Positions 1-64,000 of a stretch of 64,000 bases of DNA are shown in pieces. Below the pieces are notes generated by a model that saw only the letters and a program-made list of their open reading frames with translations, did not search any database and was not told where the DNA came from. A program made the translations under genes and the position numbers. Numbering within the stretch: the first letter of the stretch is position 1; each line of letters opens with the position of its first letter. This DNA comes from Saccharomonospora sp. NB11. Lineage in GTDB: Bacteria; Actinomycetota; Actinomycetes; Mycobacteriales; Pseudonocardiaceae. The stretch spans positions 1 through 64,000 of the forward strand of contig NZ_JACBJG010000001.1 in NCBI RefSeq assembly GCF_015910535.1, in the 5' to 3' direction.

Positions 1-153
1 TTAGAAGGGGGGGGATGAGCGGCAGCGTAGTAGTGACGATCGTGCAATTCAGGCCGCAGAAACGGACAGGTGCGATCGTGTAGAGAATGCGCATGAACGA
101 GCAGAACAGCGTCGGGATCGCGGTTTTTTGTTTAGATGTGTATAAGGGACAAG
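1..153. other. Contig-edge sequence with a library-adapter-like motif
   Basis: Positions 134-146 read AGATGTGTATAAG, followed by GGACAAG; this is the Tn5 mosaic end used in Nextera libraries with one substitution and one extra base. GGCAGCGT at 21-28 also resembles the inner part of the read-1 adapter. The stretch has runs of G and T and no coding character, unlike everything downstream. I infer that it is an assembly artefact from untrimmed reads rather than genomic DNA. The TAGGCT box at 187-192 just before the first gene looks genuine, so the join lies somewhere between about 153 and 185. Confidence 0.75.
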
Positions 154-200
154 AATGATTCATAGCCGAGGGATGCTCGGCCGTACTAGGCTGCTCGGCC

Positions 201-1583
201 ATGGGCGACGTAGCACAGCGGCTGGCCGAGATCGTCGGCGCCGAGAACGTGGTGAGCGGCGACGCCGTCGGTGAGGACTACACCGGCGACGAGGCACTCG
301 TCGGAGAAAAGACCCGGCCCGCTCACGTGGTGAAACCCGCGTCCGCCGACGAAGTCGCCGCCGTCCTACGGCTCGCCACCGAGGAAAGCGTGCCCGTGAC
401 GGCTCGTGGCTCCGGAACAGGACTCTCCGGCGCCGCGCGACCGCGAGCAGGCGGCCTGGTCGTCTCCTTCGAGCGCATGAACGCGATCCTCGACATCGAC
501 ACGGTGAACCACGTGGCCGTCGTGCAGCCCGGGGTCACTCTGTCCGAACTGGACGAGCGGACCGCGGAGGTCGGTCTCGGCTACACCGTCTACCCCGGCG
601 AACTGAGCGCGAGCGTCGGCGGCAACGTCGGCACCAACGCGGGCGGCATGCGGGCCGTCAAGTACGGCGTCACCCGCAACAACGTCCTCGGCCTCCAAGC
701 CGCTCTGCCCACGGGCGAGCTCATCCGCACCGGAGGCCGCACGGTCAAGACGTCCACCGGATACGACCTCACCCAACTCATCATCGGGTCGGAGGGCACG
801 CTCGCGCTCGCCACCGAGGTCATCGTCAAGCTCCATCCCCGACTGCAGCACGGCGCGACGGTGCTCGCCCCCTTCCCCACCCTCGAGACCGTGATGACGG
901 CCGTCCCGCAGGTCGTGTCCAGCGGACTCGCGCCCCACATCCTCGAATACATCGACGCCCTCACCATGGCCGCCATCACGCACACCGCGGAGCTGTCCCT
1001 CGGTGTTCCCGACTCCGTGCGGGAGGCGTCCCAGGCGTACCTCGTCGTGGGGCTGGAGAACCGGGACGCCGATCGGCTCGCCGAGGACGTCGAGGCACTA
1101 GGCACGATGCTCACCGAGCTCGGCGCCGCCGACGTCTACGTCCTGGAGGGTTCCTCCGCACGCAAGCTCATCGAGGCGCGAGAGAAGGCGTTCTGGACGG
1201 CGAAGGCCGCAGGAGCCGACGAGGTGCTCGACGTCGTCGTGCCGCGCTCGGCGCTCCCGGACTTCCTCACCGCCGCGCAGGAGGCCGCCACCCGCACCGG
1301 CTCGGGTGTCGTCGGCTGTGGCCACGCGGGTGACGGCAACGTGCACCTCGCCGTGTTCCAGAAGGACCCGGCCGTCCTGGCCGAACTGCTTCACGACATC
1401 TTCGCCGCCGGGATGAAGCTGGGCGGCGCCATCTCCGGCGAGCACGGTATCGGACGCGCGAAGAAGGACCACTTCCTCCAGTTGGAGGACCCCGTCAAGA
1501 TCGAGTTGATGAGCCGAGTGAAGCGGGCGTTCGACCCGGCCGGGATTCTCAACCCCGGTGTGCTCTTCGGCCGGGAGGACTAG
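201..1583 (+). CDS. glcD: FAD-linked oxidase, glycolate oxidase/D-lactate dehydrogenase type
   Basis: A 460-residue flavoprotein of the VAO family that should oxidise a 2-hydroxy acid (glycolate, D-lactate or similar). The N-terminal FAD-binding half has the PCMH-type motifs RGSGTGLSG (about residues 70-78), GGNVGTNAGG and IGSEGTLA (about 195); the C-terminal FAD-oxidase_C half has GCGHAGDGNVH, SGEHGIG and the terminal FDPAGILNPG. Length is normal for GlcD. The ATG at 201 lies 8 nt after a TAGGCT -10-like box (187-192), so the mRNA may be nearly leaderless. It is followed after 2 nt by the ThDP enzyme, so both are probably co-transcribed. The exact substrate is not evident. Confidence 0.85.
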   Translation: MGDVAQRLAEIVGAENVVSGDAVGEDYTGDEALVGEKTRPAHVVKPASADEVAAVLRLATEESVPVTARGSGTGLSGAARPRAGGLVVSFERMNAILDIDTVNHVAVVQPGVTLSELDERTAEVGLGYTVYPGELSASVGGNVGTNAGGMRAVKYGVTRNNVLGLQAALPTGELIRTGGRTVKTSTGYDLTQLIIGSEGTLALATEVIVKLHPRLQHGATVLAPFPTLETVMTAVPQVVSSGLAPHILEYIDALTMAAITHTAELSLGVPDSVREASQAYLVVGLENRDADRLAEDVEALGTMLTELGAADVYVLEGSSARKLIEAREKAFWTAKAAGADEVLDVVVPRSALPDFLTAAQEAATRTGSGVVGCGHAGDGNVHLAVFQKDPAVLAELLHDIFAAGMKLGGAISGEHGIGRAKKDHFLQLEDPVKIELMSRVKRAFDPAGILNPGVLFGRED

Positions 1584-1585
1584 AC

Positions 1586-3145
1586 ATGGCCATGAACGGT
1601 GCCCAGTCGTTGATTCGCACTCTCGTCGACGCCGACGTCGACGTGTGCTTCACCAACCCAGGGACCTCGGAGATGCACTTCGTCGCCGCGCTCGACGACG
1701 TGCCACAGATTCGCGGGGTGCTGGGGTTGTCCGAGGGCGTGGTCACGGGTGCCGCCGACGGGTACGCCCGCGTGGCGGACAAGCCGGCGGCGACGCTGCT
1801 GCATCTCGGCCCCGGCCTCGGCAACGGGCTCGCCAACCTGCACAACGCGCGCCGGGCCCACACGCCGATCGTCAACATCATCGGCGACCACGCCACGTAT
1901 CACAAGGAACTCGACGCGCCCCTGGAGTCCGACATCGAGGCCGTGGCGGGGTCGTTGAAGGGCTGGGTACGACGCTCGGCCAGTGCCGCCGACGTCGGTG
2001 CCGACGCCGCGGCGGCGGTGGCCGCCGCCCAGGACGCCCCGGGCCGGGTGGCGACGTTGATCCTGCCCGCCGACGTGTCGTGGGGCGACGGCGGCACGCC
2101 CGCCGCTCCGGTGCCGTCCCGGTCGCCGCGTCAGGTGGACTCCGACACGGTGAAGGCGGTCGCCGAGGTGCTGCGTGGCGGCGAGCCCGTCGCACTGCTG
2201 GTGGGTGGCGCGGCCTGCCGCGAGGCGGGGCTCCGCGCGCTCAGCCGTATCGCGAAGGCGACGGGCGCCAAACCGTTCGCCGAGACCTTCCCGGCGCGCA
2301 TCGAGCGCGGCGCGGGCCTGCCCAACATCGAGCGCCTCGGTTATCTGGCGGAACAAGTGGCCTACCAGCTCGACGGCATTCGTCACGTCGTCGTGGCGGG
2401 CACCAAGGCGCCGGTGTCGTTCTTCGCATACCCGGGCAAGGCCGGAAACCTGGTGCCGGAGGGCGCTCAGGTGCACACGCTGGCCGAGCTGGGTGACGAC
2501 GTCGTCGCCGCGCTGGAGGAGTTGGCCGACGAGGTGGCGGCCGACGTCGAACCCGACCTGTCCCCCGCCCAGCGACCCGAACTCCCGACCGGTGAGTTGA
2601 CGCCGCAGAACTGGGCTCAGGTGATCGGCGCGCTGCTGCCGGAGGGCGCCATCATCTCGGACGAGGCGAACACCTCCGGTCTGCTCATCCCGATGGCCAC
2701 TGCCGGAGCGCCCCGGCACGACGTGTTGACCCTGACGGGCGGCGCGATTGGACAGGGCATGCCGGTGGCCACCGGTGCCGCCATCGCCGCCGACGACCGG
2801 CCGGTGATCAACCTGGAGTCCGACGGCAGCGCGCTCTACACCGTCCAGTCACTGTGGACACAGGCGCGCGAGAACCTCAACGTCACCACGGTGGTGCTGA
2901 ACAACCGCGCGTACGCGATTCTGCGGATGGAGCTGCAACGGGTGGGCGCGGAGTCGTCGGGGCCGAAGGCGAGCAGCCTGTTCGATCTGTCCACCCCGGA
3001 CCTCGACTTCGTGCGTATGGCCGAGGGCTTCGGGGTTCCCGCCTCGCGCGCGAGGACGGCGGAGGAGCTGGCCGAGCAGTTCCGCCGCGCAGTGTCCGAA
3101 CCCGGCCCCCACCTGATCGAAGCCATGGTCCCGCCCCTGCTCTGA
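1586..3145 (+). CDS. ilvX: Acetolactate synthase-like ThDP-dependent enzyme (IlvX type)
   Basis: A 519-residue three-domain ThDP enzyme. The N-terminal Pyr domain starts NGAQSLIRTLVDADVDVCF, carries NPGTSEMHF and the catalytic Glu in LSEGVVTGAADGYARV (about residue 50); the C-terminal PP domain carries the cofactor motif ESDGSALYT with LNNRAYAIL about 25 residues later. This pattern matches the IlvX/benzoylformate-decarboxylase-like branch often annotated as acetolactate synthase large subunit, and resembles M. tuberculosis Rv3509c from memory. No regulatory subunit lies nearby, so a catabolic 2-oxoacid decarboxylase/lyase role paired with the upstream oxidase is as likely as valine synthesis. 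The SD GGGAGGA overlaps the end of glcD and supports this start. Confidence 0.8.
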   Translation: MAMNGAQSLIRTLVDADVDVCFTNPGTSEMHFVAALDDVPQIRGVLGLSEGVVTGAADGYARVADKPAATLLHLGPGLGNGLANLHNARRAHTPIVNIIGDHATYHKELDAPLESDIEAVAGSLKGWVRRSASAADVGADAAAAVAAAQDAPGRVATLILPADVSWGDGGTPAAPVPSRSPRQVDSDTVKAVAEVLRGGEPVALLVGGAACREAGLRALSRIAKATGAKPFAETFPARIERGAGLPNIERLGYLAEQVAYQLDGIRHVVVAGTKAPVSFFAYPGKAGNLVPEGAQVHTLAELGDDVVAALEELADEVAADVEPDLSPAQRPELPTGELTPQNWAQVIGALLPEGAIISDEANTSGLLIPMATAGAPRHDVLTLTGGAIGQGMPVATGAAIAADDRPVINLESDGSALYTVQSLWTQARENLNVTTVVLNNRAYAILRMELQRVGAESSGPKASSLFDLSTPDLDFVRMAEGFGVPASRARTAEELAEQFRRAVSEPGPHLIEAMVPPLL

Positions 3146-3148
3146 CCC

Positions 3149-3166
3149 GGGCCCCTCCCGGGGCCC
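3149..3166 (+). terminator. Short GC hairpin after ilvX
   Basis: GGGCCCC (3149-3155) pairs with GGGGCCC (3160-3166) around a 4-nt loop, starting 3 nt after the ilvX stop. There is no T run, so this is a weak rho-independent candidate; the 21-bp repeat array begins a few bases later. Confidence 0.5.
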
Positions 3167-3174
3167 AGCCCATC

Positions 3175-3321
3175 GTGTCCGCAGGCTGCGCGCGCGTGTC
3201 CTCGCTTGACGACGTCGTGTCCGCAGGCTGCGCGCGCGTGTCCGCGAGCTGCGTACCTGTGTCCGTAGTTCCGGTACGGGTGTCTGCGGGCGGCGTACCT
3301 GTGTCCGCACTTCAGCGACAC
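3175..3321. repeat. 21-bp tandem array, forward half (7 units)
   Basis: Seven units start with GTGTCC or GTGTCT at 3175, 3196, 3217, 3238, 3259, 3280 and 3301, an exact 21-bp step each time. The best-conserved part is GTGTCCGCA; the following bases drift around a G/C-rich GCTGCGcgC pattern. Units 1 and 3 are identical. Because 21 is a multiple of 3, frames stay open and give artificial heptad-repeat peptides (VSAGCAR-like). The units lie between two convergent genes. No constant-length unique spacers exist, so this is not CRISPR. Function unknown. Confidence 0.9.
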
Positions 3322-3436
3322 AGAACGGTTCGGCCGGACCCATATCCCTCCGCACTGATCGTCCGGGCAGCCGGTCGTACAGAAACCGCAGGCGTGCGTA
3401 CGAGGCCTGCTGACAGGCGTCGCGGGATGCGTCCAC

Positions 3437-3562
3437 CCGCGCGCAACCTGACGACACGGGTACGAGAGGTGCGGACACACGTACGCAACCCGAGGACACG
3501 AGCGCAGGGCCTGCGGACACGAGTGCGAGAGGTGCGGACTCGCGTTCGGGAGGTCGCGACAC
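3437..3562. repeat. 21-bp tandem array, inverted half (6 units)
   Basis: The reverse complement of the same unit follows: GGACAC or close variants end units at 3457, 3478, 3499, 3520, 3541 and 3562, again in exact 21-bp steps. A further degenerate copy with a 1-nt shift can be seen around 3396-3416. The stretch 3322-3436 between the two halves holds no clear copy of either orientation. The head-to-head layout means opposite-strand pairing between halves is possible, so the whole region could fold as a very long imperfect hairpin. Confidence 0.88.
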
Positions 3563-3567
3563 GGATA

Positions 3568-3606
3568 GGGCCACCGGCACCCGCAGGCGCGGGTGGCCGG
3601 TGGCCC
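3568..3606 (-). terminator. Strong hairpin downstream of fadB
   Basis: GGGCCACCGGCACCCG (3568-3583) pairs with 3590-3606 with a single bulged C and a 6-nt loop. It lies 23 nt past the fadB stop on the minus strand and immediately beside the inverted repeat array, and could work for both convergent transcription units. Confidence 0.7.
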
Positions 3607-3628
3607 TGGCTACAGACCCTGGGGAGAC

Positions 3629-5797
3629 TTACTCGAAGATCTCGCCCTTCTCGGCCTTCTCCACCAGCGACGCCGGCGGCTCGAAGTGGCTGCCGTAGCG
3701 CTCCGCGAGTTCACGCGCCCGCGCGACGAAGCCCTTCAGCCCGCCCTCGTACTGGTTGATGTACTGGATCACACCACCGGTCCAGGCGGGGAACCCGATA
3801 CCGAAGATCGACCCGATGTTGGCGTCCTGCACCGAGTTGAGCACGCCCTCGTCGAAGCACTTGACGGTCTCCAGCGCCTCGGCGAAGAGCATCCGCTCCT
3901 GGAGGTCGGTGAACGACACCTCGCCGCTGCCGCTGTTGAACGCCTCCCGCAGCCCCGGCCACAGCCCGGCGCGCTTGCCGTTCTCGTCGTACTCGTAGAA
4001 CCCGGCGCCGGACGAGCGGCCCTTGCGGTCGAACTCGTCGAGCATCCGGTCGATGACGGCCTCGGACGGGTGCGGCGTCCACGTGCCGCCCGCCGCCTCC
4101 ACGGCCGCCTTCGTCTCGTTGCGGATCTTGCGCGGCAGCGTCAGCGTCAACTCGTCCATCAGCTGCAGCGGCGGCGCCGGGTACCCGGCCTGCGCACCGG
4201 CCTGCTCGATCGTGGCGGGCTCCACGCCCTCGCCGACCGCGGCGACGGCCTCGTTGAGGAACGTGCCGATCACGCGGCTGGTGAAGAAGCCCCGGCTGTC
4301 GTTGACGACGATCGGGGTCTTCTTGATCTGCAGCGTGTAGTCGAAGACCTTCGCCAGGGTGGCGTCGGAGGTCTTCTCCCCGCGGATGATCTCCACGAGC
4401 GGCATCTTGTCCACCGGCGAGAAGAAGTGGATGCCGATGAAGTCCTCCTGCCGCTCCACGCCCTCGGCGAGCGTGGTGATGGGCAGCGTGGAGGTGTTGG
4501 AACCGAGCACCGCGTCCGGCTCGACGATCTTCTCGATCTCGCCGAACACCTTGTGCTTCAGCTCGGTGCTCTCGAAGACGGCCTCGATGACGAAGTCGAC
4601 GCCTTCGAAGTCGGCGGCGTCACCGGTGGTCTTGATGCGGTCGAGGAGCGCCTTGGACTTCTCCTCGGTGGTCTTACCGCGCTTGAGGGCCTTCTCCTCC
4701 AGCTTGCGGGCGTAGTCCTTGCCCTTCTCGGCGTTCTCCTTGGAGACGTCCTTGAGGACGACCTCGATGCCGGCCTTGGCCGACACGTAGGCGATGCCGG
4801 CACCCATCATGCCCGCGCCGAGCACACCGACCTTGCGGGCGGTGTACTTCTCGAACCCGTCGGGGCGCGAGCCACCGGAGTTGATGTGCTGCAGGTCGAA
4901 GAAGAACGCCTTCGTCATGTTCTTGGCGACCTGGCCGGTCACCAGGCTGACGAAGTACCGCGTCTCGATCTTGAACGCGGTGTCGACGTCCACCTGGGCG
5001 CCTTCCACCGCGGCGGCCAGGATGGCACGCGGCGCGGGCATCGGGGCGCCCTTGAGCTGCTTGCGCAGCGTCGCGGGGAACGCGGGCAGGTTCGCGGCGA
5101 ACTTCGGGTTCGACGGCGAGCCACCGGGGATCTTGTAGCCCTTGACGTCCCAGGGCTGCTGCGCCTCGGGGTTGGCCTTGATCCACTCCTTGGCCTTGGG
5201 CAGCAGCTCGTCGACCGAGCCCACGAGCTCGTGCACGAGGCCGAGTTCCAGCGCCTTCGCGGGCCGGTGCCGCTGGCCCTGCACCAGTACGTTCAGCACG
5301 GCGTTCTGGATGCCGAGCAGGCGCACCGTACGCACGATGCCGCCACCGCCGGGCAGCAGGCCGAGGCTCACCTCGGGCAGACCGATCTGCACACCACGCA
5401 CGTCGGCGACGATGCGGCGGTGGCAGGCCAGCGCGATCTCCAGACCGCCACCGAGGGCCGCGCCGTTGATCGCAGCGACCACGGGCTTGCCCAGGGTCTC
5501 CAGACGACGCAGGTCCTGCTTCATCGCGTTGGTCATCTCGGTGATGCCCGCGGCGTCGTCCGGGGTGGCCTTGATCAGGTCGTTGAGGTCGCCGCCCGCG
5601 AAGAAGGTCTTCTTCGCCGAGGTCAGCACCACACCGGTGATCGAGTCCTGCTCCGCCTCCAGCCGGTCGACGGTGACGCGCAGCGACTCGCGGAAGTCGG
5701 CGTTCATCGTGTTGGCCGACTGGTTGGGGTCGTCGAGCGTGAGCACGACGATGCCGTCGGAGTCCTGCTCCCAGCGAATGGTCTTGGATTCAGTCAT
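3629..5797 (-). CDS. fadB: Trifunctional fatty-acid oxidation protein, alpha subunit
   Basis: A 722-residue fusion of enoyl-CoA hydratase and L-3-hydroxyacyl-CoA dehydrogenase for beta-oxidation. The N-terminal crotonase part shows [16 protein letters not shown] and [11 protein letters not shown] with the two catalytic Glu regions (about residues 100-150); the dehydrogenase part begins at [16 protein letters not shown] (Rossmann fold, about 330) and has the catalytic [14 protein letters not shown] segment. I place the start at [10 protein letters not shown], preceded by GAGGAACGAG, rather than at an upstream in-frame codon inside fadA. It lies 16 nt downstream of fadA in the usual fadA-fadB order. 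It resembles mycobacterial FadB (Rv0860) in architecture and length. Confidence 0.93.
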
Positions 5798-5813
5798 CGT
5801 TTGTTCTCGTTCC

Positions 5814-7025
5814 TCACACGCGCTCGATGATCGTGGCGAGGCCCATGCCACCGCCGATGCACAGCGTCACGAGCGCGCGCCGGGCCTGGCGGCGCTCCAG
5901 TTCGTCCACCATCGTGCCGAGGATCATCGCGCCGGTGGCGCCCAGCGGGTGGCCCATGGCGATGGCACCGCCGTTGACGTTGACCTTCTCCTCCGGGAGG
6001 TTCAGGTCCTTCATCCACTTGAGAACGACCGCGGCGAACGCCTCGTTCAGCTCGAACAGGTCGATGTCGTCGACAGTGAGGCCGGCCTTGGCGAGCACCT
6101 TCTCGGTGGCGGGCGTCGGGCCGGTCAGCATGATCGTCGGGTCGGAACCGGTGACCGCGGTGGCGACGATGCGCGCCCGCGGCTCCATGCCGATCCGCTT
6201 GCCGATCTCCTCGCTACCGACGAGGACGATGCCCGCGCCGTCCACGATGCCCGACGAGTTGCCGCCGGTGTGCACGTGGTTGATCTTCTCGATCCAGTGG
6301 TACTTCTGCAGCGCCACGGCGTCGAACCCGGCGAAGTCGCCGAGGTCGGCGAACGCGGGACGCAGCTTGGCCAGCGTCTCCAGCGTGGTGCCGGGACGGC
6401 GGTGCTCGTCGTGGTCGAGGATGGTCACGCCGTTCATGTCCTTGACCGGCACCACGGACTTCGAGAAGTAGCCGCCCGACCACGCGGCCTCGGCACGCTC
6501 CTGCGAGCGCACGGCGTAGGCGTCGACGTCCTCACGGGAGAAGCCCTCGACCGTGGCGATGAGGTCGGCGCCGATGCCCTGCGGCACGAAGTAGGAGTCG
6601 TAGTTGGTGGCGGGGTCGGTGAACATCGCACCGCCGTCGGAGCCCATCGGCACGCGCGACATCGACTCGACGCCACCGCCGATGACGAGGTCGTCCCAGC
6701 CCGCCCGGACCTTCTGCGCGGCCTGGTTGACGGCCTCCAGCCCGGAGGCGCAGAAGCGGTTGAGCTGCACACCCGCGACGGTCTCGGGCAGCCCGGCGGC
6801 GATGGCGGCCGCGCGGGCGATGTCGGCGCCCTGGTCACCGACCGGCGAGACGACACCCAGGATGATGTCGTCGATCAGCGCCGGGTCGAGCCCCGGGTGC
6901 CGCGCCTTCAGTTCGTCGATCAGGCCGACCACCAGGTCGATCGGCTTGGTTCCGTGGAGGGAACCGCCCTTGTTCTTGCCACGAGGCGTACGGATCGCCT
7001 CGTAGATGAACGCCTCTGTACTCAC
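5814..7025 (-). CDS. fadA: Acetyl-CoA acyltransferase (thiolase), beta subunit
   Basis: A 403-residue thiolase that cleaves 3-ketoacyl-CoA with CoA and partners with FadB. The acyl-accepting Cys is in [12 protein letters not shown] (about residue 92), with [16 protein letters not shown] (His) and the second active-site Cys in [13 protein letters not shown] at the C terminus. The GTG start is preceded by GGAAGGACC. Length is the same as that remembered for M. tuberculosis FadA. It is the first gene of the fadA-fadB operon, and the leader region holds an imperfect palindrome (7063-7080) likely bound by a TetR-type regulator, plausibly the divergent neighbour. Confidence 0.94.
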
Positions 7026-7062
7026 GCCTGAGGTCCTTCCTGGCGCAGATTGCCGTTCGTGG

Positions 7063-7080
7063 TGCTAATCGCTACTAACA
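7063..7080. promoter_or_regulatory. Imperfect palindrome in the fadA promoter region
   Basis: TGCTAATCGCTACTAACA reads almost symmetrically: TGYTA at both ends in inverted orientation and GC at the centre. It sits about 40 bp upstream of the fadA start and about 80 bp upstream of the divergent tandem-TetR gene, the expected place for an operator. That the neighbouring regulator binds it is inference. Confidence 0.45.
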
Positions 7081-7159
7081 TAATCCCGGATCGTCCGAGG
7101 TTGTCAACGTGTTGTCGGGGTTGCCACGATGCCAACGCGCGCTAGAGTGTCCAGGCGTT

Positions 7160-8359
7160 ATGAGTGACGACAGCAGCAGGAACAGGCGCCCACGCGACCG
7201 CAAGGCCCAGCTCGCCGCGGTCGCGTCCGAGCTGTTCCGGCAACGCGGCTACCACGGCGTCGGCATCAACGACCTCGCCGCGGCGGCGGGCATCACGGGC
7301 CCCGCCCTCTACCGGCACTTCGCCGACAAGCAAGCGATCCTGGCGCACGTGTTGCTCACGGGGCTGCGCGACATGGAGCTGGCCACGGAGGCCGCGCTCG
7401 ACGACGAGCGGCGCACCGAGTCGTACGAGAGCATCCGGGAGTTGCTCACCGGACTGGCGGCGCGCTCGGTGGAACGTCGGGACGTCGCCGCGCTGTGGCG
7501 CTGGGAGGGACGTCACCTCGACGCCGAGAGCCAGCAGCAGATCCGCCGTCGGTCCACGGCCATGCTCGCGGCGTGGGCGCGAGTACTGCAGCGCAAGCGA
7601 CCCGAGCTGTCGGACGACGACGCGGAGTTGTTGTGCTGGGCGACGTTGTCGGTGTTCGGCAGCGTCTCGGTCCACCGCACCACGCTGCCGAAGCGCCGGT
7701 TCACGGACCTGCTGACGTCGTTGGCGCTGCGCGTGTTGCACGTCGAACTCCCCGAGGGCGACGGCCCGTCCGAGCCGCCTCCGCCACGCGCACTGGGCAC
7801 CCCGTCGCGTCGCGAGCAACTGCTCACGGAGGCCGCCGAGCTGTTCCGCAAGCGCGGGTTCGCCGCCGTGAGCATGGAGGACATCGGCAAGGCCGCGGGC
7901 ATCGCGGGCCCGAGCGTCTACCGGCACTTCCCCAGCAAGGCGGCGTTGCTGGCCGCCATCGGCCGCCGCGCGGGCGACCGGTTGATGGTCGCCGCCGATC
8001 ACGCCCTGCGGGCGAGCGCCCCCGCCGACGAGCGGGAGGCGTTGCGCAGACTCGCCGCGTCGTACGTGCAGACCCTGACCGGCCCGCCGGAGCTGCTCGT
8101 GGCGTTCTCGGTGGACCACGTGCACATCGACGAGCGCGACCGTCCGGAACTGCTGCGTATCCAACGCGACTACGTCGACCAGTGGGTTCGACTCCTGGAA
8201 GCCGCGCAGCCCGACCTGGAGACCCGCGAGGCGAAGATCACCGTCCACGCGGCGCTGACCATCGCCAACGACCTCACGCGCACCCGCCGGGTCGCGAGTC
8301 GTCCGAACCTCGTCGAGGAACTGACCACCCTCCTGCACGCGGTGCTCGGGATCGACTGA
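7160..8359 (+). CDS. Tandem TetR regulator: two complete TetR units in one chain
   Basis: A 399-residue protein with two TetR-type DNA-binding domains. The first helix-turn-helix reads LFRQRGYHGVGINDLAAAAGI then GPALYRHFADKQAIL (about residues 20-60); the second begins near residue 215 with LFRKRGFAAVSMEDIGKAAGI and GPSVYRHFPSKAALL. Each is followed by about 130 helical residues fitting a ligand domain. A normal TetR is 190-220 residues, so this is a head-to-tail fusion. It is divergent from fadA-fadB and directly upstream of the fadE pair, and thus probably controls fatty-acid oxidation. The ATG at 7160 was chosen since the longer frame begins inside the promoter region; no good SD is visible. 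Confidence 0.88.
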   Translation: MSDDSSRNRRPRDRKAQLAAVASELFRQRGYHGVGINDLAAAAGITGPALYRHFADKQAILAHVLLTGLRDMELATEAALDDERRTESYESIRELLTGLAARSVERRDVAALWRWEGRHLDAESQQQIRRRSTAMLAAWARVLQRKRPELSDDDAELLCWATLSVFGSVSVHRTTLPKRRFTDLLTSLALRVLHVELPEGDGPSEPPPPRALGTPSRREQLLTEAAELFRKRGFAAVSMEDIGKAAGIAGPSVYRHFPSKAALLAAIGRRAGDRLMVAADHALRASAPADEREALRRLAASYVQTLTGPPELLVAFSVDHVHIDERDRPELLRIQRDYVDQWVRLLEAAQPDLETREAKITVHAALTIANDLTRTRRVASRPNLVEELTTLLHAVLGID

Positions 8360-8403
8360 GTCGTTGTCAACCCCTACTGGCGCGACGGCAGGGACACCCG
8401 CTA

Positions 8404-8421
8404 ACCTACTCGCGAGTAGGT
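8404..8421. promoter_or_regulatory. 18-bp perfect palindrome upstream of the fadE pair
   Basis: ACCTACTCGCGAGTAGGT is a perfect inverted repeat with no spacer, 18 bp upstream of the GTG of the first acyl-CoA dehydrogenase gene and 45 bp after the tandem-TetR stop. It overlaps a possible -10 (TAACCT at 8402-8407). Symmetry and position fit a TetR-family operator; the regulator is not proven. Confidence 0.7.
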
Positions 8422-8438
8422 AAACCGGAGGGAATGCT

Positions 8439-9776
8439 GTGGCCCGACAGAAAGCGACACGACGCGACGCCATGGGCTTCGGTCTCGCGGCGCTCAACCG
8501 GCTCGCCGGAAGTCCTTTGCTCGACCGCACCGGCCTGCGCAAGCCCGTGGAGAACCTCGTGGCCACGGCCACGAAACAGGGCTTCCGCGTGGCAGGCGCG
8601 GCGCAGCGGACGTTCAAGGCGACCACCCGGCTCGGCAAGCCCGCGCGACTCGCGCCCGCCACCGACAAGGGACTGTTCGACCTGACGCCCGACGACGAGC
8701 AGCAGATGATCGTCGAGACGGTCTCGGAGTTCGCCGCCGAGCAGCTGCGGCCTGCGGCGGCCGAGGCCGACGACAAGCTCGCTCCCCCGGACGGCCTGCT
8801 CGCGCGAGCGGCGGAACTCGGGTTGACGGTCGTCGGGATCCCGGAGGAGGTCGGCGGCGTCGGCTCCGAACGCTCCGCCGTCACCAACGTCCTCGTGGCC
8901 GAGGCCCTCGCCCACGGCGACCTCGGACTGGCCGTGGCCGTGCTCGCGCCGTCGGCGGTGAGCAACGTGCTCGTCCGACACGGCGACGCCCACCAGCAGG
9001 CCACCTACCTGCCCGCCTTCACCGGCGAGGACGTGCCCGCCGCGGCGCTCGCGTTGCAGGAACAGGTCCCGCTGTTCGACGTGTTCTCGCCGCGCACCAC
9101 CGCGCGCCGCACCCCCAACGGCTATCGCCTCGACGGCGTGAAGAACCTCGTGCCGAGGGCCGCGCAGGCGGAACTCTTCATCGTCTCGGCGACCCTGGAG
9201 GGCCCGAAGGGCGCCGGACCGGCGCTGTTCGTCGTCGAGTCGGGCACGAAGGGCATCAGCATCGAGTCCGAGCCCGCGATGGGTCTGCGTGGCGCCGCCA
9301 CGGGCAAGCTCGTGCTGGACAACGTGTCGCTGCCCGCGAGTGCGCTCGTCGGAGGCGGGACGCGTGACGTGTTCACCGACGTGGTGCGCTCCTCGCGCCT
9401 CGCGTGGGCGGCGCTCGCATGCGGCACCGCGAAGGCAGTGCTCGACTACGTCATCCCGTACGTCAACGAGCGCGAGGCGTTCGGCGAGCCGATCAGCCAC
9501 CGACAGGGCGTGGCGTTCCAGGTGGCCGACATCGGCATCGAACTGGAAGGCATGCGGCTGGTCACGCTGCGGGCGGCGTCCCGCATGGAACAGGGCAAGT
9601 CGCACGCCCGCGAGGTCGCGCTCGCCCGCAAGCTCGCCACCGACAAGGGCATGCAGATCGGCAGCACGGGTGTGCAGCTCCTCGGCGGGCACGGCTTCAT
9701 CAAGGAACACCCGGTGGAGCGCTGGTACCGCGACCTGCGCGCGGTCGGCGTCATGGAAGGGGTCGTCTCAGCATGA
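8439..9776 (+). CDS. Acyl-CoA dehydrogenase, FadE24-like
   Basis: A 445-residue acyl-CoA dehydrogenase. After an N-terminal extension of about 70 residues (FGLAALNRLAGSPLLDRTGLRKPVE) come the helical domain from TPDDEQQMIVETVSEFAAEQLRP, the beta domain and the C-terminal QIGSTGVQLLGGHGFIKEHPVERWYRDLRA segment typical of the fold. The GTG start is preceded by CCGGAGGGA at 6-nt spacing. Its stop overlaps the next acyl-CoA dehydrogenase start (ATGA), so the two are translationally coupled. From memory, mycobacterial FadE24/FadE23 have this order and similar lengths; adjacent unequal fadE genes often form mixed alpha2beta2 tetramers. The substrate cannot be read from sequence. Confidence 0.85.
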   Translation: MARQKATRRDAMGFGLAALNRLAGSPLLDRTGLRKPVENLVATATKQGFRVAGAAQRTFKATTRLGKPARLAPATDKGLFDLTPDDEQQMIVETVSEFAAEQLRPAAAEADDKLAPPDGLLARAAELGLTVVGIPEEVGGVGSERSAVTNVLVAEALAHGDLGLAVAVLAPSAVSNVLVRHGDAHQQATYLPAFTGEDVPAAALALQEQVPLFDVFSPRTTARRTPNGYRLDGVKNLVPRAAQAELFIVSATLEGPKGAGPALFVVESGTKGISIESEPAMGLRGAATGKLVLDNVSLPASALVGGGTRDVFTDVVRSSRLAWAALACGTAKAVLDYVIPYVNEREAFGEPISHRQGVAFQVADIGIELEGMRLVTLRAASRMEQGKSHAREVALARKLATDKGMQIGSTGVQLLGGHGFIKEHPVERWYRDLRAVGVMEGVVSA

Positions 9777-10981
9777 TCAACCTTGAGGTCCCGAAGAAGG
9801 CCAAGGCGCTCGTCAACCAGGCCCGGCAGGCCGCGACCGAGGTGTTCCGGCCGATCTCGCGCAAGTACGACCGCGCCGAGCACTCGTATCCGTCCGAATT
9901 GGACATGCTCGCGGCGTTGCTGGACGGGTTGAACACCTCCGGCGAAGGCGGCGCGGGCGCGGCAGGCGTGCGCCGCAAGGACGACAAGAACTCCGGCGGC
10001 AACCGCAACGGCGGCAACCTGCTCACCGTGCTCGGCACCATCGAGCTGTGCTGGGGTGACGTCGCGCTGCTGCTGTCGATGCCCCGACAGGGACTCGGCA
10101 ACGCGGCCATCGCGTCGGTGGCCAACGACGAGCAGCTCGAACGCTTCAGCAAGGTGTGGGCCGCCATGGCCATCACCGAGCCCGGCTGCGGTTCCGACTC
10201 CGCCGCCATCACCACGACGGCGACCAAGGACGGCGACGACTACATCCTCAACGGGGAGAAGATCTTCGTCACCTCCGGCGACCGCGCCGACGCCGTGGTC
10301 GTGTGGGCGACGCTCGACAAGAGCAAGGGCCGCGCCGCGATCAAGTCGTTCGTGGTCGAGAAGGGCACCCCCGGGTTCGAGGTCGTGCGACTGGAGCACA
10401 AGCTCGGCATCCGCGCCTCCGACACGGCGGTGCTGCGCTTCGACAACTGCCGCGTGCCCGCGAAGAACCTGCTCGGCTCGCCGGAGATCGACACCAAGAA
10501 GGGTTTCGCGGGGGTCATGCAGACCTTCGACAACACCCGTCCGCTGGTGGCGGCCATGGCGATCGGGGTCGCCCGCGCGGCGCTGGAGGAGACCCGCAAG
10601 CTCCTCGACGAGGCGGGCATCGAGATCGACTACGACAAGCCCGCGCTCACGCAGCACGCTGCGGCGGCGACGTTCCTGCAGCTCGAAGCCGACTACGAGG
10701 CCGCGTACCTGACGACCCTCGAAGCGGCGTGGATGGCGGACAACCGCAAGCCGAACTCGCTGCAGGCGTCCATCGCGAAGGCCAAGGCGGGCCGCACGGT
10801 CGTCGACATCACGCTCAAGTGCGTCGAACTCGCCGGCACCCTCGGCTACACCGAGGAGTCGCTGCTGGAGAAGTGGGCGCGCGACTCGAAGATCCTCGAC
10901 ATCTTCGAAGGCACGCAACAGATCCAGCAGCTCATCGTTGCCCGCAGGTTGCTGGGGAAGACAAGCAAGGAACTGAAGTAG
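9773..10981 (+). CDS. Acyl-CoA dehydrogenase, FadE23-like
   Basis: A 402-residue acyl-CoA dehydrogenase starting at MINLEVPKKAKAL inside the ATGA overlap. It shows the flavin-contact segment AMAITEPGCGSDSAAITTTA (about residue 130), EKIFVTSGDRAD, and the C-terminal ILDIFEGTQQIQQLIVARRLLG carrying the catalytic-base type FEGT motif. The upstream partner has MEGVVSA at the equivalent place, so this subunit is the better candidate for the catalytic one in a heteromeric enzyme (inference). Transcription should end at the strong hairpin just downstream. Confidence 0.87.
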   Translation: MINLEVPKKAKALVNQARQAATEVFRPISRKYDRAEHSYPSELDMLAALLDGLNTSGEGGAGAAGVRRKDDKNSGGNRNGGNLLTVLGTIELCWGDVALLLSMPRQGLGNAAIASVANDEQLERFSKVWAAMAITEPGCGSDSAAITTTATKDGDDYILNGEKIFVTSGDRADAVVVWATLDKSKGRAAIKSFVVEKGTPGFEVVRLEHKLGIRASDTAVLRFDNCRVPAKNLLGSPEIDTKKGFAGVMQTFDNTRPLVAAMAIGVARAALEETRKLLDEAGIEIDYDKPALTQHAAAATFLQLEADYEAAYLTTLEAAWMADNRKPNSLQASIAKAKAGRTVVDITLKCVELAGTLGYTEESLLEKWARDSKILDIFEGTQQIQQLIVARRLLGKTSKELK

Positions 10982-10991
10982 ACCGTGAGGG

Positions 10992-11033
10992 AAACCGCCC
11001 GTCCACTGCACTTTCCGCGGTGACGGGCGGTTT
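10992..11033 (+). terminator. Rho-independent terminator of the fadE pair
   Basis: AAACCGCCCGTC (10992-11003) pairs perfectly with GACGGGCGGTTT (11022-11033), with TT following: a 12-bp stem 11 nt after the second acyl-CoA dehydrogenase stop. Confidence 0.85.
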
Positions 11034-11039
11034 TCGCGT

Positions 11040-11216
11040 TCAGACCCTCACCGTCCGCCCTGGCCCCTCGTGAACCCCGGTGCGCTTGATCTCCTCGGCC
11101 TTGCGGCGTTCCCGGTCAGCCCAGTACCTCGCCTCGTGGTGGTGGGCTCGGTCGATCTCCGCGACCTCGGCGTAGACGCGCGCGCTCCGCAGGTGCAGCT
11201 CTACCTACCGGACGCG
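11040..11216 (-). pseudogene. Fragment of a small coding region, no start codon
   Basis: The minus strand reads an open frame of 58 codons ending in TGA at 11040-11042, with peptide segments VYAEVAEIDRAHHHEARYW and ADRERRKAEEIKRTG. The charged helical composition looks like real protein, resembling small proteins from actinomycete integrative elements, but an in-frame TAG lies upstream and no ATG or GTG is available at its beginning. I interpret it as a truncated gene abutting the fragment on the other strand. I do not recognise the family with confidence. Confidence 0.4.
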
Positions 11217-11337
11217 CGAGGCGTCGAGTCCCCCCACGTTCGTCGTCGCGAAGCAGGTCGGTCCGCCGGGCCTGTTCGAGACGTTCTCGCAGGTGTTCGA
11301 GTCGATGTGGGCGCGAAGCAAGGAGATCACCGCGTGA
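11176..11337 (+). pseudogene. C-terminal remnant of a gene upstream of the IMPase gene
   Basis: The plus strand has an open frame without a credible start that ends FVVAKQVGPPGLFETFSQ followed by VFESMWARSKEITA and TGA. Such an ending resembles C termini of actinomycete XRE-type regulators with a ligand-like domain (tentative). Its stop overlaps the GTG of the following inositol-phosphatase gene (GTGA, 11334-11337), as in an intact operon, so the missing 5' part was probably lost by deletion with the minus-strand fragment now joined to it near 11180-11216. Confidence 0.45.
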
Positions 11338-12149
11338 AGGACCTGAACGCACTGCTCGCCGTGGCGAAGGAAGCCGCCGACATCGGCGCGGACCTGATGA
11401 CCACCTCAACGCCGGGCACCGTCAGCGCCAAGGGCGACCGGGACTACGTGACCGAGCTGGACGTGCGGATTCAGCATGAGATCCGCGACTTCCTAGCCCG
11501 CGCCACCCCGGACATCGACTTCCTCGGTGAGGAAGAAGGCGGTGGCACGATCGATGAAACCACCGAGCACGTGTGGGTGCTCGACCCCATCGACGGCACC
11601 TCGAACTTCGCCCACGGCATCCCGCTCTGCGCCACCTCACTAGCGCTGGTCCACCGAGGCGAACCCATCGTCGGCGTGATCGTCGCACCGTTTCTGAACC
11701 TGCGCTACCACGCCACCAGAGGCGGCGGAGCCTACTGCAACGACAAGCCCATCCACGCCAGCAAGACAACCGACCTCAGCCGCGCCATCGTCTCCATCGG
11801 TGACTACGCCACCGGAGAAGGAGCCGCCGACAAGAACCGCCGCCGCTTCGCCGTCACCAAGGCACTCGCCGAGAACGTCGAACGCGTCCGCATGTTCGGC
11901 GCAGCCTCCCTCGACCTCGCCTGGGTCGCCGAAGGTCGAACCGACGCCTGCGTCATCCTCAGCAACAAGCCCTGGGACATGGCGGCGGGCACACTCGTGG
12001 CACGTGAGGCCAAAGCGACAGTCGTCTCTGAAGATGGTTCGGGATACCGTCTCGATTCCCCGTCTACGGTGTGCGCCGCCGAGAAGTTGGCAAACGAAGT
12101 TGTACCCGTACTTAGCACCGTACTCAGCGATGAAGCGGATGGCGGTTAG
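11334..12149 (+). CDS. Inositol monophosphatase family protein
   Basis: A 271-residue Mg-dependent sugar phosphatase of the IMPase/FBPase/CysQ fold. The metal-binding motifs are all present: GEEEGGG (about residue 70), WVLDPIDGTSNFAHG (about 85-100) and the C-terminal NKPWDMAAGTLVAREA (about 215). The GTG start has AGGAG 8 nt upstream and overlaps the stop of a truncated upstream frame. Family members hydrolyse inositol phosphates, histidinol phosphate or PAP; the substrate here is not evident. The gene sits next to broken gene fragments and its 3' end is less GC-rich than its neighbours, which fits acquisition by transfer (inference). Confidence 0.8.
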   Translation: MKDLNALLAVAKEAADIGADLMTTSTPGTVSAKGDRDYVTELDVRIQHEIRDFLARATPDIDFLGEEEGGGTIDETTEHVWVLDPIDGTSNFAHGIPLCATSLALVHRGEPIVGVIVAPFLNLRYHATRGGGAYCNDKPIHASKTTDLSRAIVSIGDYATGEGAADKNRRRFAVTKALAENVERVRMFGAASLDLAWVAEGRTDACVILSNKPWDMAAGTLVAREAKATVVSEDGSGYRLDSPSTVCAAEKLANEVVPVLSTVLSDEADGG

Positions 12150-12210
12150 TTCACTCAGTCCGCCAGTCCTGGCGCCAACTCTCGTGCATTCCGGTCGACA
12201 TCGCGGAGTG

Positions 12211-12894
12211 TCAGTCCGTGTTGGCTGCCAGGCCGGTCCGGTAGGCGAGCACGACTGCTTGTACGCGGTCCCGCAGGTCGAGTTTGGTGAGGATGCGGGA
12301 CACGTAGGTCTTCACCGTCTCGGGGGAGATGACCAGTTCCGCAGCGATCTCGGCGTTGGACAGGCCGGCGGCGAGGTGTTCGAGCACTTCCAGCTCGCGA
12401 GGTGCCAGTGCCCGCACGACGGCTTCCCGTTCGGGGCGGGAGGTGTCGGCGGGGCGGAGCCGTTCGGCGAAGTGGCCGATCAGGTTTCGGGTGACCGCGG
12501 GATCCAGCAGGGAGTCGCCGCGGGCGATCGTGCGGACGCCGTCGACCAGCCGCGCGGGCGGCGTGTCCTTGAGCAGGAACCCGCTGGCACCGGCACGAAG
12601 TGCCTCGTACACGTACTCGTCGACGTTGAACGTGGTGACGACCAGCACCTTCACCGCCGACTCGACGCCGGGACCGGTCAACAGGCGGGTCGCCTCGATG
12701 CCGTCCAGAACGGGCATGCGGACGTCCATCACGATCACGTCAGGGTGCAGCCGCCGCGCCGCCTCCACCGCCGCGCGGCCGTCGGCCGCTTCACCGACGA
12801 CCACGATGTCGGGCTGTGCGGAGAAGATGGTGACGTACCCGGCGCGCACCAGTTCCTGGTCCTCGCAGATCAGCACCCGGATCGGCTCGGTCAT
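12211..12894 (-). CDS. Two-component response regulator, NarL/LuxR type
   Basis: A 227-residue response regulator. The receiver domain has the acidic pair ED at 11-12, the phospho-acceptor Asp57 in VIVMDVRMP, and the conserved Lys in FLLKDTPPARL; the C-terminal LuxR-type HTH reads LAPRELEVLEHLAAGLSNAEIA and then LVISPETVKTYVSRILTKL. It overlaps the upstream histidine kinase by 4 bp (ATGA) and is the last gene of a CPBP protease-kinase-regulator operon. Its targets are not in evidence; autoregulation from the promoter beyond 14930 is likely. Confidence 0.92.
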   Translation of the reverse strand: MTEPIRVLICEDQELVRAGYVTIFSAQPDIVVVGEAADGRAAVEAARRLHPDVIVMDVRMPVLDGIEATRLLTGPGVESAVKVLVVTTFNVDEYVYEALRAGASGFLLKDTPPARLVDGVRTIARGDSLLDPAVTRNLIGHFAERLRPADTSRPEREAVVRALAPRELEVLEHLAAGLSNAEIAAELVISPETVKTYVSRILTKLDLRDRVQAVVLAYRTGLAANTD

Positions 12895-14084
12895 GCGTGA
12901 CTCCCCGGAATCGTGGCCCGGACGCGGAAGCCGCCGTCATCGGGCAGACCGCCGAAAACCAGGTCCCCGCCGAGCATCCGCACCCGTTCCCGAAGTCCTG
13001 TCAGTCCTCGGCCACCGGACGGTGTGGCCGCGTCGCCGACCGCGGGACCGAGAGTGATCACCTCGACCTCGATGTGATCCTGACCGTGTCGGATCCTGAC
13101 CTCGGTCGGGTTTAAGGTCGCGTGCTTGAGCGCGTTGGTGAGCGCCTCTTGCACCACGCGGTAGGTGGCCAGTTCCACGTCGACGGACCGCGGTAGTGGC
13201 TCACCCTGCTCGCTCAACTCGACGGGCTGTCCGGACAGCCGAGCCCGTTCGACCAGGTCGGCGATCTTTCCCAGGGCGGGCGTCCGCTCCGCGGTCCCGG
13301 ACTCGCCTGTCGCTTCGAGGACGTCGAGCAAGGTCCGCAGCTCTGTCAACGCCCGGCGTCCGGTGTCGCTGATGGCGCGCAGGCCCGTCCCGGCTCGTTC
13401 CGGCGCGGAGTCGAGCAGGAACTGCGCCGCGTCGGCCTGGACCACCATCGCGGTCACGTGATGGGTGACCACGTCGTGGAGATCCCGAGCAATGCGTGCC
13501 CGTTCGGTGGCCGCGGCCACCTCGGCAGCCAGTCGTCTACGTTCGGCTTCTTCCGCGCGCCATCGACGCACGCCGGTGCCGGCCAACCAGATCACCACCA
13601 ACACGAGGTAGAACGCGACGAAATCCGGAAACCGTTGCGGTGAGCCGAGGTTGTGCAGTGCCACGGCGAGCACCGCATAACCCGCGGTCAGCACTACGGC
13701 GAAGGTTCGACGGAACCGCGCCAGGTGCGCGCCGGCGGCGTACAGCGCGAGGAGAATCCCCACCTTGCCGAACGTCTCCGGGTAGCCCAGCGCCTGACTG
13801 ATCGCGAACGCGGTGCCGATGACCGACAAACACACGGCCGGCATGCGGCTGCGTACTGCGAGCGGCAGGCACATCGCCAGCGTCAGCGCCACGCCGACCA
13901 CCGCGCCGACACCGCCCGGCTCGTGCCGCGGAAGATCGCCGATCTCCGGCCCGATGTGGGCGACGGTCGGCGTGAATGCCAGCACGGTCACGACCACCGC
14001 CAACACACTGTCTTTTATGGAATGTGGAAGGTCTCGCCATCCGTTGAGTGCGGTGCTGAGGCGGGATGTCGCGCTCGCAAGCAT
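12891..14084 (-). CDS. Membrane sensor histidine kinase, HisKA_3 family
   Basis: A 397-residue kinase. The first about 155 residues hold around five hydrophobic segments (for example VLAVVVTVLAFTPTVAHIG, ILLALYAAGAHLA, FVAFYLVLVVIWLAGTGV). A short coiled-coil (RRWRAEEAERRRLAAEVAA) leads to the dimerisation/phospho-acceptor motif ERARIARDLHDVVTHHVT, and the ATPase domain follows with VVQEALTNALKHA and GGRGLTGLRERVRMLGG. No extracytoplasmic sensor domain is visible, as is typical of this actinobacterial class. Its start lies 9 nt after the CPBP gene stop and its stop overlaps the response regulator start. Confidence 0.92.
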   Translation of the reverse strand: MLASATSRLSTALNGWRDLPHSIKDSVLAVVVTVLAFTPTVAHIGPEIGDLPRHEPGGVGAVVGVALTLAMCLPLAVRSRMPAVCLSVIGTAFAISQALGYPETFGKVGILLALYAAGAHLARFRRTFAVVLTAGYAVLAVALHNLGSPQRFPDFVAFYLVLVVIWLAGTGVRRWRAEEAERRRLAAEVAAATERARIARDLHDVVTHHVTAMVVQADAAQFLLDSAPERAGTGLRAISDTGRRALTELRTLLDVLEATGESGTAERTPALGKIADLVERARLSGQPVELSEQGEPLPRSVDVELATYRVVQEALTNALKHATLNPTEVRIRHGQDHIEVEVITLGPAVGDAATPSGGRGLTGLRERVRMLGGDLVFGGLPDDGGFRVRATIPGSHA

Positions 14085-14093
14085 TCGGCGAGT

Positions 14094-14930
14094 TTAGCGC
14101 CGCCGCATGGGTACGAGGTTGCCTCGCTTGTGAGCGGCGATGAGCATGGGCAGGACGAACAGCAGGCTCACGATGACGGGAATGATCGACCCCTCGAAGC
14201 CGAACTGGCCGCCGGTCAGCAACTCCGGACCCGTCGGTTCGGCGATCAGCAAACCCGGCGACGTGTGACCCGAGACCGGGACGCCGAGCAGCCCTTCGAT
14301 GGTGTTCCAGGCGAAGTGCAGGCCCACGACCGCCCAGATGCTGCGCAGCCACAGGAACGCGGCGCCCATCAGGACCCCGGCCTCGACGGCGATCGCGAAC
14401 CCGGTCCACAACGTGGCGCCGGGGTTGGCCAGGTGGACGACACCGAACAGCACCGCACTGATCGCCAGCGCCACCCAACTGCCCCACAGCCGTTCCAGTG
14501 CTTGCAACAGCAGACCGCGGAAGAGCAGTTCCTCCGTCACCGCCGCACCGAACTGCACCGCCGCGATGCTCGCCACGGTCGCCATGACACTCCCGGACGC
14601 CGTGGTGAACGAGAACTCGCTGATCACCATGAGCATCGAGATGGTGATGAACACGGCGCCGAGCCCGATGCCGAGCAACGCCTGGCCCCCGGCTCGTGAC
14701 CTCGCGATCTCCGGCGTGCTCCGCCGCGCGACGTAGCGCATGACCGCCCAGTAGACGGCGATCGCGGCAAGTGCACCCACGACCGCGAGCACCGGCGACC
14801 CGTTCGACGACAGCGCCGACACCGCGCCGACACCGACTGTCCCGACCAGCATCCAGACGAGCGGGAACCGCAAGACACGGCCCGCTCCCCCAGGCTGCTG
14901 ATCTGTACGCGCGACCGACATCGTGTGCAT
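14094..14930 (-). CDS. CPBP-family intramembrane metalloprotease
   Basis: A 278-residue multi-pass protein of the CAAX-protease/bacteriocin-processing (Abi) family. The motif 1 glutamates and arginine are in TEELLFRGLLLQALERLWG, motif 2 in FGVVHLANPGA and motif 3 in VGLHFAWNTIEGL, so the presumed metal-binding and catalytic residues are intact. I choose MHTMSVARTDQQ because GGAGG lies 5 nt upstream of that ATG; the longer frame has no SD. It is the promoter-proximal gene of an operon with a histidine kinase and response regulator, which suggests it acts in signalling or in processing of a membrane substrate (inference). Confidence 0.85.
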   Translation of the reverse strand: MHTMSVARTDQQPGGAGRVLRFPLVWMLVGTVGVGAVSALSSNGSPVLAVVGALAAIAVYWAVMRYVARRSTPEIARSRAGGQALLGIGLGAVFITISMLMVISEFSFTTASGSVMATVASIAAVQFGAAVTEELLFRGLLLQALERLWGSWVALAISAVLFGVVHLANPGATLWTGFAIAVEAGVLMGAAFLWLRSIWAVVGLHFAWNTIEGLLGVPVSGHTSPGLLIAEPTGPELLTGGQFGFEGSIIPVIVSLLFVLPMLIAAHKRGNLVPMRRR

Positions 14931-15304
14931 GGTGACCTCCGGTTGACCACGGCCCGCCCGGTCGGGCGACCCGCTGGGCACACTAGAAACGAACCCCACA
15001 CCGGCGAATCACCAACGAGCGGACGATTCGAGTAGCTCTCACGGGGGACATGTCCGTGCCGTGTGACGTCCGATCAGCCGGTCGGTGCTGTGGCACGCCG
15101 GACCGTGGCCGCGAGCCGACGCACCGGCCGCCTCGGCGATTCACCGGTAGCGACGTCTCCGGCCACCACGAAGGCTCGGCCTACGCCGACGCCCCGTCGC
15201 CGTGGACACCGGCTGCCACATCCCCGTGTGTCGTACGAACCGGCGCCTGCGGACGAGCCCTCAAAAGCCACAGTGGACAGTTCGGCGAAACCCGGAAAAG
15301 CAGC
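14931..15304. other. Intergenic region upstream of the CPBP-kinase operon
   Basis: About 370 bp between the CPBP start and the terminator of the symporter operon. I see no convincing gene; short open frames on both strands lack SD sequences and family character. It must hold the promoter of the CPBP-kinase-regulator operon, but I cannot place -35/-10 boxes with confidence. Confidence 0.5.
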
Positions 15305-15332
15305 GGGGCCACGGGAAAGTCCCCGTGGCCCC
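15305..15332 (-). terminator. Terminator of the symporter operon
   Basis: GGGGCCACGGG (15305-15315) pairs perfectly with CCCGTGGCCCC (15322-15332). On the minus strand the stem is followed by GCTGCTTTTCC, giving a short U tract, 28 nt past the last gene. Confidence 0.8.
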
Positions 15333-15359
15333 ACTAGCCGCTGTCGTCACCGAAGGGTG

Positions 15360-15494
15360 CTACACCACCGTGGTGCCGTCCTTGCGGGCGTTGCGGTAGT
15401 CCTTGATCACGCCGCGCGCCAACACGGCCAGAACACCGGCGGTGAGCACCGGCCACACCAGGATGTAGGCCGTCACCAGGATCGTTTCCATCAT
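15360..15494 (-). CDS. Small membrane subunit partnered with the symporter
   Basis: A 44-residue single-span protein: METILVTAYILVWPVLTAGV and LAVLARGVIKDYRNARKDG make one transmembrane helix followed by a basic cytoplasmic tail. It begins 8 nt after the symporter stop and has GAGAGGGG upstream of tandem ATG codons (15494 and 15491). Tiny proteins of this form are known next to actinobacterial SSS and NSS transporters and are annotated as putative transporter small subunits. The length, context and terminator directly behind it argue for a real gene. Its role is likely assembly or stability of the transporter. Confidence 0.78.
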   Translation of the reverse strand: MMETILVTAYILVWPVLTAGVLAVLARGVIKDYRNARKDGTTVV

Positions 15495-15502
15495 TACCCC
15501 TC

Positions 15503-17167
15503 TCAGCGGGTCGCGACCGGGTCGTCGCCGTTCCCGGTCAGCTCCTTCTCCTCGTCCTGGAACGCCGTCACGCGTTCGTTGAGCAGCGCGAAGTCGTACC
15601 GCTCGGTGTTGCGCATGGTGACCAGCACACACGTCACGGTGCTGGCACCGTAGGCGACCAGGGCACCGAGCAGCGTCGGGTAGTCACGCAGGAACCCGAA
15701 CACGAACGGCGCGAGGCCCACGACGGTGATACCCGCGATCGTGAAACCGGCCTGCTTGCCGAAGAAACCGAAGGCCATGAGCCCGAACACCACGGCGGCA
15801 CCGATCAGCGCGGCGAGCTCCATGACGATGCCGACCACTCCGGTGAGCGGCAGCCACTCGAAGCGCGACACGAGGAAGAACGCCACACCCACGAGCGCGG
15901 CCGACGTGAAAGCCGCGTTGCTGATGCGGTCCCAGAAACAGCTCACGATCACCGGGAACACCAGCGCGCCCCACAGGCCACCCATGAACACCAGCAGGCC
16001 CAGGATGTCGAACTTCGTCATGGCGATCATGACGCCCATCGCCGTGGCACCCACCATCGTCAACCGGCCGATGAGGAGCATCGTCTCCGGCTTGACCTTG
16101 CGCTTGGCCACGTTGCGGCCGTAGATGTCGGTCATCACGAGCGACGACAGCGCAGCGAGGTCGGAGTCCGCAGTGGACGACAGCGAACCGATGACCAGGA
16201 TGAACAGCAGCGCGATCATCGCCGCGGGCAGGTACTCCGACGCCGTCTGCGGGATGATGTTGTTCATGTCGCCGTTCAGCGGTTCCAGGCCGATCATCAG
16301 GGCGACCAGACCGATCATGCCGAGACCGATCACGGTGCCCGCGTAGCCGAGGGTCGCCGTGACGAACGTGGCCTTGATCTTGTCCTTGCGGACCGCGAAG
16401 AGCCGCTGCGCGATGGTCTGGTTGCCGACCGCGTAGGCCAGCACGGCCGCCAGGTACGGGGCGCCCTGCTCCAGGAACGCCGTCGTGGAGAAGAAGTCCG
16501 CCTGCTCGTCGGTGATCGAACGCAGCCCCTCGTCGACGAGGTCCGTACCACCGGCGGCGAAGAACACCATCGGGATGATGATCGCCGCCGCCACCATCAT
16601 GGCCACGAGCTGCGCGAAGTCGGTCAACACGGACGCACGGAAGCCCGACCAGAGCGTGTAGACCAGCACGCCGATCGCCACCGCAAGGACACCGTGGACG
16701 AAGTCGAACGGCGTGAGCACCTCCACCAGCGCCCCCGCGGCCGTGAAGTTCGCCGTCAGGCTGATGACGCTGCCCGCGATGTTCGAGAAGGCGAGAATGA
16801 GCTGGCTCGACTTGCCGTGGCGGGCCCGCATCATCTCCGCCAGCGTGTGCGCGCGGGGCGCGAGCTCACGGAAGCGCCGGCCGAAGGGGTAGATGCACAG
16901 GATCATCAACGCGCCCCAGAGTCCGTAATGGATGGGACCGGACAATCCGTACGTATAGCCCGACGTGGCACTGGCGTAGAACGACGCCGCCCACACCCAG
17001 GTGGCGGTCATGCTCGCAGCCGAGATCCCGAACCCCACAGCGTTGTTCGAGACCATGAATCCGTCGACGTTCTCCTTCTTCTCGCGAATGGTGCGCGTGA
17101 GAAGGTAGGTCAGTCCGTAGAATCCGACCAATAAGAGAACGGTAGTTGTTGCACTGAGCTGAAACAA
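15503..17167 (-). CDS. Sodium:solute symporter (SSS family)
   Basis: A 554-residue transporter with about 13-15 membrane helices. The N terminus LLLVGFYGLTYLLTRTIREK is followed by an SSS-type core with ASMTATWVWAASFYASATSG and a hydrophilic loop FGRRFRELAPRAHTLAEMMRARHG, which resembles urea-transporter (DUR3-like) members more than proline or pantothenate carriers; the substrate remains open. The TTG start at 17167 has GGAGAG 8 nt upstream and no better ATG follows soon. It forms an operon with a 44-residue partner. A CRP-type palindrome lies 120 bp upstream, so cAMP-linked carbon control is plausible. Confidence 0.85.
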   Translation of the reverse strand: MFQLSATTTVLLLVGFYGLTYLLTRTIREKKENVDGFMVSNNAVGFGISAASMTATWVWAASFYASATSGYTYGLSGPIHYGLWGALMILCIYPFGRRFRELAPRAHTLAEMMRARHGKSSQLILAFSNIAGSVISLTANFTAAGALVEVLTPFDFVHGVLAVAIGVLVYTLWSGFRASVLTDFAQLVAMMVAAAIIIPMVFFAAGGTDLVDEGLRSITDEQADFFSTTAFLEQGAPYLAAVLAYAVGNQTIAQRLFAVRKDKIKATFVTATLGYAGTVIGLGMIGLVALMIGLEPLNGDMNNIIPQTASEYLPAAMIALLFILVIGSLSSTADSDLAALSSLVMTDIYGRNVAKRKVKPETMLLIGRLTMVGATAMGVMIAMTKFDILGLLVFMGGLWGALVFPVIVSCFWDRISNAAFTSAALVGVAFFLVSRFEWLPLTGVVGIVMELAALIGAAVVFGLMAFGFFGKQAGFTIAGITVVGLAPFVFGFLRDYPTLLGALVAYGASTVTCVLVTMRNTERYDFALLNERVTAFQDEEKELTGNGDDPVATR

Positions 17168-17286
17168 CTAAAACTCTCCATGACCTTTGGTTCTCCCCCT
17201 CATTTCCGGGAGGGGCGGGCGAAGGAGGTCTTAGTTCACTTGCCGAGGTCCCGGAACCGCTTAGTAACCTAAGCCACAAATAGGAC

Positions 17287-17302
17287 GGTGATCCAGATCA
17301 CC
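17287..17302. promoter_or_regulatory. CRP/GlxR-type binding site upstream of the symporter
   Basis: GGTGATCCAGATCACC has perfect 7-bp arms around CA and fits the actinobacterial CRP/GlxR pattern TGTGA-N6-TCACA with G/C end positions. It lies 120 bp upstream of the symporter start. The same GGTGA-N6-TCACC form recurs upstream of whiB1 (57607-57622). Confidence 0.65.
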
Positions 17303-17673
17303 AGAAGCAGCCGATCTAGCTGACGAAACCGCCACTCCGCTTGATCAAACACCACGAGACGTCGCAGGTAGACGCCACGACTCGGGCGCTATCTCCACCC
17401 GAGCCGTGGCGCTACTATGACTACAATCATCTTGACAATGCCGGCTTGACATGCCGAACGACTTCCTGGAAGTGCGCCAGGAATCGCTGATCACCCCGGA
17501 ATAACCGCTCGGCGGCTCGGCGCAAGTAATTCCTCAACAGGACCGAATCAGCTCGATTCACGCGATTCCACGCCGGGCTCGAACTCGTCCGGAAGATTTC
17601 ACCGGAAGCATGTGCGACCTTCCGGACGAGCCCGCGCAGAGTGACGAATCAACACAGCCTCAACCCAGAAACG
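17303..17673. other. Intergenic region, no gene seen
   Basis: About 370 bp between the symporter promoter and the end of the dioxygenase gene. It is less GC-rich than coding DNA and contains two TTGACA boxes on the plus strand near 17430-17455 without a matching gene. I see no supported coding region, and no clear terminator hairpin. Confidence 0.4.
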
Positions 17674-18450
17674 TCACGACAATTCTCGGGCGCCCGGTGA
17701 CGCAAGGGCGATGGCGCGCTCGACCGCATTCGGTTCACTCGCCGACGGGTCGAGCTCCCCGATCGGCACGAGCGGCGGCTGGGCCATGAACCGCGGCGTG
17801 CGCCCCCGATGAGACTGAGCCGCGTGCACGAGGAACGGGTGACACACGTAGACGTCGCCGACGGTGCCCGTCGCGAGCGCGACCGGGCGGTCCGCGGACG
17901 CCTCCACCGCGTCCTGGCACAACGACAGCCACTCGCGTCCGTCCTCACCCGAAGCGGCGAGCAGCGGCGGGACGTCGAGGTGGGACCCGACACGGATGCG
18001 GGTCGGCGCGTCATCCTCCCCGACCTCGGAGAACAGGAACAGCAGGAGCAGCGCACGACCGCGAGACCGATGGTTGAGCCGAAGCTCGCCGCTCGCCCCC
18101 GTGTAGCTGGCCTCGACGTGCCACCCGGCGTCGCCCGGGTCGTCGTCACTCGGGAACCGCACCGGGAACGTGCCCAACCCACGCAGCGGCTCCCATCGCC
18201 CGGCGCCCACGAGCGCGTCGAACGCCTCGTGCAGCGCGGGCGTGTTGGCCGCTTCCCGGAACGGCGGCGTGAAGAAGCCGCCGAGACGGATCACCGGCTG
18301 GGTCCAGGTGGTCGGGTCCGTGGGCGAGCACCCCGTGGCATCCCACAGTTCACGTACGCAGCGGTCCCCGACCTCGGCGGGGAACGCTGCCTCCACCTTC
18401 ACGAACCCGTCACGAACGAACTGCTCGACCTGCTCGGCACCCAACGACAT
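17674..18450 (-). CDS. Phytanoyl-CoA dioxygenase (PhyH) family protein
   Basis: A 258-residue Fe(II)/2-oxoglutarate oxygenase-like protein. The proximal metal motif appears as GWHVEASY (His-x-Glu rather than the usual His-x-Asp), the distal His as VYVCHPFLVHAAQSHRG, followed by the 2-oxoglutarate-binding Arg in GRTPRFMAQP. The start at MSLGAEQVEQFVRDGF is set by AGGAGGCGGG just upstream. A 22-bp tandem duplication provides a second SD and ATG 21 bp earlier, in frame (seven extra residues). The frame stays open further upstream only because the 21-bp repeat array is read through. The substrate is unknown. Confidence 0.78.
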   Translation of the reverse strand: MSLGAEQVEQFVRDGFVKVEAAFPAEVGDRCVRELWDATGCSPTDPTTWTQPVIRLGGFFTPPFREAANTPALHEAFDALVGAGRWEPLRGLGTFPVRFPSDDDPGDAGWHVEASYTGASGELRLNHRSRGRALLLLFLFSEVGEDDAPTRIRVGSHLDVPPLLAASGEDGREWLSLCQDAVEASADRPVALATGTVGDVYVCHPFLVHAAQSHRGRTPRFMAQPPLVPIGELDPSASEPNAVERAIALASPGARELS

Positions 18451-18492
18451 CCCGCCTCCTGACGGCAGCATTCCCGCCTCTTGACGGCAGTC
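18449..18492. repeat. Tandem duplication of the PhyH gene ribosome-binding site and start
   Basis: On the minus strand CTGCCGTCAAGAGGCGGGAA-TG is followed directly by CTGCCGTCAGGAGGCGGGA-TG: two near-identical 21-22 bp units, each with a purine-rich SD and an ATG (18471 and 18450) in the same frame. The proximal copy has the better SD (AGGAGG). Confidence 0.75.
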
Positions 18493-18549
18493 AGTGTGGG
18501 TGGGGCGGTGCGAAGTGGACAACTGGTTTTCCACCGCGCTCGCGCGGAC

Positions 18550-18654
18550 ATGGTCATGACCTGCGACCACACGTTCACGAGGTGCGGACACACGTTCGCG
18601 AGGTGCGGACACGCGGTCATAGCCTGCGGACACGCGTGCGTGGGGCGAGGACAC
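18550..18654. repeat. 21-bp tandem array, second locus (5 units)
   Basis: Units ending in GGACAC (the first one degenerate, GACCAC) finish at 18570, 18591, 18612, 18633 and 18654, exact 21-bp steps. The reverse complement gives GTGTCCGCA at the unit start, the same core as the array at 3175-3562. All units here point the same way. The array separates the oxidoreductase gene end (18671) from the dioxygenase start (18450), both on the minus strand, and stays open in the dioxygenase frame as VSAPRER heptads. Confidence 0.85.
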
Positions 18655-18670
18655 GCCGTGGCGTGGTACC

Positions 18671-19594
18671 TCAGGCGACCGACAGCACGATCTTGCCTCG
18701 CGTGCGGCCTTCCTGACTCAGGCGCCAGGCTTCGGCGGCCTGCTCCAACGGCAGCACACGGTCGACGAACACGCGGACCTCGCCCGCGTCCGCGCGTCGC
18801 GCCAGCTCGGCGAGGTCGTCGGCGTTGGGCCGCAGCCACAGGGTCGCGCCGCCGAGTTCCTCCGCCCGGGAGTCCACCACCGACACCAGCCGCGAGAGGT
18901 CGGACAACACCTCCCGGGAGGCGTCGATCGATTCGCCACCCACGCAGTCGACGACCGCGTCCACCCCGTCCGGCGCGACCGACCGGATGCGCTCGACGAG
19001 CCCCTCGCCGTAGCTCACGGGCTCGGCACCCAGCTCGCGCAGGAAGTCGTGGTTGCGTTCCGAGGCCGTGCCGATCACACGAGCACCGGCGGCCACCGCG
19101 AGCTGCACGGCGAATGTCCCCACGCCCCCTGCGGCGGCGTGCACGAGCACCGTTTCACCCTTCGTGACCTGCGCCCGCAGGAGGCTCTGGTACGCGGTGA
19201 GCCCCGCGAGCGGCAGTCCGGCCGCCTCGTTCCAGTCCAGCGACGCGGGCTTGCGGGCGATCAACCGGACGTTGGCCGCCACCAGCTCGGCGTAGGTGCC
19301 GTTCTGCACCCAGTCCTTGCGCGCGTACCCGATGACCTCGTCGCCGACCTGGTAGTCGTAGACGTCCAGCCCGACGGCCTCCACGACGCCCGACACGTCC
19401 CAGCCCGGGATGATCGGGAACCGGGTCTCCATCATGGCGTCGAGGTATCCGGCGCCGAGCTTCCAGTCGACGGGATTGACCCCGGCCGACTTGACCCGGA
19501 TGAGGACCTCTCCGGGCGCCACTTTCGGCTCGGGACGCTCCGCCAGGGTCAACACCTCGGGGCCGCCGTACTGCTCCTGAATGATCGCTCGCAT
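18671..19594 (-). CDS. NADP-dependent zinc-free alcohol dehydrogenase/quinone oxidoreductase
   Basis: A 307-residue medium-chain dehydrogenase/reductase. The N-terminal GroES-like domain begins MRAIIQEQYGGPEVLTLAE with SAGVNPVDWKLG; the nucleotide-binding domain has VLVHAAAGGVGTFAVQLA (about residue 150) and DAVVDCVGGE. The zinc-ligand Cys/His cluster is absent, as in quinone-oxidoreductase-like members. The ATG at 19594 precedes the only family-like N terminus; the longer frame overlaps the divergent regulator. The divergent TetR gene and the two identical inverted repeats between them indicate direct repression. The natural substrate is probably an electrophile or quinone (inference). Confidence 0.85.
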   Translation of the reverse strand: MRAIIQEQYGGPEVLTLAERPEPKVAPGEVLIRVKSAGVNPVDWKLGAGYLDAMMETRFPIIPGWDVSGVVEAVGLDVYDYQVGDEVIGYARKDWVQNGTYAELVAANVRLIARKPASLDWNEAAGLPLAGLTAYQSLLRAQVTKGETVLVHAAAGGVGTFAVQLAVAAGARVIGTASERNHDFLRELGAEPVSYGEGLVERIRSVAPDGVDAVVDCVGGESIDASREVLSDLSRLVSVVDSRAEELGGATLWLRPNADDLAELARRADAGEVRVFVDRVLPLEQAAEAWRLSQEGRTRGKIVLSVA

Positions 19595-19663
19595 GTCGGC
19601 GGAAACGCCCGAACGCGACACGCGTATTCCCGGCCCGACTCCCGCCACGACTCCACGCCCTTC

Positions 19664-19695
19664 TGCACTTCGGTGCAGGTTTGCACGCGGGTGCA
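19664..19695. promoter_or_regulatory. Twin inverted-repeat operators, TGCAC-N4-GTGCA
   Basis: Two copies of the same 14-bp inverted repeat, TGCACTTCGGTGCA (19664-19677) and TGCACGCGGGTGCA (19682-19695), lie 18 bp apart in the divergent oxidoreductase/TetR gap, just upstream of the TetR -10 box. Arms are perfect in both. Spacing of 18 bp suits two dimers bound near each other. Confidence 0.75.
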
Positions 19696-19705
19696 CACCC
19701 GCCGA

Positions 19706-19711
19706 TACACT
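19706..19711 (+). promoter_or_regulatory. -10 box of a leaderless TetR transcript
   Basis: TACACT is followed by 7 nt and then the GTG at 19719, the spacing expected when transcription starts at the initiation codon. The twin operators end 10 bp upstream. Confidence 0.65.
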
Positions 19712-19718
19712 CTTTCGA

Positions 19719-20339
19719 GTGAATCCCGACAGCGGGTGGCGTGCGCTGAAACGCGAGCGCGTCCTGGAAAACCTCAGCCGTGCCGCGATCACGCTCGCGA
19801 CCGACGGCGGCGGGCCCGACGCCGTGACCGTCGACGCCATCGCGGAACGCGCAGAGGTCTCGCGACGGACGTTCTTCAACTACTTCCCCACCAAGGAAGC
19901 CGCGTTCACGTGGCCGCTGCAGGCCATGGTCACCCACTTCATCGCCGCCTTGGGCGCGCGCCCCGACGACGAGCCGATCTGGGACGTGATCCACCACGCG
20001 GTGGAGGAGACGCTGACGTCCCCGGACACCGACCTCGCGCTCGTCGCCGAGGCCGACGCACTCGTGAGTGCCTCCCCCGCGTTGTTGTTGGTCCACGACG
20101 CCACGGCCTCCGGGCGTCTTCCCCTGGAGGAAGGAATGCGAGCGCTGCACGCCGAGTTCGCCCGCCGGCTCCCCGGTGACCTCACGCGAGACCCGGCCAG
20201 CATGCTCGTCGTCGAGTGCGCCGCCGTCGCGCTGCGCGTCTCGACCTCTCTCTGCGCCCGGCACGGCGGTGATCCCCGGCCCCACGTCGCCTCGGTGATC
20301 GACCAGCTCCGCAACGGCATCCGCCCGGCCCGGCACTGA
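19719..20339 (+). CDS. TetR-family transcriptional regulator
   Basis: A 206-residue TetR regulator: the HTH region reads VTVDAIAERAEVSRRTFFNYF and PTKEAAF (about residues 32-60), with the remainder a helical ligand domain that cannot be assigned. FNYF in place of YYHF is common in the subgroup near efflux pumps. The GTG at 19719 is preceded by a TACACT box at 7 nt and no SD, so initiation is probably leaderless; a longer frame would run through the operators. It likely represses itself and the divergent oxidoreductase through the twin inverted repeats, and possibly the efflux gene that follows 76 bp downstream. Confidence 0.88.
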   Translation: MNPDSGWRALKRERVLENLSRAAITLATDGGGPDAVTVDAIAERAEVSRRTFFNYFPTKEAAFTWPLQAMVTHFIAALGARPDDEPIWDVIHHAVEETLTSPDTDLALVAEADALVSASPALLLVHDATASGRLPLEEGMRALHAEFARRLPGDLTRDPASMLVVECAAVALRVSTSLCARHGGDPRPHVASVIDQLRNGIRPARH

Positions 20340-20415
20340 CGACCCGCCCCAGTCCACCGCCGCCCGACGACGTGCGGCGACGCATCGTGTCCCCACCGTT
20401 TCCGCGAGGAGAACC

Positions 20416-22080
20416 ATGTCCGAGTCCGAGAGCTCGTCCGTTCCGCCGAACCCGCCCGAGTCCGCCGAGGACAGACGCGCCAGACAACTGGCCGAGGCGG
20501 TCGCCGAGGGCATCGACCCGGCGGTTTACCGCCGACGCTGGATCGTGGTGGCCGCCATGTGCACGAGTCTTCTCGTCGTCATGCTCGCCAACTCCAGCAT
20601 GAACCTCGCCCTGCCCGGCATGACCAGCGATCTCGGCATCACCACCACCGAGCAGACCTGGATCGTCGACCTGTACTCGCTGGTGTTCGCGGCCCTGCTG
20701 TTCACCTCCGGCGCCGTCAGCGACCGGTACGGGCGCAAGCTGCTGTTGCAGATCGGCCTCGTGATCTTCACCGCCGCCGGCCTCTACGCGGGCGTCGTGG
20801 CCCAGAGCGGCCTCGAAGTCATCGTGATGCGTGGCTTCATGGGGCTCGGCGCGGCAATGGTGATGCCGTCGACCCTGTCGATCATCAACACGACCTTCCC
20901 CAGTGGTCAGCGCGCGGGCGCGATCGCCGTCTGGACCGGTGTGGCCGGGGCGGGTGTCGGGCTCGGGACGGTCGCGAGTGGACTGCTGCTGGAGTTCTGG
21001 AGTTGGCGGTCGGCCTTCCTCATGAGCGTCGTGTTCGGCGTCCTCGCGGTGGTGGCGAACCAGATCCTCACGCACGAGTCGAGGGACGAGAAGCAGACGC
21101 CGATCGACTGGTTCGGCGGCGTGCTCTCCACCATCGGCATCCTTGGACTCGTCTACGCCATCATCGAGGGACCGACGAAGGGCTGGTCCGAGGCCGACGT
21201 GCGCACCGGCATCGCCGCCGCCGTGGTGGGGCTCGGCCTGTTCGTGTGGTGGGAGTCGCGAACCGCGCATCCCATGCTCGACCTGACGCTCTTCCGCAAT
21301 CCGCTGTTCTCGGTGTCCTCCACCGCGTGCCTGATCGTGTTCTTCGCCCTCGCGGGCGCGTTCTACCTGCTCGCGCAGTTGTTCCAGCTCGTCCTCGGCT
21401 ACGGCACGTTGAAGTCGTCGCTGCTGACGCTGCCGATCATGATCCCGATGCTGTTGCTGTCGCCGCTCGTGCCCAAGGTGAGCGGGCGGTTCGGCTCCCG
21501 GCTGACCGTCGGGCTGGGCCTGGTGGTCATCGCCGCCGGGTTCGCCGTGTGCAGTCTGTGGACGGCCGACAGCGGCTACTGGCAGATCTTCGGTTCGCTG
21601 CTCATCGTCGTGGTCGGCATGGTGTTCGTGATGCCGCCCGCCACGAACCTCATCATCGCGGCCGTGCCGAAGAACCGGTCGGGGATGGGCTCGGCGATGA
21701 ACGACACCGTGCGCGAACTGGGTGCCGCGCTCGGCATCGCCGTGCTCGGCACGCTCATCGCCCGCGGCTACGAGAACGGCGTGGCCGACCTGACCGCCAC
21801 GCTGCCCCCGGAGGCCGCCGCCGCCACGGAGAGCAGCTTCGCCGCCGCCGTGCACGGGGTGGCTCCGGTCGTGGAGGCACAGGCCGGTCCCGCCGCCGCG
21901 GAGTCCTTCCTGGCGACGACGACGGACGCGTGGCTGAGCGGGCTGTCCTCGGCGATGGTCGCCGCCGCGATCCTGTCCATGGTGGCCGCGGTGTGGACGT
22001 TGGTCGCCATGCCCAACCGCCACAGGGAGGCCGACTACATCCTCACCCCGCTGCCCCAGCCAAACCCCGTGGACCGTTGA
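20416..22080 (+). CDS. MFS drug efflux transporter, DHA2 (14-helix) family
   Basis: A 554-residue proton-driven exporter. A cytoplasmic N-terminal tail of about 40 residues precedes the first helix (WIVVAAMCTSLLVVMLANSS). Motif A appears as SGAVSDRYGRKLLLQIGL, and motif C-like GVAGAGVGLGTVASGLLLE (about residue 175) marks an antiporter. Spacing of hydrophobic segments to the end fits 14 helices, as in EmrB/QacA relatives. GAGGAGAA stands 5 nt before the ATG. The TetR gene immediately upstream on the same strand suggests regulated resistance to a toxic compound; the compound is unknown. Confidence 0.9.
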   Translation: MSESESSSVPPNPPESAEDRRARQLAEAVAEGIDPAVYRRRWIVVAAMCTSLLVVMLANSSMNLALPGMTSDLGITTTEQTWIVDLYSLVFAALLFTSGAVSDRYGRKLLLQIGLVIFTAAGLYAGVVAQSGLEVIVMRGFMGLGAAMVMPSTLSIINTTFPSGQRAGAIAVWTGVAGAGVGLGTVASGLLLEFWSWRSAFLMSVVFGVLAVVANQILTHESRDEKQTPIDWFGGVLSTIGILGLVYAIIEGPTKGWSEADVRTGIAAAVVGLGLFVWWESRTAHPMLDLTLFRNPLFSVSSTACLIVFFALAGAFYLLAQLFQLVLGYGTLKSSLLTLPIMIPMLLLSPLVPKVSGRFGSRLTVGLGLVVIAAGFAVCSLWTADSGYWQIFGSLLIVVVGMVFVMPPATNLIIAAVPKNRSGMGSAMNDTVRELGAALGIAVLGTLIARGYENGVADLTATLPPEAAAATESSFAAAVHGVAPVVEAQAGPAAAESFLATTTDAWLSGLSSAMVAAAILSMVAAVWTLVAMPNRHREADYILTPLPQPNPVDR

Positions 22081-22081
22081 C

Positions 22082-22125
22082 GTCACGGGCCGGGGAACTC
22101 ACCCCGATGTTCCCCGGCCGGTGAC
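22082..22125. terminator. Bidirectional hairpin between the efflux gene and the desulfurase gene
   Basis: GGCCGGGGAA (22088-22097) pairs with TTCCCCGGCC (22110-22119), extended after a mismatch by GTCAC/GTGAC at 22082-22086 and 22121-22125. It lies between two convergent stops. Confidence 0.75.
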
Positions 22126-22138
22126 ACCCGACCGCACC

Positions 22139-23308
22139 TCACCCGACGGGTTCCGCGACCGTCGCCCGCGCGGTGATCAGCTCGGCCGCCCGGTCGACGT
22201 CCTCGCGGGTGCTCCATCGCCCGAGGGACAACCGCAGGGCCGCCAGACTCCGGCGCGGGGACAGCCCCATCGCCGTCAACACCGGCGACGGAGTGGCGCT
22301 GCCGCTGTGACAGGCCGACCCGGTCGAGGCCGCCACCTGCGGAATCTCCGCGAGCAACCGGTGCGCGGCCACGCCGTCGATGCTGACGTTGAGGGTGTTC
22401 GGCAGCCGTGACGCCACCGGCCCGTTCAGCAGCACTCGATCCCCCAGTCCCTCCCGAAGCCGATCGTGCAGGCGGTCGCGCAGCGCCCGGACGCGGTCGG
22501 CCTCACCTGCCGCGAGCGCGTCACCCGCCAGCCGGGCGGCAGTGCCGAGCGCCACGGCGAAGGCCACGTTCTCGGTGCCCGCCCGCAGCCCGCGTTCCTG
22601 CCCGCCGCCCCGCACCAACGGCTCCAGTCGCACCCCCGGGCGGACGTAGAGGGCACCGATCCCCTTCGGCGCGTACATCTTGTGTCCGACCACGGTCAGC
22701 AGGTCCACGTCGAGGTCGGCGACGTCGACGGGCACCTTGCCCACGGCCTGCGCCGCGTCGCAGTGGAACACCGCGCCGTGCTCGTGGGTGATCCGAGCCA
22801 GCTCGGCGATCGGCTGCAGCGCCCCGGTCTCGTTGTTCGCCGCCATGATCGACACCAGCACGGTGTGCGACGTGAGCGCGGCTCGCAACGCGTCCGGATC
22901 GACCACACCGTCCCCGTCGACGGGCAGGACGGTCACGTCGACCCCGGCGTTCGCCAGTGCCCGGCACGCCTCCAACACGGCGGGATGCTCGGTGCACTGG
23001 GTGACGACGTGCGCTCGCTTGCCCCGGACGGCGAGGGCAACCCCGCACACGGCCAGCGCGTCTGCCTCGGAACCCGAAGCCGTGAACACGACGTGTTCCC
23101 CCTGCGCACCGATGACGGCGGCCACCTGCTCGCGTGCGCGCTCCAGCGCCGCCCTCGGCTCCGTCCCGTAGTGGTGGGCACTCGACGGGTTGCCGAACGC
23201 GTGCGTCAGGTACGGCACGCAGGCGTCGGCGACGACCGGGTCGACCGGTGTGGTGGCGTTGTGGTCGAGGTAGATCGGCTCGTCGACGAGCCCGGCGGGA
23301 ACGGCCAC
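22139..23308 (-). CDS. Cysteine desulfurase, NifS/IscS-like
   Basis: A PLP enzyme of about 389 residues that takes sulfur from L-cysteine for Fe-S clusters or thio-modification. Visible motifs: IYLDHNATTPVDP at the N terminus, NPSSAHHYG, the PLP-stacking His in QCTEHPAVLE, HCDAAQAVGK, the PLP Lys in TVVGHKMYAPKGIGALY and the catalytic Cys loop ASTGSACHSGSATPSPVL. The GTG at 23308 has AAGGAAGG about 8 nt upstream; another in-frame GTG at 23317 is too near the SD. It is a lone gene, with neither IscU nor MnmA adjacent, so the acceptor cannot be told. Confidence 0.88.
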   Translation of the reverse strand: MAVPAGLVDEPIYLDHNATTPVDPVVADACVPYLTHAFGNPSSAHHYGTEPRAALERAREQVAAVIGAQGEHVVFTASGSEADALAVCGVALAVRGKRAHVVTQCTEHPAVLEACRALANAGVDVTVLPVDGDGVVDPDALRAALTSHTVLVSIMAANNETGALQPIAELARITHEHGAVFHCDAAQAVGKVPVDVADLDVDLLTVVGHKMYAPKGIGALYVRPGVRLEPLVRGGGQERGLRAGTENVAFAVALGTAARLAGDALAAGEADRVRALRDRLHDRLREGLGDRVLLNGPVASRLPNTLNVSIDGVAAHRLLAEIPQVAASTGSACHSGSATPSPVLTAMGLSPRRSLAALRLSLGRWSTREDVDRAAELITARATVAEPVG

Positions 23309-23421
23309 GCGCAACACCTTCCTTCCGCTGCGCCTTCCCCGCCGTTATAGCGCCGGAACGGCGGAGGTGCGCGCCGAGCGACGTGGGGGAACACCTGGGT
23401 GCGTTCACACGTTAGAGTGGA

Positions 23422-23439
23422 TAGTTGACAGGACAACTA
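23422..23439. promoter_or_regulatory. MarR-like operator upstream of the LLM oxidoreductase
   Basis: TAGTTGACAGGACAACTA has perfect 6-bp outer arms (TAGTTG/CAACTA) and near-symmetric centre; this resembles MarR-family operators. It lies 22 bp upstream of the ATG at 23461, over the probable promoter. No MarR gene is in the window. Confidence 0.55.
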
Positions 23440-23460
23440 CTTCGGGGCGTGGTGACACTC

Positions 23461-24552
23461 ATGCAGTTCGGCATCTTCACCGTCGGCGACGTGACGACCG
23501 ACCCCACGACGGGCCGGACCCCGACCGAGCACGAGCGGATCAAGGCGATCCTGCGCATCGCGCTCAAGGCCGAGGAGATCGGGCTCGACGTCTTCGCCAC
23601 CGGCGAGCACCACAACCCACCCTTCGTGCCGTCGTCACCGACCACGATGCTGGGCTACATCGCCGCCCGCACCGAGCGCCTCATCCTCTCCACGTCCACG
23701 ACGCTGATCACCACGAACGACCCGGTCAAGATCGCCGAGGACTTCGCGATGCTCCAGCACATCGCCGACGGGCGCGTCGACCTGATGCTCGGCAGGGGCA
23801 ACACCCCGCCCGTGTACCCGTGGTTCGGGCAGGACATCCGCCAGGGCATCCCGCTCGCCGTGGAGAATTACGCGCTGCTGCACGAGCTGTGGCGCAAGGA
23901 CGTCGTCGACTGGCAGGGCCGGTTCCGCACCCCGTTGCAGGGCTTCACCTCCACCCCGCGTCCGCTCGACGGGGTGCCGCCGTTCGTCTGGCACGGCTCC
24001 ATCCGCAGTCCGCAGATCGCCGAGCAGGCCGCCTACTACGGCGACGGCTTCTTCCACAACAACATCTTCTGGCCTCCCGAACACACCAAGCGCATGGTCG
24101 AGCTGTACCGCGAGCGGTTCGCGCACTACGGCCACGGCGAGCCCCACGAGGCGATCGTCGGCCTGGGCGGGCAGGTGTTCATGCGCCGCAACTCGCAGGA
24201 CGCGGTCCGCGAGTTCCGCCCCTACTTCGACCACGCCCCCGTCTACGGCGGCGGGCCGTCGCTGGAGGACTTCTCCGCCCAGACCCCGCTCACGGTCGGC
24301 AGCCCGCAGCAGGTCGTCGACCGCACGTTGAGCTTCCGCGAGTACGCGGGCGACTACCAGCGTCAGCTCTTTCTCATGGATCACGCCGGGTTGCCGTTGA
24401 AGACGGTGCTGGAGCAGCTCGACCTGCTCGGCGAGATCCTTCCGGTGCTGCGCAAGGAGTTCGCCGCACTGCGGGCGTCGGGAGTGCCGGACGCCCCCAC
24501 TCACGAGTCGCTGCGGGCCGCACGCACCGCCGACGAGACCACCGCGAGGTGA
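23461..24552 (+). CDS. LLM-class flavin-dependent oxidoreductase
   Basis: A 363-residue luciferase-like TIM-barrel protein that should use FMNH2 (or F420) to reduce or mono-oxygenate a substrate. Characteristic segments are MQFGIFTVGDV at the N terminus, DVFATGEHHNPPFVPSSP, LGYIAARTERLILSTSTTLI and DFAMLQHIADGRVDLMLGRG. I set the start at 23461 (MQFGIF), the usual first strand; the upstream GTG-containing extension covers the operator. The following gene, 2 nt downstream, encodes an FMN reductase, which fits a two-component monooxygenase supplied with reduced flavin. The substrate is unknown. Confidence 0.85.
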   Translation: MQFGIFTVGDVTTDPTTGRTPTEHERIKAILRIALKAEEIGLDVFATGEHHNPPFVPSSPTTMLGYIAARTERLILSTSTTLITTNDPVKIAEDFAMLQHIADGRVDLMLGRGNTPPVYPWFGQDIRQGIPLAVENYALLHELWRKDVVDWQGRFRTPLQGFTSTPRPLDGVPPFVWHGSIRSPQIAEQAAYYGDGFFHNNIFWPPEHTKRMVELYRERFAHYGHGEPHEAIVGLGGQVFMRRNSQDAVREFRPYFDHAPVYGGGPSLEDFSAQTPLTVGSPQQVVDRTLSFREYAGDYQRQLFLMDHAGLPLKTVLEQLDLLGEILPVLRKEFAALRASGVPDAPTHESLRAARTADETTAR

Positions 24553-24554
24553 CC

Positions 24555-25151
24555 ATGAGTGCCCACACCCTGGCCGTGGTCACGGCCGGACTGACCACCC
24601 CGTCGTCCACGCGGTTGCTGGCCGACCGTTTGACCGAGGCGGTGGCCCGCCGCGTCCCCGTGGAGCCCCACGTCGTGGAGCTGCGCGACCACGCCCGCGA
24701 CATCGCCGACCACCTCGTCACCGGGTTCGCCCCTCCGGCGCTGGCCACGGAGCTCGACGCGGTGGCCAAGGCCGACGGCCTGATCGCGGTCACCCCGATC
24801 TTCAACGCGTCCTACAGCGGACTGTTCAAGTCGTTCTTCGACGTCGGCGAGCCCACGGCGCTGCGCGGGAAGCCCGTACTCGTCGCGGCGACGGGCGGCA
24901 CGCCACGCCACTCGCTCGCCCTGGACCACGCCGTCCGGCCGCTCTTCGCCTACCTCCGCGCGGTCGTGCTGCCCACCGGCGTGTACGCCGCGTCGCAGGA
25001 CTGGGGTGGTGAGGGCGCGGCCGAACTGGCCGAACGCATCGACCGGGCCGCCGGGGAACTCGCCGACGCGCTGGCCGGACGCCCCACCTCCGCCGCGCCG
25101 GAGCAGGAGTTCGTCCCGTTCGACGAGCTGCTGCGCAGGCAGGGCCGCTGA
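24555..25151 (+). CDS. NADPH-dependent FMN reductase
   Basis: A 198-residue flavodoxin-like reductase. The phosphate-binding region GLTTPSSTRLLADRLTEA (residues 12-29), the FMN-contacting TPIFNASYSGLFKSFFD (about 84-100) and GKPVLVAATGGTPRHSL are typical of the NAD(P)H:FMN reductase family found beside LLM enzymes (CE1759-like). The ATG at 24555 has GAGGTG immediately upstream, overlapping the end of the LLM gene. It most likely supplies FMNH2 to that enzyme. Confidence 0.87.
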   Translation: MSAHTLAVVTAGLTTPSSTRLLADRLTEAVARRVPVEPHVVELRDHARDIADHLVTGFAPPALATELDAVAKADGLIAVTPIFNASYSGLFKSFFDVGEPTALRGKPVLVAATGGTPRHSLALDHAVRPLFAYLRAVVLPTGVYAASQDWGGEGAAELAERIDRAAGELADALAGRPTSAAPEQEFVPFDELLRRQGR

Positions 25152-25188
25152 TCCGCCCGTCCGTGCTCCGTGCGACGACGGCGAGTGC

Positions 25189-25704
25189 TCACGGCTCCAG
25201 CCGGTCCTCGAACACCTGACCCACCCAGTCGTTCACCCGGAACGTCTCCGTCGGGGTGAACCCCTGGGAGCGGTAGTAACGCACCAACGCCCCGTCGCCA
25301 CCCGCCCAGCAGTCGACGCGCACGAGACTCCGGCCCCGTCGACGGGCCTCCTGGCGTGCCTCGTCGAGCAGCTGCGCTCCCACGCCGTGTCCGGTGAAGG
25401 CGCGCGCCGTGATGAGCAGGTCGACGTAGACCTCCGGCTCGGCCACCGGAGGAATGTGGGCGGGCGGGTGGTCGGCGAAGATCGACGCGCCTGCGGCGAC
25501 GCCGTCGATCTCCGCCACGACCAGCTGCGGGTGCGCAGCCATGCCCCGCACCCGTTCCACCCGCTTCGGGTCCTGCGAGAAGGGCACGGAACCCCACTGT
25601 CCCGTGCGGCCGCGCGCGGTCAGCCACGCCACCGCGCCGTCGAACATGTCGAGCAGCACGGTGACGTCCTCGGGACGGCCCGGCCGGAGTCGAATCTCGT
25701 TCAC
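25189..25704 (-). CDS. GNAT-family N-acetyltransferase
   Basis: A 171-residue acetyltransferase with the GNAT fold: IRLRPGRPEDVTVLLDMFD, the acetyl-CoA-binding region VYVDLLITARAFTGHGVGAQLLDEA (a Q/RxxGxG/A variant, about residues 95-120) and YYRSQGFTPTETF near the end. Start is GTG, 9 nt after a TAGGCT box, without a clear SD. The acceptor substrate cannot be predicted. It lies between the FMN reductase (convergent, 37 bp) and the acyl-CoA dehydrogenase gene (25 bp, same strand). Confidence 0.78.
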   Translation of the reverse strand: MNEIRLRPGRPEDVTVLLDMFDGAVAWLTARGRTGQWGSVPFSQDPKRVERVRGMAAHPQLVVAEIDGVAAGASIFADHPPAHIPPVAEPEVYVDLLITARAFTGHGVGAQLLDEARQEARRRGRSLVRVDCWAGGDGALVRYYRSQGFTPTETFRVNDWVGQVFEDRLEP

Positions 25705-25729
25705 AAGGCGGGGAGCCTACGCGCTTCGA

Positions 25730-26887
25730 TCACGCCGTCACACCGAGTTCGCGAGCGATCAGCATGCGCTGCACCTCGCTCGTGCCCTCGCCGACCTCCA
25801 GGATTTTGGCGTCACGGTAGAAGCGACCCACCGGGTACTCGTTCATGAAGCCGTACCCGCCGAAGATCTGCGTGGCGTCGCGGGCGTTGTCCATCGCCGC
25901 GTTGGAGGCCACCAGCTTGGCGATCGCGGCCTCCTTCTTGAACCGCTCGCCCCGCAGCATCTTCGCCGCCGCGTTGTAGTAGGCCAACCGGGCGGTGTGG
26001 GCACGCAGCTCCATGTCGGCGATCTTGAACTGGATCGCCTGGTACTCGCCGATCCGTCGGCCGAACGCCTCACGTTCCTTGACGTAGCGCAGGCATTCGT
26101 CCACACATCCCTGCGCCAGTCCCACCGACAGCGCGGCGATCGCGACGCGACCTTCGTCCAGAATGGACAAGAACTGCGCGTATCCCCTGCCGCGCTCGCC
26201 CAGCAGGTTCTCCTCCGGCACGCGGCAGTCGTCGAACGTCAGCCCGTGGGTGTCGGAGGCGTTCCAGCCGACCTTGGAGTACTTCGGCTGCACCGTGAAG
26301 CCGGGAGTCCCCGACGGCACGATGATCGCCGAGATCTCCTTGCGGCCGTCCGCGCTGTGCCCGGTGACGGCGGTGGCCGTGACGAGGCTCGTGATGTCGG
26401 TGCCGGAGTTGGTGATGAACGACTTGCTGCCGTTGATGACCCACTCGCCGTCGTCGAGCTTGGCGGTGGTCCGGGTCGCCGAGGCGTCGGAACCGCCACC
26501 CGGCTCCGTCAGGCCGAACGCGCCGAGCGCCCGGCCCTCGCACAACGCCGGGAGCCAACGCTGCTTCTGTTCCTCGGTGCCGAACCGGTAGATCGGCATC
26601 GCACCCAACGACACCCCGGCCTCCAGGGTGATCGCGACCGACGAGTCGACCCGCGCGAGTTCCTCCAGCGTCAGGCACAGCGCGAAGTAGTCGCCGCCCA
26701 TACCGCCGTACTCCTCGGAGATCGGCAGGCCGAACAGCCCCATCTCACCCATGCGGCGGACGATCTCGTACGGGAACTCCTCCTTCTCGTAGAAGTCCCC
26801 GATCACCGGGGCCACCTCGGAGGTGGCGAAGTCACGTACGGTGACCCGCAGGTCCTCGTACTCCTTGTCCAGCCTGTCGTCGATCAT
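25730..26887 (-). CDS. Acyl-CoA dehydrogenase of the accD1-accA1 operon (FadE19-like)
   Basis: A 385-residue acyl-CoA dehydrogenase. It has [19 protein letters not shown] (about residue 130), [16 protein letters not shown], the arginine-rich [20 protein letters not shown] helix and the C-terminal [33 protein letters not shown]. The start overlaps the carboxylase alpha-subunit stop (ATGA), so it is the third gene of accD1-accA1-fadE. Mycobacteria have the same trio (accD1-accA1-fadE19), assigned to leucine breakdown, so isovaleryl-CoA or a similar branched acyl-CoA is the likely substrate (inference from context). Confidence 0.88.
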
Positions 26888-28869
26888 GATGCGCCTTCTT
26901 CCGGGGTCACCAGAGCGAGGGGTTCGTCGAGCGCGACCTGTTGGCCCGCCCGCACGTCGAGTTGCGTCACGACCCCGTCGACGGGCGCCGTGATCGTGTG
27001 TTCCATCTTCATCGCCTCGACGACGAGCAGCGGGGTTCCCGCCTTCACGACGTCGCCGAGCGCCGCCTTGACGACGAGCACGGTGCCGGGCATCGGACTC
27101 GTCACCGGTCCCGCGTCCACCGACTCTGCGTGGGAGGCGAGCAGGTTGGGGCGCTCGCTGACCGCGACGGTCCGGCCCTCCCGCGCGTACCAGACCGCAC
27201 CATCCGGGGCCTCGGCACGCCGGTAGCGGCGGTGTTCGCCCGCCACGCGCACGACGAGGTCGGTGCCGTCCCGGCGGGCGGAGGCCGTCACCGGCTCGGC
27301 GCCGTCCACGATCACCCTGGCCCGGTCGGGAGTGCCCTCGACCCGCACGAGCGCCTCCGCGGTCCCCGCGCGCAGCCGCATGGTCAGCCCGGCGTTGCCG
27401 CCGATGCGCCACCCGCTCGGCACGTCCCAGGGGTCGACGATCTCGCCGGTCGGCCACAGCGAGAGCACCCGGTCGAGCGCCGCCGCGACGACGAACTCCT
27501 CGACGTCGGTGGTGGCATCGGTGAGGCTCAGCAGCTCCCGCTCCACGAGACCGGTGTCGAGCCGTCCCGCGCGGACGTCGTCGTGCCGCAGCAACGCGCG
27601 CAGGAACGGCACGTTCGTCGGCACGCCGAGCACGGCGGTGTCGGCCAGTGCCCGATCGAGCCGCTGGAGGGCCGACGTGCGGTCGGGCCCCCACGCGATC
27701 ACCTTCGCGAGCATCGGGTCGTAGTGCGACGCCACGACGCTGCCCTGTCGCATCCCGGAGTCCACGCGCACGTGCGGACCGGACGGCTCGTGCAGGCCGA
27801 GCACCGTTCCGCCCGTGGGCACGAAGTCCCGCGCCGGGTCCTCGGCGTACACGCGCGCCTCCACGGCGTGGCCGTCGAGCCGGACGTCGTCCTGGGTGAA
27901 CCCCAACCGCTCACCCGCCGCGACGCGGAGCTGCCACTCCACGAGGTCGAGCCCGGTCACCAACTCGGTGACGGGGTGCTCGACCTGAAGCCGGGTGTTC
28001 ATCTCCAGGAAGAAGAAGTCATCCGGGGCCGTCGACGAGACGATGAACTCGACCGTCCCCGCCCCGACGTAGCCGACGGACCGCGCGGCCTCCACCGCCG
28101 CCTTGCCCATCCGCTCTCGGGTGGCCTCGTCGAGCAGCGCCGACGGTGCCTCCTCCACGATCTTCTGGTGACGCCGCTGCAGGCTGCACTCGCGCTCCCC
28201 CAGGTGCACGACGCCGCCGTGGCCGTCGGCGAGGACCTGGATCTCGATGTGCCGGGGGTCGGCGACGAACCGCTCCACCAGCAGCCGGTCGTCACCGAAG
28301 GCGTTGCGCGCCTCCCGCTGTGCCGATTCGACGGCGGCGGGCAGCTCGTCCGGGGTGCGCACCAGCCGCATGCCCTTGCCACCACCGCCCGCGGACGGCT
28401 TCAACAGCACCGGATAGCCGACCCGCTCCGCCGCCGCGGCGACCGAGTCCACATCGGAAACGTCGTTGGCACCGGGAACCACGGGGACACCCGCCGCCGA
28501 CACCGTCTCCTTCGCCCGGATCTTGTCGCCCATCGCCTCGATCGCCCCCGCGGGCGGACCGACGAATACCAGACCGGCCTGCGCGCACGCCTCGGCGAAC
28601 GCCGCATTCTCCGCGAGGAAGCCGTAGCCCGGGTGCACGGCCTGCGCACCGGTCGCGCGCGCGGCGGCGATGATGTCCGGAATGGACAGATAACTGCGTG
28701 CGGCCTCGGCGGGACCGACCCGGCAGGCGACGTCCGCCTCGGCGACGTGCCGGGCGTCGGCGTCGGCGTCGCTATACACGGCGACCGACCGGATGCCGAG
28801 GCGTCGCAGGGTCGAGACGACCCGCACGGCGATCTCGCCCCGGTTGGCGACCAACACGGTGTCGAACAT
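26884..28869 (-). CDS. accA1: Acyl-CoA carboxylase alpha subunit (biotin carboxylase + BCCP), MCC type
   Basis: A 661-residue subunit that carboxylates biotin with ATP and bicarbonate. Domains in order: biotin carboxylase N-terminal domain ([20 protein letters not shown]), ATP-grasp with [16 protein letters not shown] (about residues 155-170) and [16 protein letters not shown], carboxylase C-terminal domain ([21 protein letters not shown]), a linker and the biotinyl domain with [17 protein letters not shown] near the end. Length and order match methylcrotonyl-CoA carboxylase alpha (AccA1). It begins 5 nt after accD1 and overlaps the acyl-CoA dehydrogenase gene by 4 bp. Confidence 0.93.
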
Positions 28870-28874
28870 GCCCC

Positions 28875-30491
<1,617 letters not shown>

Positions 30492-30497
30492 ACCACC

Positions 30498-30544
30498 AAG
30501 TTAGCACCCGTTAACCTTTCTCAGGCATGTTAGCGCCCGCTAAC
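30498..30544 (-). promoter_or_regulatory. accD1 promoter with two operator copies
   Basis: A -10-like TAACTT (30503 to 30498, minus strand) stands 6 nt before the accD1 GTG. GTTAGCGCCCGCTAAC at 30529-30544 has perfect 7-bp arms around CC, and GTTAGCACCCGTTAAC at 30500-30515 is a second, imperfect copy covering the -10. The same motif occurs at the promoter of the TetR gene (31569-31584), linking regulator and operon. Confidence 0.72.
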
Positions 30545-30574
30545 CAGCGCGTCTAGGGTGCAGAAAGCGATTCG

Positions 30575-30618
30575 AAAAAACGACGACGGCCGCCGCACAC
30601 TCGGTGCGACGGCCGTCG
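30575..30618 (-). terminator. Rho-independent terminator of the GDSL esterase gene
   Basis: A 15-bp stem (30584-30598 with 30604-30618, one G-U pair, 5-nt loop) is followed on the minus strand by CGTCG-like bases and TTTTTT (30580-30575). It lies 36 nt past the stop of the esterase gene and is among the best terminators in the window. Confidence 0.88.
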
Positions 30619-30653
30619 ATCGGCAGGGTTTCGCGACGAGCCGAGGTGGAACC

Positions 30654-31451
30654 TCAGCCGGTGACGCTGGTCAGGGCCGCGTAGTAGCCGTAACGCTGAC
30701 CGTTGGCGGTCGGGTGGTACGACTCCACGACCGGCCAGGTGAGGCTGTGCAGCCAACGCTCACCCGAGGCGCAGATCTCGTGGCCCTTGAAGGCCGGACG
30801 CATGTCGACGAAGGTCAGCCCGTGCGCGGCGGCGCGAGCAGCCGTCACCTCGGCCAGCGTGTCCGCACCGGAGTTGATGGCCTCGCGCTTGGTGTCGCTC
30901 AGGCCGACGCTGCACGAGCCGCCGATCTCGTAGAAGTGCGGGTAGCCGAGAACCACGATCTGAGCGTTCGGCGCCTTGCTCTTCAGCGTGCTGTACACGT
31001 TGTCGAGCCGACCGGGCAGCGTGTTGCGGGCGAAGGTCTTCGCCTCCTCGACACGGGCGATGCAACCGCTGTCCGAGGTCGTCGTGCAGGTCGTCATCAC
31101 GTTGGCGAAGCCGGCGTCGTTACCGCCGACCGACACCGTGATGAACGTGGTGCTGGAGTCCACCGCCGACGCCTGGTTGATCACGTCGGAGGTCACCGCA
31201 CCGGAGCACGCGACGAACTTGAAGCTCGACACGCTGTGGGCGTTCGCCCAGAGCTGGGGGTAGGCGTTGGCGCTGCGCATGCAGTCGCCCGAGTCCCCGT
31301 AGTCCTTGGCACCGACGCCGGACGAGTACGAGTCGCCGAGCGCGACGTAGTTCACGGCGGCGGGGGCCGCTGTTGCCGAAACAGCGCCTCCGACGAGCGC
31401 GAACGCGAACACCATCAGAACCGAGAACAACCGTCGAGTCCGCACTCTCAT
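30654..31451 (-). CDS. Secreted SGNH/GDSL-family lipase or esterase
   Basis: A 265-residue exported hydrolase. The N-terminal signal peptide (RVRTRRLFSVLMVFAFALVG, then an AVSATAAPA cleavage region) is followed by block I YVALGDSYSSGVG with the nucleophilic Ser (about residue 42), block III SVGGNDAGF, and block V ESYHPTANG with the catalytic His. Six cysteines (in GDCMRS, VACSGA, TTCTTT, SGCIAR, GGSCSV, EICASG) suit three disulfides, as in secreted Streptomyces esterases. The ATG has GAAAGG upstream. It is read divergently from the TetR gene; a shared promoter region of about 150 bp separates them. Confidence 0.9.
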   Translation of the reverse strand: MRVRTRRLFSVLMVFAFALVGGAVSATAAPAAVNYVALGDSYSSGVGAKDYGDSGDCMRSANAYPQLWANAHSVSSFKFVACSGAVTSDVINQASAVDSSTTFITVSVGGNDAGFANVMTTCTTTSDSGCIARVEEAKTFARNTLPGRLDNVYSTLKSKAPNAQIVVLGYPHFYEIGGSCSVGLSDTKREAINSGADTLAEVTAARAAAHGLTFVDMRPAFKGHEICASGERWLHSLTWPVVESYHPTANGQRYGYYAALTSVTG

Positions 31452-31568
31452 GGGCGCACCTTTCGTCAGTGATTGGCCGCCCGAAGCTTTATCAGGTGAA
31501 GGTGTGACGACTGAAGCTCACGAACCCGACATAACCCGACCGGACCAAGCCGGAAGTCGGGCCGAATC

Positions 31569-31599
31569 GTTAACCGGCACTAACGAAGGTCGCTACAGT
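31569..31599 (+). promoter_or_regulatory. TetR promoter with operator and leaderless -10
   Basis: GTTAACCGGCACTAAC (31569-31584) matches the accD1 operator pattern GTTA-N8-TAAC; its reverse complement GTTAGTGCCGGTTAAC is close to the copy at 30500. TACAGT (31594-31599) lies 6 nt before the GTG at 31606, indicating a leaderless transcript that is repressed by its own product (inference). Confidence 0.7.
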
Positions 31600-31605
31600 G
31601 TCGCT

Positions 31606-32193
31606 GTGCCTTCGGACTCCCCGCTCGTCCGCGGCGAGAAGACGACTCGTCGCGACCAGATCCTCGCCGCCGCCGCAGAGCTGTTCGCTCGGCACGGCTT
31701 CCACGGCGTCGGCATCGACGAGATCGGCGCAGCCGTCGGCATTTCCGGCCCGGCCCTGTATCGACACTTTCGAAGCAAGGACGCGATGCTCGGCGAGATG
31801 CTCACGTCGATCAGCCGCTACCTGCTCGACGGAGGCAAGGCCAGAGCCGACGACGGCGGTTCTCCCGACGAGGTACTGGCCGGGCTCGTCCGCTTCCACG
31901 TCGACTTCGCGCTCTCCCAGCCCGCGCTGATCACGGTGCAGGAACGCAACCTCGCGAACCTCTCCGAATCGGACCGCAAGGAGGTCCGCGCCCTGCAACG
32001 CCGTTACGTCGAGATCTGGGTGTCGGTGTTGCAGGCGGCCGTGCCGGGACTCGGCGACGTCCGCGCCCGCTCCGCGGCCCACGCCGTGTTCGGTCTGATG
32101 AACTCCACGCCCCACAGCCGACATCTGCCCGACGACGAACTCGCCGACCTGCTCACCACACTGGCTCTCGGCGCGTTGTACGCCGCCGCGTGA
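31606..32193 (+). CDS. TetR-family regulator of the accD1 operon (predicted)
   Basis: A 195-residue TetR protein. The HTH is GFHGVGIDEIGAAVGISG and PALYRHFRSKDAMLGEML (about residues 30-65), close in style to the tandem regulator at 7160. The C-terminal half is helical with no assignable ligand motif; an acyl-CoA is the plausible effector. I choose GTG 31606 because the TACAGT box lies 6 nt upstream and the frame upstream runs over the operator. The shared operator motif at 31569 and at the accD1 promoter (30500 and 30529) argues that this protein controls both, although the esterase gene stands between them. Confidence 0.87.
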   Translation: MPSDSPLVRGEKTTRRDQILAAAAELFARHGFHGVGIDEIGAAVGISGPALYRHFRSKDAMLGEMLTSISRYLLDGGKARADDGGSPDEVLAGLVRFHVDFALSQPALITVQERNLANLSESDRKEVRALQRRYVEIWVSVLQAAVPGLGDVRARSAAHAVFGLMNSTPHSRHLPDDELADLLTTLALGALYAAA

Positions 32194-32239
32194 CGATCAC
32201 CCTGGCGGGCGGCACCCAAGACGGCTCGGGTCGTGTTGG

Positions 32240-32743
32240 ATGGGAGCCGTGTGGGCCGACGAACACCACGGGCACGAGGACGCGCTGCTGCGTCGAGCAC
32301 AACGCGCCCTGGTGGCCGCCGCGCTCTCCGACGAGGAGGACGCGCTCGAAGCCGTCGGCCCTGCAGGCCTGCGCAACACGATGCCACAGACCCGGGAACT
32401 GCTGCTTCTGCTCTTCGGCGCGTGCAGCACGATGATCTCCGCCCTCGGCGACGGTGGTGATCGCCCGGTCCGGGTGCAGGTGCTCGACGAGACCGGCGAG
32501 GAGGTCTCGATCGACCAGGCGGAACCGGCGATGCGCACGGCCGTGCGCACGCTGCTCGCCGAGGTCCACGGCAACACCGACGCCGCCGCCGACCAGGTGG
32601 AGATCGCGCTCGCCAACGCCGCACCCGACGAGGTGGACAGCGTGGTGCTCGCCGCTCTGCACTGGACGCTGCGCCTGGCCACCGAGTGCCTCGAACGCGA
32701 CCTGCCCGTCCCGGGCTGGATCGAGTCCGTCTTCAGCGAGTAG
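32240..32743 (+). CDS. Hypothetical actinobacterial protein
   Basis: A 167-residue acidic protein that I do not recognise. It is predicted mostly helical, with a hydrophobic stretch TRELLLLLFGACSTMISALG (about residues 52-70) that looks like a buried helix more than a membrane span, and no signal peptide. Codon use is typical of the neighbourhood, which supports it as a real gene. It starts 46 nt after the TetR gene on the same strand, so it may be co-transcribed, and its last 11 bp overlap the convergent aldo/keto reductase gene. Confidence 0.65.
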   Translation: MGAVWADEHHGHEDALLRRAQRALVAAALSDEEDALEAVGPAGLRNTMPQTRELLLLLFGACSTMISALGDGGDRPVRVQVLDETGEEVSIDQAEPAMRTAVRTLLAEVHGNTDAAADQVEIALANAAPDEVDSVVLAALHWTLRLATECLERDLPVPGWIESVFSE

Positions 32744-33602
32744 CCGCTTCCCGGTCGGCGCCCGTCGCCGGGTCGGCCAGCCGGTCGAGGCGGGCTCGCT
32801 GGGCAGGGTCCAATCGGATGCGCGCGGCGGCGACGTTCTCCTCCAGATGACGCATGCTGGCGGTGCCGGGGATCGGGACGACGACCGGAGAGCGATCGAG
32901 CAACCAGGCGAGCGCGATCTGCGAGGGCGTGGCGTCCGACTCCGCGGCCACGGCGGCGATTTCGGCGTTCGTTCCCGCCTCCCCCATGGCGACGGGGTGC
33001 CACGGGAGGAAGGCGATGCCCGCTGCCTCGCAGGCCGCGAGTACCGGATCGTGCGCGCGGTCGAGCAGGTTGTAGCGGTTCTGCACGCTCGCGACGTCGA
33101 CGATGGCCCGCGCCTGCTCAAGTCGGTCGACGGTGACCTCGGACAGTCCGATGTGGCCGATCTTGCCCTCGTCCTGCAGCTCCCGCAGTGCGCCGAGTTG
33201 CTCGGCCAGCGGCGTCTCCGGGTCGATGCGGTGGAGCTGAAGCAACTCGATCCGTTCGACTCGCAGCCGCAGGAGCGCCCGCTCCACCTGATCGCGCAGG
33301 ATCGCCGGTCTCCCGTCGAACCTCCACCCAGGATCGGACTCCGAGCGCGTGAGACCGACCTTGGTGGTGATCAGCAGCCCCTCGGGGTACGGGTGCAAAG
33401 CTTCGGCCAGCAGTTCCTCGTTGGCTCCCCAGCCGTACAGGTACGCGGTGTCGATCAGCGTGACACCGAGTTCGACCGCCCGTCGCGCGACCGCGAGCGA
33501 GCCCTCCCGGGCGGGGCCCGGCTCGGTCGGCAGGCGCATCGCGCCGAACCCGAGCCGCCCCACGTCCAGCTCTCCGCCGATGCGGAACGTCGAGGCCGTC
33601 AT
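32733..33602 (-). CDS. Aldo/keto reductase
   Basis: A 289-residue NADPH-dependent carbonyl reductase with the (beta/alpha)8 barrel. The catalytic tetrad is visible: Asp and Tyr in LIDTAYLYGWGANEELLAEAL (about residues 45-60), Lys in LLITTKVGLTRSE and His in IELLQLHRIDPETP. The NADP-binding end VVPIPGTASMRHLEENVAAA is present. The ATG at 33602 overlaps the stop of a decayed quinone oxidoreductase gene (ATGA), showing that both once formed an operon, and the MerR-type promoter at 34001-34031 presumably still drives it. Substrate unknown. Confidence 0.87.
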   Translation of the reverse strand: MTASTFRIGGELDVGRLGFGAMRLPTEPGPAREGSLAVARRAVELGVTLIDTAYLYGWGANEELLAEALHPYPEGLLITTKVGLTRSESDPGWRFDGRPAILRDQVERALLRLRVERIELLQLHRIDPETPLAEQLGALRELQDEGKIGHIGLSEVTVDRLEQARAIVDVASVQNRYNLLDRAHDPVLAACEAAGIAFLPWHPVAMGEAGTNAEIAAVAAESDATPSQIALAWLLDRSPVVVPIPGTASMRHLEENVAAARIRLDPAQRARLDRLADPATGADREAATR

Positions 33603-33976
33603 CGCACCTCGAGCAGCGTCTTGCCGAGCGCCCGGCGCGACTCGATGAGGGGCGAACACCACGTCCACCCCTCCCGTTCGACGGCGGATGTCCTCGCCCA
33701 CCGGTCGTCGCGGTAGTCGACGGTCACCTCGGCGCCGAGATCGGCGGCGAGCTCCCTCTTACGACTGTCTCCCGCGGCCGCGACCACCGTGGCTCCCCTC
33801 GCTCGGGCGAGCTGAACCAGCAGGCTCCCGACGCCACCCCCGGCGGCTTCGACCAGTACCCGCTCGCCCTCGCCGACACCGGCCGAGTCGAGCATCACCT
33901 GTCCCGCGTCCGGCTCCGGATCCCGGGCCTCCCCGGGCACCAGGACCGCGGGGCCACCGAACCTCATCATGCGCAC
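33599..33976 (-). pseudogene. Decayed NADPH:quinone oxidoreductase
   Basis: Only 125 codons remain of a family that usually has about 310-330. The start MRMMRFGGPAVLVPGEARDP and EPDAGQVMLDSAGV joins directly to GEGERVLVEAAGGGVGSLLVQLA (the nucleotide-binding loop), missing roughly 90 residues. After VTVDYRDDRW the natural continuation GEDIRRRTGGVDVVF is found in another frame, and the normal ending ESRRALGKTLLEVR returns in the first frame. So there are at least two deletions and a frameshift, and the substrate and most cofactor contacts are lost. It may still help translation of the overlapping aldo/keto reductase gene. Confidence 0.75.
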
Positions 33977-34000
33977 GACTCACTCCTTTACCAGGTCACC

Positions 34001-34031
34001 AGCCTGCAACCTCGACTCGACTGGAGGTCAA
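34001..34031 (-). promoter_or_regulatory. MerR-type promoter of the reductase operon
   Basis: On the minus strand a -35 TTGACC (34031-34026) and a -10 CAGGCT (34006-34001) are separated by 19 bp, the overlong spacer typical of MerR/SoxR-controlled promoters. The spacer is covered by the near-palindrome ACCTCGACTCGACTGGAGGT (34009-34028, 16 of 20 symmetric). The start of the decayed gene is 25 bp further. No MerR gene is in the window. Confidence 0.7.
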
Positions 34032-34432
34032 GATCGCGACGGCACCACGGCAACGCGGACGAGCACAGGCCCGACGGAGTTCCTGCCCGAGAACGCGCGA
34101 GGAGAGAAGAAGTGCCGGTCCGTTGTGAGGTACGGAACTCGACGTAGAAGAAGGGGCGGCCCGCTCAACCAGCCTGGGGGTCACCGGGAGCGGGCCGCCG
34201 ACACCCAGCTTAAGCAATAACCTCGGACTTCGCCGCTCGGGGGCGCGGTGTCACACGGTGTTTTTTTCCCACCACGGTGTGAATTGCATGGTGAATCGTC
34301 CAGTTCGACCCGACCTGACGGACTTTCCGTCCCGTCGCCGACGAAACCGATCACTCCCATCGATCGTCCAAACAGCCGGTACGGCAGTATGGCGCGAGCC
34401 AAGCGCACGATCACGAGGAATAGAGGGCCAGC
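34032..34432. other. Intergenic region before the ABC operon, with one hairpin
   Basis: About 400 bp without a supported gene. A perfect 12-bp stem GGCGGCCCGCTC/GAGCGGGCCGCC (34155-34166 and 34188-34199, 21-nt loop) could terminate transcription but has no T run and no gene directly before it. Further on there is an imperfect repeat TCACAC/GTGTGA around a T7 run near 34250-34282. The ABC operon promoter must lie in the last about 150 bp. Confidence 0.5.
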
Positions 34433-35518
34433 ATGCACGACGGCAGCGGCCGCATCGCGGTGCAGAACCTCACCAAGCAGTTCGGCGCCGTCACAGCGGT
34501 GCAGAACCTCAGCTTCACGGTGGAACCCGGCAGCGTCACCGGCTTTCTCGGGCCCAACGGTGCAGGCAAGACCACGACGTTGCGGATGCTGCTCGGGCTC
34601 GTCCGCCCGACAGCAGGCACGGCCACCATCAACGGTCGACAGCATCACGAACTGGGCAACCCCGCCCGCATCGTCGGTTCGGTGCTCGACAACGGCAGCT
34701 TCCACCCCAAGCGATCCGCTCGCGACCACCTCCGCGTGTACGCGGCGGCGATCGGGGTCCCGGACCAGCGCGCCGACGAGGTCCTGGGACTCGTCGGACT
34801 CAGCCCGGCCGCCGACCGCAAGGCGGGCGGCTTCTCGCTCGGCATGCGACAACGACTCGCATTGGCGACGGCGCTGCTCGGCGACCCGCAGGTGCTGGTG
34901 CTCGACGAACCCGCCAACGGGCTCGACCCCGAAGGCATCGCGTGGCTGCGCACCTTCCTCCGGTCGTTCGCGGCGCAGGGCCGCACCGTGCTCGTGTCGA
35001 GCCACCTGCTGTCGGAGGTCGAGCAGACGATCGACCAGGTCGTCATCGTCAGCGCGGGCATGACGCGCTACTTCGGTCCGCTGGAGAATCTGCGGCAGAG
35101 CCAGCGCTCGCGGGTGCTCGTGCAGCCCGCGGACGCGTCCGCGCTCGCGACCGCCTTGCGCGAGGCGGGCATCACCGAGGTGGAGCCCACTCCGGACGGC
35201 CGGGTGGCCGTGAGCGGCGCGACGGTGCAGCAGATCGGCGACGTCGCCGCGAAGGCGAGCATCGCCGTGTACGGCATGGAGGAACAGAAGGCGGACCTGG
35301 AACAGCTGTTCTTCCAGCTCACCTCCGGCCAGTACAGCGGGGCTCCGCTGCCCGGCCAGTACGCGGCGCAGGGCAACTGGGCACAGCCGGGTGCGGCCCA
35401 GCCGATGCAGTCCGGACCTCAGTACCAGCAGGCGCCGCCACAGCCGTATCAGCAGAACTACCAGCAACCCGGTCAACAACCGCAGCCGAACCAGGGCTGG
35501 GGAGGTCAGCAGCAGTGA
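34433..35518 (+). CDS. ABC transporter ATP-binding protein with Q/P-rich tail
   Basis: A 361-residue ATPase. Walker A GPNGAGKTT (about residues 41-49), signature FSLGMRQRLALA (about 132), Walker B LVLDEPANGLDPEG and the switch His in VSSHLL are all canonical of the DrrA/CcmA-like branch. About residues 305-361 form a low-complexity tail rich in Gln, Pro, Tyr and Gly (PPQPYQQNYQQPGQQPQ), unusual for such proteins and probably disordered. Its stop overlaps the permease start (TGATG). The ATG at 34433 is preceded by GAGGG. It probably exports or flips a hydrophobic compound together with the permease. Confidence 0.9.
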   Translation: MHDGSGRIAVQNLTKQFGAVTAVQNLSFTVEPGSVTGFLGPNGAGKTTTLRMLLGLVRPTAGTATINGRQHHELGNPARIVGSVLDNGSFHPKRSARDHLRVYAAAIGVPDQRADEVLGLVGLSPAADRKAGGFSLGMRQRLALATALLGDPQVLVLDEPANGLDPEGIAWLRTFLRSFAAQGRTVLVSSHLLSEVEQTIDQVVIVSAGMTRYFGPLENLRQSQRSRVLVQPADASALATALREAGITEVEPTPDGRVAVSGATVQQIGDVAAKASIAVYGMEEQKADLEQLFFQLTSGQYSGAPLPGQYAAQGNWAQPGAAQPMQSGPQYQQAPPQPYQQNYQQPGQQPQPNQGWGGQQQ

Positions 35519-36414
35519 TGGGCAACCTGATCAAGGCGGAGTTCCGCAAGACACTCAGCCTCAACCTGTGGTGGGCGCTGGCCATCCCGGCCTTCCTGGC
35601 CGCGCTGGTGTTCTCGTTGAGCTGGGGAGCCAGCGTCAACGACTTCAATGACTTCCTCGGCAACAGCGACGCGCAGGAACTCGCGAGCATCCTCGGCATC
35701 AGCGTGGACACGATGCCGGTGGGCATGCTCTCGCTCGGGCGCGCCATCAACATCGGGGTGTTCTTCGCCGTGCTCTTCGGGGTGACGGCGCTGGCGGGCG
35801 AGTACCGCAACAAGACCATCAGCACGACGTTCCTCACCGCCCCGAACCGGGCGTCCGTGCTCTCCGCGAAGATGATCACCTTCTCGGTGTGGGGCCTGTT
35901 CTACGGCGTCGTCGCCGTGGCGGCGGCCAGCATCGGCACGGCGATCACCGTGGACAGCGTCGGCCTCCCCACGGCGGGTCAGTGGCTCGGCATCGGAGCG
36001 ACCGGCCTGCTGGCCGCCGTCCTCGGCACCCTGTTCGGGGTCGGGCTCGGCGCGGTGTGGAACAGCGTCACCGGGCCGACCGTGTTCCTGTGCCTGTGGA
36101 TGCTGCTCATCGAGAACATCCTCGTGATGGTGGCGTACTTCTCCGCCGAACTCGACTGGCTCGGCGGCGTGCTGCCCAACGGGGCGCTCAACGGCATCGT
36201 CGGCGCCGTCGGCGCGGAGGCGTTCGGCGCGATCGGCTCGTCGTGGGGCGCGAACCTCGGCGACATCGACGAGGACCTGCAGTGGGCGATGCAGTTCTTC
36301 GCGGGCGCGCCCGGCGCGTTCTCGTGGTGGTCCTCCGCCCTGATCTTCCTCGCATGGACCATGCTGTTCTTCGGGAGTGGTTGGACCGCCAACCAGAACC
36401 GCGACATCACCTGA
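35518..36414 (+). CDS. ABC transporter permease, ABC-2 type
   Basis: A 298-residue membrane protein. It begins MGNLIKAEFRKTLSLNLWWA, typical for ABC-2 permeases, with about six hydrophobic segments (for example IPAFLAALVFSLSWGASVN, IGVFFAVLFGVTALAGEYRN, LGIGATGLLAAVLGTLFGVG and SSALIFLAWTMLFFGSGW). The GEYRNKTISTTFLTAPNR loop matches the conserved ABC-2 coupling region. Translationally coupled to the ATPase by a 1-nt overlap. The exporter fusion gene follows after 23 nt, so all three may share a transcript. Confidence 0.88.
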   Translation: MGNLIKAEFRKTLSLNLWWALAIPAFLAALVFSLSWGASVNDFNDFLGNSDAQELASILGISVDTMPVGMLSLGRAINIGVFFAVLFGVTALAGEYRNKTISTTFLTAPNRASVLSAKMITFSVWGLFYGVVAVAAASIGTAITVDSVGLPTAGQWLGIGATGLLAAVLGTLFGVGLGAVWNSVTGPTVFLCLWMLLIENILVMVAYFSAELDWLGGVLPNGALNGIVGAVGAEAFGAIGSSWGANLGDIDEDLQWAMQFFAGAPGAFSWWSSALIFLAWTMLFFGSGWTANQNRDIT

Positions 36415-36437
36415 CGCGCAACGAAGAGGGGTCGTGA

Positions 36438-39400
36438 GTGCAGAGCAGACCACCGACACCGTCACCCGCTCACGACCCCTCGTCCCGTCCCCGGGACGGT
36501 TGGATCCGGCGTCTGGCCTCCGCCTGTTGGCGACACCCCGTCCTGGTCGTGCTCGCGCTGGTGGCGGCGGTGGTCGGGGTCGGCCTGCAGGCGGCCACCC
36601 CGTTGCTCGTGCGGGCCGCGGTGGACGACGCGGTCGCGGGTGACACCTCTCGGCTGACACTTCTGGCGGGTGGCCTCGTCGGGCTGCAACTCCTGGCGTT
36701 CGGCAGCGCGTTCGCCCGCCGCTACCTGGGTGGTCGACTCGCCCTCGACGTGCAACACGACCTCCGCCGTGACGTCTTCGCGTCCGTCTCCCGCCTCGAC
36801 GGCGGCAAGCAGGACTCGATGAAGACCGGGCAGATCGTGTCGCGGGCCATCACCGACCTGCAGCTCGTCACCGGCTTCCTCATGCAGGTCCCGCTGTCGG
36901 CGGGGTCGGTGGTCTTCGCACTGCTCGCGCTCGGCGCGATGCTGTGGATGTCGCCGCTGCTCACGCTCATCGCCCTGGTGGTGGCGCCCGCCGTGGGCGT
37001 GGTGGTGGCCGTGAGCCGCAAACGGCTCTTCCCCGCGACGTGGTCGGCCCAGCAGCGGGCTGCCGACCTCGCCCAGCAGGTCGAGGAGACCGTCACCGGA
37101 GTCCGCGTGGTGAAGGGCTTCGGACAGTCCGGGCGCGAGGTCGAGACGTTCTCCCGCCGGGCGCGCAGGCTCTACGCCGAGCGGCTTCGCGCCGCTCGAC
37201 TGTCCGCCGTGCCGTCGGCCACCAGTTCCGCGCTCCCGGCCGCCGGTCAGGTGGCCGTCCTCGGTGTGGGCGGCCTGCTCGCCCTGCGGGGACAGATCAG
37301 CCTCGGCACGTTCCTCGCATTCGCCACCTACGTCTCCGCCCTCGTCGGACCGTCCCGGATGCTCGCGAGCCTCCTCGTGCAGGCACAACTGACCCGGGCC
37401 GGGGTCGAGCGCGTCCACGAACTCGTCGACGCGCAGCCCGAGGTCGTCGACCCGGAGAATCCCCGTCCCGTCCCGCCCGGCCCGTTGTCGGTGCGCTTCG
37501 ACGACGTCCGCTTCGGCTACACGCGCAGCGAGCCCGTGCTCTCGGGGCTGTCGCTGGAAGTCCGACCGGGCGAGACGCTCGCGCTCGTGGGCACGGCGGG
37601 CTCGGGGAAATCCACGATCTCGCTGCTGCTCCCCCGCTTCTACGACCCCCACGCGGGCTCGGTGCGACTGGGCGACGTGGACGTCCGCGAGCTGGCGCTC
37701 GCCGACCTGCGCCGCACCGTGGGCGTCGTGTTCGAGGAGGCCTTCCTGTTCTCGACGTCGGTGCGCGAGAACATCGCCTACGGCCGACCGGACGCCTCCG
37801 ACGAGGAGATCGTCGCCGCCGCGAAGGCGGCCGAGGCCCACGACTTCATCACCGCGCTGCCGGACGGCTACGACACGCAGGTGGGCGAGCGCGGACTGAC
37901 GCTGTCGGGCGGGCAACGACAACGCCTCGGCCTGGCCCGGGCGCTGCTCACCGACCCCCGGGTGCTCGTGCTGGACGACGCGACGTCCGCCGTGGACACC
38001 GTCACCGAGGCCGCGATCCACGACACCCTGCGCAGTGTGACGCGCTCGCGGACCACGCTGCTCATCGCGCATCGCCGCTCGACCCTCGCCCTGGCCGACC
38101 GTATCGCCGTCCTCGACGGCGGTCGGGTGCTCGACGTCGGCACGCACGAGGAGCTGTGGCAGCGGTGTGCGCTCTTCCGGGATCTCGTGTCCGGGCCGGG
38201 AGATGACGTCGAGGAACCCCACCGGCACACCCGGGTGGTGCCGGACCCCAGCGGGGTGACACCACAGCTCTGGCCCGCACCCCGCGAGGACGCCGACGAG
38301 GACACCGTGGCCACCCGCCCGACCACCACGAGCGCCGTCGGCCCTGGAGCCCGAGCCGCACTCGACCTCCCACCCACGCCCGACCTGCTGGAACGCGTCC
38401 GTCGGCTCCCCGAGGCGACCGGTGAACCACAGCTCGCCGGGGAGGACCCGACGGCGGAGGACCCGCACTTCCGACTGTGGCGGCTGCTCCGCCCGGTGCG
38501 ACCGATCCTGGCGGCCGTGGTGGCTCTCGTGGCCGTCGACGCGCTCGCTGCCATCGCCGTGCCCGCGCTCTACGAACGCGGGGTCGACGACGGAGTCCGC
38601 GTGGGCGTCGAGTCGGCCGTGTGGATCGCCGCGCTCGTCGGTGCTCTGGTGATCGCCGCCGACTGGGTCGCCGTGTGGGCCCAGACCCGGCTGACCGCCC
38701 GCAGCGGCGAGTCGGTGCTCTACCTGCTGCGCGTGCGCAGCTACGCCCACCTGCAGCGACTCGGCCTCGACTACTACGAGCGCGAACTCGCGGGCCGGAT
38801 CATGACGCGCATGACCACCGACGTCGACGCGTTGTCGACGTTCCTCCAGACGAGCCTCGCCATGGCCGTGGTGAGCGTGTTGACGCTCGGCGGCATCGGC
38901 GTGGCGCTGATCGTGACGGACGTCGGCCTCGCGCTGTACGTGTTCGCGGCGCTGCCGGTGCTGGTGGTCGCCACGGTGCTGTTCCATCGTCGAGCCTCCG
39001 TGGCCTACTCCGAGGCCCGGGAGCGGGTGAGCGCGGTCAACGCCGACATGCAGGAGAACGTCTCCGGGCTGCGGGTCGCACAGGCCTACACGCGCGAGGA
39101 GCGCTCAGCTCAGCAGTTCGCCTCCCGCAGCGACGCCTATCGCCGCTCGCGGCTACGGGCACAGCGTTACGTGGCGACGTACTTCCCGTTCATCACGCTG
39201 CTGTCGGGCGTCGCGGAGGCCGTCGTGCTCGTGGTGGGTGCCACCCGCGTGGCCGAGGGGACCCTGACCATCGGCGTCCTCATGGCGTTCCTGCTCTACC
39301 TCGGGTTGTTCTTCTCCCCCGTGCAGCAACTGTCCACGGTGTTCGACGCCTACCAGCAGGCGAAGGTCGGTCTCCGCCGGATCGGCGACCTGCTCCGCAC

Positions 39401-40178
39401 GCCGACGTCGGTGCCGCCGCCCGCCGACCCCGTTCCCGTGCCGCCCCGACTCCGCGGCGAGGTGGAGTTCCGCGACGTCGAGTTCCGGTACCCGGGTGCG
39501 GAGAAGCCGGCCCTGCAGGGGCTGAACCTGCGTGTGGCCCCGGGCACCACGGTGGCGTTGGTGGGAGCGACGGGGGCCGGGAAGTCGACGATCGTCAAAC
39601 TCGTCGCGCGCTTCTACGACGTCACCGGCGGCCGGGTGTGCCTCGACGGCGTCGACGTCCGCGACTACGACCCCGAGCAGCTCACCCGCCGGATCGGGCT
39701 GGTGCCGCAGGAGTCCCACCTGTTCTCCGGCACGGTGGCCGACAACGTGCGGTACGGCCGCCCCGACGCCACGGACGCCGAGGTGGAGGCGGCGATCCGC
39801 GCGGTGGGGGCACTCGACGCGGTCGCCGCGCTGCCGAACGGCTTCCACCAGCAGGTCGGCGAGCGAGGCCGCTCCCTGTCGGCCGGACAACGTCAGCTCG
39901 TGGCACTGGCCAGGGCGGAGCTTGTGGACCCCGACGTTCTGTTGCTCGACGAGGCCACGGCCGCGCTCGACCCGGCCACCGAGGCCACCGTGCTCCAGGC
40001 CACGGACCGGTTGGCGTCGACCCGCACGACGTTCGTGGTGGCCCATCGGCTCGCCACGGCGGCGCGCGCCGACGAGATCGTGGTGCTCGACCACGGCCGG
40101 ATCGTGGAGCGGGGGTCTCACGCGGAACTCGTGGCCGCGGGCGGCGTCTACGCGCGGATGTGGCGTCACTCGCAGTGA
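36438..40178 (+). CDS. Fused heterodimeric ABC exporter (TMD-NBD-TMD-NBD)
   Basis: A 1246-residue full exporter made of two half-transporters. Half 1: six-helix domain, Walker A GTAGSGKST (about 384), signature LSGGQ (about 488), Walker B LVLDDATSAVD with Asp instead of the catalytic Glu. A linker of about 100 residues (580-680) rich in Pro and acidic residues follows. Half 2: six helices, Walker A GATGAGKST (about 1042), a degenerate signature LSAGQ (about 1146) and a normal LLLDEATAALD. Half-1 Walker B and half-2 signature belong to the same composite site, so one site is degenerate and one competent, as in known heterodimeric exporters. It likely exports drugs or lipids. Confidence 0.9.
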   Translation: MQSRPPTPSPAHDPSSRPRDGWIRRLASACWRHPVLVVLALVAAVVGVGLQAATPLLVRAAVDDAVAGDTSRLTLLAGGLVGLQLLAFGSAFARRYLGGRLALDVQHDLRRDVFASVSRLDGGKQDSMKTGQIVSRAITDLQLVTGFLMQVPLSAGSVVFALLALGAMLWMSPLLTLIALVVAPAVGVVVAVSRKRLFPATWSAQQRAADLAQQVEETVTGVRVVKGFGQSGREVETFSRRARRLYAERLRAARLSAVPSATSSALPAAGQVAVLGVGGLLALRGQISLGTFLAFATYVSALVGPSRMLASLLVQAQLTRAGVERVHELVDAQPEVVDPENPRPVPPGPLSVRFDDVRFGYTRSEPVLSGLSLEVRPGETLALVGTAGSGKSTISLLLPRFYDPHAGSVRLGDVDVRELALADLRRTVGVVFEEAFLFSTSVRENIAYGRPDASDEEIVAAAKAAEAHDFITALPDGYDTQVGERGLTLSGGQRQRLGLARALLTDPRVLVLDDATSAVDTVTEAAIHDTLRSVTRSRTTLLIAHRRSTLALADRIAVLDGGRVLDVGTHEELWQRCALFRDLVSGPGDDVEEPHRHTRVVPDPSGVTPQLWPAPREDADEDTVATRPTTTSAVGPGARAALDLPPTPDLLERVRRLPEATGEPQLAGEDPTAEDPHFRLWRLLRPVRPILAAVVALVAVDALAAIAVPALYERGVDDGVRVGVESAVWIAALVGALVIAADWVAVWAQTRLTARSGESVLYLLRVRSYAHLQRLGLDYYERELAGRIMTRMTTDVDALSTFLQTSLAMAVVSVLTLGGIGVALIVTDVGLALYVFAALPVLVVATVLFHRRASVAYSEARERVSAVNADMQENVSGLRVAQAYTREERSAQQFASRSDAYRRSRLRAQRYVATYFPFITLLSGVAEAVVLVVGATRVAEGTLTIGVLMAFLLYLGLFFSPVQQLSTVFDAYQQAKVGLRRIGDLLRTPTSVPPPADPVPVPPRLRGEVEFRDVEFRYPGAEKPALQGLNLRVAPGTTVALVGATGAGKSTIVKLVARFYDVTGGRVCLDGVDVRDYDPEQLTRRIGLVPQESHLFSGTVADNVRYGRPDATDAEVEAAIRAVGALDAVAALPNGFHQQVGERGRSLSAGQRQLVALARAELVDPDVLLLDEATAALDPATEATVLQATDRLASTRTTFVVAHRLATAARADEIVVLDHGRIVERGSHAELVAAGGVYARMWRHSQ

Positions 40179-40255
40179 CCCGGCGTGCTCACATGGCGGA
40201 CGCGGCGAGTCGGTCCGATATCGGGACGCGCTTTCCCTCAGTACGACGGATGATC

Positions 40256-40280
40256 TTGACCACCGGTTGTTGTGACAACA
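40256..40280 (+). promoter_or_regulatory. Candidate kgd promoter/operator
   Basis: TTGACC at 40256-40261 is a possible -35; 17 bp later comes CATTCA. TGTTGTGACAACA (40268-40280) is a perfect 6-bp inverted repeat around one G that covers the spacer. It lies about 150 bp upstream of kgd. Which protein binds is unknown. Confidence 0.4.
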
Positions 40281-40426
40281 TTCACCTTATCGATACAGCC
40301 CGGTCGGGCCGGTCTTCCACCCATGTCATGGGCGAGTTCGGTGACACGGGCCGAAACCCGGGGGTTAGCCTGGTAGTCGCGAATTCACCAAACCAAGATC
40401 GAGACGGATAGAGGCGAGTCCCAGCC

Positions 40427-43400
40427 GTGTCCAGCAGCAGCCCTGCGTCACAGTTCGGCCCCAACGAGTGGCTCGTCGAGGAGATGTACGACCAGTTCCT
40501 CGCCGACCCCTCCTCAGTCGACGCCGCCTGGCATGAGTTCTTTGCCGACTTCAAACCCGCCCAGAGCGCACAGGCGAAGCCGGACGCGACGGGCGCAGAG
40601 CCGAAGTCGGCTGCGAACGGTCAGTCGACGCAGACCGCGCCGAAGACTGAACCCAAGGCAGCCCCGAAGACGGCTTCGAAGCCCGCCCCGGCCCCCAAGG
40701 CTCCGACGGCGAGCGCGCCCACGGCTCCCAAGCCGAAGACCGAGCCGAAGCAGGCGTCCTCCGCCGCGGCGGCCCGGACCGCGCCGCCGAAGTCGACGAG
40801 CGAGCCCGAGCGCAAGCCGCTCCGTGGTGCGGCCGCGGCGATCGCGCGCAACATGGACGCCTCGCTGACCGTTCCCACGGCCACCAGCGTGCGCGCGGTG
40901 CCCGCCAAGCTCATGGCGGACAACCGCATCGTCATCAACAACCACCTCAAGCGCACCCGTGGCGGCAAGATCTCGTACACGCACCTCATCGGCTACGCGA
41001 TGATCCGTGCGCTGCACGACTTCCCGAACATGAATCGCCACTACGCGCTCGTGGACGGCAAGCCGTACGCGGTGACGCCCGAGCACGTGAACCTCGGCCT
41101 CGCCATCGACATGAAGGGCAAGGACGGGCAGCGCTCGCTGGTCGTCGCCTCGATCAAGAACTGCGAGAACATGACGTTCCTGCAGTTCTGGCAGGCCTAC
41201 GAGGAGATCGTCAAGAAGGCCAGGAACAACAAGCTCACCGCGGACGACTTCGCGGGCACCACGATCTCGCTGACCAACCCGGGCGGCATCGGCACCAACC
41301 ACTCGGTGCCGCGTCTGCAGTCGGGCCAGGGCACGATCATCGGTGTCGGCGCGATGCAGTACCCGGCGCACTTCGAGGGCACCAGCGAGCAGACCCTGGT
41401 GCAGCTCGGCGTCAGCAAGATCATGACGCTGACCTCGACGTACGACCACCGCATCATCCAGGGCGCCGAGTCCGGTGAGTTCCTCAAGCGCATCCACGAG
41501 CTGCTGCTCGGCGGCGACGGCTTCTACGACGACATCTTCACGTCGCTGCGCCTGCCGTACGAGCCGGTGCGCTGGGTCGAGGACCTGCCCGAGGGCGAGA
41601 TCGACAAGACCGCCCGCGTGCTCGAACTGATCGACGCCTACCGGATGCGCGGCCACCTGATGGCCGACACCGACCCGCTGAACTACCGCCAGCGCAGGCA
41701 CGAGGACCTCGACATCCTGTCCCACGGCCTCACGCTGTGGGACCTCGACCGCGAGTTCGCGGTCGGTGGTTTCGCGGGCAAGGAGCGCATGAAGCTGCGC
41801 GACGTGCTCGGCGTGCTGCGCGACTCCTACTGCCGCACGGTCGGCGTGGAGTACACGCACATCCTCGACCCGGACGAGCGTCGCTGGATCCAGGAGCGCG
41901 TCGAGGTTCCGCACGAGAAGCCCGAGCCGTCGGTGCAGAAGTACGTGCTGTCGAAGCTCAACGCGGCCGAGGCGTTCGAGACGTTCCTGCAGACCAAGTA
42001 CGTCGGCCAGAAGCGGTTCTCGCTGGAGGGCGGCGAGACCGTGATCCCGCTGCTCGACACCGTGCTGGACAAGGCGGCCGAGCACCAGCTCGACGAGGTC
42101 GTCATCGGCATGCCGCACCGCGGCAGGCTGAACGTGCTGGCCAACATCGTCGGCAAGCCGATCGCGCAGATCTTCCAGGAGTTCGAGGGCAACCTCGACC
42201 CGGGTCAGGCACACGGCTCCGGTGACGTGAAGTACCACCTCGGGGCCGAGGGCAAGTACTTCCGCATGTTCGGCGACGGCGAGACCAAGGTGTCGCTGAC
42301 GGCGAACCCGTCGCACCTGGAGACTGTGGACCCGGTGCTCGAAGGCATCGTGCGGGCCAAGCAGGACCTGCTCGACAAGGGCGACCGCGAGACGGGCGGC
42401 TTCACGGTCCTGCCGGTGCTGCTGCACGGTGACGCCGCGTTCGCGGGCCAGGGTGTGGTGGCCGAGACGCTGAACCTCGCGCTGCTGCGCGGCTACCGCA
42501 CCGGTGGCACGGTCCACGTCATCATCAACAACCAGGTCGGCTTCACCACCGCGCCCGAGCACTCGCGCTCGTCGCAGTACGCCACCGACGTGGCCAAGAT
42601 GATCGGCGCGCCGATCTTCCACGTCAACGGCGACGACCCCGAGGCCGCGTACTGGGTCGCCCGGTTGGCCGTCGACTACCGCCAGGCGTTCAACAAGGAC
42701 GTCGTCATCGACATGATCTGCTACCGCAGGCGGGGTCACAACGAGGGCGACGACCCGTCGATGACGCAGCCCGGCATGTACGACATCATCGACGCCAAGC
42801 GCAGTGTCCGGAAGACCTACACCGAGGCGCTGATCGGTCGCGGCGACATCTCGATGGAGGAGGCCGAGGCCGCGCTGCGCGACTTCTCCAGCCAGTTGGA
42901 GCACGTGTTCAACGAGGTCAGGGAGCTGGAGAAGCACCCGATCGCGCCGAGCCCGTCGGTGGAGAAGCGCCAGCAGGTGCCCGCCCAGGTGCCGACCGCC
43001 GTGAGCCGCGAGACGATCGAGCGCATCGGCGACGCGTTCGTCACGCTGCCCGAGGGCTTCACCCCGCACCCGCGCGTCAAGCCGGTGCTGGAGCGGCGGA
43101 AGAAGATGTCCCGCGAGGGCAACATCGACTGGGCGTTCGGCGAGCTGCTCGCGTTCGGTTCGCTGGCCCTCGAGGGTCGTCTCGTGCGGCTGTCCGGTCA
43201 GGACTCCCGCCGCGGCACGTTCACCCAGCGGCACTCGGTGCTCATCGACCGCAAGACGGGCGAGGAGTACGCGCCGCTGCAGCACCTGTCCGAGGACCAG
43301 GGCCGCGTGATGATCTACGACTCGGCGCTGTCCGAGTACGCGGCGGTCGGCTTCGAGTACGGCTACTCGGTGGCCAACTCCGAGGCGCTCGTGATGTGGG

Positions 43401-44152
43401 AGGCGCAGTTCGGCGACTTCGTCAACGGCGCGCAGACCGTCATCGACGAGTACATCTCCTCCGGTGAGGCCAAGTGGGGCCAGCTCTCCGACGTCGTGCT
43501 GCTGCTGCCGCACGGCCACGAGGGTCAGGGTCCCGACCACACCTCCGGCCGCATCGAGCGCTTCCTCCAGCTCTGCGCGGAGCACTCGATGACCGTGGCG
43601 GTGCCGTCGACCCCGGCGAACTACTTCCACCTGCTGCGTCGGCACGCCCTCGACGGCGTGAACCGCCCGCTGATCGTCTTCACCCCGAAGTCGATGCTGC
43701 GCAACAAGGCGGCGACCTCGGCGGTGGAGGACTTCATCGGCGACTCGAAGTTCCTGTCGGTCATCGGTGAGCAGGAGGTCGACCCGGCCAAGGCCCGCAA
43801 GGTGCTGCTCACCTCCGGCAAGCTCTACTGGGAGCTGGTGGCCGAGCGCCGCAAGCGGGAGGCCGACGACGTCGCCATCGTGCGCATCGAGCAGTACTAC
43901 CCGCTGCCGAAGAAGAAGCTCGTCGCCGAGATGGAGCGCTACAACAAGGACGCCGAGATCGTCTGGGTGCAGGAGGAGCCGGAGAACCAGGGCGCCTGGC
44001 CGTTCTTCGGGCTGAACCTGCCGCGCAGGCTGCCCGAGGCGTTCCCGCGCCTGCAGGTGGTGGCGCGCAGGCCGATGGCCGCGCCGTCGGCGGGCTCGTC
44101 CAAGGTGCACGAGGTCGAGCAGAAGGCGCTGATCGCCAAGGCGTTCGAGTAA
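40427..44152 (+). CDS. kgd: Multifunctional 2-oxoglutarate decarboxylase/dehydrogenase (E1/E2 fusion)
   Basis: A 1241-residue TCA-cycle enzyme of the actinobacterial Kgd/SucA type. An N-terminal segment ([16 protein letters not shown]) is followed by an Ala/Pro/Lys-rich linker (about 40-125), an E2-like acyltransferase domain ending in [18 protein letters not shown] with the catalytic His (about 345), and the ThDP-dependent E1 part with [31 protein letters not shown] and [20 protein letters not shown]. There is no lipoyl domain. It converts 2-oxoglutarate to succinic semialdehyde or, with E2/E3, to succinyl-CoA; GarA would inhibit it. GTG start with GAGGCGAG upstream. Confidence 0.95.
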
Positions 44153-44165
44153 GCCGAACGACGAT

Positions 44166-44202
44166 CGATGGCGGCGGTACCCGGTGGGTGCCGCCGCCAT
44201 CG
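44166..44202. terminator. Strong terminator between kgd and copA
   Basis: A 17-bp stem (44166-44182 with 44186-44202; one G-U pair, loop GGT) 14 nt after the kgd stop, followed by GTGTTTC. It can serve kgd and possibly the convergent copper operon. Confidence 0.85.
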
Positions 44203-44289
44203 GTGTTTCGGGGCTCGCCCGGCAGGGCGCCGGTCAGGCTCCCCGCAAGTAGCGCGGTGACGCCCGAGAGGGCCGCTGGTGCCGCGGGC

Positions 44290-46632
44290 TCAGACCGCCG
44301 TGCGGCTCGGCAGCTCCGAGTCGACACGGGTGTCGGAGCGGCGGTTCGAGTTGCTGTTCGAGTTGCTGTTCTCGGGCGTGACGTCGCTGCGGAAGGTCCG
44401 CAGACGCAGGCTGTTGCTGACGACGAACACCGAGCTGAACGCCATCGCCGCTCCCGCGAGCATCGGGTTGAGCAGGCCCGCCGCCGCCAACGGCAGCGCG
44501 GCGACGTTGTAGGCGAACGCCCAGAACAGGTTGCCCTTGATAGTGGCCAGCGTGCGCCGGGAGAGCCGGATCGCGTCCGCCACGACCCGCAGGTCACCGC
44601 GCACCAGGGTGATGTCGCTCGCCTCGATGGCGACGTCGGTGCCCGTGCCCATCGCCAGGCCGAGATCGGCCTGGGCCAGCGCGGCGGCGTCGTTGACGCC
44701 GTCCCCCACCATCGCGACGACCCGGCCCTCGCCCTGCAGGCGTCGGACGACGTCGACCTTGTCCTTGGGCAGTACCTCGGCGATGACCTCGTCGATGCCG
44801 ACCTCCGCGGCGACCGCCTCGGCGACGGCCGTGTTGTCGCCGGTCAGCAGCACGGGCCGCAGGCCCAGCTCCTTGAGCCGCGCCACGGCCTGCGCGGAGG
44901 TCGGCTTCACCGTGTCCGCCACCACCAACACGGCCCTCGCTCGACCGTCCCAGCCCACGGCGACGGCCGCCCTGCCGAGCTTCTCCGCCTCGGCCTTGGC
45001 GTCCGACAGCTCCGGCGGCAATGGGTGGCTCCAGTCGTCCAGCAGCGCGGTCCGCCCGACCAGCACCGCGCGACCGTCCACCACGCCGTGCACGCCGAGA
45101 CCGTCCACGGCCGTGAAACTCTCCGGAGTGGCGAGCGGACCCACCCGCTCAGCCGCACTCGCGGCGACGGCCCTGGCGATCGGGTGCTCGGAGGCGTGTT
45201 CGAGCGCCCCGGCGAGCCGCAGCACCTCGTCGGCGTCCTCGCCGTCGGCGACGTGGACGTCCACCAGGGTCATGACGCCGGTGGTGACGGTGCCGGTCTT
45301 GTCGAGCACCACCGTGTCCACGCGCCGGGTGGACTCCAGCGCCTCCGGCCCCTTGATGAGGATGCCGAGTTGAGCACCGCGTCCCGTCCCCACGAGCAGC
45401 GCCGTCGGCGTCGCCAAGCCCAGTGCGCACGGGCACGCGATGATCAGCACGGCGACGGCGGCCGTGAACGCCGCCGACGTCGAGACCCCGGACCCGAGCC
45501 AGAACGCGAGCGTGCCGACGGCCAACGCGATCACGATCGGGACGAACACGCCGGAGATGCGATCAGCGAGCCGCTGCACCTCCGCCTTGCCCGTCTGCGC
45601 GTCCTCCACCAGCTTGGCCATCTGCGCGAGCTGCGTGTCGGAGCCGACCCGCGTCGCCCGCACCACCAGCCGTCCACCGGAATTGACGGTCGCCCCGACG
45701 ACGGCGTCACCGGGCCGCACCTCCACGGGCACCGACTCGCCGGTGAGCATGCTCGCGTCGACCGCGGACGTGCCTTCCTCCACCACGCCGTCCGTGGCGA
45801 TCTTCTCGCCCGGCCGAACCACGAAGCGGTCGCCCACCGCCAAGCGATCCGCGGCGATCCGGTGCTCGACCCCGTCGCGGAGGACGGCGACCTCCTTCGC
45901 CCCGAGCTCCAGCAGAGCCCGCAATGCCGCCCCGGCGCGTCGCTTCGACCGCGCCTCGAAGTAACGGCCCGCGAGGATGAACGTCGTCACCCCCGCCGCG
46001 ACCTCCAGGTAGATGTTGGCGTCCCCGCTCGTGCGCTCGATGGTCAGCTCGAACGGATGGGTCATGCCGGGCACGCCGGCACTACCGAACAACAGCGCGT
46101 ACAGCGACCAGACGAACGCTGCGAGGGTCCCCATCGACACCAGCGTGTCCATCGTGGCCGCGCCGTGGCGCAGGTTGGTCCACGCGGCACGATGGAACGG
46201 CCAGGCCGCCCACGTCACCACCGGGGCCGCCAGCGTCAGGGAGATCCACTGCCAGTACTCGAACTGCCAGGCCGGCACCATCGCCAGCAGCACCACCGGC
46301 ACCGACAGCACCGCAGCACCGACGAGCCGCTGCCGCAGCGAACGGTGTTCGTCGTCGACCGCGACATCGGTCCCTTCCTCGGGCTCGGCAGGCCGGGGCA
46401 GCTCGGCCGTGTACCCCGCCGCCTCCACCGTGGAGACGAGTTCGGCCGGGTCCAGCTCCGCGGGGAAGGTCACCTTCGCCTTCTCCGTGGCGTAGTTGAC
46501 CGTGGCCGTGACGCCGTCCAGCTTGTTGAGCTTGCGCTCCACACGGTTGGCGCACGACGCACACGTCATCCCTCCGATGGCGAGTTCGAGTTCACGGCTC
46601 GCTCGGGTCTCGGTGGAGACGTCGGAAGTCAT
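44290..46632 (-). CDS. copA: Copper-exporting P1B-type ATPase
   Basis: A 780-residue Cu(I) pump. One N-terminal metal-binding domain (GMTCASC, Cys24 and Cys27), eight predicted helices, the actuator motif [10 protein letters not shown], the transmembrane metal site [13 protein letters not shown], phosphorylation site [11 protein letters not shown], nucleotide-domain SEHPIARA and hinge [11 protein letters not shown] are all intact. The C-terminal tail has an odd Asn-Ser run ([12 protein letters not shown]) encoded by tandem repeats. AGGAG precedes the ATG. It is the last gene of csoR-copZ-(HVHP protein)-copA, so Cu(I) efflux derepressed by CsoR is very likely. Confidence 0.95.
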
Positions 46633-46667
46633 GTGTCAGCTCCTAGGTCGACTCGCGTCGACGTCGA

Positions 46668-47600
46668 TCAATGACCGTGGCCGGGGCCCGGCGGGTGCTC
46701 CGCGTGCCCGGTCTCGACGGTGAACTCCGCCGTGTGGACGGTGTCCTCGTGCCGGAAGTCGAGGAACAACCGGTAGGTGCCCTCCGACGGCACCTCGGCG
46801 GCGAACTCGATCGCAGGACCGGGGTTCCCATCGTGGTCGCCGGGATGCACGTGCAGGTACGCGAGGTCGCCCGTGCGCACGGCGACGAGGTGCCCCGTGG
46901 CCCCGAGGTAGGGCTGCAGGTCCGTGACCGGGCGGCCGTCCTTGCTGACGGTCGCGGTGACCGTCGACGTGCGGCCCGGCACCAGCGCGCCGTCGAGGCG
47001 GACGTCGTAGCCGTCCACGTGCGCCACCCGCGAGGGCTCGTGGTGGACGGGCTGGAAGTCGCCCGGCACCGCCAGGTCGATCCCCAGGGTCGTCGACTCC
47101 CCGCCGGTCGGGGTGAAGTCGGCGAAAGCCCGGTAGCTGCCCGGGTCGTCGATCGTGATCGGCACGCTCCACGTGCCGTCGGCGGCCATCGTCGGGTGGA
47201 CGTGCTGGAAGTTCGTGGTGTCGCGGCGCAGCAGGATCAGGTGCATCCGCTTCTCGTGCTCGACGTCGAACCGGGTCACCGGCTCGCCCTGCGGGCCCGT
47301 GATCCGGAAGGACAACGTGGTCTTCTCGCCCGCTTCGAGTGTCGTGGTCTCCGGCGTGAAGGTGTAGCCGTTCTTCGACGACGCGAGCCCGTCCGGCAGG
47401 TGCTCTCCCGCCGCGTGCCCGTAGTGGACGTCTCCGGCGTCGCCCTCACCACTGTGGTCCGCGCCGGGCCCGGTGTGCGCGGCGTCCGCACCGCGCACAC
47501 CGGTGTCGCCGGGACCGACAGCCTCGCCGACCAGCCAGCCGCCGACGGCGACCAGCGCCAGCGACACGCCGTAGGCCGAGAGCTTGGCTGCTGTGTTCAT
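46668..47600 (-). CDS. Exported His-rich protein of the copper operon
   Basis: A 310-residue protein of unrecognised exact family. An N-terminal hydrophobic segment (AKLSAYGVSLALVAVGGWLV) exports or anchors it. A His/Asp/Gly-rich stretch (about 45-75) and a C-terminal HAEHPPGPGHGH tail could bind metal. The body looks like two beta-sandwich repeats, each with a His motif: FQHVHPTMAADGTW (about 130) and LAYLHVHPGDHDG (about 250). Position between copZ and copA and the clustered histidines suggest periplasmic-side copper binding. It could be tested as a new copper-resistance factor; I would not give it a name. Confidence 0.75.
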   Translation of the reverse strand: MNTAAKLSAYGVSLALVAVGGWLVGEAVGPGDTGVRGADAAHTGPGADHSGEGDAGDVHYGHAAGEHLPDGLASSKNGYTFTPETTTLEAGEKTTLSFRITGPQGEPVTRFDVEHEKRMHLILLRRDTTNFQHVHPTMAADGTWSVPITIDDPGSYRAFADFTPTGGESTTLGIDLAVPGDFQPVHHEPSRVAHVDGYDVRLDGALVPGRTSTVTATVSKDGRPVTDLQPYLGATGHLVAVRTGDLAYLHVHPGDHDGNPGPAIEFAAEVPSEGTYRLFLDFRHEDTVHTAEFTVETGHAEHPPGPGHGH

Positions 47601-47625
47601 GTCGCGTCCCGTCCCGAGGCGTCGA

Positions 47626-47832
47626 TCAGGCGCTCAGCGAGTACCCGGCCTCTTCCACGGCCTTGCGGACGTCGTCGAGGGCCAGCTCACGCTCGCTGGT
47701 CACCGTGACCTTGCCCGTGGGCAGGTCCACAGAGACGTTCGTGACACCGGCGATCTCCTGGACCTCCTCGGTCACGGAACTGGCGCAGTGGCCGCAGGTC
47801 ATGCCGGTCACCGTGTAGGTCTGCTCGGCCAT
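47626..47832 (-). CDS. copZ: Copper chaperone (heavy-metal-associated domain)
   Basis: A 68-residue ferredoxin-like HMA domain with the Cu(I) site GMTCGHCASSV (Cys13, Cys16) and the usual C-terminal KAVEEAGYSLS. It should carry Cu(I) to CopA in the cytoplasm. It lies between csoR (50 nt upstream) and the exported His-rich protein (25 nt downstream), all on the minus strand, so copper-induced expression with the operon is expected. Confidence 0.93.
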   Translation of the reverse strand: MAEQTYTVTGMTCGHCASSVTEEVQEIAGVTNVSVDLPTGKVTVTSERELALDDVRKAVEEAGYSLSA

Positions 47833-47882
47833 GTGGACTTCCTTTCCCGGTTCTGTCGGTGCTTCGGGGACGCCCCGACGGC

Positions 47883-48164
47883 TCAGGACCGCACCAGCCT
47901 GGCGATGGCCTCGGTGGCCTCCTTGACCTTCGCGTCCGCGGTCTCGCCGCCCTCGGCGATCGCCTGGGCGACGCAGTGCCGCAGATGCTCGTCCATGAGG
48001 CCGAGGGAGACCGCCTGCAACGCCTTCGTCGCCGCCGAGATCTGCGTCAACACGTCGATGCAGTACTCGTCGTTCTCGACCATGCGCTGAAGCCCTCGGA
48101 TCTGACCTTCGATCCGCCGCAGTCGCTTGAGATACGCGTCCTTACCCTGGGTGTATCCCCGCAT
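47883..48164 (-). CDS. csoR: Copper-sensing repressor CsoR
   Basis: A 93-residue all-helical DUF156 repressor. The N terminus GKDAYLKRLRRIEGQIRGLQRM is the conserved DNA-contacting helix; the Cu(I) ligands are Cys35 (NDEYCIDVL), His60 (MDEHLRHC) and Cys64, i.e. the X-Cys-His-Cys set of true copper sensors. MRGYTQGKDA is chosen as start because AGGAG stands 8 nt upstream; the longer frame runs into the promoter. It is the first gene of the copper operon and should repress it when copper is low. Confidence 0.94.
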   Translation of the reverse strand: MRGYTQGKDAYLKRLRRIEGQIRGLQRMVENDEYCIDVLTQISAATKALQAVSLGLMDEHLRHCVAQAIAEGGETADAKVKEATEAIARLVRS

Positions 48165-48266
48165 CGTGAACTCCTCGCCTCGCCGACACCGCACTATCAC
48201 AGTACCCGGTACCCGTATGGCAGGGATTCGGCTGATCAGCGATATTCGATGTCGACATCCACGGTT

Positions 48267-48283
48267 ATACTCTACCGGGGTAT
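48267..48283. promoter_or_regulatory. Possible CsoR operator
   Basis: ATACTCTACCGGGGTAT is an imperfect inverted repeat with ATAC/GTAT ends and a G/C-rich centre, similar in form to CsoR sites of actinobacteria. It lies about 100 bp upstream of csoR. A second GTACCCG-rich stretch occurs at about 48202-48218. Neither is proven. Confidence 0.45.
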
Positions 48284-48321
48284 CCCATATCAACCGATTC
48301 ACCCGACCGTGGAGACGACGA

Positions 48322-48359
48322 AGGGCCTGCCCGCACCACAGCAGGTGCGGACAGGCCCT
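48322..48359 (-). terminator. Hairpin downstream of the subtilase gene
   Basis: AGGGCCTG and CCGCACC (48322-48337) pair with GGTGCGG and CAGGCCCT (48344-48359) with one C/A mismatch and a 6-nt loop. It lies 23 nt beyond the subtilase stop on the minus strand. Confidence 0.75.
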
Positions 48360-48382
48360 CAGGGAAGGAACCGGTCAGACTC

Positions 48383-49948
<1,566 letters not shown>

Positions 49949-49960
49949 TGTTCCTCCTAC

Positions 49961-49976
49961 ACGTTCCGGTGAACGT
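49961..49976. promoter_or_regulatory. Inverted repeat before the subtilase gene
   Basis: ACGTTCCGGTGAACGT is a perfect 6-bp inverted repeat around CGGT, 12 bp upstream of the protease start. It may be an operator or a leader hairpin. The rest of the divergent gap (to 50221) contains duplicated CGGACAG (50064, 50123) and GTTGGTCCGA (50086, 50135) motifs. Confidence 0.4.
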
Positions 49977-50221
49977 TGGCGGAAAAAGTAAGCGCGACGG
50001 CCGTCCACAGATAGTTCTTGTTTCGGACGGACAAAAGCGGTAAGCGACCCGCATCTGACGACTCGGACAGCCCGACAACCACCCTGTTGGTCCGAGCCGA
50101 AAGTAGGAAGAGTGTCCTGATCCGGACAGGCTCCGTTGGTCCGAACGAGCCACTTCTCTGTGATCTACGACACCTTGGACAACCGGGAAAGACCGCCGGA
50201 CGTGAGTGGACCTCCGCGGTC

Positions 50222-50227
50222 TAGGCT
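50222..50227 (+). promoter_or_regulatory. -10 box of a leaderless transcript (BpsA-like gene)
   Basis: TAGGCT followed by 7 nt and GTG at 50235; no SD precedes that GTG, so transcription probably begins at the start codon. Confidence 0.6.
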
Positions 50228-50234
50228 CCGTGTC

Positions 50235-51641
50235 GTGGATCTCGGCGTGTTCGCGCGGCAGTACCGGTGGGCTCTCGACCGTCTCGACGCGGGGTGGGTG
50301 CAGTTCGACGACCTCGTGCGCGACACGGGTCTGCCACGGCGCTCGGTGGAGGAGCTGCTCGACGACCTCGCCGACGATCTCGAACGCGACGGCACCGCCC
50401 TGCGACTGCGTCCGGACACCGCGCGGCCTCGCCTCGCCGGTCGCCGGGCCGAAGTGCCGACCGACTTCACCGCCCGCGTCGCGGCTCACCTCGCCGACGT
50501 GCCTCCACCGTTGCCCGCCCTCGACCACGTCCAGGCGACCGTCGACACCGTGGTGAACCGTGCCCTGTGGCTCGACGAGCAGTACGACCTCGGTCGACTC
50601 CGGCTCGTGTTCGTGGGAGACCACGACCTGACCTCGCTCGCGGTGCGAGAGCTTCGCCCCGACGCCGATCTCGCCGTGGTCGACGTGGACGACCGCGTGC
50701 TCGAACACGTCGACCGGCGCAGCGGAGGCACGATCGACGTCGTGCACGCCGACCTGCGGTTCGGGTTGCCCCGCGCCGTGGCCGGCTCGGCCGACCTCGT
50801 GTTCAGCGACCCGCCCTACACCCCGGAGGGCATGGGCCTGTTCGCGGCGCGCGCGATCGAGTGTCTGTCCGATCCTCCGCACGGCCGGGTCCTGCTCGCC
50901 TACGGCTACAGCCGACGCCATCCCACACTCGGCCAGCAGGTCCAGAAGGCACTACTCAACCTCGGACTGACGTTCGAGGCGATCCTGCCGGGTTTCCACC
51001 GCTACCACGGCGCGCAGGCCGTCGGCAGCTCCGCCGACCTCTACGTCTGTCAGCCGACGCCCCGAGCCCGCAGGAAGACCAAGTCGCCCCAGGCGATCTA
51101 CACGCACGGCCCTCGGTCCGTCGAGTCCGGCGGCACCGCCGCCCCCGAGGTGCGCGCAGCGGTGGACCGGATCGCCGGAGAGGGCGGGCGCGACGTCGTG
51201 TCGGCGGGTCCTGATTGGACGAAGCCGACCACGGTGGACCCGGGCAGGGCGGCGACCGTCGACCTCACGGGAGACCCCGGTCCGTGGTTGTGCCGCGTGC
51301 TGCTCGGGGTGAACGCCGAACGCCTGGCCGTGCTGGTGCCCAACGCCCATCCCGACCTCGCCGACGCCGCCGCGCAGGCGGCGCTGATCGACCTCGTCGC
51401 GCCGAAGTACCGACTGCGGCTGCTGCGCAGCACTCCGGACAACAAGCACGCCGTGGTGGTCGCGGAGAAGACCGGAACCACCACGGCCGCGCATCCGGTG
51501 TGGACCAGAGCCCACGCCCGCCTGGGCAACGTCTGGCCGGAAGCTCCCGGCGACGTGGCCGACCGGCGGTTGATCGACCTCCCCCGCCACCGCATCGTCG
51601 ACGTGCTCCGTCGACTCTCGGAGGGCGACACCGCCGACTAG
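50235..51641 (+). CDS. Branched-polyamine synthase-like protein (BpsA/DUF43 family)
   Basis: A 468-residue protein with an N-terminal winged-helix-like segment (residues 5-55, FDDLVRDTGLPRRSVEELLDDL) and a Rossmann-type aminopropyltransferase domain. Hallmarks of archaeal BpsA are visible: LVFVGDHDLTSLAVRE (G-D-x-D), LAVVDVDDRVLEHV and the catalytic loop LVFSDPPYTPEGMGLFAARA. The archaeal enzyme adds aminopropyl groups to spermidine. About residues 280-345 are a basic/variable linker and the C-terminal 120 residues are a second alpha/beta part, so it is longer than archaeal BpsA. The leaderless GTG at 50235 was chosen over an upstream frame. The substrate in actinomycetes is not known to me. 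Confidence 0.75.
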   Translation: MDLGVFARQYRWALDRLDAGWVQFDDLVRDTGLPRRSVEELLDDLADDLERDGTALRLRPDTARPRLAGRRAEVPTDFTARVAAHLADVPPPLPALDHVQATVDTVVNRALWLDEQYDLGRLRLVFVGDHDLTSLAVRELRPDADLAVVDVDDRVLEHVDRRSGGTIDVVHADLRFGLPRAVAGSADLVFSDPPYTPEGMGLFAARAIECLSDPPHGRVLLAYGYSRRHPTLGQQVQKALLNLGLTFEAILPGFHRYHGAQAVGSSADLYVCQPTPRARRKTKSPQAIYTHGPRSVESGGTAAPEVRAAVDRIAGEGGRDVVSAGPDWTKPTTVDPGRAATVDLTGDPGPWLCRVLLGVNAERLAVLVPNAHPDLADAAAQAALIDLVAPKYRLRLLRSTPDNKHAVVVAEKTGTTTAAHPVWTRAHARLGNVWPEAPGDVADRRLIDLPRHRIVDVLRRLSEGDTAD

Positions 51642-51646
51642 GGCGA

Positions 51647-52180
51647 TCAGAACTTCCGGCTCGCCGGAACCGCCAACAGGATGAGCGTCACGAGCCCGAG
51701 CACGCCGGACAGCCACCCGTTGCGTCCCTCCGACAGCACCATCGCCACGGTGTTGAGCACGAGGCCGACTCCGCACGCGGCGTACAGCACCGGCGTCTTG
51801 CACTTCAGCGCCGTCGCACCGCCCCAGATGTAGACACCGCCCACCACGAGCGAGGCCAGGCCCAGCAGCATGATGAGGGTGCCGTAGTCGGTGCCCGTCG
51901 CGTACGCGTCCTCCAGGTCGCCCACGAGCGAGCCACCGAGAATCCACAGCAGCCCACCGATGATCTCGAAGGCCGACGTGATGAACCCGAACACGGCCGC
52001 CGCGGTGAGCGTGCCGGGACGCTCGGGACGCACCATGTGGATGTCGCCGGGCATGGGGCTGGCAGGCAGCGCACCTCCCGGCATCGGCGGCATCGGCGGC
52101 ATCGCAGGGGGCGGCGCCATGCCCGGTTGCTGGTACTGCGGCCCCTGCGGAGAGCCGGTCCCGTGAGGGTCTACCGACAT
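51647..52180 (-). CDS. Small integral membrane protein, Pro-rich N terminus
   Basis: A 177-residue protein. About 55 N-terminal cytoplasmic residues are rich in Pro, Gly, Met and Gln (PPPAMPPMPPMPGG), followed by four hydrophobic helices: LTAAAVFGFITSAFEIIGGL, GTLIMLLGLASLVVGGVYIW, PVLYAACGVGLVLNTVAMVL and WLSGVLGLVTLILLAV. The architecture is frequent among actinomycete proteins of unknown role. GGAGAAC precedes the ATG. It converges with the BpsA-like gene with a 5-bp gap. Confidence 0.75.
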   Translation of the reverse strand: MSVDPHGTGSPQGPQYQQPGMAPPPAMPPMPPMPGGALPASPMPGDIHMVRPERPGTLTAAAVFGFITSAFEIIGGLLWILGGSLVGDLEDAYATGTDYGTLIMLLGLASLVVGGVYIWGGATALKCKTPVLYAACGVGLVLNTVAMVLSEGRNGWLSGVLGLVTLILLAVPASRKF

Positions 52181-52317
52181 CGTTCTCCTCTCCTCCGTCA
52201 GCGCACCCTGCGCCGCGGACGCCGCAGCTTAGCGTGACCGACCGACGATCGAGGCCCGGTCGAAGGGGGAACCGACGGGCGGCCGAGGACCGGATCGCCC
52301 TCGACCGCCCGACGTCG

Positions 52318-53496
52318 TCACCGCGTCGCCGACGTGGACACGCCGTCGGACTCGGCGGCCTTCGCCACGGCCGCGGCGACCTCCGGGGCCACGCGCTCGT
52401 CGAGCGGGCTCGGCACGATCCGGTCGACGGCCAGCGAGTCGGCCGCGACGGACAGGATCGCGTCGGCTGCCGCGAGCTTCATGTTCTCCGTGATGGCCGT
52501 CGCCCCGGCGTCGAGCGCGCCCTTGAACACCCCGGGGAACGCCAACACGTTGTTGATCTGGTTGGGGAAGTCGCTGCGTCCCGTGGCCACCACCGAGGCG
52601 TACCGGGCCGCGACCTCCGGATGCACCTCCGGGTCCGGATTCGACAACGCGAACACCACGGGGTCGGGAGCCATCGTCGCGAGCAGTTCGCCGTCCACAC
52701 GGGAGCTGGAGAGTCCGATGAAAACGTCCGCCCCGCGCAGCGCCTCGGCGATCCCCCCGCGCAGCCCCTCCGCGTTGGTGAGTTCCGCGAGTTCGGCCTT
52801 GACCGGGTTCAGGTGGTCGCGCCCGCTGTGGATGATGCCCTTGGAGTCGAGCACCGTGACGTCGCCGACTCCGGCGGCCCGCAGGATCTTCGCGCACGCG
52901 ACTCCCGCGGCTCCGGCGCCGGAGATGACCACGCGCTGGTCGGCCACGTCGCGTCCGAGCACCTGGGCGGCCCCACGCAGCGCCGCCAGCACCACGATGG
53001 CCGTGCCGTGTTGATCGTCGTGCATGACCGGGCAGTCGAGCGCCTCGACCAGCTTGGCCTCCAGCTCGAAGCACCGCGGAGCGGACACGTCCTCGAGGTT
53101 GACCGCACCGAACGACGGCCGGAGCCGCACGAGGGTCTCGACGATCTCGTCGACGTCCGTGGTGTCCAACACGAGGGGGATGGAGTCGAGCCCGGCGAAC
53201 GTCTTGAACAGCACCGACTTGCCTTCCATCACCGGAAGCGACGCTCGCGCCCCGATGTCGCCGAGGCCCAGTACCGCCGTGCCGTCGCTCACCACGGCGA
53301 CGAGGCGGTCGGCCCACGTGTAGCGGGCGGCCAACGCGGGGTCGTCGGCGATGGCGCGGCTGACCTTCGCCACACCGGGGGTGTAGGCGATGGAGAGGTC
53401 ACGCGCCTCGCAGATGGGGCGGGTGGCGGCCACCGAGAGCTTTCCGCGCTCGTGACCATGGAAGATGTCTTCGTCGCTCACCTGAGCCTGGGACAC
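52318..53496 (-). CDS. NAD(P)-dependent malic enzyme
   Basis: A 392-residue short bacterial malic enzyme that decarboxylates malate to pyruvate. It shows SIAYTPGVAKVSRAIA with the Tyr proton donor, the Lys region GKSVLFKTFAGLDSIP, the metal-binding acid cluster VNLEDVSAPRCFELE and MHDDQHGTAIVVLAAL, Rossmann motif VISGAGAAGVACAKIL and FALSNPDPEVHPEVA. The GTG at 53496 (VSQAQVSDEDIF) has GGAG 6 nt upstream; the reading frame upstream of it is not protein-like. An isolated gene; likely anaplerotic balance with Kgd-dependent carbon flow. Confidence 0.9.
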   Translation of the reverse strand: MSQAQVSDEDIFHGHERGKLSVAATRPICEARDLSIAYTPGVAKVSRAIADDPALAARYTWADRLVAVVSDGTAVLGLGDIGARASLPVMEGKSVLFKTFAGLDSIPLVLDTTDVDEIVETLVRLRPSFGAVNLEDVSAPRCFELEAKLVEALDCPVMHDDQHGTAIVVLAALRGAAQVLGRDVADQRVVISGAGAAGVACAKILRAAGVGDVTVLDSKGIIHSGRDHLNPVKAELAELTNAEGLRGGIAEALRGADVFIGLSSSRVDGELLATMAPDPVVFALSNPDPEVHPEVAARYASVVATGRSDFPNQINNVLAFPGVFKGALDAGATAITENMKLAAADAILSVAADSLAVDRIVPSPLDERVAPEVAAAVAKAAESDGVSTSATR

Positions 53497-53817
53497 AACA
53501 ATCTCCGTGACTGGAAGACGGGACGCATTCGAAGAATCCGGGCGTCCCCGGTGAAGTGGGTTCCTCCACACGGCGAGTCCGGCGCTGTAGCGCACCTCGC
53601 CGCCGAGGCGTCCGTCGAGGCCCGTGGTGAGGTGGGTCGGATGACACCGTGGCCGCGGACGCAGCGGTTCGACCAGTGTGCCAGTAGGCCCGCTCGCCCT
53701 GTCGCCCGGTGCGGTTGAGATCACAGAAGACTCCACTCTTTAGGCTGGTCAGCGGGCGGTTAGCAAGACGTCCGTCCGGCTTGTGTGGCCTCTCCCGGCA
53801 TCGCGACCGACGCGCTC
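53497..53817. other. Divergent promoter region between malic enzyme and epimerase genes
   Basis: About 320 bp. I see no supported gene and no clear hairpin. It must contain the malic enzyme promoter (minus strand) and ends with the leaderless promoter of the epimerase gene. Confidence 0.45.
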
Positions 53818-53823
53818 TAAGCT
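53818..53823 (+). promoter_or_regulatory. -10 box of the leaderless epimerase gene
   Basis: TAAGCT is followed by exactly 7 nt and ATG at 53831, with no SD. Confidence 0.62.
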
Positions 53824-53830
53824 GGCGCGC

Positions 53831-54439
53831 ATGGACGTGCGCGAACTGTCCGTGAAGGACTCCTACGAGTTCGTTCCCCGGACTTTCCCGGACCAGCGAG
53901 GCTTCTTCTCCGCCCCCTACCAGCAGGCGGCGTTCGTCGACGCGGTCGGCCACCCGTTGTCCGTCGCGCAGACCAACAACACGGTGTCCCGCCGGGGGAC
54001 GGTGCGCGGCATCCACTTCAAGGACGTCCCGCCGGGGCAGGGCAAGTACGTCTACTGCGCTCGGGGAGCCCTGCTCGACGTCGTCGTCGATCTTCGGGTG
54101 GGCTCGCCGACCTTCGGCAAGTGGGACGCCGTGCGCCTCGACGACCGGAGCCTCCGGTGCGTCTATCTCGCCGAGGGACTCGGTCACGCGGTCATGTCCC
54201 TGGAGGACGACACCGTGATGACGTACCTGTGCTCCACCGGGTACGACCCGGCAACCGAACACGGGGTCGATCCGCTCGACCCGGCGCTCGGGCTGCCCTG
54301 GCCGTCGGACGTCGAGCCGCTGCTGTCGGAGAAAGACGCCGCCGCCCCGACACTCGCCGACGCTCTCACGAGCGGCTTGCTGCCCCGTTACGAGGACTGC
54401 GTCGCCCACTACGAGCGACTGCGGAAGGGCGAGAGCTGA
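53831..54439 (+). CDS. dTDP-4-dehydrorhamnose 3,5-epimerase family protein
   Basis: A 202-residue cupin-fold epimerase of the RmlC type. The substrate-binding FPDQRGFFSAPYQQAAF, the catalytic-His motif NTVSRRGTVRGIHFKD (about residues 50-62), GKYVYCARGALLDVVVDLR (Asp partner) and YLAEGLGHAVMSLEDDTVMTYLCSTGYDP are present. ATG 53831 is leaderless. No other dTDP-sugar genes (rmlA, B or D) surround it, and in actinomycetes such lone copies may belong to sugar-decorated wall or natural products; thus I do not write rmlC as certain. Confidence 0.85.
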   Translation: MDVRELSVKDSYEFVPRTFPDQRGFFSAPYQQAAFVDAVGHPLSVAQTNNTVSRRGTVRGIHFKDVPPGQGKYVYCARGALLDVVVDLRVGSPTFGKWDAVRLDDRSLRCVYLAEGLGHAVMSLEDDTVMTYLCSTGYDPATEHGVDPLDPALGLPWPSDVEPLLSEKDAAAPTLADALTSGLLPRYEDCVAHYERLRKGES

Positions 54440-54577
54440 CGGGCGACCGACCGCCGAGCGTGACCGTCGCAGTCACCCTCAGCCACGACTGGTCCCGACA
54501 CGTGTGACACTCGAACGGGCACGTCACAAGGGAGTCGAGGTGTGCCTCGACGAGCCCCTGATTCCCTGGAAGACAGC

Positions 54578-54583
54578 TATATT
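54578..54583 (+). promoter_or_regulatory. -10 box of the leaderless phosphatase-like gene
   Basis: TATATT, the best -10 match in the window, is followed by 6 nt and GTG at 54590. Confidence 0.65.
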
Positions 54584-54589
54584 GCAGGC

Positions 54590-55177
54590 GTGCCCGACCA
54601 CCGCCTGTTCCTCCTGCGACACGCCCTGACCGAGTGGTCCGCGGTCGGGCGATTCACCGGGAGGAGCGACCCGCCCCTGACCGCCGTCGGAGAACGGCAG
54701 GCCCACGCGGCAGGGCGCACCTATGCCCTCATGTCGGACGACGTTCCGACGCTCGTGCTGAGCAGTCCTCGCCGGGCTCCGCTCCGGACCGCCGAACTCG
54801 CCGGGCTCGCCGTGTCCGAGACCACCGACGCGCTGCTGGAGTGGGACCACGGGACGTACGAGGGCCGCACCGTCGACGAGGTCCGGTACCGCGTCCCGGG
54901 CTGGTCGGTGTGGTCCCATCCCGTCCCCGACGGCGAGTCGGTCGACCACGTGGAGCAGCGTGCCGACGCCCTGCTGGCCCGTGTGCGCGAGGAGCTGACC
55001 CGCCAACCGGTCGCCCTGGTGGTGCCAGGCGACTTCGGGCGGGTACTCGTCGCGCGCTGGCTGCATCTCCCCACCACGGCGGGCCGGTCCTTCGGCCTCG
55101 ACCCCGCGAGCCTCACCGTGCTCGGTCGCGCCGCCCACGGGCCGCGGCTACTGCACTTGAACCTGCCACCGTCCTGA
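54590..55177 (+). CDS. Histidine-phosphatase-superfamily protein with altered active site
   Basis: A 195-residue phosphoglycerate-mutase-like protein. The first motif is LFLLRHALTEWS (RHA in place of RHG), the second Arg and Glu are present in SSPRRAPLRTAELAG and LEWDHGTYEGRTV. The second catalytic His, normally in a SHG or HGH motif near the C terminus, is replaced: the segment reads VALVVPGDFGRVLVARW (Pro where His belongs, about residue 143). In M. tuberculosis Rv3214 (Gpm2, acid phosphatase) the equivalent is an intact SHGH as I remember it. The protein may be inactive or have another role. Leaderless GTG 54590. Confidence 0.82.
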   Translation: MPDHRLFLLRHALTEWSAVGRFTGRSDPPLTAVGERQAHAAGRTYALMSDDVPTLVLSSPRRAPLRTAELAGLAVSETTDALLEWDHGTYEGRTVDEVRYRVPGWSVWSHPVPDGESVDHVEQRADALLARVREELTRQPVALVVPGDFGRVLVARWLHLPTTAGRSFGLDPASLTVLGRAAHGPRLLHLNLPPS

Positions 55178-55211
55178 TCACCGCGTCGAAGTCGCCGGAA
55201 GAGGAATCGTC

Positions 55212-55706
55212 TTGGAAAGCCACATCCGTCGGGTCCGCGAGTCGGACGTCGACACCGTCGTCTCACTCGTCCACGATCTCGCCGAGTACGAGAAGGCACC
55301 GCACGAGTGCCACCTCACGTCGGACCAGCTCCGCAGCGCGCTGTTCGGTGAGAATCCGGCGCTCTACGGGCACGTCGCCGAGGTCGACGGCGAGGTCGTC
55401 GGGTTCACGCTGTGGTTCCTCAACTTCTCCACCTGGCGTGGCGTGCACGGCATCTACCTCGAGGACCTCTACGTCCGGCCCGAGATGCGCGGACGCGGGC
55501 TGGGCAAGGCGCTGCTGGCGACCCTCGCCAAGGAGTGCGTCGACCGCGGCTACGCCCGCCTGGAGTGGTGGGTGCTGAACTGGAACCCGGCGATCGAGTT
55601 CTACGCCTCGCTCGGCGCACAGGCGATGGACGAGTGGACCGTCTACCGGCTCACCGACCGACCGCTCACCGAGCTGGCGTCCGAGGCCCCTGCCGTCGAG
55701 GGCTGA
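55212..55706 (+). CDS. GNAT acetyltransferase resembling diamine/spermidine N1-acetyltransferases
   Basis: A 164-residue acetyltransferase. The region SLVHDLAEYEKAPHECHLTS and ALFGENPALYGHVAE, then FLNFSTWRGVHGIYLEDLYVRPEMRGRGLGKALL (acetyl-CoA loop RGRGLG, about residue 95) and WWVLNWNPAIEFYASLGAQ are the pattern of the SSAT class. The substrate may be a polyamine or a thialysine-like amine; this is inference. The TTG at 55212 has AGAGGAA upstream and is the only start before the conserved first strand. It follows the phosphatase-like gene after 34 nt. Confidence 0.8.
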   Translation: MESHIRRVRESDVDTVVSLVHDLAEYEKAPHECHLTSDQLRSALFGENPALYGHVAEVDGEVVGFTLWFLNFSTWRGVHGIYLEDLYVRPEMRGRGLGKALLATLAKECVDRGYARLEWWVLNWNPAIEFYASLGAQAMDEWTVYRLTDRPLTELASEAPAVEG

Positions 55707-55719
55707 GGTCACTCGCCGG

Positions 55720-56199
55720 TCACTCGCCTCGCTGCTCGCGTTCGGCGGCACGTCCCGCCGCACCGCCACGGCGGGCGGCCTCCTCCTCGCTCTCCCCCGG
55801 ACGCTGCCCGAGCACCCAGGCTCGCGACGGCTCCTGGAACAGCAGGACGATCACGACCGCACCCACGATCATCACGGGGACGCCGAAGCCCGGCTGGTTC
55901 GACGGTCCCGTGGCGTACCACCCCATCCCGATCACCACGAGATTGACGACCAACGACGGCGACCGCGCCCACGTCTTGCCGAACAACAACGCCACCGCAC
56001 ACGCCAGCACACCGGCCGCGAGCACCACGTAGTAGGCGATCTCGGCCGCGACGTTGTTGCCCGTCATGGCGGGTTCGTCACCCGCGTTCACGGCGAGCAG
56101 GACTCCGAAGGCGAGGAGTGCGAGACCGGGCAGAGCGGTGAGTGCACCCGCGAGACGAACCTGACGCGGCGCTGGGGAGACGAGGTCGCTGATCGGCAC
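55720..56199 (-). CDS. Integral membrane protein, four helices
   Basis: A 159-residue hypothetical membrane protein. Helices: LAGALTALPGLALLAFGVLL, IAYYVVLAAGVLACAVALLF, SPSLVVNLVVIGMGWYATG and FGVPVMIVGAVVIVLLFQ, then a charged Glu/Arg-rich cytoplasmic tail of about 30 residues. In the comparable mycobacterial region a small integral membrane protein (Rv3217c) stands at this place, between an acetyltransferase and the lipid-kinase-like gene, which supports it as real. Function unknown. Confidence 0.75.
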   Translation of the reverse strand: MPISDLVSPAPRQVRLAGALTALPGLALLAFGVLLAVNAGDEPAMTGNNVAAEIAYYVVLAAGVLACAVALLFGKTWARSPSLVVNLVVIGMGWYATGPSNQPGFGVPVMIVGAVVIVLLFQEPSRAWVLGQRPGESEEEAARRGGAAGRAAEREQRGE

Positions 56200-56527
56200 G
56201 GGATGCTTGCCTTCCTGAGCGAGCAGACTGTGACACGGGTGACCGTGACACTGCGTGAACGCCTCCGATGGTATGCCACCCGGTCGGCCGTTTTACTCCG
56301 CGCCGCGGCGGGCAATGATTCAGGTGTCGTCGATGAGCGGGCGGTCGTGCCCGGGGTGCACTCGTCACGACGCTGTCGGTGTCCACGACTCGACGGGAGG
56401 CAACTGGCGGAAGTGAACGAGTAAGCAGGTCCGGCGGGAGCCGAGGGCAACGCAGTGACGAGATTCGCATCGGTAGTTCCGTCGCGAAGTCACCGCAAAC
56501 CGCGTCGACTCACCTACGCTGCGCCTG
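56200..56527. other. Divergent promoter region with a leaderless -10 at its end
   Basis: About 330 bp between the membrane protein and the lipid-kinase-like gene; short frames here have no family character. TACGCT at 56515-56520 lies exactly 7 nt before the GTG at 56528, a leaderless promoter. Confidence 0.5.
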
Positions 56528-57454
56528 GTGCGCGCTGTACTCGTCGTCAACCCTCAGGCAACCGCCACCACACCGGCTGGTCGCGACGTGCTGGCGCACG
56601 CTCTCGCCAGCCAGGTGAAGCTCGACGTGGTCGAGACCGACTACCGAGGGCATGCCATGACCGTGGCGCGTGCCGCCGCGGCCGACGACATCGACCTGGT
56701 GGTCGCGCACGGCGGTGACGGCACCGTCAACGAGGTCGTCAATGGCCTGCTCGCGGTAACGGACGGCAGGCCCGGCTCCTTCGACGAGATCCCGATGCTG
56801 GGCGTGGTGCCGGGTGGGTCGGCGAACGTGTTCGCGCGCGCCCTCGGCCTGCCTCGCGACCCCGTCGAGGCGACACACCATCTGCTGAACGCGCTGCGGC
56901 AGCGGCGCAGCAGGCAGGTGGGACTCGGCAGGGCGGACGGCCGCTGGTTCACGTTCAACGCCGGGATGGGCTGGGACGCGGACGTGGTCGCCGCGGTCGA
57001 CCAGCGACGCGGCAAGCGCGCGAGTCCGTCGCTGTACCTCCGTACGGCCGTGCGGTGCTACTTGCGGCCGCCGCAGGGGCATCCGGAGCTGACGGTGCAG
57101 GTGCCCGGCGAGGAACCGACCACGGTGCGCACGGCGTTCGTGTCGAACACCGACCCGTGGAGCTATCTCGGCCCCCGGCCCGTCCACCTCAACGACAACT
57201 GTTCGTTCGACACCGGCCTGGGCCTTTTCGCCCTCACCGGACTCGGTCTGCCCACGGTGTTGCGGCACGTTCGGCAGGCGTTGCGGAAACGTGGCGAGCA
57301 TCGCGGTCGGCGTCTGCTTCGTCACGACGATCTGTCGTTGGTCGGCATCACGGCGCCATCGCCGGTAAACTTGCAGGTCGACGGAGATCTGGTGGGTCAA
57401 CGCACTCACGTGGAGTTCGTCAGCGTGCCCCGAGCGCTCAAGGTTGCGGTGTGA
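56528..57454 (+). CDS. Diacylglycerol/sphingosine kinase-family protein
   Basis: A 308-residue soluble lipid-kinase-like protein (DAGK_cat fold, YegS/DgkB relatives). It has AVLVVNPQATATTPAGRD, the ATP-binding VVAHGGDGTVNEVVNGLL (about residues 57-75), MLGVVPGGSANVFARALGLPRDP and FNAGMGWDADVV. The C-terminal beta-sandwich ends with PVNLQVDGDLVGQRTHVEF. Expected to phosphorylate a lipid head group, perhaps diacylglycerol or a glycolipid precursor. Leaderless GTG. The M. tuberculosis gene just before whiB1 (Rv3218) is of the same family as I remember. Confidence 0.87.
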   Translation: MRAVLVVNPQATATTPAGRDVLAHALASQVKLDVVETDYRGHAMTVARAAAADDIDLVVAHGGDGTVNEVVNGLLAVTDGRPGSFDEIPMLGVVPGGSANVFARALGLPRDPVEATHHLLNALRQRRSRQVGLGRADGRWFTFNAGMGWDADVVAAVDQRRGKRASPSLYLRTAVRCYLRPPQGHPELTVQVPGEEPTTVRTAFVSNTDPWSYLGPRPVHLNDNCSFDTGLGLFALTGLGLPTVLRHVRQALRKRGEHRGRRLLRHDDLSLVGITAPSPVNLQVDGDLVGQRTHVEFVSVPRALKVAV

Positions 57455-57606
57455 GTCACCGTGGTCGGCGAGCAACAGCGACGTGATCGCTCGCGGCAAA
57501 GTCCGCGTTGCCACTCGGCGACGGGAACGGTCCGTTCACCGCACCGCTTTTCCGTCCCAGCGGCGACGAATGGACAAAGCCGCAGGTCAAGCGTGTAGCT
57601 GGGCCG

Positions 57607-57622
57607 GGTGAGCTGACTCACC
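57607..57622. promoter_or_regulatory. CRP-type site upstream of whiB1
   Basis: GGTGAGCTGACTCACC fits GTGA-N6-TCAC, the cAMP-receptor-protein motif; it lies about 120 bp upstream of whiB1. In M. tuberculosis the whiB1 promoter is controlled by the CRP homologue Rv3676, which supports function. Confidence 0.7.
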
Positions 57623-57743
57623 GATCGTCGCCGAACACTTGTCGAACCCGAGGGTTCGTGAAAGCATTCACAAGCACCCCAAAAACGACCGCCATGACGA
57701 CTGTGGCGCGGCACACCCGCGCCCGAATAAGGAGCTCGAAGAA

Positions 57744-57998
57744 ATGGACTGGCGCCACCGCGCGGCCTGCCGAGACGAGGACCCGGAACTGTTCTTCCCC
57801 GTGGGCACCAGCGGTCCCGCTCTGTCTCAGATCACTGCGGCGAAGGCTGTCTGCCACCGCTGCACCGTGGCTTCCGACTGCCTGGCCTGGGCTCTGGCCA
57901 GCGGCCAGGACGCCGGTGTCTGGGGCGGCATGAGCGAGGACGAGCGGCGCGCCCTCAAGCGTCGTCGCGCGCAGATCGGCACGCGCAGCAGCTTCTGA
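57744..57998 (+). CDS. whiB1: WhiB-family iron-sulfur regulator WhiB1
   Basis: An 84-residue redox/NO-responsive regulator. The four cluster-binding cysteines are Cys9, Cys37, Cys40 and Cys46 (AACRDEDPELFFPVG, VCHRCTVASDCLAWAL), followed by the GVWGG turn and the basic C-terminal SEDERRALKRRRAQIG. The sequence is WhiB1 in every diagnostic feature, including length. It binds a [4Fe-4S] cluster and pairs with region 4 of the primary sigma factor. AAGGAG stands 9 nt before the ATG; the 5' leader is long (up to about 290 bp) and contains a CRP-type site. Confidence 0.95.
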   Translation: MDWRHRAACRDEDPELFFPVGTSGPALSQITAAKAVCHRCTVASDCLAWALASGQDAGVWGGMSEDERRALKRRRAQIGTRSSF

Positions 57999-58041
57999 GC
58001 GAACCGCGTTTTCCTTTTGCCGAACGTCGGCGGCAAAAGAT

Positions 58042-58078
58042 TTGAGGGCCGGCACCCGTTTCGGGTGTCGGCCCTCAA
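58042..58078. terminator. Terminator between whiB1 and pdtaS
   Basis: TTGAGGGCCGGCACCC (58042-58057) pairs with 58063-58078 (one G-U) around GTTTC. It lies 44 nt past whiB1 between convergent genes. Confidence 0.85.
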
Positions 58079-58165
58079 GCGCGCGCACCCGTGATTCGCA
58101 ACCCGATTCCGATCCGACACTTCACCGACACGAGCCCGAGTTGACCGCTTTCGGCGTCCGCGCGT

Positions 58166-59701
58166 TCACGAACGTCGGCTGAGCGGAACCCGAATCGCAG
58201 CCTCGGTTCCCGTCCGTTTCCGGTCACCTTCGTCGCGACGCGCCACTCCCGCCGTGGTGTCGTCCTCACGAATTCCTCGCAGTGACAGCGTGCCCCGCAA
58301 CTCCGATTCGACGAGCGTGCGGGCGATCTGCAGCCCGAGACCGTTGGCTCGTTCGAGCGAGAATCCCGGCGGCAAGCCCTTGCCGTCGTCACGCACGAGA
58401 ACGTCCAGCCACCGCGCCGAGCGCTCCACCACGATGTCGACCCGACCGTGGCGTCCCCCGGAGAAGGCGTGGCCCACCGCGTTCTGCACGAGCTCGGCCA
58501 CGACCATGACCAGCGGCGTCGCCAGTTCGGCGGCCACGACCCCGAACGAGCCGGTCCGGCTCACGCGCACGTGCGCCTCCGCCGTGGCGACCTCACCCAC
58601 CATCGGCAGCACCTTGTCGAACAACGTGTCGAGATCGACCCGTTCGTCGACCGACATCGACAACGCCTCGTGCACCATCGCGATGGACGACACCCGTCGC
58701 ACCGACTCGGTCAGCGCCTGCTTGGCCTCGTCCGACTGCGTCCGCCGCGACTGGAGCCGCAACAACGCCGCCACCGTCTGGAGATTGTTCTTGACCCGGT
58801 GGTGGATCTCGCGGATCGTGGCGTCCTTCGACATCAGTGCCCGGTCGCGACGTTTCACCTCGGTCACGTCCCGCACCAACACCAACGCTCCGGCAGCGCG
58901 GCCCGCCGGCCGCAGCGGCAACGCACGGAACAGCACCACGGCACCGCGTCGGGACTCGACCTCCGTGCGGGTACCGGGCTTGCCGTTGATCGCGTCGAGG
59001 ATGCGGTGGGCCACGTCGGTGGCGTCGAACGGGTCGCGCACCAACGACCGCGTCAGCGGCACGAGCCTGGTGCCGATCAGATCCGACTCGTAGCCCATGC
59101 GGTGGTAGGCCGACTGCCCGTTGGGACTCGCGAACACCACGGTGCCGCTCTGGTCGACCCGCACCAGGCCGTCCCCGACCCGGGGACTCGTGTGCACGTC
59201 GGTCGCCGCTCCCGGGCTCGGGAACGTGCCGTCGGCGATCATCTGGCACAGATCGGCCGCACTGCCGAGGTAGGCGATCTCCAGCGGACTCGGCACCCTC
59301 GGTGTCGCGAGGTTCGTCTCCCGCGACAACACCGCGATGACGGAGTCACCGAGCCGGACCGGGATGGCCTCGCGTCGCATGGGCAGGTCGCGATACCAGT
59401 GCGGCTCCTCCTCGCGGCAGATCCGCCCCTCCCGCATGGCTCGACTCAGTTGGGGATGCTCCTCCGCGGTGAACCGGGCCCCCACGACGTCCTCGGGATG
59501 CGCGGTCGGAGCCGTCGTCGGGCGCACCTGGGACACGCACACGAAGGCGTCGGCGCCGTCCTCCACCGGGACCCACATCAGGAAGTCCGCGAACGACAGA
59601 TCGGCGAGGAGTTGCCACTCGGCCACCACGAGTTGCAGATGGTCGACGGACTCGCCGGGGAGTCCCGTGTGGTCGGCGAGCAGCTCAGCAAGGGTGGACA
59701 T
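58166..59701 (-). CDS. pdtaS: Cytosolic sensor histidine kinase PdtaS
   Basis: A 511-residue soluble kinase of the HisKA_2/HWE-like type. N-terminal GAF-like domain (residues 1-160), PAS domain (about 175-290, VRVDQSGTVVFASPNGQSAY), phospho-acceptor motif REIHHRVKNNLQTVAALLRL with His in the HRVKNNLQ box, and ATPase domain with VVAELVQNAVGHAF, VRDDGKGLPPGFSL and GLGLQIARTL. It normally signals to the ANTAR-domain RNA-binding regulator PdtaR, which is not in the window. MSTLAELLADHTGLPGE is the start shared by the family; the longer frame lacks an SD. Next to whiB1 as in mycobacteria. Confidence 0.92.
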   Translation of the reverse strand: MSTLAELLADHTGLPGESVDHLQLVVAEWQLLADLSFADFLMWVPVEDGADAFVCVSQVRPTTAPTAHPEDVVGARFTAEEHPQLSRAMREGRICREEEPHWYRDLPMRREAIPVRLGDSVIAVLSRETNLATPRVPSPLEIAYLGSAADLCQMIADGTFPSPGAATDVHTSPRVGDGLVRVDQSGTVVFASPNGQSAYHRMGYESDLIGTRLVPLTRSLVRDPFDATDVAHRILDAINGKPGTRTEVESRRGAVVLFRALPLRPAGRAAGALVLVRDVTEVKRRDRALMSKDATIREIHHRVKNNLQTVAALLRLQSRRTQSDEAKQALTESVRRVSSIAMVHEALSMSVDERVDLDTLFDKVLPMVGEVATAEAHVRVSRTGSFGVVAAELATPLVMVVAELVQNAVGHAFSGGRHGRVDIVVERSARWLDVLVRDDGKGLPPGFSLERANGLGLQIARTLVESELRGTLSLRGIREDDTTAGVARRDEGDRKRTGTEAAIRVPLSRRS

Positions 59702-59797
59702 GCCTCTCCCGGGAAACGTCGGCGGCGAAGGGGGTGACACGCGCGAAGCACCCCTCATGACACACTAAACGCGACGTCTGCAGGCAAGGAGTGATCA

Positions 59798-59872
59798 ATG
59801 TCGAAGCGAGCTCGCAAGCGGCGCGACCGCAAGAAGAACGGCGCCAACCACGGCAAGAAGCCGAACTCCTGA
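59798..59872 (+). CDS. Actinobacterial ribosomal protein bL37
   Basis: A 24-residue, very basic protein: MSKRARKRRDRKKNGANHG, then KKPNS. Size, Lys/Arg-rich start and the ANHGK(K/R)PN ending match bL37, the 24-residue extra subunit found in the large ribosomal subunit of mycobacteria. AAGGAG is 6 nt before the ATG, an ideal SD, and a branched hairpin follows the stop. It is too short for ordinary gene calling and would be missed. It is divergent from pdtaS. Confidence 0.88.
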   Translation: MSKRARKRRDRKKNGANHGKKPNS

Positions 59873-59882
59873 CGACGCGCCA

Positions 59883-59932
59883 CGCCCGGCGCTGGACCGA
59901 GTGAGCCGACTCACCTGTCCCGGCGCCGGGCG
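59883..59932. terminator. Branched hairpin after the bL37 gene
   Basis: CGCCCGGCGC (59883-59892) pairs with GCGCCGGGCG (59923-59932), enclosing an inner GTGAG/CTCAC stem (59901-59916 region). It lies between the convergent bL37 and ybaK stops. Confidence 0.7.
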
Positions 59933-59942
59933 AGCACCCACC

Positions 59943-60419
59943 TCACCCGGCGATGACCGCGACGGTGGCCGAGGTGAGAGAGATCAGGTCGTCCGGGGCG
60001 AGTTCGATCTCCAGCCCACGACGTCCGCCCGAACAGAACACAGTCTCGAAGCGACGGGCCGACTCGTCGACGACCACGGGAAGTCGGGTGCGCTGACCCA
60101 GCGGCGAGATGCCGCCCAGGACGTACCCCGTCGCGCGGGTGGCGGCGTCGGTGTCGGCCATCCTCGCCTTCTTGCCCCCCACCGCCGCGGCGAGCGCCTT
60201 GAGATTCAACTGGTTGGTGACGGGCACCACACCCACTGTGAGCTTGCCGTCCACCTCCGCCACCAACGTTTTGAAGACCCGCTCCTCGGCAACCCCGAGA
60301 GCGGCCGCAGCCTCCGAACCGTACGACGACTCCCTCGGGTCGTGCTCGTAGGTGTGGAGGACGTGCGAGACCTTGCGCTTGGTCAACAACGCGGTTGCGG
60401 GCGTTCCTTTTCCAGCCAC
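59943..60419 (-). CDS. ybaK: YbaK/EbsC Cys-tRNA(Pro) deacylase
   Basis: A 158-residue tRNA-editing protein that removes Cys mischarged onto tRNA-Pro. The family pattern is visible: [34 protein letters not shown] with the catalytic Lys, [48 protein letters not shown] and the C-terminal [14 protein letters not shown]. The GTG at 60419 lies 8 nt after TACGAT on the minus strand, so leaderless or near-leaderless initiation is likely. The promoter is back to back with that of sigR. Confidence 0.9.
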
Positions 60420-60457
60420 GGCGCTGGATCGTAGTCGGGAACGCCGAACGGCTCCCG

Positions 60458-60484
60458 GGAATAACTCCGCCGGAGCCCTCGTTG
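60458..60484 (+). promoter_or_regulatory. SigmaR-type (thiol-stress) promoter of sigR
   Basis: GGAAT (60458-60462), an 18-bp spacer and GTTG (60481-60484) match the SigR/SigH consensus GGAAT-N18-GTT exactly. It lies about 130 bp upstream of the sigR start, so sigR-rsrA should be autoregulated, as in Streptomyces and mycobacteria. Confidence 0.82.
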
Positions 60485-60615
60485 CACACGACGTGCCGAC
60501 AACGCTGACCACGCCAACGAGCCGCCCCCGGGTCGTCACAGCGAACCTGGACGACATCCGGCCGGTTCGAGACACCTCGCGCCGTCAGCCCGGCGCACAT
60601 CGGAAAGGGAACGGT

Positions 60616-61266
60616 TTGCCGAGCACGCAGAGCCCTGTCGACGTGCCCACGTCGACGACGGAGCCCCGCACGGACGCCGAACGAGAGCTGGTCGAACGCT
60701 TCGAGCGCGACGCCATGCCGCTGGTCGACCAGCTGTACTCGGCGGCCATGCGCATGACGAGGAACCCCGCGGACGCCGAGGATCTGGTCCAGGAGACCTA
60801 CCTCAAGGCGTACGCCGCGTTCGCCTCGTTCAAGCAGGGCACCAACCTGAAGGCGTGGATGTATCGCATCCTCACCAACACCTACATCAACGGGTACCGC
60901 AAGCGGCAGCGGCAACCCCTGCAGCAACCCACGGACGAGATCACGGACTGGCAGCTCGCCCAGGCCGAGAGCCACACGTCGAAGGGCTTGCGTTCGGCCG
61001 AGGTCGAAGCGATGGACAAGCTGCCCGACACCGACGTCAAGGCGGCGTTGCAGCAGCTTCCGGAGGACTTCCGGCTCGCGGTGTACCTTGCCGACGTCGA
61101 AGGCTTCGCGTACAAAGAGATCGCCGAGATCATGAACACCCCCATCGGCACGGTGATGTCGCGCTTGCACCGTGGCCGTGGCCAGCTGCGGAACCTGCTT
61201 GCCGACGTCGCCAGGGAACGGGGTTTCATCCGCTCCGGGCAGCAGCGGGAGGTGGCGCGTCGATGA
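60616..61266 (+). CDS. sigR: ECF sigma factor SigR/SigH (oxidative and thiol stress)
   Basis: A 216-residue group-4 sigma factor. Region 2 is [20 protein letters not shown] and [19 protein letters not shown], then [20 protein letters not shown]; region 4 is [20 protein letters not shown] and [20 protein letters not shown]. Both are diagnostic for the SigR/SigH group. I set TTG 60616 because GGAAAGGGAAC stands 5 nt upstream; the frame is open further upstream, so a longer isoform like Streptomyces sigma-R' cannot be excluded. Its stop overlaps the rsrA start (ATGA), and its own promoter consensus is found upstream. Confidence 0.93.
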
Positions 61267-61598
61267 CCGTCCGCGACGAGTCGAACGAGACCGGGCACGT
61301 CAATTGCGACGACGCCCTGGCAGAGATCTACCTGCTGCTCGACAAGGAGTGCACGCCGGAACGCGACGCCCAGTTGCGCCGGCACATCGAGGACTGCCCT
61401 CCGTGCCTTGAGGAGTACGGCATCGACGAGCAGATCAAGCAGCTCCTCGCACGCAAGTGCGGAGGCGAGCACGCTCCGGCCGAGCTGAAGAACCGCCTCA
61501 AGGCGTCGATCCGGAACAAGGTCGCCGAACGGTCCCGGGTGACAGCCTCGGAGACCGACGCGGTGATGGAGCGCACGACGCAACGCACCTCGGACTGA
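61263..61598 (+). CDS. rsrA: Zinc-binding anti-sigma factor RsrA/RshA
   Basis: A 111-residue ZAS-family anti-sigma factor. Cys15 ([16 protein letters not shown]), then the His-x3-Cys-x2-Cys core HIEDCPPC (His41, Cys45, Cys48), give the zinc and redox-switch ligands; Cys30 and Cys66 are additional. On thiol oxidation it should release SigR. The 4-bp overlap with sigR ensures coupled synthesis. The extended C-terminal tail of about 40 residues ([17 protein letters not shown]) is longer and more variable than the core. Confidence 0.92.
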
Positions 61599-61649
61599 CA
61601 CCCGCCGTCCCCAGCGCGGGCGGAGAAGTGAACCTCGACGCGGCCGGCC

Positions 61650-62264
61650 TCACGCGACGAGCGGCCGCAGGACGCGGCCGAGCCATTCCGACGCCGCGCG
61701 GGACACCGCGTCGAGGTCGGCCTTGAGGCTGTGGTCCCCCGCGACGGTCACGATCTCGTGGTGAGGGCCCGGCTGCGGGCGGCCGAAGGGATCACGCTCG
61801 CCCTGCACGACCAGCGTGGGAACCTCGACCGCGTCGAGTTCGGCCTGCCTGCTCTTCTCGGGTCTGCCCGGCGGATGCTCGGGGAACGCGAGGCAGAGCA
61901 CGGCGTCGGCCCCTCCCGCTCCCGCCGTCCGGCAGGCGACCCGCGCGCCGGAGGACCGGCCGCCGAACACGAGCGGCAGCCCTTCGAACGTCGTTTCCGC
62001 GAGGTGAGCGGCCACGGCGAGCCAGGCGGCGTCGAGCTGTTTCGCGGGTGCGGGCGCCTTCCGCCCGGCCACCCGGTACGGCTGCTCGACCAGCGCGACG
62101 TGCACGTCCACCGCGCGGGCCGCGCGCGCGACGGCCACCAGGTCGGGCGCATCGATACCGCCTCCGGCGCCGTGCCCGAGCAGCAACGCGGCCACCCCCT
62201 GGTCGGCGGAGTGCAGCGAGACCCGGGCGGGCCCGTGGGGCGTGGGAATCTCGGTGGCCGTCAT
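61650..62264 (-). CDS. Alpha/beta hydrolase of the dienelactone-hydrolase/KANL3-Tex30 type
   Basis: A 204-residue hydrolase. The oxyanion region LLLGHGAGGGIDAPDL (residues 27-42), nucleophile elbow VFGGRSSGARVAC (Ser in GRSSG), acid in VQGERDPFGRP and His in VAGDHSLKADLDAV fit the alpha/beta-hydrolase triad. Members of this group are widespread and uncharacterised. Its ATG overlaps the stop of the SRAP-domain gene (ATGA), so the two are co-translated; a link to DNA repair is only contextual. Confidence 0.82.
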   Translation of the reverse strand: MTATEIPTPHGPARVSLHSADQGVAALLLGHGAGGGIDAPDLVAVARAARAVDVHVALVEQPYRVAGRKAPAPAKQLDAAWLAVAAHLAETTFEGLPLVFGGRSSGARVACRTAGAGGADAVLCLAFPEHPPGRPEKSRQAELDAVEVPTLVVQGERDPFGRPQPGPHHEIVTVAGDHSLKADLDAVSRAASEWLGRVLRPLVA

Positions 62265-63055
62265 GACGGGTTCGGCAGCTCGAACAACGCGGCGTCGAGG
62301 TCGGTGGCGTCGGGTTCCACCCGCTCGATCAGCTCCGGACCGTTGTTGCGGACGTTGTTGACCTTCGTCGAGATCGGCCGCAGCTCCAGTTCGTCGAGCC
62401 AGTCACGATCGGGCGGAGTGAGCAAGTCCGTGGCGTCGGTGCGTGACGGATCGAGCCAGTCCGCCCACCGCTGCACCGGCAGCACGAGCGGCATCCGGTG
62501 GTGGATCTCCGCGAGCTGTCCCACGGCTTCGGTGGTGAGCGCCGAGAACGTGACGAGCGGGCGCGCGTCCGGCTCGGCGTTCGGGTCACGCCACGTCTCC
62601 CACAGTCCCGCGAAGGCAAGCGAGGACGAGTCCTTCGTCGTCATGTAGTACGGCTCCTTGGCGGCCTTCCGCCCCGCGCCGCCGTCGACGGCCTTCCACT
62701 CGAACCAGCCGTCGGCCGGCACGAGGCAGCGTCGCCGGGACAGCGCCTTCCGGAACGCGGGCTTCTCCGTCGCCGTCTCCGCCCGGGTGTTGATCATCCG
62801 GTTGCCCACCGAAGGGTCCTTCGCCCAGAACGGGACGAGACCCCACCGCATCATCCGGAGGCTCCGCACCGGCGGCTCGTCCTCCAGCACCGTGCCGTCG
62901 GCGTCCCGCGGATGGCGTTCGACGACCGTGGGCACGTGTTTGGTGGGAGCGACGTTGTAGTCGGCACCACCGGCCTTGCCCTCGGTGCCGTCCACCGCGT
63001 CGAACTCCCGCATCAGCGTGGCGGGGTCCTTGGTGGCGGCGTAACGGCCACACAT
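62261..63055 (-). CDS. SRAP/HMCES-type abasic-site-crosslinking protein (YedK)
   Basis: A 264-residue SOS-response-associated peptidase-like protein. It begins MCGRY, with Cys2 becoming the processed catalytic N-terminal residue that forms a thiazolidine with abasic sites in ssDNA. Other conserved parts are YNVAPTKHVPTVV (Asn), MRWGLVPFWAKD, INTRAETATEKPAFRKAL, RRCLVPADGWFEWK (Glu) and EIHHRMPLVL (active-site His). The start at 63055 is required by the N-terminal Cys chemistry; GGGAGG is upstream. It resembles Rv3226c. It protects abasic sites during replication. Confidence 0.92.
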   Translation of the reverse strand: MCGRYAATKDPATLMREFDAVDGTEGKAGGADYNVAPTKHVPTVVERHPRDADGTVLEDEPPVRSLRMMRWGLVPFWAKDPSVGNRMINTRAETATEKPAFRKALSRRRCLVPADGWFEWKAVDGGAGRKAAKEPYYMTTKDSSSLAFAGLWETWRDPNAEPDARPLVTFSALTTEAVGQLAEIHHRMPLVLPVQRWADWLDPSRTDATDLLTPPDRDWLDELELRPISTKVNNVRNNGPELIERVEPDATDLDAALFELPNPS

Positions 63056-63189
63056 CGGAATCGGCCTCCCTCTCACCACTGACTCTCGGCCCTGCTCGGG
63101 TCCCCGCTCGCCATCGTGGCACGGTTGCCCGGCCGTGGCGAACGCCGTGAGGGATCATGGTGGGACGACGAACGACGGGCACGAGAGAG

Positions 63190-64000
63190 TGGGTGGCAGC
63201 GGCTTGGCCGGTAGGGACTGGCGCAGACTCGACGAGAGCGACGTCCGGGTGCGCCCCGGGAAGGGCTCACGACCGCGCAGCAAGCGCCGCCCCGCGCACG
63301 CCGACGCCGTCGCGGCCATGGTGGTGGCTGTCGACCGAGGCCGGTGGCGGTGCGCGGTCGACGGTGCTCCGGACCGCGTCGTCACCGCCATGCGCGCGCG
63401 GGAACTCGGGCGCACCCCCATCGTGGTGGGCGACCGGGTGCAGTTGGTGGGGGACGTCAGTGGCAGGCCGGACACGCTCGCCCGCATCGTGCGGGTGGCC
63501 GAACGTGACAGCGTGCTGCGTCGCACCGCCGACGACACCGACCCGTACGAGCGCGTGGTGGTCGCCAACGCCGAACAACTGCTCATCGTGACCTCGCTGG
63601 CCGATCCGGCACCGCGAACCGGCTTCATCGACCGGTGTCTCGTCGCCTGTTACACGGGCGGGCTCGAACCCGTGCTGTGTCTGACGAAGGCGGATCTCGC
63701 CCCACCCGACGACCTGCTCGCCTACTACGCGGACCTCAAGGTCCCGGCCGTGGTCACGCGCTACGACGGTGACGTCTCCGAGGTCTCCGACCTGCTGCGC
63801 GACCGCGTGTCCGCGCTGGTCGGTCACTCCGGGGTCGGGAAGTCGACCCTGGTCAATCGCGTCGTGCCCGACGCCGACCTCGCCACGGGAGAAGTCAGTG
63901 CCGTCGGCAAGGGCAGGCACACGTCCGTGAGCGCGGTCGCCCTCCCCCTGCCCGACGGCGGCTGGGTCGTCGACACGCCGGGAGTGCGCTCGTTCGGCCT
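63190..64000 (+). CDS. rsgA: Ribosome small-subunit-dependent GTPase A (partial)
   Basis: The first about 270 residues of a circularly permuted GTPase that helps 30S maturation; the window ends inside the gene. An OB-fold domain (VRVRPGKGSRPRSKRRP, then VVAVDRGRWRCAVDGAP) is followed by the permuted G motifs: LCLTKADL (G4) first, then VGHSGVGKSTLVNRV (G1) and VVDTPGVRSFGL (G3) at the window edge. The C-terminal zinc finger lies outside. GTG 63190 is a guess; TTG 63205 would give MAGRDWRRL. In M. tuberculosis rsgA (Rv3228) is preceded by aroA, which is absent here. Confidence 0.9.

Follow-up and report, generated by a model that had tools for sequence, protein, structure and literature searches.

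Iterons and ParR-type operators are direct repeats of approximately 20-22 bp to which a cooperating protein binds on one face, and arrays of this type sit at one replication or partition locus. In eukaryotic rDNA, the terminator arrays formed by the Sal boxes of TTF-I are polar, repeated protein sites located past the 3' end of the gene; we know of no bacterial counterpart. Rho utilisation sites are C-rich and G-poor, carry YC dimers every 9-13 nt and give polar termination. REP sequences are described, in the available excerpt of PMC3733652, as palindromes of 20-40 bp with a GTAG or CGTC tag, the GTAG type being accompanied by a RAYT transposase, and as residing mostly in gaps between convergent and same-direction genes, those in convergent gaps mostly lying less than 20 bp from ORF ends. 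The STAR element of Staphylococcus aureus has, according to the accessible part of PMC3532100, a 14-bp consensus, T(G/A/T)TGTTG(G/T)GGCCC(C/A), its copies being separated by recurring sequence of at least 40 bp.

No description of arrays of the form reported here was found in searches of an open-access literature library, in agreement with the first-pass annotation, which had known of no named element of this form. The window, meaning the whole stretch of 64,000 nucleotides of Saccharomonospora sp. NB11 that was analysed (contig NZ_JACBJG010000001.1, positions 1 to 64,000), holds the focal array at 3175-3562 and a second one at 18550-18654. The features concerned are the following, in window coordinates.

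1586..3145, + strand: gene of a TPP-dependent enzyme (acetolactate-synthase-like; Pfam TPP_enzyme_N/C, gene call), upstream of the forward array
3146..3166, + strand: GC-rich hairpin directly 3' of the + gene stop (from the sequence; present in the computed fold)
3175..3321, + strand: forward array, seven units of 21 bp, sense, 29 bp past the stop (from head positions)
3322..3436, no strand: centre without recognisable units, 115 bp (from the sequence)
3437..3562, - strand: reverse array, six units of 21 bp, sense to the - gene, 66 bp past its stop (from head positions)
3569..3609, - strand: hairpin 3' of the - gene (ggccaccgg..ccggtggcc; from the sequence)
3629..5797, - strand: fadB-like enoyl-CoA hydratase / 3-hydroxyacyl-CoA dehydrogenase (Pfam ECH_1, 3HCDH_N, 3HCDH), upstream gene of the reverse array
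18550..18654, - strand: second window array, five units, sense, 16 bp past the stop of the - gene on its right (weight model on L074; TRF)

The forward heads of the focal array start at 3175, 3196, 3217, 3238, 3259, 3280 and 3301, six of the seven being exact GTGTCC and that at 3280 GTGTCT; the reverse heads end at 3457, 3478, 3499, 3520, 3541 and 3562, three of them exact GGACAC and three with one mismatch, which gives 9 of 13 exact heads on both strands and 4 of 13 with one mismatch. All 13 positions fit the exact 21-bp step that had been read at first pass, the unrepeated centre estimated there at about 115 bp measures 115 bp (3322-3436), and the gene calls, together with a reading of the sequence, place the array as claimed between convergent genes, the TPP-dependent enzyme gene and the fadB-like gene, with a hairpin behind each stop. 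When the longest chain of any hexamer was scored, allowing one mismatch and any step of 15-30, the focal chain reached seven as compared with 2-4 in 200 dinucleotide-preserving shuffles of 3146-3630, and TRF returned a period of 21 on either side of the centre. The second window array has five units by the weight model and four by a stricter detector.

The search of the whole genome for heads at 21-bp spacing, proposed at first pass as a check, yielded many further copies: the pattern GTGTCC-N15-GTGTCC, with KCR following the first head, has 86+77 occurrences in NB11 compared with 0+0 when read backwards, and GTGTCC pairs 2-32 bases apart occur 144+126 times in the 4.30-Mb genome compared with 11+13 backwards. 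A 551-bp query matched 90 places. In a sample of 44 stretches (about 318 kb) around listed pattern matches, whose counts are lower bounds for the genome, at least 58 array places were found by a head-chain detector, the focal array being one of them, and at least 84 arrays with 377 units by a position-weight model, which called zero arrays on the reversed sequence.

Exact heads in this family lie on a rigid lattice, their distances being 21 bp in 173 cases, 42 bp in 109, 63 bp in 66 and 84 bp in 35, with none at 20 or 22 bp, two at 19 bp and one at 23 bp. Conservation was measured in 109 units picked solely because both of their neighbours have exact heads; 95 of them had exact heads themselves, positions 1-6 were conserved at 94-100%, C8 at 96% and G16 at 98%, and the other positions at 39-85%. 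Adjacent units shared 61% of their spacer letters and units from different arrays 53%, the differences between neighbours amounting to 39% (1698 over 293 adjacent pairs). No Watson-Crick covariation was detected inside the unit, the strongest mutual information being between neighbouring bases. Since the spacers drift and the head, C8, G16 and the step remain constant, it is the hexamer, two bases and the spacing that are kept, and the first-pass suggestion of selection for spacing is supported by the counts. Outside the head, the unit consensus varies by species.

The arrays are extragenic and mostly sense to the gene whose stop they follow. With gene boundaries taken from our own gene caller, so that single boundaries are uncertain, the 84 arrays comprised 39 in convergent gaps, 23 tandem-sense, 17 tandem-antisense, 3 divergent and 2 at contig ends, and in no case did the midpoint fall inside a gene by more than 15 bp; for comparison, the gaps of at least 50 bp in the window are 15 tandem, 10 divergent and 6 convergent. 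Sixty-two arrays lie sense behind a stop, at a median of 14 bp from it, and 41 of these 62 start 4-20 bp past the stop codon. Facing pairs were inward in 22 cases vs 2 outward in NB11, and in 34 vs 1 across the genus with the stricter detector. The 36 unpaired arrays were distributed as 18 convergent, 10 tandem-sense, 5 tandem-antisense and 3 divergent, and 12 of the 17 antisense arrays in tandem gaps are partners of an array on the opposite strand. At L090 a + gene was missed by the caller, its open frame ending approximately 14 bp before an array counted as antisense, and with the first detector the L091 array group overlaps a called gene and the L102 group spans a small called ORF. Beside the apparent exceptions, no tRNA gene was found in 20 loci, and among the 96 scanned proteins of 106 flanking ones no gene family recurred in more than three. 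Lone heads within 60 bp past 322 gene ends, outside arrays, numbered 17 for GTGTCC and 8 for GGACAC, two control words together giving 18, which is a weak trend. A translated repeat was considered and rejected, as the distances from stop to first head cover all three frames and wobble positions are conserved.

Within the family Pseudonocardiaceae, the three-head pattern was found in 28 of 249 genomes and 12 of 46 genera, a few with 1-2 doubtful matches, and in 9 of the 12 genomes of the genus, one of them with a single match; it was absent from the other three (G006, G007 and G011). In the focal gap, units stand behind the TPP gene in five of seven relatives (G001, G003, G004, G008 and G010), with a degenerate + side in G010 and two units followed by an extra gene in G003. 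The gap of G009 measures 57 bp and contains a hairpin only, with no array; several relatives have a hairpin like that at 3569..3609 in the orthologous gap, and in G009 little else is left. In the array-free G006 the focal gap holds a different inverted repeat. The second window array was not found in the matching gap of G001, G003 or G009, and the gap at window 30491-30653 carries arrays in G003, G004, G008, G009 and G010 and none in NB11 or G001. In this comparison among relatives, which had been put forward at first pass as a check on the array, positions hence persist in part and turn over in part, and the missing second array counts against the reading preferred below.

Side observations were made in the same relatives. 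In G006 (L257, 6390-6506 and 7402-7501), the inverted repeat GCCGTGAAGG..CCTTCCCTGC fills convergent gaps, the focal one included; on the fadB side of G010 (L245), a short repeat, cccacactgcgag, adjoins the degenerate GTGTCC array; and in Amycolatopsis arida (L174, 3951) CGCGAG recurs as a head three times, in steps of 21 bp with spacers that have diverged, and may represent another head family.

Outside Saccharomonospora, 16 of 19 Haloechinothrix arrays (from G014 stretches and Haloechinothrix loci, some of which are counted twice) lay outside genes with a retrained caller; two of the three inside called ORFs look like miscalled ORF ends, and the L116 array may be truly coding. With callers trained on another genus, five places at period 21 in 200 kb of G014 fell inside genes, as did four of nine Actinophytocola arrays inside called ORFs. 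No 21-bp peak was seen in a 200-kb sample of G024, a genome that lacks GTGTCC arrays. In a class-wide sample, 6 of 394 genomes matched, arrays of the kind described occurring in NB11 only; the other matches were dismissed, on inspection rather than by formal testing, as coding repeats or minisatellites. In a scan of other taxa, with 80 of 117 stretches listed, most of those listed matches outside Pseudonocardiaceae and Bacillales that were examined were inside ORFs, and these were rejected, again as judged by reading, as coding repeats (some heptad) or minisatellites.

A second group of array-bearing genomes belongs to the Bacillota. Among the matches listed, GTGTCC-N15-GTGTCC was found 22+19 times in Gracilibacillus lacisalsi (control 0+0), 9+27 times in Sporosarcina sp. 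BP05 (control 0+0) and 186+144 times in Ornithinibacillus caprae (control 30+10), and the three-head pattern occurred in 4 of 199 genomes drawn evenly from the order, G. lacisalsi included. Thirteen of the 14 arrays in 13 G. lacisalsi stretches lie sense behind a gene and none inside one; the unit there is GTGTCCARWAAA, the rest being variable. The hosts of the arrays include some soil and salt-loving bacteria, and arrays occur in both GC-rich and AT-rich hosts with different spacers, the units having been chosen by head with at most one mismatch. Steps in Ornithinibacillus are less strict (106 at 21 bp, 5 at 20, 3 at 22, 1 at 17 and 1 at 23), and 7 or 8 of its 11 arrays are inside called ORFs, which were taken as probably spurious. 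The O. caprae stretches L345, L346, L347 and L348 carry very long GTGTCCGATGTT arrays of up to 27 units per run with a few 20- and 22-bp steps, and would be suited to slippage studies.

At one orthologous gap, different heads were found in related species. In G. lacisalsi an array with one 22-bp step starts 2 bp past purF (GATase and phosphoribosyltransferase domains) and ahead of purM (AIR synthase domains), and, at the purM orthologues of 17 genomes from the Gracilibacillus group, at least three units are present in this gap in eight: with GTGTCC heads in G274, with GTGGCC in G874, G867, G869, G871, G865 and G864, and with GTGGCG in G337, apart from a few variant heads. Within each of these arrays nearly every unit has one and the same head and the spacers are diverse; between species the heads differ. 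G872 has a single GTGTCC unit, and the remaining eight gaps have no units or degenerate traces (L401 not being cleanly parsed). Two array-less purF-purM gaps, L411 (G876) and L412 (G868), hold other sequence, with an apparent hairpin in L412.

The head families of one of these genomes, G867, were surveyed in a 513-kb sample of 27 stretches, all but the pur stretch having been picked regardless of arrays. Hexamers recurring three times with diverged spacers gave 70 matches at 14 places for period 21 and at most two at other periods of 14-40; a stricter cut left 12 places at 21, two at 42 and at most one elsewhere. The heads belong to GTGGCC, GTGTCC and the unrelated CTTCACGGGATAA (CGGGATA family), the latter at seven loci in L418, L436, L443, L444, L445 and L451, all inverted, with 2-4 and then 3-4 units. 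In this family the lattice continues through the reversal, the outer length being 1 mod 21 in six of the seven arrays and 20 in the seventh. A five-unit array at L444 15372 mixes GTGGCC and GTGTCC heads. Because G867 has GTGTCC arrays and this mixed array, the head change is not a genome-wide switch or dialect, and either a reader tolerates position 4 or more than one reader exists. A 200-kb sample of G337 showed no 21-bp peak besides its purF-purM array and therefore, together with the G024 sample, indicates that the lattice is not universal.

The inverted arrangement was examined with respect to folding and phase. The focal region folds with a z of -7.4 and its arms are able to pair, as expected from inverted copies. 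Arm similarity was 0.510 at the same locus vs 0.517 between different loci (permutation p 0.74), and chimeric arms folded as well as true partners: 445 of 720 permutations equalled or exceeded the true pairing in six of the seven CGGGATA loci, units being too few at the remaining one, as did 1451 of 5000 for 17 NB11 pairs with at least three units per arm. The 58 sense arrays of at least four units folded only a little more stably than shuffles (mean z -1.2, sd 2.2). As the arms do not covary, a selected hairpin is unlikely, and a long RNA hairpin was rejected. Inward pairs with arms at most 110 bp apart share phase (n=16, Rayleigh p 4e-4), and still do without the five closest pairs (n=11, p 0.007), this cut-off having been set post hoc; wider inward pairs are not clustered (n=6, p 0.63). 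The genus-wide value is p 7e-4 for 34 inward pairs, some orthologous loci being counted repeatedly. The focal pair itself (gap 115, phase 10) is not phase-locked.

These properties are best accounted for, though at somewhat less than an even chance, by regarding the arrays as helically phased rows of sites for a putative sequence-specific DNA-binding protein. One-face protein binding fits because the spacing is of two turns, the core is asymmetric, the rows are polar and placed after stops, and the lattice withstands reversal. The footprint or cooperative spacing of the protein would be 21 bp, two turns of B-DNA, so that bound units would share one helix face; the head (GTGTCC in NB11; GTGGCC, GTGGCG or CACGGGATA elsewhere) would be the core that it contacts, the remainder of the unit mostly holding the spacing. 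Rows would occupy the untranslated space directly past stops, mostly oriented with transcription, and two inward rows, often on one lattice, may build a symmetric complex serving both convergent genes. A bound row would act as a 3'-end or intercistronic boundary, for chromatin, supercoils or RNA-polymerase traffic, and probably not as a complete terminator. The first-pass annotation had offered protein binding on one DNA face or a long folded structure: the former is the best-supported mechanism, albeit for a putative protein, and the latter is not supported, given the unmatched arms. Weighing against a lattice on DNA, sense polarity and stop proximity are equally expected of an RNA element, exact periods arise in young arrays from nothing more than tandem duplication, and the phase locking may descend from a founder dyad instead of being selected.

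Recognition at the RNA level is possible but holds an appreciably smaller probability. Here GUGUCC every 21 nt would be bound or cut by an RNA-binding protein or an endonuclease, protecting or processing the upstream 3' end. The sense polarity of the arrays, including the excess of tandem-sense over antisense among the unpaired ones and the orientation in Gracilibacillus, speaks for it, as do the array between the purF and purM cistrons of one operon and the immediate proximity to stops (of 99 genus arrays no more than 60 bp from a stop, 23 begin 4-5 bp past it). However, a rigid 21-nt step with phase kept through inversion is unexpected for single-stranded RNA, the tandem-antisense arrays are on the wrong strand, most of them with an opposite-strand partner, and no conserved RNA structure was found, the segment 3000-3800 of the window having no Rfam match above the gathering score (best 15.4 of 35 bits). 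RNA binding accounts for the polarity and not for the lattice.

Selfish interspersed repeats, REP/BIME- or MITE-like, copied or transposed, expanded by slippage and tolerated behind genes, are an unlikely explanation, and account for dispersal and turnover but not for spacing. Dozens of scattered copies whose unit consensus is typical of the species, recent identical expansions such as the six identical units in a row at C14:353580, the patchy distribution and the turnover exemplified by the second window array, missing in three relatives, are in keeping with it, and REPs are reported in like places in the excerpt of PMC3733652. Against this, Y1_Tnp does not follow the arrays: it is present in 4 of 12 genus genomes, with one copy in NB11 and also in the array-free G006, and is absent from the array-bearing G001, G002, G004, G009 and G010, for which reason a RAYT/REP origin was rejected. 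Moreover, no target-site duplication of at least 4 bp was found at any of the seven inverted CGGGATA arrays of G867, no transposase is among the 25 commonest of 225 families matched by the 96 flanking proteins scanned, some orthologous positions persist, and polarity and spacing are constrained. Plasmids gave no BLAST match to four array queries, which is weak evidence as diverged short units are hard to detect. The phage search returned three Salmonella phage records, annotated as tandem repeats, with 66-67% identity over at most 39% of the query, and 23 stretches of viral contigs mostly had ORFs running through near-identical units, only L357 resembling a real array. The array of L357 (IMGVR_UViG_2508501036_000001, 2061-2208) comprises seven GTGTCC units whose spacers are diverged and rich in A/T, and its contig, low in GC, is classed as viral.

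A transcription terminator, in which the array would be a repeated Rho site, a protein roadblock or, if inverted, a long hairpin, is improbable. The position past stops, the enrichment in convergent gaps, the hairpins that replace the array in the focal gap of G009 and G006 and the excess of C over G on the sense strand (ratio 1.22) would suit it. Nevertheless, a full stop between purF and purM would deprive purM of transcription unless it is served by a promoter of its own; a simple or full terminator is therefore disfavoured by the arrays inside this purine operon. In addition, the distance from the array end to the next start is 9-33 bp for four G. lacisalsi arrays, too short for an intervening promoter; the focal genes already have hairpins of their own, and the 21 group consensi have a single YC per unit in common, which would suit Rho poorly. 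Finally, neutral minisatellites, that is, chance tandem duplications whose exact period is a copying register, are already disfavoured and scarcely credible: copy number is freely variable, perfect repeats occur among the arrays and some other-taxon matches are heptad coding repeats, but the head and G16 are kept while the rest drifts with almost no indels, the period is common to unrelated heads and two phyla, and the arrays are polar and persist at some gaps.

Returning to helically phased protein sites, a wider form of this reading, which we regard as conceivable though rather doubtful, is that of a general gene-end code in Actinomycetota and Bacillota, whereby unrelated heads, even in one genome, would be set on one 21-bp lattice and read by a DNA-binding family of varied specificities, whose polar or symmetric filaments would mark or insulate the ends of genes. 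If a protein reads the lattice, it would represent an undescribed class of gene-end DNA-binding system, and the purF-purM arrays, with different heads at one gap in related species, are a natural experiment by which the reader or readers could be found.

Compared with known systems, the arrays resemble iterons in being direct repeats of about two turns, and differ from them in being dispersed over dozens of gene ends; as regards the Sal boxes of TTF-I, the purine-operon array argues against full termination. No target-site duplication as at transposon or MITE ends accompanies the seven CGGGATA arrays. With STAR, as presented in the accessible part of PMC3532100, they share short GC-rich intergenic direct repeats, occurrence in few species, variable copy number and the absence of an assigned function, but they consist of a 6-bp head every 21 bp, mostly sense behind stops. 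REP/BIME sequences, as far as the excerpt of PMC3733652 describes them, are likewise dispersed, extragenic and near ORF 3' ends, sometimes in opposite-facing pairs, and the arrays indeed occupy convergent and same-direction gaps near the 3' end. Unlike REPs, however, they run head-to-tail on a strict 21-bp lattice; their units are not fitted hairpins and do not covary, no GTAG or CGTC tag is common to the 21 consensi (GTAG occurs inside the unit consensus of S. piscinae, not as a palindrome tag), and they do not follow the Y1_Tnp transposase expected with the GTAG type. Taken together, whereas known bacterial extragenic repeats are palindromes such as REP, inserted hairpins or loose direct repeats, the conserved quantity in these arrays is a two-turn spacing, shared by unrelated heads and by two phyla and maintained where the orientation reverses.
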